From positions 1 to 21,416 of the IMG/VR virus record IMGVR_UViG_3300044825_001472: 21,416 nucleotides of DNA; one strand, 5' to 3'. This document shows, in pieces, positions 1 to 21,416 of the stretch. Origin of the DNA: a virus. Below the pieces are notes generated by a model, which worked only from the letters and a program-made list of their open reading frames with translations, did not search any database and was not told the DNA's origin. The translations under genes and the position numbers were made by a program. Position 1 is the first letter of the stretch. Every line of letters starts with the position of its first letter.

Positions 1-785
1 CTGCTGCGGGATGTGGCGAGCATCATGTATTCGAATGATGTGCCTGCCTTTGCGATCAGTTTCGCGTTGCCTTTAATCGTGAGGTTGTTGCGCGGAATTG
101 TGATCGCGGCGCTGATGACGCATACGCCTGATATCTCTATGGTGCTGTACTCGGCTGCGGCATCTATCGCGGCCTGAATCGCTGCAGTGTCGTCTGCCAC
201 CCCGTTGCACACTGCACCGTAATCGCGTACGTGGATCGTGTCGCCCATTTTTGCACTTGCTTCACGCTCGACCGCGCCGGTGCCAGATTGTAAAAACGTG
301 CCCGCCGACACGGTCGACGAAACGGCTTCGAGCGCCGTGCCTGCAGCGTTCCACCGGATATACTGCGACGCGCCGGGGGGGGGGAACGCTAGTCCTGCCA
401 AGGTGGTCGCTATAGACAGCAATGGCGCTCGGCCGATCTTCTCGGCCACTTGCTGAATCTGCATCGCCAGCGAATCGAGGTCTCGGTTTACGGTATCAGA
501 GCGAAAGCTCCCCGCATTCTGATAATCGAACGCAGTACGGCCGTAGTCCATGTCGCGCATGATGATGACTTCTGAATCAGCGGGTGGCGTATCAGTGAAA
601 ACGACGTTTCCGCCGTCTTCTTCGTCGACGCCCGTAACGGTGTAATCAGTGGTGAGCACCTGCAGATCCTCGTCGACATAGACGAGCAGGTCTGCAGAGG
701 ACAGGATTCTGAAGGGGTATGCGAAGGTGTCAGACGAGCCCGACGCGGTGTAGGTGACTCTGGTGTCTTGTGCTGGTACCGTCAT
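1..785 (-). CDS. Tailspike / tail fibre, T7-fibre-like N-terminus plus pectate-lyase-like domain (3' part outside window)
   Basis: Host-recognition protein attached to the tail, probably a polysaccharide-degrading spike. The frame is open from the ATG at 785 to the window edge, giving 261 residues with no stop. Residues 1-120 resemble the T7 gp17 N-terminal anchor: TYTASGSSDTFAYPF near the start, then DYTVTG, then RDLDSLAMQIQQVAEKIGRAP. A linker containing PPPG (135-138) and GTGAVERE follows. Residues 186-210 carry VRDYGAVCNGVADDTAAIQA, the typical opening of the pectate-lyase-3 right-handed beta-helix found in many depolymerases. The strand is minus; the start lies 20 bases after the terminase stop and is preceded by GAGGG at a good distance. 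The linker prolines are encoded by a ten-C run (see the separate entry). The missing C-terminal part would hold the rest of the helix, so substrate and catalytic residues cannot be judged. Confidence 0.9.
   Translation of the reverse strand, partial: MTVPAQDTRVTYTASGSSDTFAYPFRILSSADLLVYVDEDLQVLTTDYTVTGVDEEDGGNVVFTDTPPADSEVIIMRDMDYGRTAFDYQNAGSFRSDTVNRDLDSLAMQIQQVAEKIGRAPLLSIATTLAGLAFPPPGASQYIRWNAAGTALEAVSSTVSAGTFLQSGTGAVEREASAKMGDTIHVRDYGAVCNGVADDTAAIQAAIDAAAEYSTIEISGVCVISAAITIPRNNLTIKGNAKLIAKAGTSFEYMMLATSRS
375..384. repeat. Homopolymer run of ten G (ten C on the coding strand) inside the tailspike gene
   Basis: This is the longest single-base run I found in the window. It supplies the end of a Phe codon and three Pro codons at residues 134-137 of the tailspike. 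The frame on both sides is coherent with ten bases: the anchor-like N-terminus and the pectate-lyase-like part are only joined at this length. One base more would bring a stop within about 40 codons; one base less gives a stop after roughly 70 codons. Such tracts are known slippage sites in DNA replication and transcription. Confidence 0.9.
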
Positions 786-805
786 TTGCCCTCGCGTTGC
801 GCGGG

Positions 806-2398
806 CTATGAGTGGTCGATCTGGTATTCAAATCCGCCCGCGTCTGGTTCCCAATGGTCGCGTTTTGGGCTATTCGATTTCCTTAATAAATGACCAACGC
901 CCAGTCGCACCGGGGTGGCTTTGATAGCCCCGGCACCCGAGTCGAGATAGTCATCGGGCTGGTCTGTAACGGCGGGGTTGAAATCCTTCATCTGATCCCA
1001 CAGGGGGCCGTTCAGCACGTCGACGTGAGCCCACAGGAACTGTGACGACAGCGGGGCCTCGATGGCGTCAAGGATCCGTTTCTGCTTGTTGGTCGTTTGG
1101 AACTGCTCGATAACAGCACACGCAATATCGCGTTTTGCCAGATGAGCACGCAGCGCCGCCGGCACAAATCCGCCTGGCCCGTTCGTTTCTACCGTCACTG
1201 AGCCCAGCGAATACCGCGCAACATGATCGCAGACTTCCTTACATTGGGCGTCAAGATCCCCGGAAAGACCTGCGCACACATGCCAGTACAATCGCCCCAG
1301 GCTATCGGTGAAGATGACCGACAGCGCAGACGCGTCGGATTTCAGCTTGCCCAGTGACACATCCCAGTACGTTGATGCGCCTACAACCTGCACGCCACCC
1401 AGGAACATCGCTGCATCGTCGTTTGCCGTCACGATCCGGGGCTGCATGTCATAAGCGAGCAGGCGCTCAGGATCCAACCGAACAGAGCCAATAGGTTTGC
1501 TGTGTAGCTGGTACTGCGAATCCCACTCGTTGATCGTGCGGCACTCTTTGCGCCGATTTATCAGCTCCTTGTGCGTGAATCGCTTCGGCCATGCGCACCC
1601 GGCATAACAGTCGATTATTGCAGCGGGGGGGTCGGCAAATTCAATGGAGCCGTTTTGGTACCGGTAATCCTTGCCATGTTCAAGCACCCGAGTAAATTCG
1701 CCGATCCCGGCAAATACTATTTCCGGCAAAAATGGTATGACAAACTCGCGCACGCTGCCCGGCTCTATTCGAAGTTCATGCTCAAACATTTTGATGGTGA
1801 GGCAGTCCGCACCCATGCGCTCGACTTCGTCATATAGCGAATCATGCGTGTGAGGGGTGCCGATGTAGAGCTTCCTTCCGCCAGGCACAAGGATGTGTGT
1901 CTGCTCGCTCAAGCGATACCGCATTTTCGCCCTCGCCTCAGGGGTGGCTATATTGCGCGGCACCTCGACGTCGTCGTTCTGCACCTCGTCGGCACGCGAG
2001 CTTGTGATGTTTGATGTAATGCCTGCTGCCTGCATGGACGGGTTACGCTCATCGGTCGATCCTGGCACCCACCAGAATGCGACGTCGCCCCGCATGCCCT
2101 GCGCCAGGTGAGCGGTCAACGGGTGCTTTGATATGACCGACTTGGTGTCGCGGCTGGTTTTGTATGCCGTGCCGTCCTGGTCGCCTTGGTGCAGGATACG
2201 AAACGTTTGGTCGAGGTAGTACAGCCACGCATTATACACGGCCAATATCGTCGACTTACCGAATCCGCGAAAGCACCGCAACACGGCCACGTCGCCCCGA
2301 TGCTCAAGCCAGTGGCAGGCCGCAATATGGATGTCCGGCACATCCCACCGCATGCGATCTGCCCACATCATGAAGAACGCGGCGAACGATACTTTCAT
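806..2398 (-). CDS. terL: Terminase large subunit (T7 gp19-like packaging ATPase/nuclease)
   Basis: DNA-packaging motor that binds the connector, pumps DNA into the prohead with ATP and cuts concatemers. The 530 residues hold an N-terminal ATPase with Walker A RGFGKST at 44-50 and a T7-type Walker B segment SSRADEVQNDDVEVP at about 133-147. A C-terminal RNase-H-fold nuclease follows, with likely metal-binding acids in WDVSLGK (D346), VETNG (E404) and PDDYLDSGAGA (D483/D486). The motif order matches gp19-type terminases, and the length is slightly below T7 gp19. Between the two domains, residues about 220-268 form a beta-strand-like insert (see findings). The ATG overlaps the stop of the small subunit (TGATG), so the pair is probably translationally coupled. 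The tailspike gene follows after 20 bases. Confidence 0.96.
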   Translation of the reverse strand: MKVSFAAFFMMWADRMRWDVPDIHIAACHWLEHRGDVAVLRCFRGFGKSTILAVYNAWLYYLDQTFRILHQGDQDGTAYKTSRDTKSVISKHPLTAHLAQGMRGDVAFWWVPGSTDERNPSMQAAGITSNITSSRADEVQNDDVEVPRNIATPEARAKMRYRLSEQTHILVPGGRKLYIGTPHTHDSLYDEVERMGADCLTIKMFEHELRIEPGSVREFVIPFLPEIVFAGIGEFTRVLEHGKDYRYQNGSIEFADPPAAIIDCYAGCAWPKRFTHKELINRRKECRTINEWDSQYQLHSKPIGSVRLDPERLLAYDMQPRIVTANDDAAMFLGGVQVVGASTYWDVSLGKLKSDASALSVIFTDSLGRLYWHVCAGLSGDLDAQCKEVCDHVARYSLGSVTVETNGPGGFVPAALRAHLAKRDIACAVIEQFQTTNKQKRILDAIEAPLSSQFLWAHVDVLNGPLWDQMKDFNPAVTDQPDDYLDSGAGAIKATPVRLGVGHLLRKSNSPKRDHWEPDAGGFEYQIDHS

Positions 2399-2745
2399 CA
2401 GTGCGTATTATCTTTCGGCCTATAGGGTTGCGTCGGCTTGCGATACTTCTCGGCGAGGCCACCACTCAATGCATCGGCGACCTTCTTCTCGTACTTCTTG
2501 ATAGTCTTCTCGATGCTCTTGTCCTCGCCGGTAGTGACCGACGTAGAGCCACGACGGGCTAGCACGTTTTCCATCTTCTCGTACAGTGCGAGCTCCGCCG
2601 CCTTGATCTTGATCGTCCAATAACGGTCTGACCGAGTGTCCCCGTTTTCCCAGCCTGCCCACTGCTCAATGGGTTGCTGATCAAGAAACTGATCGAGCAC
2701 GGTCTCCTGCATTTCTTCCAAGCGTTTTCTTTGGTCGTCTCTCAT
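2398..2745 (-). CDS. terS: Putative terminase small subunit
   Basis: Probable DNA-recognition subunit of the packaging terminase. I call it from its size (115 residues), its highly charged helical composition and its position directly before the large subunit with a one-base stop/start overlap. The N-terminal half contains EEMQETVLDQFLDQQ and a Trp-rich WAGWENGD stretch. The middle, from about residue 45, reads as one long helix running to KKYEKKVADALSGG. The basic, proline-containing tail ends in PTQPYRPKDNTH. No classical helix-turn-helix is obvious. T7 gp18 is shorter (89 residues) but holds the same role. The start is preceded by CCGGAG at about nine bases, shared with the end of the previous gene. 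Function rests mainly on context. Confidence 0.75.
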   Translation of the reverse strand: MRDDQRKRLEEMQETVLDQFLDQQPIEQWAGWENGDTRSDRYWTIKIKAAELALYEKMENVLARRGSTSVTTGEDKSIEKTIKKYEKKVADALSGGLAEKYRKPTQPYRPKDNTH

Positions 2746-2751
2746 GCTGCG

Positions 2752-5238
2752 TTACTCCGGCAAAACGTCGTCAGGTTGCCACCAAAATTCTTGCCCGTAG
2801 TTTTTGCGGGCATTCGATTTCACGCGCGACAAATACCCAGGCGAAAGCGCTTCCTGTACCTGGTTGAAAAACACATGATCAGTAATCGCTTTCGTGTACC
2901 ACAAGTTGGCGAAGGGGGTGTGCGATTTGGCAAAACGAAATGCCATCGCGCCCGCGTCCTCGCCCTCTTTGTGCTTGATGTTCCCATAGATCGAATACAG
3001 CGATTCAACGTCGCCAAGCATTGGGCCGCCGAGAATCCCTGCAAAACTGCTGCCGTATTGCGTCTGGTCGGCAAGGATAAAATCGCCGTAAATGCCGAGC
3101 CCGCCGCCCTTCAGGAAAGCGCGTTTCCAGAAATCGAAGTTGTCGATATCCTCCGGCTCACGACCTGACATAATTGCTCCAAGCTGCGTAGCCATCGCCC
3201 CGAGCACGGTAGTGGACAGCATCAGCATGCCGATGTACTTCACCTTGCCTGCACCTGGTTGTGCCAATCCCCGGCGCCAATGCCGCATGGCCATCGCCAC
3301 CGAGAACGACTTGAACTGCCAAAACGAGCGGCGAATCTCACTGCCGAGAGTACCTTTCGCCCCATCGCCAAACATGAATGCCTTCTCGCGCGCCCCCGGT
3401 TCAATGATTGCGACCGAGGTTTCGGACAGCACATGCCCCATCAGCTTGGTTGCAGCTTGGTCACGCAAGCGCTGCGGTGTGGTGCCGTTCGCTTGGGCAA
3501 GTGCGTCGAGGTCAGCATCTGAAATCCGGTAAATCGATTCAGCGGTCAGCACCGTGTCGCCTGCGCCGCGAAAGTCTTCAGGCTGTGCCAGTCTCCATAC
3601 CGACCAATCGAGATCGGTAATGCCGGCACCACGAAGCAGACGGGCATCCTCCGGCAACAGGTCGGCAAGGGTTTGTGCCGTGCGTGTCATGGTGCCGAGC
3701 GTGTCGAGCATGACCGAGCCAAACGCCCTTTGTGCGCCTTCCATTAGTGCATTCATGCCCGACAGCTGCATGACCTTTTCTGCCATCTTGTTGGAATATT
3801 TCGCCAGTCGGCTTGATACCTCGGCAACGTCGCCCAATCCATCAGCGCCCCAGCGAGACAAGCTGCCCAGCATCTGCTCTACGCCCAGGCCAGCACGCCG
3901 CGCGAGGACGCGGTGCTCAGGGTTAGCAGGGTTCAGAAACTTGATCTCATTGCTGAATATCTTGGCCACCGGCAAACGGTTCATGCCGGCAACGGTCGCC
4001 ATGCTGCCCTGGTCGGTAATGGATGTGATCGCCGCCGATCCCAAACGAGCGGCGACGTTAAGCGACCGATACGCCGCAAAGTTGTCGGCCAGTCGACGCG
4101 AAACCGGTGGGGGCCTGACGCCTGCGACCTCCGCATAAAGCCCCTCGATTTTGGTGCGCTCTTTCTGGATGCTTTGCTCATCGACAGGGTTTGCCATGGT
4201 TGCCGCTTTCTGCTCGCGGTCCAGGAAAAGCTTTAGCGTGTTGGTAGGGTTTGGCCCCAGGTTCTCAACGAGCGCAATGTCCTTCGACATTCCGTCGATA
4301 TGCCCGAGCATAGTATTGATCAGATCCCGCTCGCCGAACTCCTGCTGATACCTGATCCACGCGTCGCCATCGCGGAAATGTACCTGCCGGTGCTCGCTGC
4401 CCCTGTTTGCCCTGGCACCGGTGCCGCCACTCTTGCCTGGTTCCAGCTTGTTGACGCCATTGGTTGCAAGCGTTGCCCAGGTCGATTCCAGAAAATCGGT
4501 GAACTGCACGTCCGACATGCGGGTGCCGTCCGGATTGGTGTACTTGTTGCGATCCAGCAACGGCCGCACGAAGTTTACCCATGCCGAAATCCCTGCCGTC
4601 GCGATCTTGTGTTGTGAGTGCGAGTGCGGCACACCCCAATCTTCAAGGTGTCCAATGTTCCCGCCCGCACTATTGAAACGTTGCCGGTTCTGCTCGGCAA
4701 TGTCGCGGAAGGCTTGCGCCACGCGAGCGGCATCGGCGTTGCCAGTGCGTTGACCGTGGGCCTCGCGCACAATGTCTTGTACGCCCTGGTCTGTACCGAA
4801 TAGACGCCAGCCCGCCCCGTTGTTGTCGTCCATGGCATCGGCCAGTCTCGCCACGCCATAGGCGCGTATTGCTCTGCGCTGCGCCTCGATGGACATAACG
4901 CCAGACTTCTGGTCGGCATCGAAGGCCATCAGACGATTCAGCACGCCCATGCCGCCATGCGGTGAGGTGCTGATCATGTCCTCGATGCGTTGGTGCGCCA
5001 ACACGGTCAATGCGGCGTTGCGCTGCTTGAGTGCTACCTCAGCCTGCAAACGCTGCCCTGCAATGGTCGCCGCTTGCGTCAATCGCTGCGCCTCAGTCAT
5101 GCCGGCGAACGCTGCCGGATCCTGTGACTGCAGCTGACGCATAGCGAGCCGCAAATTCTCCATGATCTGCTGATCTTCTGCCGCCCGTAGTGGTCGCCCG
5201 ATTGCCTGTTGAACTGCTTGAACGCAACGCGGTTTCAT
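2752..5238 (-). CDS. Large internal virion / DNA-ejection protein (C-terminal gp16-like)
   Basis: An 828-residue mostly helical protein and the last of four ejection-module genes, in the place where T7 has gp16. Such proteins sit in the capsid core and are released into the cell envelope to build the DNA channel. The N-terminus is rich in Gln and Ala helices (IMENLRLAMRQLQSQ). Around residues 640-660 it has FWQFKSFSVAMAMRHWRRG, a pattern I associate with the large ejection proteins of podoviruses. A hydrophobic helix (MLMLSTTVLGAMATQLGAIM, 671-690) follows, then a glycine-rich segment GGGLGIYGDFILAD near 711-724. I see no clear lytic transglycosylase domain. The ATG directly follows the stop of the preceding gene (TAAATG) with GGGGG in front, and the two may be halves of what other phages encode as one chain. 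Confidence 0.78.
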   Translation of the reverse strand: MKPRCVQAVQQAIGRPLRAAEDQQIMENLRLAMRQLQSQDPAAFAGMTEAQRLTQAATIAGQRLQAEVALKQRNAALTVLAHQRIEDMISTSPHGGMGVLNRLMAFDADQKSGVMSIEAQRRAIRAYGVARLADAMDDNNGAGWRLFGTDQGVQDIVREAHGQRTGNADAARVAQAFRDIAEQNRQRFNSAGGNIGHLEDWGVPHSHSQHKIATAGISAWVNFVRPLLDRNKYTNPDGTRMSDVQFTDFLESTWATLATNGVNKLEPGKSGGTGARANRGSEHRQVHFRDGDAWIRYQQEFGERDLINTMLGHIDGMSKDIALVENLGPNPTNTLKLFLDREQKAATMANPVDEQSIQKERTKIEGLYAEVAGVRPPPVSRRLADNFAAYRSLNVAARLGSAAITSITDQGSMATVAGMNRLPVAKIFSNEIKFLNPANPEHRVLARRAGLGVEQMLGSLSRWGADGLGDVAEVSSRLAKYSNKMAEKVMQLSGMNALMEGAQRAFGSVMLDTLGTMTRTAQTLADLLPEDARLLRGAGITDLDWSVWRLAQPEDFRGAGDTVLTAESIYRISDADLDALAQANGTTPQRLRDQAATKLMGHVLSETSVAIIEPGAREKAFMFGDGAKGTLGSEIRRSFWQFKSFSVAMAMRHWRRGLAQPGAGKVKYIGMLMLSTTVLGAMATQLGAIMSGREPEDIDNFDFWKRAFLKGGGLGIYGDFILADQTQYGSSFAGILGGPMLGDVESLYSIYGNIKHKEGEDAGAMAFRFAKSHTPFANLWYTKAITDHVFFNQVQEALSPGYLSRVKSNARKNYGQEFWWQPDDVLPE

Positions 5239-7059
5239 TTAGCCCCCTAAGTAGCACGTTACTGCAGCCATGAATCCTTCGGCCTCTTTCTTGGCCTGCT
5301 GCATTTCTTGTTCGATTTGTTTCCACGCCTCGCGCACATCAACGATCATCGGGTTAGCCTCGTCGCCGAGGTCGATCACTGCCCCTGCTGGCTGTCGCTC
5401 GATGGCTGCGCGGGCTGCTGCGATTTCCGGTTCCTCGGCTGCTGCCGTTTTCCCGACGGGACTTCCCGTCTTACCGTCGGCTTGCGTAGGTGTGGTGGTA
5501 TCCGGTTCAGCTCTGGTGGCTGGCGCATCTGCTCTGGCGGTATCGGCAACGGGTGCAAGCTGGCGTGCTGCCTCAACAGCCCGAATGTAGGCAGGCGTGC
5601 GTTTGTATTGCTCAATGCGGGACAGCATGGCCTCGGCCTGTGCTGACGTGTCGTGCTTGGAGAGACGGTCTTCGATGGCCTTGATGCGCTCGTCGATGGG
5701 TGCGAGATCCTGCGCGCGGATGTCCTCTGCCAGCTTGAGCGCTTCTTTCACCTTCTTGCGGGTGCCCTTCAGCGCATCTTTGGCCGTGTCCTTGTAGGAT
5801 GATGCTGGCGTGTCGACGATGGCCTGCCGTTTTTGCTGCAAGTCTGCGAGCTCGGCAGTGAGTTGCTTCACCTCACCCCGTTTCAGCTTTTCACCCGCGA
5901 TAGGCAACAATGCGTCATAGGCGACTTGGATGTCATCAGGTGTCGCAAAGTCGACGTTATCCTTGAACGTGTCTTTGCCGAATAGCTTTGACGCCTCGTT
6001 GACGATGGCATCGGCTTCGGAATACTCGCCCAACAAGGAGCGCAATGTCGGCACCACTGTCGCCTCTGGCACATCAGCGCGCGGCATGAACGAAGCACCT
6101 TCGATATGCGCAGCTACGTCGACCGGCTCGTTCCGCATCATCTGCTCGAGTGCCGTGTTCATGGCGTTGTTGTGCATGGCGAGATCGACGTCGCTTGCCG
6201 GTCTGCCTGGTGCCGATTCGTCCCAGTTGCGAGCAGCGTTCGCGGTGAGCAGTGCGGCGCGTTCCTCGGGTAGCAGTCTAGTTTGTGGGGGTGGCGTGTC
6301 ACCCGGGGCGGTTGTGTCTGCAGGTTTTGGCCCGTAGTGTGCGACGGCGCCGAAGGCGGCACCCATCAGCACATCAATGGCGCGCGCTTCCAGGTCAAAG
6401 GGGTTGAACTGTTTTGCCTGCTCGGTGTATCCGCCCTGCTCGAGCACGGCCTGCGATGCTGCAGCGGCAGGAACGTTTGTGGCAAGGTTACCAGCAGCGC
6501 CCGACGCCATCTTTGCGCCGAGAGACGTGCCGACCGTGCCCAGCCTGAAACCGACTGCAGTCGCCAAGCCCTGGGCGCCTCCGACCATTTGTGCCGTCGT
6601 AGAGTCGACACCTTGATCGACGAGCTCGGCTGCAGTGCCAACTTGCTGACGCAGCATCATCAGCGCAGGATGGCCACCGGTAGCTGCCAGTTGAACAATC
6701 CCACCAGCAACAGGCCCGAGCACGCGACCCGCTGCCCCGGTGGCTGCAGGTGATGGCTTCCAATACTCGACCGCTGACTTGGTGACATCGTCGACCGCTT
6801 CAAAGTACCGATCGGCCATAGAGCGGCTCGACAGGTTATCGGCGCCCATGACTTTATCGAGCACGACAGGAATCGCCCCGCCTGCGATGGCCACCGATCT
6901 GCCTGCCGCTGCCAGCTCAGACATGAACAAGCCACCTGTGCCGGCAAACATTCCAGGGTCTGCGTTTTCGTCGATCTGCTCAGGCGTAGCAACATTCTGC
7001 TGCATGTAACCCTGCAGCTCACGCTGGCCCCTGGTGTCGAGCTCAAAACCAAACGACAT
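5239..7059 (-). CDS. Internal virion protein, glycine/alanine-rich hydrophobic N-half and coiled-coil C-half
   Basis: A 606-residue protein, third of the ejection-protein genes. No enzymatic motif was recognised. Residues 47-72, 104-128 and 158-205 form Gly/Ala-rich weakly hydrophobic segments (for example GRVLGPVAGGIVQLA and GAQGLATAVGFRLG), which fits a protein that inserts in or crosses membranes during DNA ejection. A PPPQTRLLPEERAAL linker follows near 255-270. Residues about 395-500 are charged helices with coiled-coil character (LTAELADLQQKRQAIVD, IDERIKAIEDRLSKH). After that comes a Thr/Ala/Asp-rich low-complexity region and a final helix. The start has GGGGAG upstream and lies three bases after the previous stop. 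Position and composition agree with an internal core protein; the exact T7 counterpart is uncertain. Confidence 0.72.
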   Translation of the reverse strand: MSFGFELDTRGQRELQGYMQQNVATPEQIDENADPGMFAGTGGLFMSELAAAGRSVAIAGGAIPVVLDKVMGADNLSSRSMADRYFEAVDDVTKSAVEYWKPSPAATGAAGRVLGPVAGGIVQLAATGGHPALMMLRQQVGTAAELVDQGVDSTTAQMVGGAQGLATAVGFRLGTVGTSLGAKMASGAAGNLATNVPAAAASQAVLEQGGYTEQAKQFNPFDLEARAIDVLMGAAFGAVAHYGPKPADTTAPGDTPPPQTRLLPEERAALLTANAARNWDESAPGRPASDVDLAMHNNAMNTALEQMMRNEPVDVAAHIEGASFMPRADVPEATVVPTLRSLLGEYSEADAIVNEASKLFGKDTFKDNVDFATPDDIQVAYDALLPIAGEKLKRGEVKQLTAELADLQQKRQAIVDTPASSYKDTAKDALKGTRKKVKEALKLAEDIRAQDLAPIDERIKAIEDRLSKHDTSAQAEAMLSRIEQYKRTPAYIRAVEAARQLAPVADTARADAPATRAEPDTTTPTQADGKTGSPVGKTAAAEEPEIAAARAAIERQPAGAVIDLGDEANPMIVDVREAWKQIEQEMQQAKKEAEGFMAAVTCYLGG

Positions 7060-7062
7060 ACG

Positions 7063-9114
7063 CTACTCCCCAACGTCGAGAATCAGCGGCTGCCCGTTCT
7101 GCCCGGGCAAAACCTTGTTGCCGGCAAACACCGCATACTTGCCGCTGCCGACTGGGCGCAGACCGAACACATCCAGCGGCGTGCCATCCATGCCAATGCG
7201 CTGCGATTCCACCTGCCAGGCCGTTTCCAGCTTGTTCGAGAATTCAGACTCAGACATTCCAAACGGCGCCAGCACGGTCGTATCACCTGCGTCATATTTG
7301 GCTCCAACGATCACGCCGATGGCCTCTTTCATCAGCTTCGTATTGAGTTCCTTGCTCGGCGAATCGCGCTCAGAAACCGCACCCACGTAATAAGCGCGGA
7401 CAGCCTGCAGGTCAGCCTGAAGCGCATCAGGGCGATCTCGGTATGCGTTACCAACCTGCGAACCGAACTCGGTCTGAAACTTATCCATTGAAGGTATTTC
7501 GAATGATCGGTCATTGATAACTCGCTCCCCTTTCAGTATGGTCGATGCAATTGCATCTGGCTTGAAGGTTTGCGACGCACTGAACAACCCGGCGTCGTAT
7601 TCAACATCGGTATCAGTTGCGGCCACCATTCCGGCATACGACATAACTGGAGCCTTGGGTGCGAGCTGCGCCAGTACTGCCTTGTAAATCTGCGGATCGT
7701 CGCCCGATACGGCACGCAGAGAGCGCAGAATGTTCTGCTTTTCTTCGATGGTTGCCTCTTTGCTGGCAAGGTAGCTGCCGAGCTTTTCGGCCTCGTGCGG
7801 TTTAAGTAGCGCGTTATCGATGCGGATGCCGTTCTGCTTTTCCAGTGCAGCGATTTCTGCGGCACGATTCTGCAGCGACTCGGCAATTGAACTTGCCGCC
7901 GCTGGTGCCGCAGACAAATCGGTCAGCGCATCGATAGGCAGATCCTCGACTGGAACACCGGTTTTGTTCTGCACATATTCCAATGGGTTTTTGGTGAGGG
8001 TATTCAGGTTTGCGTTGATCGCATTCGATAGCTGTTTTGCCCGAGCAACTTGTGACGCACTATCAGCGCCGGCCATAGCCTCGCGTTCTACCCTGGCCGC
8101 GAGCTCGACCTGCTGACCGATGGGCATTTTCAGCACTGCCTGCACTTCCTCGGCGAATTTGAGCCGGCCTGTGAACTCAGTCTCGAATGCCGTACCCTGC
8201 ACCGCTGATCGCGCCCGCTCGATGGCTTCCTGCGATGGTGTGGCACCTGTTGCAATCAGCGAATCGAACTGCATCAGCGCCCGCTCGGCTTTCACTTCTG
8301 CCCGCTGCGCTGCGAGCTCCTGACGCTGCTGGATCCTGTCCAGGTCATAACTCACGGACTTGAGCAGCGCATTACGCTTCTCGGTGTCCATCTTGCCGGT
8401 GTAGTAGCCATTCTCGGCGGTCAGGTCGTATTGCATCTGTTTCAGGCCGGCAACGTCGTTCGATACCTCGGCTTTCATTGCCCGCTCGCTTGCGTGCTGA
8501 TACCAGCTCGTGTCCTTGAAGTCTTGTATGTACTTCGAAGCCTGACTGTCGTCGATACCTGCCCGCTTTGCCATGACGGCCAGCACATCGGCCTTGGCGT
8601 TTATCGCCTCGATGTCGGCCCCAGGCAGTTGCCGCTGTTTGCCGAGTGTGTCGAGACCCTGCACAAACTGGTTTTTGTAGTCGGTTTGCTCTGCTTTTAG
8701 CGCGAGCGCCCCAACGTCTTGCTTGTAGCGAGCAGCATTCCGAGCAATGAGCCCGTCGAAATGTTCTGTACCAACAGGATCAAGGCCGTCGATTTTCTCG
8801 CGAGAAAACGTGCCAATCTTGTTGTCGTAATAACTTTCCGCATCCTGGTATTTAAGCTCGCCAGAGTCGATCTTTTTGCGGATCTCATCCACCGTCTCAG
8901 CTGCAAACAATTCATGCTTGTACCCTTCGTTGACGGCTTTGGCCCTGGCCATTTCGGCTTTTTGCTGCTCGCGGTAATCGCCGACAGCTGAAATGGTTTG
9001 CCCGAGTCCCTGAATCGCCCGCGCCATGCCCTGACCAAAATCGCTAGACGCAGAACCCGGCGAGACTTGCCCCGGTGTTGATCGCCCGAAATTGCCTACT
9101 GGAATATTTGCCAT
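7063..9114 (-). CDS. Internal virion protein (gp15-like, helical)
   Basis: A 683-residue, almost wholly helical protein in the position of T7 gp15 (747 residues), after a small gp14-like gene. In T7 this class forms the periplasmic part of the ejection channel. The N-terminus is Gly/Ser/Pro-rich (GNFGRSTPGQVSPGSASSD) and is followed by long charged helices including REQQKAEMARAKAVNEGYKH. Later segments, such as the Gln/Glu/Arg-rich stretch near 280-300 (IQQRQELAAQRAEVKAERA), also suggest extended helices or coiled coils. No signal peptide and no catalytic motif are seen. The ATG has GAGGT upstream and begins eight bases after the previous stop. Assignment depends on gene order, length and helical composition. 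Confidence 0.75.
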   Translation of the reverse strand: MANIPVGNFGRSTPGQVSPGSASSDFGQGMARAIQGLGQTISAVGDYREQQKAEMARAKAVNEGYKHELFAAETVDEIRKKIDSGELKYQDAESYYDNKIGTFSREKIDGLDPVGTEHFDGLIARNAARYKQDVGALALKAEQTDYKNQFVQGLDTLGKQRQLPGADIEAINAKADVLAVMAKRAGIDDSQASKYIQDFKDTSWYQHASERAMKAEVSNDVAGLKQMQYDLTAENGYYTGKMDTEKRNALLKSVSYDLDRIQQRQELAAQRAEVKAERALMQFDSLIATGATPSQEAIERARSAVQGTAFETEFTGRLKFAEEVQAVLKMPIGQQVELAARVEREAMAGADSASQVARAKQLSNAINANLNTLTKNPLEYVQNKTGVPVEDLPIDALTDLSAAPAAASSIAESLQNRAAEIAALEKQNGIRIDNALLKPHEAEKLGSYLASKEATIEEKQNILRSLRAVSGDDPQIYKAVLAQLAPKAPVMSYAGMVAATDTDVEYDAGLFSASQTFKPDAIASTILKGERVINDRSFEIPSMDKFQTEFGSQVGNAYRDRPDALQADLQAVRAYYVGAVSERDSPSKELNTKLMKEAIGVIVGAKYDAGDTTVLAPFGMSESEFSNKLETAWQVESQRIGMDGTPLDVFGLRPVGSGKYAVFAGNKVLPGQNGQPLILDVGE

Positions 9115-9122
9115 GTGTTACC

Positions 9123-9551
9123 TCAGAACATTTTGCCCAGGCCGCCGAGCAACGAGCCCACAGCGCCGATAATCCCCGAGCCTTTCGCCTGCTGCCCCTG
9201 ATACTTGCGGAAATCCTTCGAGCGATTGCCCGCGGCCTCGGCTCGTTTTCCTGTGAGCAGTGCATACTCGGCATCGCGCTCAGATAGCGCTGCGATCTCC
9301 TGATCGACCTGCATGGCCGTTTCGCTGTTCACGTCGACACCTGATGCGGCATAAGCTGCCGTAGCCTCGCCTCGCGTCTTCTTGCCCATTTCGCGGATCA
9401 GTTGCGCATGCACTCGCGCGTCGTCCATGGCCTGCTGGCCTTCGATCTGGTCGAGTTTGCCTTGATAATTGAGCTGGTCTTTATTGGCTCGCCCTTCAAG
9501 TATCGAACCGCCCGCCTGCACGAAACTGCCGATCATCCCGAGAAAATTCAT
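9123..9551 (-). CDS. Small internal virion protein (gp14-like)
   Basis: A 142-residue protein in the position of T7 gp14, the first ejected core protein that reaches the outer membrane. The N-terminus is hydrophobic (MNFLGMIGSFVQAGGSIL), followed by charged helices and the segment AAYAASGVDVNSETAM near 77-92, which I recognise from the gp14-type internal virion proteins of many podoviruses. It ends with a Gly-rich hydrophobic tail (GIIGAVGSLLGGLGKMF). Short hydrophobic segments at both ends suit a membrane pore role. TGAGGG precedes the ATG and contains the stop of the preceding tail gene. It is shorter than T7 gp14 (196 residues). Confidence 0.78.
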   Translation of the reverse strand: MNFLGMIGSFVQAGGSILEGRANKDQLNYQGKLDQIEGQQAMDDARVHAQLIREMGKKTRGEATAAYAASGVDVNSETAMQVDQEIAALSERDAEYALLTGKRAEAAGNRSKDFRKYQGQQAKGSGIIGAVGSLLGGLGKMF

Positions 9552-9558
9552 AACGCCC

Positions 9559-11727
9559 TCAGTCGTTGACCGTAATTTTTCTGATGAGCGACAACAGATG
9601 AAACGAAAACGGATAGTTCGCCGTGATCGTCATTTCTGCGTCGCCGCGATTCCAGCCGAGCGACTCGACCCGCTTAATGCCTGTGAATGGTTCCAGCGGC
9701 TGATCGAGCAGACTTGTACCAAGCTGACGAAAATCGATTTCGTCGCCATTCACTTGGCAGTTTGTCGTCTCAAGGAATCGTAACGAAACCTCGCCCACCC
9801 GCACCGAATTGCCCTGCGCATACCCGCCAATGTCGGGACTTAGCGGCTCAATCGTCGGGGTGTAACGCAATCCGATGCTGACCTCGTTCGCCGATTCTGG
9901 TAACTCAATCTCGCCGCTTGTCACCGTAAACTCGCCAGCAAAATACCCATCAGCAATGACGCCAACGGTTTCGCCTTCAAGATGATCAAGCCCCGACCAC
10001 GTCGTCGCGCCTGGGCCGCTGGTACCGGTAATGGCGCAATCGAGGAACAGATCTGGCGTGATGATTTCGACGTATTGCACGGTGTTACCGTCAATGACCC
10101 GCTCGACAATGACGTACGCCGATTCGCTGGTGGCGGTCGGAATTACTGCAACGGATTTCACTTCGCCGCCCAGATCCCATTTAACCCAGCCCGACACATC
10201 CTGCTCACGCGAGAACGCGCACACCGCAAGCATGCCGTCGGAGCGCACCGCGTAAACCGTTGGGTCAGGATCCTGTTGATAGGCCAGCTCGACAATGCCA
10301 GGGGTAATAAGGTGCTCGGACAACAGCGCGACATCAGACACCGCCCAATCATAGGCCGTCGCCGAGTAGCCAAACGCAAGCACCTTCTTGCCGGAGCGCT
10401 GCACGAAGAACTCTTCATTTTCGACGCGTAACTGCCTGACCTGTGCGCACCCACGATTTGATCGCATTTTGATTTGCACGTTTGTCGGGGTGATGGGCTT
10501 CTCGACGCCGCCCTCGATTGTGAATTCGCCGCCATAGGTCAGCGCGATCAGTGTGCGAGCGCTGGCAAGGTAGGCGATAGGGTTTGCCTGATCGCTGGCA
10601 ATCGTGAATGCAAAGCCATCATCATCGTCGGTACCGATGGTGAAATTCAGGTATTCGCCGATGCGACTGCCCCAAATTGTTTGCGGATAGGTTTCGGTAC
10701 CGCCGCAGATCAGGCGCTGCTCGTGAATGGTGCCGGTGCGAGGGTAACCGGTCGATGCTTCCCAGAGCTCGCGCTCCAGTGACCACGCCCCCGCGTCTGC
10801 TGCAGTCGTGCCGGTGAGCGGCTTCATGATGATACCGTCGACTTGGGTGCTGCCGGTGTAGCTGCCGCCATCCAGCTTTATCAGCCCGCCATTAATGCGC
10901 ACGTAATACACATTCATTGTATCGATGCGCCATCCGGCAACGGGAAGCGTCAGCGTAACAACAGCACCAACGGGGCCTGCAACGTCAGGGGTGCAGGTCG
11001 TAACCGGTGAGCCCTCAATACGCCATGTGCCATTGCTTGCGGTCACGTCGATAAATTCGACGGTCACGGTAGCATCTACTTCGGTGGCGCTCGTGTATGC
11101 GGTAATAGTCGCAGCGCCGCCGAGGTAGGTAATTTCTCGGCCCACATCGGATACTCGAAACGTGTTTGCGCTTGACGTCGCAGTGATGGCCATTCCCACC
11201 GCGCCAGACGTTAAACTCAGGTTTCCGCTGCCAGGTTGCCCAACTTCAGCGAAAGGGCGCACCACAAAAGGAACGCTATCAAGCACCCAATGATCATGAT
11301 CAAAGCGACGCAGCCGACGAGGAGTCGTGTCGCCCTGAAAAAGAAACATTGTATTTTCGCCTTGGGTGTAATCGATTTCGGCGAGCTGGCTTTCGAGGTA
11401 TGGCGTAACAATTTCATAGGGGGATGCCCCATCAAGAACTTGTGCACCGTTGCGGTAAACGCGCATGTATCGGTCGCCAAACTCCAGCACGTATGCTTCA
11501 TCCTTCGAATACACGAATGGAATCAGCCTGGTGACCTGCGTCGAATCTGCGACTTCGGCAATGAACTTGGTGCCATCGCGACGACGTGCGCCGCCATGCT
11601 GCACGGGCACCACGTTCTCCATTGTCTTCGCTGCGTTCTGATAATTGGCAATGTCAAAACGCCCAAGTAGGCGAGGACTGATTTCGCCTGCCGTAAAATT
11701 TGACTGGATAACCGTTTGCTTTGGCAT
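9559..11727 (-). CDS. Tail tubular protein B (gp12-like nozzle)
   Basis: A 722-residue, beta-rich tail protein, expected to form the distal tail nozzle below the adaptor ring. The opening QSNFTAGEISPRLLGR and then GGARRRDGTKF (about residues 45-60) are characteristic of this family in podoviruses. It also has LIPFVYSKDEAYVLEFGD, a typical repeat-barrel sequence, and a central TIWGSRIGEYLNF. I chose the ATG at 11727 (MPKQTVIQ) over the in-frame GTG at 11736. The ATG lies two bases after the stop of the preceding gene and the family start fits it better; the Shine-Dalgarno is only a G-rich GGCGGTGG inside the end of that gene. Closely comparable in length to T7 gp12 (794 residues). It follows the gp11-like gene, as in T7. 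Confidence 0.88.
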   Translation of the reverse strand: MPKQTVIQSNFTAGEISPRLLGRFDIANYQNAAKTMENVVPVQHGGARRRDGTKFIAEVADSTQVTRLIPFVYSKDEAYVLEFGDRYMRVYRNGAQVLDGASPYEIVTPYLESQLAEIDYTQGENTMFLFQGDTTPRRLRRFDHDHWVLDSVPFVVRPFAEVGQPGSGNLSLTSGAVGMAITATSSANTFRVSDVGREITYLGGAATITAYTSATEVDATVTVEFIDVTASNGTWRIEGSPVTTCTPDVAGPVGAVVTLTLPVAGWRIDTMNVYYVRINGGLIKLDGGSYTGSTQVDGIIMKPLTGTTAADAGAWSLERELWEASTGYPRTGTIHEQRLICGGTETYPQTIWGSRIGEYLNFTIGTDDDDGFAFTIASDQANPIAYLASARTLIALTYGGEFTIEGGVEKPITPTNVQIKMRSNRGCAQVRQLRVENEEFFVQRSGKKVLAFGYSATAYDWAVSDVALLSEHLITPGIVELAYQQDPDPTVYAVRSDGMLAVCAFSREQDVSGWVKWDLGGEVKSVAVIPTATSESAYVIVERVIDGNTVQYVEIITPDLFLDCAITGTSGPGATTWSGLDHLEGETVGVIADGYFAGEFTVTSGEIELPESANEVSIGLRYTPTIEPLSPDIGGYAQGNSVRVGEVSLRFLETTNCQVNGDEIDFRQLGTSLLDQPLEPFTGIKRVESLGWNRGDAEMTITANYPFSFHLLSLIRKITVND

Positions 11728-11729
11728 GC

Positions 11730-12308
11730 CTACCACCGCCGCCCGCTGAAGCGAGACGAGTACAGAGCATTGTCGCCAAACGTTTCTGGCGGGTCGTCTT
11801 GCCCGTCAACGGCACGCGCTTCACGCAGCACCTGCTGGTACTTGGCTTCCATCAGCTCGGACATGCTGGCATTCTGCGTTGTTGGGTAGGCCATCTGCGC
11901 GGCCATCGCATACTTCAGCGCCTCAACCAGCAAATGATCGAACGCCCCTTCGCTGATGTCGGTCGAGATGTATTTCAGGTAGATCGCGGATTCATCTGCA
12001 AGGATCTTGCCCCGCTCGATACGGTAATCGATTTCGGTTGTGTACTCGCCGACCTGCAGCACCTTTGCGCAATCGGGTGGCAGCGTAAACTGATAGGCGT
12101 AATCGAACGCAGGCGCAGACGACAGAGGGGAAAGCGCGACTCGTGTAACGCAGCAATTCCAGGGGTGAGAGCGCAGAACAGACAGTTTCACGCCGTCATA
12201 GAGATTTGACGCGAGTCTAGCCCGGTCGTTTTCGTCATCGAGGGAGTTGATAGGTAGAGCGCCGAGGATCAGCAGCGCGTTTGAACAAATGTCGACTTTG
12301 CTTGCCAT
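11730..12308 (-). CDS. Tail tubular protein A (gp11-like adaptor)
   Basis: A 192-residue protein forming the ring between connector and tail nozzle. Family features: the N-terminal helix VDICSNALLILGALPINSL, then LRSHPWNCCVTRVAL, then the beta segment YQFTLPPDCAKVLQV, and a C-terminal helix LVEALKYAMAAQMAYP. This is the usual order in gp11/gp4-type adaptors, and the length is very near T7 gp11 (196). The ATG at 12308 is chosen because GGTGGGG stands just upstream; an in-frame GTG at 12317 is inside that ribosome-binding sequence. The gene starts 12 bases after the T-tract of a strong terminator, so its expression probably depends on read-through or on a transcript starting upstream of that hairpin. 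Confidence 0.9.
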   Translation of the reverse strand: MASKVDICSNALLILGALPINSLDDENDRARLASNLYDGVKLSVLRSHPWNCCVTRVALSPLSSAPAFDYAYQFTLPPDCAKVLQVGEYTTEIDYRIERGKILADESAIYLKYISTDISEGAFDHLLVEALKYAMAAQMAYPTTQNASMSELMEAKYQQVLREARAVDGQDDPPETFGDNALYSSRFSGRRW

Positions 12309-12319
12309 ATTCCCCACCT

Positions 12320-12345
12320 AAAAAAATGGGGCCGCACTGGCCCCA
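12320..12345 (-). terminator. Rho-independent terminator after the accessory head gene
   Basis: On the minus strand the sequence TGGGGCCAGTGCGGCCCCA folds into a 7-bp GC-rich stem with a 5-base loop (12327-12345) and is followed at once by seven T (12326-12320). It lies 18 bases after the stop of the accessory head gene and before the gp11-like gene. It should limit transcription into the tail genes after the highly expressed capsid genes. Confidence 0.92.
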
Positions 12346-12363
12346 CTTCTTGCGTTGCTTCGA

Positions 12364-12870
12364 TCAGTTGCCGTCTTGGTAACGCACAACCAGCGACACG
12401 GTGCCTGCTGCAGTTGTGGCTGCGGTCAGAGTGCCGACAATGTCGTACTGGCGACCAGGATCCGCAGACAAGCCCAACGCTTCCCACAGCGGTTTTTCGA
12501 TGTCTTCGACACCGTAGGCCGCTGACTCGTGGGCAATGTTGGTGCCGACGGTGATGGCCGTCGCGATGGATACTGCAGAACCGAAAAAGTCTGCATCCAC
12601 TACAGCGCCACCATTTTGCGACGTTTGATAAACACCAACGTCCATTGCGCCAGACGTTACCGCGTCGCAAAACAGGTCGACACGGCTGATGCGTGCATTG
12701 GACGGCACACGGGCAAAAAAGTATTTGCTGCCGATGTCGTCGCCGTTGTTTGCCTCGATGGTGCCTACTGCTTCACGCAGACGAGCGCCCGACAAAATGT
12801 TTTTGTTGAGGGTTTGGGTAGTTGCGTCAGCATTCGTGATTGCCGTCGCTTTCGTTGATACCACTGCCAT
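12364..12870 (-). CDS. Putative capsid accessory (decoration or minor head) protein
   Basis: A 168-residue protein directly after the major capsid gene and inside the same pair of terminators, so probably made at a high level. It begins MAVVSTKATAITNADATTQ, continues with LREAVGTIEANNGDDIGSKYFFARVPSNARI, and has Ala/Thr-rich beta-like segments to VSLVVRYQDGN. I recognise this type as a conserved structural protein next to this kind of capsid gene in other podoviruses, where its exact role is unclear. Decoration of the capsid lattice is an inference. The ATG is preceded by GAGAGG, and the bases ATTAATCATG at its start are identical with those at the capsid start, suggesting similar translation initiation. 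Confidence 0.72.
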   Translation of the reverse strand: MAVVSTKATAITNADATTQTLNKNILSGARLREAVGTIEANNGDDIGSKYFFARVPSNARISRVDLFCDAVTSGAMDVGVYQTSQNGGAVVDADFFGSAVSIATAITVGTNIAHESAAYGVEDIEKPLWEALGLSADPGRQYDIVGTLTAATTAAGTVSLVVRYQDGN

Positions 12871-12905
12871 GATTAATTACCTCTCAGGGTTCAGGGGTGC
12901 ACTGA

Positions 12906-13769
12906 TTACTCAGCGCACGCGATTTCGGCGACCTTCTCTTCTTCGACGCGCACGGCACCAATAGACATTTTGGCGTAAATGCGAGTGTTGAAGCCCTTGC
13001 CAGCGTCTTCGCCGACACGCGTCACTATGTCTTGACCAACGCCCAGCACAACACCGGACTTGGCCCAGGCGTAGCAGTAGCGAGTGGTGGAAGAGATCGG
13101 CAGACGCTCGGACGGGATCATTTTGAAGCCGAACAAGGTAGCGTTGTTGATGGTGCCGTTCTGCAGCGAAAGCACAGTGTTGTACTCGGAGTTGGTGAGC
13201 GTGGTGTCGCTCAACAGATCCTGCAGCTGCTTGTTGCCGTACGCCAGGCAGAGCACTTCGCCGTTTTCTTCGTCCGCTTCGTTTGCGCGGAACAGACCGC
13301 GAGTGGTGATCAGTTTGGCTTTTGTCAAACCGGTGCCGCCGACTGCAACTTTCTGGCCCGCAGGCAGAGCGATGTTGCCGGTGCTGGAACGAGAGTTGCC
13401 GCCCAACGCAGAAATGACCATGCTGTCTTTGGCGCGGTTCAGCGACTGGATCATCGCCTTGACGTACTCGGACGACGGATCGGTCAACAGGCGAATTTTG
13501 TCCTGATCGTCGAGCATGTCGCCGTCTTCCCAGTCGAACAAATCGACATAACGGGTAGAGTGCGGTTGATCATTGATCGGGGTGTCACCGTGGCGGTTGA
13601 TGCGACGCTGTGCGGTACGCTGGCCAAGGCGGTTGATTGATTTGCTCATGCCTTTGATGCCGCTTTCCATCGTCACGTTTGGCTCGAAACGCGATTTGGA
13701 TTGCTGGGCAAGGTGCACGAAATTGTCAGCGTACTGCTGTACAAATGCTTCGGTAATTTGGAAGCTCAT
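12906..13769 (-). CDS. Major capsid protein
   Basis: The shell protein of the head, 287 residues. It belongs to the phage-capsid family with an opening of the type FVQQYADNFVHLAQQSKSRF, a middle RRINRHGDTPINDQPHSTRY (57-76) and then VDLFDWEDGDMLDDQDKI. This is the characteristic HGDTP...PH..R...L.D pattern of the family, which has an HK97 fold. No T7-style C-terminal frameshift extension is evident: a stop ends the frame soon after VRVEEEKVAEIACAE. CGGAG is found upstream of the ATG. The gene has an unusually long leader for this phage: about 155 bases from the 17-bp putative promoter to the start. The scaffold gene lies upstream and the accessory head gene downstream. Confidence 0.93.
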   Translation of the reverse strand: MSFQITEAFVQQYADNFVHLAQQSKSRFEPNVTMESGIKGMSKSINRLGQRTAQRRINRHGDTPINDQPHSTRYVDLFDWEDGDMLDDQDKIRLLTDPSSEYVKAMIQSLNRAKDSMVISALGGNSRSSTGNIALPAGQKVAVGGTGLTKAKLITTRGLFRANEADEENGEVLCLAYGNKQLQDLLSDTTLTNSEYNTVLSLQNGTINNATLFGFKMIPSERLPISSTTRYCYAWAKSGVVLGVGQDIVTRVGEDAGKGFNTRIYAKMSIGAVRVEEEKVAEIACAE

Positions 13770-13924
13770 GATTAATGCTCCGATGAGTATTTAAAAATGT
13801 GCCTTCCAGGGTGTCCGTGTTTGCGGGCCTGTTTACGTGCTGATATCGGCGTAATCTGCTACGGGCAAAAGAGGGTATCCACCTGCCAAGGTTGGGCCTA
13901 TGGACGCAGTGTGGGCGTCTTGCT

Positions 13925-13941
13925 CGTTAGATTTCCTGAAC
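13925..13941 (-). promoter_or_regulatory. 17-bp repeat copy 1, putative phage promoter for the capsid unit
   Basis: The minus strand reads GTTCAGGAAATCTAACG. The identical 17 bases occur at 20899-20915 in the same orientation, both times in a gap between genes. This copy starts at the end of the T-tract of the terminator after the scaffold gene and is followed by about 155 untranslated bases before the capsid ATG. Size, orientation and placement fit a promoter for a phage-type polymerase or a binding site for a phage regulator. No RNA polymerase gene is visible in the window, so the reader of the site is unknown. Confidence 0.5.
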
Positions 13942-13966
13942 AAAAAAAAGCCCCGTTTCCGGGGCT
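13942..13966 (-). terminator. Rho-independent terminator between scaffold and capsid genes
   Basis: The minus strand contains AGCCCCGGAAACGGGGCT, a 7-bp stem closed by a GAAA (GNRA-type) tetraloop, followed by eight T in a row (the first can pair with the A at the stem base). It is 19 bases downstream of the scaffold stop. It should end transcripts from the connector/scaffold operon just before the putative capsid promoter. Confidence 0.94.
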
Positions 13967-13985
13967 GTGAGGACCTGACACGTAA

Positions 13986-14900
13986 TTACTGACTGAGCGA
14001 AAATGACCTGCCGCCGCCCAGCTTTGATTTGTTTGTGCTGTAGCGTTTGCTATACAGAGCGTCCATTTTTGCCATGACCTGCTTGTGCTCTGGGTGCGAG
14101 CTGTCGAGGTAGGCAGGGTTGGCGCGAAGGCTTGCAATTTCCCCATCCCAATCCTGCGCAGCTTGTGTGCCTTCACCGATGGGCGTGTCTTCCTGCAGCT
14201 CTGCGCCAATCTTTGCGAGCAGTCGCACCAGTGCAGGATTGTTGCCTATTTCGTCCAAGGCTTCGGCGTCCTCGGGTGAGTCTGCAAAAGCCTGCAGCGC
14301 ACGATACGCGTTGCCCAGGTTGCGGTCGTATTCTGTGGGGTTTGCCCACGTCTTGCGGAGCTCCTGCCCACACTCTTCGATGCTCATCTGCTCATCGGCC
14401 CCGATGGTGCTACCCATGATGTTCAAGTGCTCATTGAGCACGTACTCAAGCTGGGCGTTTGTGATGCCCCTGGCGTGCGCACCCTTCATGAATGATTGCA
14501 TCGCCGGATCTGCCTTGATGTCGTCAAACGTGACGCCTTCGGGCAGTGACTCGATTGCGTACTCTTCTGGCGTTTTCGGTGGCACGTCGCCGGATCCAAA
14601 CCGCTTCTCGAATGCCTTGTTTGCGTCTGCGAGTTTGCGGGCTGTGGCCTCGATGTCGAGATCTGCGCCGCCCTCTTTCACGACTCGGTGCTTTTCTGGC
14701 ACCCAATCAAATGGATTTGCAGGGGCTGCTTGTCCGGCTCCTGTGGCCGCCGCTGCGCCTTGCGATAGGATCGAACCGCCTGTTGTCGGCGTCGGTGCTG
14801 GGCTTCCTTGTGGCGGCGTTCCCTGCGCAGCTGCCGCTGCTCCTGGGGCCCCACCGGTTTCAGCCTCCTGCTGGTAAATCGGTTTCACGTTCCAAATCAT
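13986..14900 (-). CDS. Capsid scaffolding protein
   Basis: Assembly protein that guides the capsid subunits and later leaves the prohead. It has 304 residues and lies directly upstream of the capsid gene, the standard place. The N-terminus is Gly/Ala/Pro/Gln-rich and likely unstructured to about residue 62. Next comes the family-like block NPFDWVPEKHRVVKEGGADL, then KLADANKAFEKRFGSGDVPP and TPEEYAIE. The remainder is acidic and helical; a basic C-terminus (YSTNKSKLGGGRSF) could contact the shell. I start at the ATG at 14900 (MIWNVKPIYQQ), which has CGGGAG upstream, not at the TTG at 14921. It overlaps the preceding Bbp19-like gene by 41 bases. Confidence 0.87.
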   Translation of the reverse strand: MIWNVKPIYQQEAETGGAPGAAAAAQGTPPQGSPAPTPTTGGSILSQGAAAATGAGQAAPANPFDWVPEKHRVVKEGGADLDIEATARKLADANKAFEKRFGSGDVPPKTPEEYAIESLPEGVTFDDIKADPAMQSFMKGAHARGITNAQLEYVLNEHLNIMGSTIGADEQMSIEECGQELRKTWANPTEYDRNLGNAYRALQAFADSPEDAEALDEIGNNPALVRLLAKIGAELQEDTPIGEGTQAAQDWDGEIASLRANPAYLDSSHPEHKQVMAKMDALYSKRYSTNKSKLGGGRSFSLSQ

Positions 14901-15117
14901 AAGCGTCGACTCCCGCTGCAATGTTTATCTGATTGAGGATGTGCTGCACGACTGCAGTGCGCCCTGCCCGGTAGCACTGCTCACGGTCCGCTTCGTGTCC
15001 ACCAGGCACATAACCGGCAACACAGAACCGCCGCACGAGATCTTCCAGAATCAGTTTGCCCTCGGCATGATTCTCGAAAACCCGCGCGTAAAACTCAGGC
15101 GTGACCTCGGTACTCAT
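14860..15117 (-). CDS. Bbp19-like small phage protein
   Basis: An 85-residue protein resembling Bordetella phage Bbp19: FYARVFENHAEGKLILEDLV is followed by RRFCVAGYVPGGHEADREQC and YRAGRTAVVQHILNQI. The family pattern is a helix with VLEDL, a G-E-D/R-E-x-x-Y-R-A-G segment and a final helix with I..I. It is often found between connector and scaffold genes in podoviruses; its function is not established to my knowledge. I start at the ATG at 15117, which overlaps the stop of the preceding 95-residue gene as ATGA; the frame also runs further upstream, but there the sequence is only a shadow of that gene. The C-terminal part overlaps the scaffold gene. Confidence 0.85.
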   Translation of the reverse strand: MSTEVTPEFYARVFENHAEGKLILEDLVRRFCVAGYVPGGHEADREQCYRAGRTAVVQHILNQINIAAGVDAYDLERETDLPAGG

Positions 15118-15401
15118 ATCGGCCAGAAACTGAAATCGAGAGCAGGCGCAGTCGAGCCGGCCAGCACTGCGCGAAACTTCGTGCGAATGCCTACGGGTAA
15201 CCGGATGCCGCTCTGCTCGGTCGCACTGGCAACAAATACCCAATCGGCAAGCGTTGCATTCCAGCGCTCAATTGTGAGCGTTCCGCCGCCGAAATCCCCA
15301 GACATTGAGATCCCGTATTCAATGGCATCCGTTTTTGATGCGGCGTCGCTGAACGGGTCGAAAGTAGCGTCTTCGGTAAAGCTGTACGTCGTCGTGGTCA
15401 T
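15114..15401 (-). CDS. Small beta-rich protein, function unknown
   Basis: A 95-residue protein that I do not recognise. It has the character of a single beta-sandwich: alternating hydrophobic strands in GTLTIERWNATLADWVFVAS, then TKFRAVLAGSTAPALDFSFW. The beginning, TYSFTEDATFDPFSDAASK, is polar. Its start overlaps the stop of the 409-residue gene (TAATG), and its stop overlaps the next start (ATGA), so it is translated as part of the same chain of coupled genes. The context suggests a virion component accompanying the two beta-rich proteins before it, possibly an accessory or chaperone part, but there is no direct evidence. Confidence 0.72.
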   Translation of the reverse strand: MTTTTYSFTEDATFDPFSDAASKTDAIEYGISMSGDFGGGTLTIERWNATLADWVFVASATEQSGIRLPVGIRTKFRAVLAGSTAPALDFSFWPI

Positions 15402-16630
15402 TAGAGCCCCTCGTTAAAATTGACTGCCAAAGGAATCGCCAGCGGTCGCGCAAGTGAGTGCAGGTATCCGATGCCGACGGAGTTTGGATATTCGGTACCA
15501 AAGTCGCCCCACACGGTGCCGTTATGCACTCGGTACTGAAACGAGACGATATCTGTGCCGGCTGAATAACTTGCATCCTGGTACAGGGTCAGATCGGCAA
15601 TAGTGCCGCCCGTGACGTTTCGCGCTTCTATCTGGTACCCGCTGACAATGTCGTCAGGTATCGTCGTCAGCCTGTTTTCAGGATCCGCAAGCGTTCCGGA
15701 TGTCGTTATGTATTTGACGCCTGCAGCGGGTTGCACCTGCACGTTGTGCCCTGCGGACACCTCGTCGTCGTCCGTGGTGAGCACCAGTGCGGCGTTCACG
15801 CCGTACTTATTCGCACCGAGCGACACCGTTATTGTCACTGAGGTGTTGGACCACGCCGTAACTGTCTGCGCCACGCCCCCCAGTGTCACGGTGCCCTGTG
15901 ATGCGCCTGCACCTGTAACGGTCAGTGTGATCGACGCGCCATCGGTGGGGGTGTCGTCGCTGGTCGATACAATAACGGGGCCACCCGGATCAACAGGGAT
16001 AACCAGCGCATAAAGCACCTGGTAGTTGGTGCCGTTAGTGTTCGCGTTGCGGCCACCTATCGCCGTCGGGGTTGTCGTGGCGGTGTGGTAGAACGAAACC
16101 GACCGCGACGCCGCCGAGTTGAAGTTTAGGTCCGATCCTGCTACCTCGGTCAGTGGCGAATCGGTCGTGAAGCTGTTTCCGCCCACGGTGTCTGTCATAA
16201 CACCGACAATGATGTCGCCCACCGTTGTGGCTTGTGACACGCTCATTGCGTTGGCGTTCGTGTCGCTGTCTTTAACCTCTACCCAGTTCGCAGTGTTGGT
16301 ATCGACGTTATCAAGGCAGAAAATGGTGCCGGTGTAATAGTTGTTGCCACTTGCGCCGGGTGTTACTGTCAAAACAGGGTTAGCGGCAAAACTGCCGAAA
16401 CCGCTGGTCATGTACCACCCTTCGCCAAACGGGTAGCCAGACGAGTGGTTGTGCCGACCTTTGTTCGTGGCGGCCACGCCGTCGATGGTTAGCTCCGTCG
16501 GTGTGCGTGAAGCGTTGGCTTGTTCGTGCGAGAACACGATAGCAATGGCTGTGGTGCCGACCGGCACTGTAAACCCGGTGAGCGTAGCACTCGGCGACGC
16601 TTGAAAAACTGTCTGTTGTAAAATGCTCAT
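15401..16630 (-). CDS. Beta-rich structural protein with IPT/TIG-like domain
   Basis: A 409-residue protein dominated by Thr, Ser, Gly, Val and Asn, typical for phage surface proteins. Residues 1-212 form a beta-rich N-terminal region of unknown family (opening TLTGFTVPVGTTAIAIVFSH). Residues about 217-299 resemble an IPT/TIG (immunoglobulin-like) domain: SITLTVTGAGASQGTVTLGG, then AWSNTSVTITVS. The C-terminal region holds YQIEARNVTGGTIADLTLYQ and FQYRVHNGTVWGDF, also a beta fold. No signal peptide or catalytic site is seen. Its ATG overlaps the stop of the FN3 gene (ATGA). Likely a virion decoration or adhesion protein acting with its neighbour; this is inferred from composition and place. 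Confidence 0.75.
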   Translation of the reverse strand: MSILQQTVFQASPSATLTGFTVPVGTTAIAIVFSHEQANASRTPTELTIDGVAATNKGRHNHSSGYPFGEGWYMTSGFGSFAANPVLTVTPGASGNNYYTGTIFCLDNVDTNTANWVEVKDSDTNANAMSVSQATTVGDIIVGVMTDTVGGNSFTTDSPLTEVAGSDLNFNSAASRSVSFYHTATTTPTAIGGRNANTNGTNYQVLYALVIPVDPGGPVIVSTSDDTPTDGASITLTVTGAGASQGTVTLGGVAQTVTAWSNTSVTITVSLGANKYGVNAALVLTTDDDEVSAGHNVQVQPAAGVKYITTSGTLADPENRLTTIPDDIVSGYQIEARNVTGGTIADLTLYQDASYSAGTDIVSFQYRVHNGTVWGDFGTEYPNSVGIGYLHSLARPLAIPLAVNFNEGL

Positions 16631-18558
16631 GGCAACACCACCGGATAACCGCTTGAACTCACCATGGAGCCGTCCGACTTGACGACGTACATGTAAACGG
16701 TCTGCCCGCTTGTGAATGCGCCATAGTTGATAACGACGCTACTGATGGCCGTGTTGCCCCAATTCGCCTGCCGTGCGAGTTGAATTTCGCGTGCGGTGCT
16801 TGCGGCCCACGTCGACGCACTGCCGAGCACAACACGGGCTCGGGTGCTTGCGACATAAACGTCGGAGTAGTCGGCAACGAATCCGGTCATGCCGCCGTCG
16901 TAGTGGCCGAGTCGGATGTCTTCCCAATGTGTGGGTTTTGTGGTCCACGCGGGGCCGGTGCCAAACCATGCAAAAGTGTGATCGGAAAGGCCGAGGACGC
17001 CATCGCGCCACACATCGAACTCGCCATCCTGCACGCTGTAATCCGAGTTCATTTTCAGCCAGTTTTCATACAGCTGCCACGATCCAAGCGAGTTCGCCGC
17101 GTTCCATCCTGCAGTGTTTCCGCTGTTCGGGTCGCTCGAACCCTGGTTCGCACCCATAACAAAACTGTTCTGGTTTGCGGGCACATGTAGCATGGCCTGC
17201 GGGGTTTCGCTGCCCCCAGTGCCATCATGAAAACCGTTCGAAAAGATGTAATACATCTTGTAGTTTTTGCCGCTCGCAGACCATGCAGTGTCCATCGACG
17301 CATGCCGCCAGTACGAGAAAAACAGTTCAGACTGATGGACGTTGCTCGGACCAAACCCGCAGAAATTGACAGTGGTCCCGCTTGGGTTGGTTCTCCACTT
17401 GCGCATTGATCGTGCGCGTGCGCCACGAGTGCGGGCATTTGAGAACAGACAGTTGTTGCCGTTCTGAGCACCCCAAGCACTACCAATAGTCGGCGTTGCA
17501 GCCGTAATTAGTGAGCCGTTTGCGCCTTCCGTGCCGTACATAAAGCCCAGCACATCGCCGCCCATCGTACCGAAACCAAGACCGTTGACAGTGACTGTTG
17601 CCCCGTCGCTGATCGTGCCCGTGATCGAGCTGATACCATCAGAGCCGCCACCCGCCGACACAGTAACCGCGACGACTGCCGTGTTAGGTGAAGTGTCCAC
17701 CCCATCTACAGCCAGCGCACGATACCAGTGAGAGCCAACAGAAACCCCGGTTTCCTGGTGCGTGGTGTTACCAGCTGCCACCGTTGCAACCGTGCTGAAC
17801 CCGGTTGATTCGCTGGTCGTGCTGCCTTCAATACGGGTTTGTGGCACACCTGCGTTATTGTCCACCCAGCTGAAATTAACCGTTGTCCCGGACGCTACAG
17901 CCGTAAAGCTCGAAGGTGCTGATAGCGGGGTGTCAATCGTGGCATTGGCGTAGACGTAGGATGATGTGTCAGGCGTAACAAGCGCGCAGATACGGTAATA
18001 ATACGTTCCATCTGACAGGCCAACTACAGTATGAGTCTCGACGCCCGTTGATTTTGTGGCAACGTTTGACCAGCTCGATACGCCGTCGGCGCTTGTCTGA
18101 ATAACGTGCTGTGCTGTGCCGCTTGTCTCGTCGTTCCACGTGAGAATGATGTCGTAGCCGCTGACAGTGGCGAGCACCGATGTCGGCGGTGGGATAACTG
18201 CCGTAATCGTAACGCTTGCGTTGCTTGACGGAGTTGTCGACCGCACACCGTTGTACAGCCCGAGCGCACGAAAATACCATGTGCCAGCCGACGGAATAGC
18301 CGCCGTAGATGCCTCGATGCCTGCCGCTGCTGTGGCAACATCGACCCACCCGGTTGACCCGTTTGCGCTGCGCTGTATGACCGTGCCCGCACTTCCTGCA
18401 GATTCATCGGTCCAGGCGAAAGCAATGTACGCCCCGGTGTTTGTGGCTCCAAGTGCCGACGGTGCAGGTACTTCGGGTTGTCGTGATGGATTCTGGTACC
18501 TGATACCGTTCCACGCCCGCGACAATCTGCGCCGCTTGATGATGCCGTTCGACGCCAT
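16627..18558 (-). CDS. Multi-FN3 protein with lectin-like domain (putative virion decoration/adhesion protein)
   Basis: A 643-residue protein. After a basic start (IIKRRRLSRAWNGIRYQNPS) come three fibronectin type III-like repeats at about 31-120, 122-210 and 212-301. Each has a WxDExxG-type strand and a Y[FY]R[AI]-type strand (FAWTDESAG...WYFRALG, LTWNDETSG...YYYRICA, FSWVDNNAG...HWYRALA). A short TIG-like strand set (TVTVNGLGFG) follows at 307-340. Residues about 365-575 look like a concanavalin-A-like/LamG-type jelly roll: ELFFSYWRHAS, WQLYENWLKMNSDYSVQDGE, FDVWRDGVL, GHYDGG, YSDVYV. A small C-terminal beta domain ends VYMYVVKSDG. FN3 and lectin-like domains in phage virions usually bind cell-surface or host glycans. 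It overlaps the connector stop (TAATG), so is coupled to a low-copy head gene. Confidence 0.85.
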   Translation of the reverse strand: MASNGIIKRRRLSRAWNGIRYQNPSRQPEVPAPSALGATNTGAYIAFAWTDESAGSAGTVIQRSANGSTGWVDVATAAAGIEASTAAIPSAGTWYFRALGLYNGVRSTTPSSNASVTITAVIPPPTSVLATVSGYDIILTWNDETSGTAQHVIQTSADGVSSWSNVATKSTGVETHTVVGLSDGTYYYRICALVTPDTSSYVYANATIDTPLSAPSSFTAVASGTTVNFSWVDNNAGVPQTRIEGSTTSESTGFSTVATVAAGNTTHQETGVSVGSHWYRALAVDGVDTSPNTAVVAVTVSAGGGSDGISSITGTISDGATVTVNGLGFGTMGGDVLGFMYGTEGANGSLITAATPTIGSAWGAQNGNNCLFSNARTRGARARSMRKWRTNPSGTTVNFCGFGPSNVHQSELFFSYWRHASMDTAWSASGKNYKMYYIFSNGFHDGTGGSETPQAMLHVPANQNSFVMGANQGSSDPNSGNTAGWNAANSLGSWQLYENWLKMNSDYSVQDGEFDVWRDGVLGLSDHTFAWFGTGPAWTTKPTHWEDIRLGHYDGGMTGFVADYSDVYVASTRARVVLGSASTWAASTAREIQLARQANWGNTAISSVVINYGAFTSGQTVYMYVVKSDGSMVSSSGYPVVLP

Positions 18559-20162
18559 TACCGCCCCCCTTTTGCGTATCGGTCGGCCATGGCTTGCGCT
18601 GCCATGCCCTGCATTTGCGCCTGCGACTGTTCTTGCTCGATTTGCGCCTGCGCTTGCTGTTTGGTTTCGCGGTACTCTTGCAGGTCCTCAGCCGATGGGA
18701 TGATCGCCGCAGGAACGCCAAGGCCCTTGCCGATGTGCGCAAGAGCCTCGTCGACATCGAGCGAATCGATTGCTTCGGGCTTGACCTGGGCGGCCTGCAT
18801 GACGACTGCCATGTATTGCTGGATTGCCGTCACTTCCTCGGCCATCTGGCTGCGCGCCATGGGCGATAGATACTTGACGGTAAACGACTTGCCGGCCAGC
18901 GATTGCGGAGCCTGCCCAAGCCACCCGGCACGGTAGGCAATACCGAAACAGCGCTCGACAAGGGGCTGCAGGTACTCGGCCTGAAACCTCCCATACATCG
19001 GCCCAAGCATCTGACGCACCAAGGCCATGCGGGCATGTACCTCGGTCGCGGTCATTGCTGGGCCGTCTTGCGGCTGCAGCACGTCGGCCATCAAATGTTT
19101 GCGGATCGCGGCCTGCATCTGGGCAATCATCGTCTCGGCCAGCTGCCAGTTGCCTGCAGTCGGCAGTTGGCGGATAGATCGCTCGACGTCGTTCACAACA
19201 ATGAGTTTTCGGGCACCGAGCTTGACTGTGCGCGGATTGATTACGCCGTCACTCGACACCAAGGTCGGCGGCGCGATCTCGATCTCGGCCTGGCAGCGGT
19301 GCAGGTACTTCAGGTAGTTCAGCTCGCGGATCGTCGGCAGCACGTCGAACACGGGGCCGACGCCATAGACGGAATTGGGTATCGACATCCAGCGCGGAAT
19401 AATCACCGGAAATTCGTGGTACCCGCTTTCCCTGCAGACGTGTTTCGCTTCGACTTCGACATGGCACGATGCGAACGGCAGGTTTTTTGCCATTTTCGCG
19501 TTGACTGCATAGGTCTGGCGCGGGTAGATCGCATGGACGAAAGCGACCGATTCATTCGGTTTTTCGATTGCGAGCTTTGCGGTCTTCGCGGATACAGCAT
19601 CGGCGCCAAACTTGGTAACGGCCTGTTGCGCGGTGAGCTGATACTCGCGGTGCACGATATCGATCTTGCCGCCAGGCTTGGAGGCTGCACAATACAGCTG
19701 GGCAATGGGCCACTGCTCGAAGTTGTAGGACTGCCGTTCGCGGTCTTCGTCGACGTACAGCGCAAACCAGCCAGCGGAAACGGCATCGACGGAGCACTCA
19801 TAACCTGCCGCATCAAAGTTGGCGGCATGGATCTCGCGCCAGATGACATTGCTTGCCGTATCCAGCCAGCGCTTGTCCTCGTCTTTGTCGCTCAACGTCT
19901 GCATGCCAAACCAACGGACATTGGACGGGGTGAGCCCGTTCATGATGTTCGCAGCCAGCACTTTGGCCGCCTCGGTTGCTGTATCGTCGAGCAGTTCGGC
20001 ACGTTTGCTCAACCCCTGTACTGCGTCGACGCTGCTGCCCAGGCCATCGGCCCGGAGCGGGAACGTCATTTCGTAGCACGAGCGCCAAACGTCGTCATGC
20101 TTTACGCGCAGGGGTTTAAGCGCTGCCAGTTTGTCGATGATTGCGGATCCGGATTCGGCCAT
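18558..20162 (-). CDS. Head-tail connector / portal protein (T7 gp8-like)
   Basis: Dodecameric ring at one capsid vertex through which DNA enters and leaves; it nucleates assembly and docks the terminase. The 534 residues match T7 gp8 (536). Family features: the N-terminal helix RVKHDDVWRSCYEMTFPL, then SKRAELLDDTATEAAKVLAA and NGLTPSNVRWFGM (about 74-86). Later come PNSVYGVGPVFDVLPTIREL with NYLKYL, and the region MTATEVHARMALVRQMLGPM (about 373-392) with LQPLVERCF. The C-terminus is Gln-rich and helical, and may contact DNA or the terminase. The start overlaps the stop of the preceding 143-residue gene (TAATG), and the end overlaps the FN3 gene in the same way. Confidence 0.95.
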   Translation of the reverse strand: MAESGSAIIDKLAALKPLRVKHDDVWRSCYEMTFPLRADGLGSSVDAVQGLSKRAELLDDTATEAAKVLAANIMNGLTPSNVRWFGMQTLSDKDEDKRWLDTASNVIWREIHAANFDAAGYECSVDAVSAGWFALYVDEDRERQSYNFEQWPIAQLYCAASKPGGKIDIVHREYQLTAQQAVTKFGADAVSAKTAKLAIEKPNESVAFVHAIYPRQTYAVNAKMAKNLPFASCHVEVEAKHVCRESGYHEFPVIIPRWMSIPNSVYGVGPVFDVLPTIRELNYLKYLHRCQAEIEIAPPTLVSSDGVINPRTVKLGARKLIVVNDVERSIRQLPTAGNWQLAETMIAQMQAAIRKHLMADVLQPQDGPAMTATEVHARMALVRQMLGPMYGRFQAEYLQPLVERCFGIAYRAGWLGQAPQSLAGKSFTVKYLSPMARSQMAEEVTAIQQYMAVVMQAAQVKPEAIDSLDVDEALAHIGKGLGVPAAIIPSAEDLQEYRETKQQAQAQIEQEQSQAQMQGMAAQAMADRYAKGGR

Positions 20163-20593
20163 TACTCACCCGTTGCCATTTTGCCTTGGGCAATCACTGA
20201 GGACAGTTTCATCGGTCGATCCTTGGTGCCTTTCAGCGAACCGGCGACGGACAGCATGGACTGCCTGCGCAAACGTCGCTTCATGGTCGACATGAGTGCG
20301 GCCTGCTGGGTAGCGGCGGTTTCGGCTGCGAGTCGTTCGCCTTCTGGATCGGTGCCCAGTCCTGTGATTTTGGGCGCACGCACGCCGATACCGAGCTTCT
20401 GGTGCAGAGCGTCCGATTGCCCGGTGAAAATGCCTGCAGGATCGAGGAAATGCTTAACGGAAAACTTCCCGTTTTTCGGGTTGATGCCAACGCCCGTTTT
20501 TTCTGCGACCTTGTTCCAAAGCGCACCACCAAGGCTTTGCCCTACAGCTTTCCTGACCGCTTTCTTCAGCTTGCGACCGAGACCGAACCCCAT
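20162..20593 (-). CDS. Small basic protein upstream of the connector, function unknown
   Basis: A 143-residue protein not assigned to a known function. The N-terminus is strongly basic (MGFGLGRKLKKAVRKAVGQS). The middle contains NPKNGKFSVKHFLDPAGIF and a Gly-rich GIGVRAPKITGLGTD. The C-terminal part has MKRRLRRQSMLSV. Many podoviruses carry a small gene immediately before the connector, some coding for structural proteins of the head or tail; this one could be a minor virion protein, but there is no motif to prove it. GGGGG precedes the ATG at a fair distance, and the stop overlaps the connector start. Confidence 0.78.
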   Translation of the reverse strand: MGFGLGRKLKKAVRKAVGQSLGGALWNKVAEKTGVGINPKNGKFSVKHFLDPAGIFTGQSDALHQKLGIGVRAPKITGLGTDPEGERLAAETAATQQAALMSTMKRRLRRQSMLSVAGSLKGTKDRPMKLSSVIAQGKMATGE

Positions 20594-20595
20594 AG

Positions 20596-20862
20596 TTACA
20601 TGCCCCCGCCACGAATGTTTTCAGGACACAACCAGCCCTCAGTCGTGAGGACGGGACGGCGAATGGTCGTCGGATCTACCTCAGAAGGCATGGGAAGCCC
20701 GTCAGGAGTGGTGTCGATGAGTTGCGCGGGCGAATACAGCTCGGCCCCTTCGACGGCATCTGCGTGCACTGTGGCCGGTGCGTCGACATCCTCGACAACA
20801 GTCTCGACAGTGCGCTTCGGCTCAGTGCCAGGGGTGTGGATTTTGAAATCGCGTTTTGACAT
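20596..20862 (-). CDS. Small acidic protein, function unknown
   Basis: An 88-residue protein with no recognised family. It opens MSKRDFKIHTPGTEPKRTVE, then has an acidic stretch (VVEDVDAPATVHADAVEGAE), and a Pro/Thr-rich C-terminus ending WLCPENIRGGGM. I start at the ATG at 20862 because GGAGG stands directly upstream at the right distance; an in-frame GTG at 20883 would add seven residues but has no good ribosome site. It is the first gene after copy 2 of the 17-bp repeat, so it may be the first gene of the connector/structural operon. Confidence 0.78.
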   Translation of the reverse strand: MSKRDFKIHTPGTEPKRTVETVVEDVDAPATVHADAVEGAELYSPAQLIDTTPDGLPMPSEVDPTTIRRPVLTTEGWLCPENIRGGGM

Positions 20863-20898
20863 AGTGGGCCTCCATGCGCCCACGATGCCTGCCGGTCC

Positions 20899-20915
20899 CG
20901 TTAGATTTCCTGAAC
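20899..20915 (-). promoter_or_regulatory. 17-bp repeat copy 2, putative promoter of the head operon
   Basis: The sequence is GTTCAGGAAATCTAACG on the minus strand, identical with copy 1 at 13925-13941. It lies in the 55-base gap between the stop of the helix-turn-helix gene (20918) and the start of the 88-residue gene, 37 bases before the latter's ATG. Flanks differ between the copies: AT-rich upstream in both (AATAATC here, T-tract there) and purine-rich downstream (GGGACC here, AGCAAG there). The match therefore marks the site itself. It may be a promoter for a phage-encoded polymerase. Confidence 0.5.
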
Positions 20916-20917
20916 GA

Positions 20918-21172
20918 TTATTGCCCCACCCGCGCGCGCGACATCGGAACTTTCTCGGTCGGAGCCATTTCCCTGCGCTTACTCGTGACCTGACACCATA
21001 GCCCGAGCAGCGCCTCGCCGTCGGTGTGCTTTGGCTCGGATCCTTGCTTGTAGCCGCAAAGTTTCTGGGGGCTCAATCCGATGGCTGCCTCGATGCCATA
21101 CAGTGACACCCCCTGCCGTTTTAACTCGTCGATGATCCGAAACCAATCAACCCGCGTCTGTTCCGTCGTCAT
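20918..21172 (-). CDS. Small helix-turn-helix DNA-binding protein
   Basis: An 84-residue protein with a Cro/XRE-like helix-turn-helix: WFRIIDELKRQGVSLYGIEA followed by AIGLSPQKLCGYKQG (residues 10-45). GVSLYGIEAAIG would be the first helix and turn and LSPQKLCGYKQG the recognition helix. The C-terminal part (WCQVTSKRREMAPTEK) is basic. Similar small proteins are common in phages, where they are supposed to regulate transcription; the target is unknown. GAGAGG lies seven bases before the ATG. It overlaps the preceding gene by 26 bases and ends two bases before the 17-bp repeat. Confidence 0.8.
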   Translation of the reverse strand: MTTEQTRVDWFRIIDELKRQGVSLYGIEAAIGLSPQKLCGYKQGSEPKHTDGEALLGLWCQVTSKRREMAPTEKVPMSRARVGQ

Positions 21173-21416
21173 CGGCGTGCCTCTCGTGGGTTTTTATTAT
21201 TCGCGCTGTCCACCTACGCCCCCTGATGTGCTTCGGATTTGCCTTGTCTTCGAGATACTTCCAGTTTTCGTCCACGTGTGTTTTGAGGTCGTTCAGTTTG
21301 TACGGTTCTGGCGTTTCGATCTGCATGTGGTCTGCGTACCACTCGCCCTTGAAATCGTCGTATAGGTCGAGCGTGAGAATGACGCGCCACATTCGAGGGT
21401 GATACTTTGCCCACTC
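21147..21416 (-). CDS. Small hypothetical protein, probably cut by the window edge
   Basis: The frame is open to the right edge of the window (EWAKYHPR before the first ATG at 21392), and that ATG has no good ribosome-binding site, so the real start probably lies outside. From the ATG it is 81 residues: MWRVILTLDLYDDFKGEWYA, then PEPYKLNDLKTHVDENWKYL, then a basic tail GRRWTARIIKTHERHAD. It is charged, likely alpha/beta, with no motif I recognise. It overlaps the start of the helix-turn-helix gene, which argues for co-translation. Confidence 0.65.
   Translation of the reverse strand, partial: EWAKYHPRMWRVILTLDLYDDFKGEWYADHMQIETPEPYKLNDLKTHVDENWKYLEDKANPKHIRGRRWTARIIKTHERHADDDGTDAG

Follow-up and report, generated by a model that had tools for sequence, protein, structure and literature searches.

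The window analysed here is a whole record, a viral fragment of 21,416 bases that ends at position 21416, and because the record is a fragment, the early genes and any other regulator of this phage are not seen. Its genes constitute a podovirus late region that reads on the minus strand, starting with a small helix-turn-helix gene and the head operon with a PF12236 portal, and continuing with a protease-like gene, a PF19821 capsid gene, tail tubes, internal proteins, terminase and tail fibre. A megablast search against phages gave no match. The features discussed below are as follows, in the order of their coordinates.

3-785, minus strand: tail fibre/spike gene, cut by the record end, putative target of promoter 3
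854-859, minus strand: -10-like hexamer GACCAT, 13 nt after operator 3
873-886, minus strand: putative operator 3, TTAAGGAAATCGAA, of the tail-fibre promoter, in the 3' end of terL; same place in relatives
12906-13769, minus strand: major capsid protein (PF19821), putative target of promoter 1
13808-13830, minus strand: capsid leader hairpin B
13872-13898, minus strand: capsid leader hairpin A
13908-13913, minus strand: -10-like hexamer CACACT, 13 nt after operator 1; predicted +1 at ca. 13901
13927-13940, minus strand: putative operator 1, of the capsid promoter; 14-bp core TTCAGGAAATCTAA of the 17-mer
13949-13966, minus strand: intrinsic terminator directly upstream of operator 1
18558-20162, minus strand: portal (PF12236), in the operon behind promoter 2
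20596-20862, minus strand: first head-operon gene behind promoter 2, with its ATG at 20862
20860-20887, minus strand: hairpin from the -10 to the AUG (GUGGGC/GCCCAC, CAU/AUG), a proposed read-through lock based on folding
20882-20887, minus strand: -10-like hexamer CATCGT, 13 nt after operator 2; predicted +1 at ca. 20875
20901-20914, minus strand: putative operator 2, of the portal/head operon promoter; TTCAGGAAATCTAA
20918-21172, minus strand: 84-aa Cro/C1-fold helix-turn-helix protein, proposed late activator

The 17-mer GTTCAGGAAATCTAACG occurs in two exact copies, at 13925-13941 (copy 1) and 20899-20915 (copy 2), both on the minus strand; this pair is the only exact repeat of at least 17 nt in the window and the longest one, and no further copy within 3 mismatches was found in the 21,416-base record. 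With up to 3 mismatches allowed, shuffled versions of the window contained 0.02 matches to the 17-mer on average, and two matches were seen in no shuffle out of 100, which bears out an earlier note on this DNA that had described a same-strand pair beyond chance expectation. The flanking genes are also those it had given, with the capsid unit after copy 1, which lies 156 nt ahead of the major capsid start and just after the terminator, and the head operon after copy 2, which is located between the small helix-turn-helix gene and the portal operon. A family-level scan of the window detected a third, diverged copy, overlooked in that note; it lies ahead of the tail-fibre gene in the 3' end of terL, a place at which relatives have a copy too. 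The three copies have in common the 14-bp core TTmAGGAAATCkAA, and in each of them a -10-like hexamer (nA...T) occurs exactly 13 nt after this core. Additional window matches at 12 of the 14 positions were regarded as noise, being found on both strands and mostly without a -10.

A related capsid protein is encoded at 57 IMG/VR loci. GTCGGGAnnCCGAC occupies, with the same spacing, the homologous places in IMG/VR relatives, in Pseudomonas prophages and in YeP6, an induced Yersinia prophage; at the place of copy 1, relatives have AATAGTCGGGAnnCCGAC or variants thereof, in an alignment that is in register although the letters differ. The dyad reads GTCGG-N4-CCGAC in relatives and TTmAG-GAAA-TCkAA in the window, so that its place is conserved and its letters are not; in the window it is weak, with symmetry at TT..AA only and an asymmetric AGGAAATC core in all three copies. 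Operator versions encountered in the group include TTCAGGAAATCTAA (window), GTCGGGAAACCGAC and GTCCGGAACCGGAA (L045). Same-strand copies number 2 to 5 per genome (3 to 5 in whole relatives) and are found before capsid, portal, pilot-protein, lysis and tail-fibre genes, not every place being occupied in every genome. In five whole relatives, all copies are on the coding strand with none opposite at the cut-off. Because copies recur before other late genes, the absence of further copies upstream of other genes, which the earlier note would have counted against a promoter, does not apply. In YeP6, GTCGGGAAACCGAA precedes both the portal operon and the capsid gene, each time with the hexamer at 13 nt, and a scan of a genome collection detected several same-strand copies in each of the Pseudomonas prophages. 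The same scan gave scattered single matches consistent with chance. The one IMG/VR match to the exact 17-mer itself, taken as chance, falls within a coding frame of 1,520 aa on an unrelated contig (L003). No recognisable second operator copy was found in the capsid relatives L019 and L023, nor any convincing repeat common to the capsid and portal upstream regions in the distant relatives L046-L056 and Piluca. Since YeP6 and Piluca encode integrases and repressors, temperate phages are part of the group, and the proposed late switches described here belong to a temperate short-tailed phage.

For the anatomy of these sites, 65 distinct sites were aligned on the motif alone and the downstream columns were read unsupervised. 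These columns are variable except for an A and a T four positions apart, each present in 61 of the 65, which place the start of the -10 hexamer 13 nt after the 14-bp core. Both columns remain, at 77% each, in a set of 44 dissimilar downstream sequences, some of them palindromic sites read on the wrong strand. No sigma-70 -35 hexamer occurs at the window sites and no sigma-70 promoter was called there; the motif sits at about -39 to -26, in the place of the -35. The fixed distance to the -10 and an operator replacing the -35 are those of activator-type sigma-70 promoters, at which the hexamers would direct the host polymerase.

The 84-aa gene ends 2 nt before copy 2 and has homologues in those relatives for which the stretch upstream of the portal operon is available. 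In PHROGs, 30 of 30 aligned members fall into phrog_16553, a family named transcriptional repressor. An AF2 model, built from an alignment that left out two GenBank phage rows, displays a Cro/C1-type domain (pLDDT 86.5) with modest structural matches (VIA Z 6-7.6) to restriction-modification C proteins, CylR2 and P22 c2. Pfam helix-turn-helix models match the protein below cut-off only, NCBIfam gave no match for it, and a profile search against solved chains returned generic or short chance-like matches only.

A link between this protein and the sites is provided by their covariation. Across 31 genomes, recognition-helix distance correlates with operator distance (Mantel r 0.72, p<0.0005), in a test from which operators beyond the patterns are missing because sites were found by pattern. 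The partial correlation is 0.63 given the rest of the protein and 0.64 with capsid distance added as a control, and that between the rest of the protein and the operator, given the helix, is -0.07. The helix-operator partial survives loss of any one outlier and is 0.44 without the window and L045; with the window, L014 and L045 all left out, it is down to 0.27 (p 0.07). The corresponding pairs are TTmAG with PQKLCGYKQG in the window, GCCGG with PRQTLCGYKSG in L014, GTCCGGAACCGGAA with PQPTLIRFRDG in L045, and GTCGG with [PA][RK][ST]TL elsewhere. This covariation supports the helix-turn-helix protein as the cognate protein of the sites, and the late switches are most likely turned on by this small DNA-binding protein encoded beside them, which would activate rather than repress. 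On these sequence data, it appears probable that the repeat is the operator of late promoters, at which a dimeric Cro/C1-type activator would replace the -35 for the host RNA polymerase.

Other explanations were weighed against the same data. The PHROGs family name and a Cro/C1 fold, typical of repressors, would suit a situation in which the same protein, or a lysogenic repressor, binds the sites and keeps the late promoters shut. We consider this unlikely: no -35 is found under or beside the site, so that the promoter would need help rather than blocking, and the gene lies on the late side, outside the immunity region, with separate repressors present in YeP6 and Piluca. A function in RNA, either as a boxB-like hairpin (GUCGG-GAAA-CCGAC) recognised by an antiterminator or as a Q-type antitermination site, is less credible still, despite a 5-bp stem that in relatives pairs perfectly around a 4-nt loop, a GCCGG/CCGGC compensation in L006, L011 and L014, and a terminator after the lysis-gene copy. 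In all three window copies the inner stem would pair C.U and A.C, and because they are unpaired inside the stem the hairpin reading of the 17-mer was set aside; several in-genome copies also break the outer pairs (CCGTC, CCGCA), the site usually comes after terminators and not before them, and the -10 columns would be left unexplained.

The earlier note had suggested a promoter of a phage polymerase of the single-subunit type. Its promoter part is supported, since the copies precede late operons, read in the direction of transcription and recur at the same places in dozens of related genomes, as expected of a phage-specific late promoter. The polymerase part was not upheld. The length and position of the repeat fit such promoters, with the repeat as -16 to +1, and copy 2, CTAACGGGA, bears a loose likeness to the T3 initiator, but PF00940 was detected in none of 20 relatives and in neither YeP6 nor Piluca (T7 positive control 1e-109 in the same run), an absence that rests on relatives, the window lacking its early region. 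This leaves the idea unsupported. Moreover, what is conserved is a sigma-70-like -10, without a -35, at a fixed 13 nt behind a variable spacer rather than one contiguous consensus through +1, and the operator tracks the helix-turn-helix protein; a single-subunit polymerase is accordingly very improbable. An alternative sigma factor recognising an ECF-like GGAAC at -35 has next to no likelihood: GGAAnC does lie at a 17-nt spacer from the hexamer, but copies with GGATTC and GGATCC exist, the -10 columns are sigma-70-like, and both the dyad and the helix covariation favour a dimeric helix-turn-helix protein. The regulator-binding site that the earlier note had offered as an alternative came nearer the truth, as the site apparently forms the activator operator of a promoter.

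In addition to this proposed activator operator, many of these promoters have a -10 and start segment that is complementary to the region of the ribosome-binding site. Pilot promoters fold as TAGGCTTGCTCC...GGAGCAAGCC-ATG and portal promoters as GCTGGCCCTCG...CGAGGCCAGC-ATG, with z mostly between -2 and -7, compared with a mean z of -0.2 for 78 ordinary gene starts of the same genomes, among which three of the five strongest hairpins belong to pilot genes with the motif. At window promoter 2 the predicted structure is GUGGGC-GCAUGGAG-GCCCAC-U-AUG, with CAU paired to the AUG (-13.2 kcal/mol, z -2.7), and it is lost in RNA starting at the predicted +1; YeP6 has GGCGUA...UACGCC at the same place (z -3.1). 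A sliding-window test on 76 clusters gave weaker values over the operator (down to -0.84) than at +3 to +14 from the -10, where complementarity to the leader peaked with a mean z of -1.36. This stretch is largely absent from RNA begun at that promoter, and the 5' arm of the hairpin lies upstream of the predicted late start at pilot sites and most portal sites, not in all genomes. No strong start-region hairpin was found at the portal promoter of some relatives, e.g. L005, L007, L024 and L043.

Most of the 57 capsid loci have a conserved leader upstream of the capsid gene, formed by two hairpins between promoter 1 and the capsid start that display the same asymmetric internal loop. The pairing holds in 96.5% of cells with 44 two-sided changes, versus 11.9 in shuffles, and slid versions of the pairing reach at most 43%. 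A covariance model finds the leader before the capsid gene, including in genomes outside its build (YeP6, L019, L023 and L100). One marginal extra match (E 0.8) was observed in L039. Rfam has no match to the leader at gathering or at E<=1. With an overall z of about +1, the window leader has no unusual stability, so that its support comes from covariation rather than energy. Read-through RNA, in the window and in relatives alike, can fold a promoter-derived 5' arm onto hairpin A, so that hairpin A may form only in late-promoter RNA.

At many of these promoters, pairing of the -10 and start segment with the leader would mask the ribosome-binding site or start codon of RNA that arrives from upstream, or disrupt the capsid leader, and folding models thus suggest a translational lock on read-through RNA. 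A two-level switch, in which a Cro/C1 activator replaces the -35 and the -10 and start segment serves as an antisense arm that locks the leader of any other RNA, is put forward tentatively. The Cro/C1-type protein, made in the early phase, would dimerise on the dyad, centred at about -33, and recruit the host sigma-70 RNA polymerase in place of a -35 (class II-type activation), thereby opening the late units. In read-through RNA the ribosome-binding site or start codon of portal and pilot genes would be hidden and the twin-hairpin capsid leader disrupted; transcripts starting at the late promoter would escape the lock.

Inverted-repeat late activators, small Cro/C1-fold activators and promoter-embedded locks of the ribosome-binding site are each already known separately. 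Restriction-modification C proteins are dimeric regulators that activate promoters; some of them (C.Esp1396I, C.AhdI) are small Cro/C1 folds and among the best structural matches of the 84-aa protein, which differs in having no restriction system, phage late targets and no convincing sequence match to solved chains. At T4 middle promoters, a MotA box near -30 replaces the -35 together with a sigma-70 -10, whereas the present sites precede late genes of a temperate podovirus and give no evidence of a MotA fold. Phage P1 has 11 late promoters with a 9-bp inverted repeat and one phage activator, Lpa (PMC10695390). Compared by promoter layout, the likeness lies in many late promoters of the same type with a conserved inverted repeat each, and the differences in the phage group and the operator, here at about -39 to -26 and with an 84-aa Cro/C1 fold as the proposed activator. 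Upstream RNA of T4 e, soc and I-TevI hides the ribosome-binding site in a hairpin, and an embedded late promoter gives RNA without the 5' arm (PMC3014915; PMC2988022). T4 uses gp55 promoters for this, whereas the lock described here is predicted from folding, concerns portal and pilot promoters in many genomes, and comes with a twin-hairpin capsid leader. The temperate podophages YeP4-YeP6 of Yersinia enterocolitica share the operator type (twice), the spacing, the helix-turn-helix gene and the capsid leader, with operator letters unlike those of the window; promoters or transcription are unmentioned in their description (PMC6548840). No late regulator or regulon of this phage group was found published in the open-access literature, subscription papers being outside the scope of the search.

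These data propose a late-gene control for widespread, hardly studied temperate podoviruses, comprising Pseudomonas and other proteobacterial prophages and YeP4-6, and expose a covarying capsid-leader RNA without a match in Rfam. They name an operator, a -10, a candidate activator gene and pairs of operator and helix, all of which lend themselves to direct tests in a reporter strain, and offer natural pairs of small activators with differing promoters. The T4-style arrangement of a promoter inside a lock would be extended from single genes towards a regulon and, if the two-level switch is true, late proteins would be made only from activator-started RNA.

The stretch between promoter 1, the proposed late promoter ahead of the major capsid gene, and the capsid start carries a covarying twin-hairpin RNA that matched no Rfam family and in which both hairpins have an asymmetric internal loop in common. 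The same element occurs in two related loci:

window 13806-13899 (-), capsid-leader RNA
L032 9872-9967, capsid-leader RNA
L061 (YeP6, an induced Yersinia prophage) 21419-21510, capsid-leader RNA

In YeP6, an additional near-copy of the operator, GCCGGGAAACCGAT (L061 21490-21503), lies near the capsid start and overlaps the second hairpin; it reflects either chance or an overlapping element. AACAACC repeats, arranged differently, were found in the capsid-gene leader of distant relatives (L046-L056).

Two large genes, neither with a match in PHROGs or Pfam, separate the portal from the protease-like gene, where G009 and YeP6 have short genes only, or none:

window 16627-18558 (-), 643 aa
window 15401-16630 (-), 409 aa

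Intrinsic terminators accompany proposed late promoters:

window 13949-13966 (-), immediately upstream of promoter 1
L063 (G009) 14158-14260, lysis-side promoter copy followed by a terminator

The former layout, terminator then promoter, appeared similar by eye in L004, L005, L014, L024, L036, L043 and L044, and the capsid unit therefore looks insulated from the head operon. In G009, and at the homologous sites in L033, L038, L040 and L115, the terminator follows the lysis-side copy within ca. 40 nt, before a holin-like gene, an arrangement that could postpone or restrict the expression of lysis genes.
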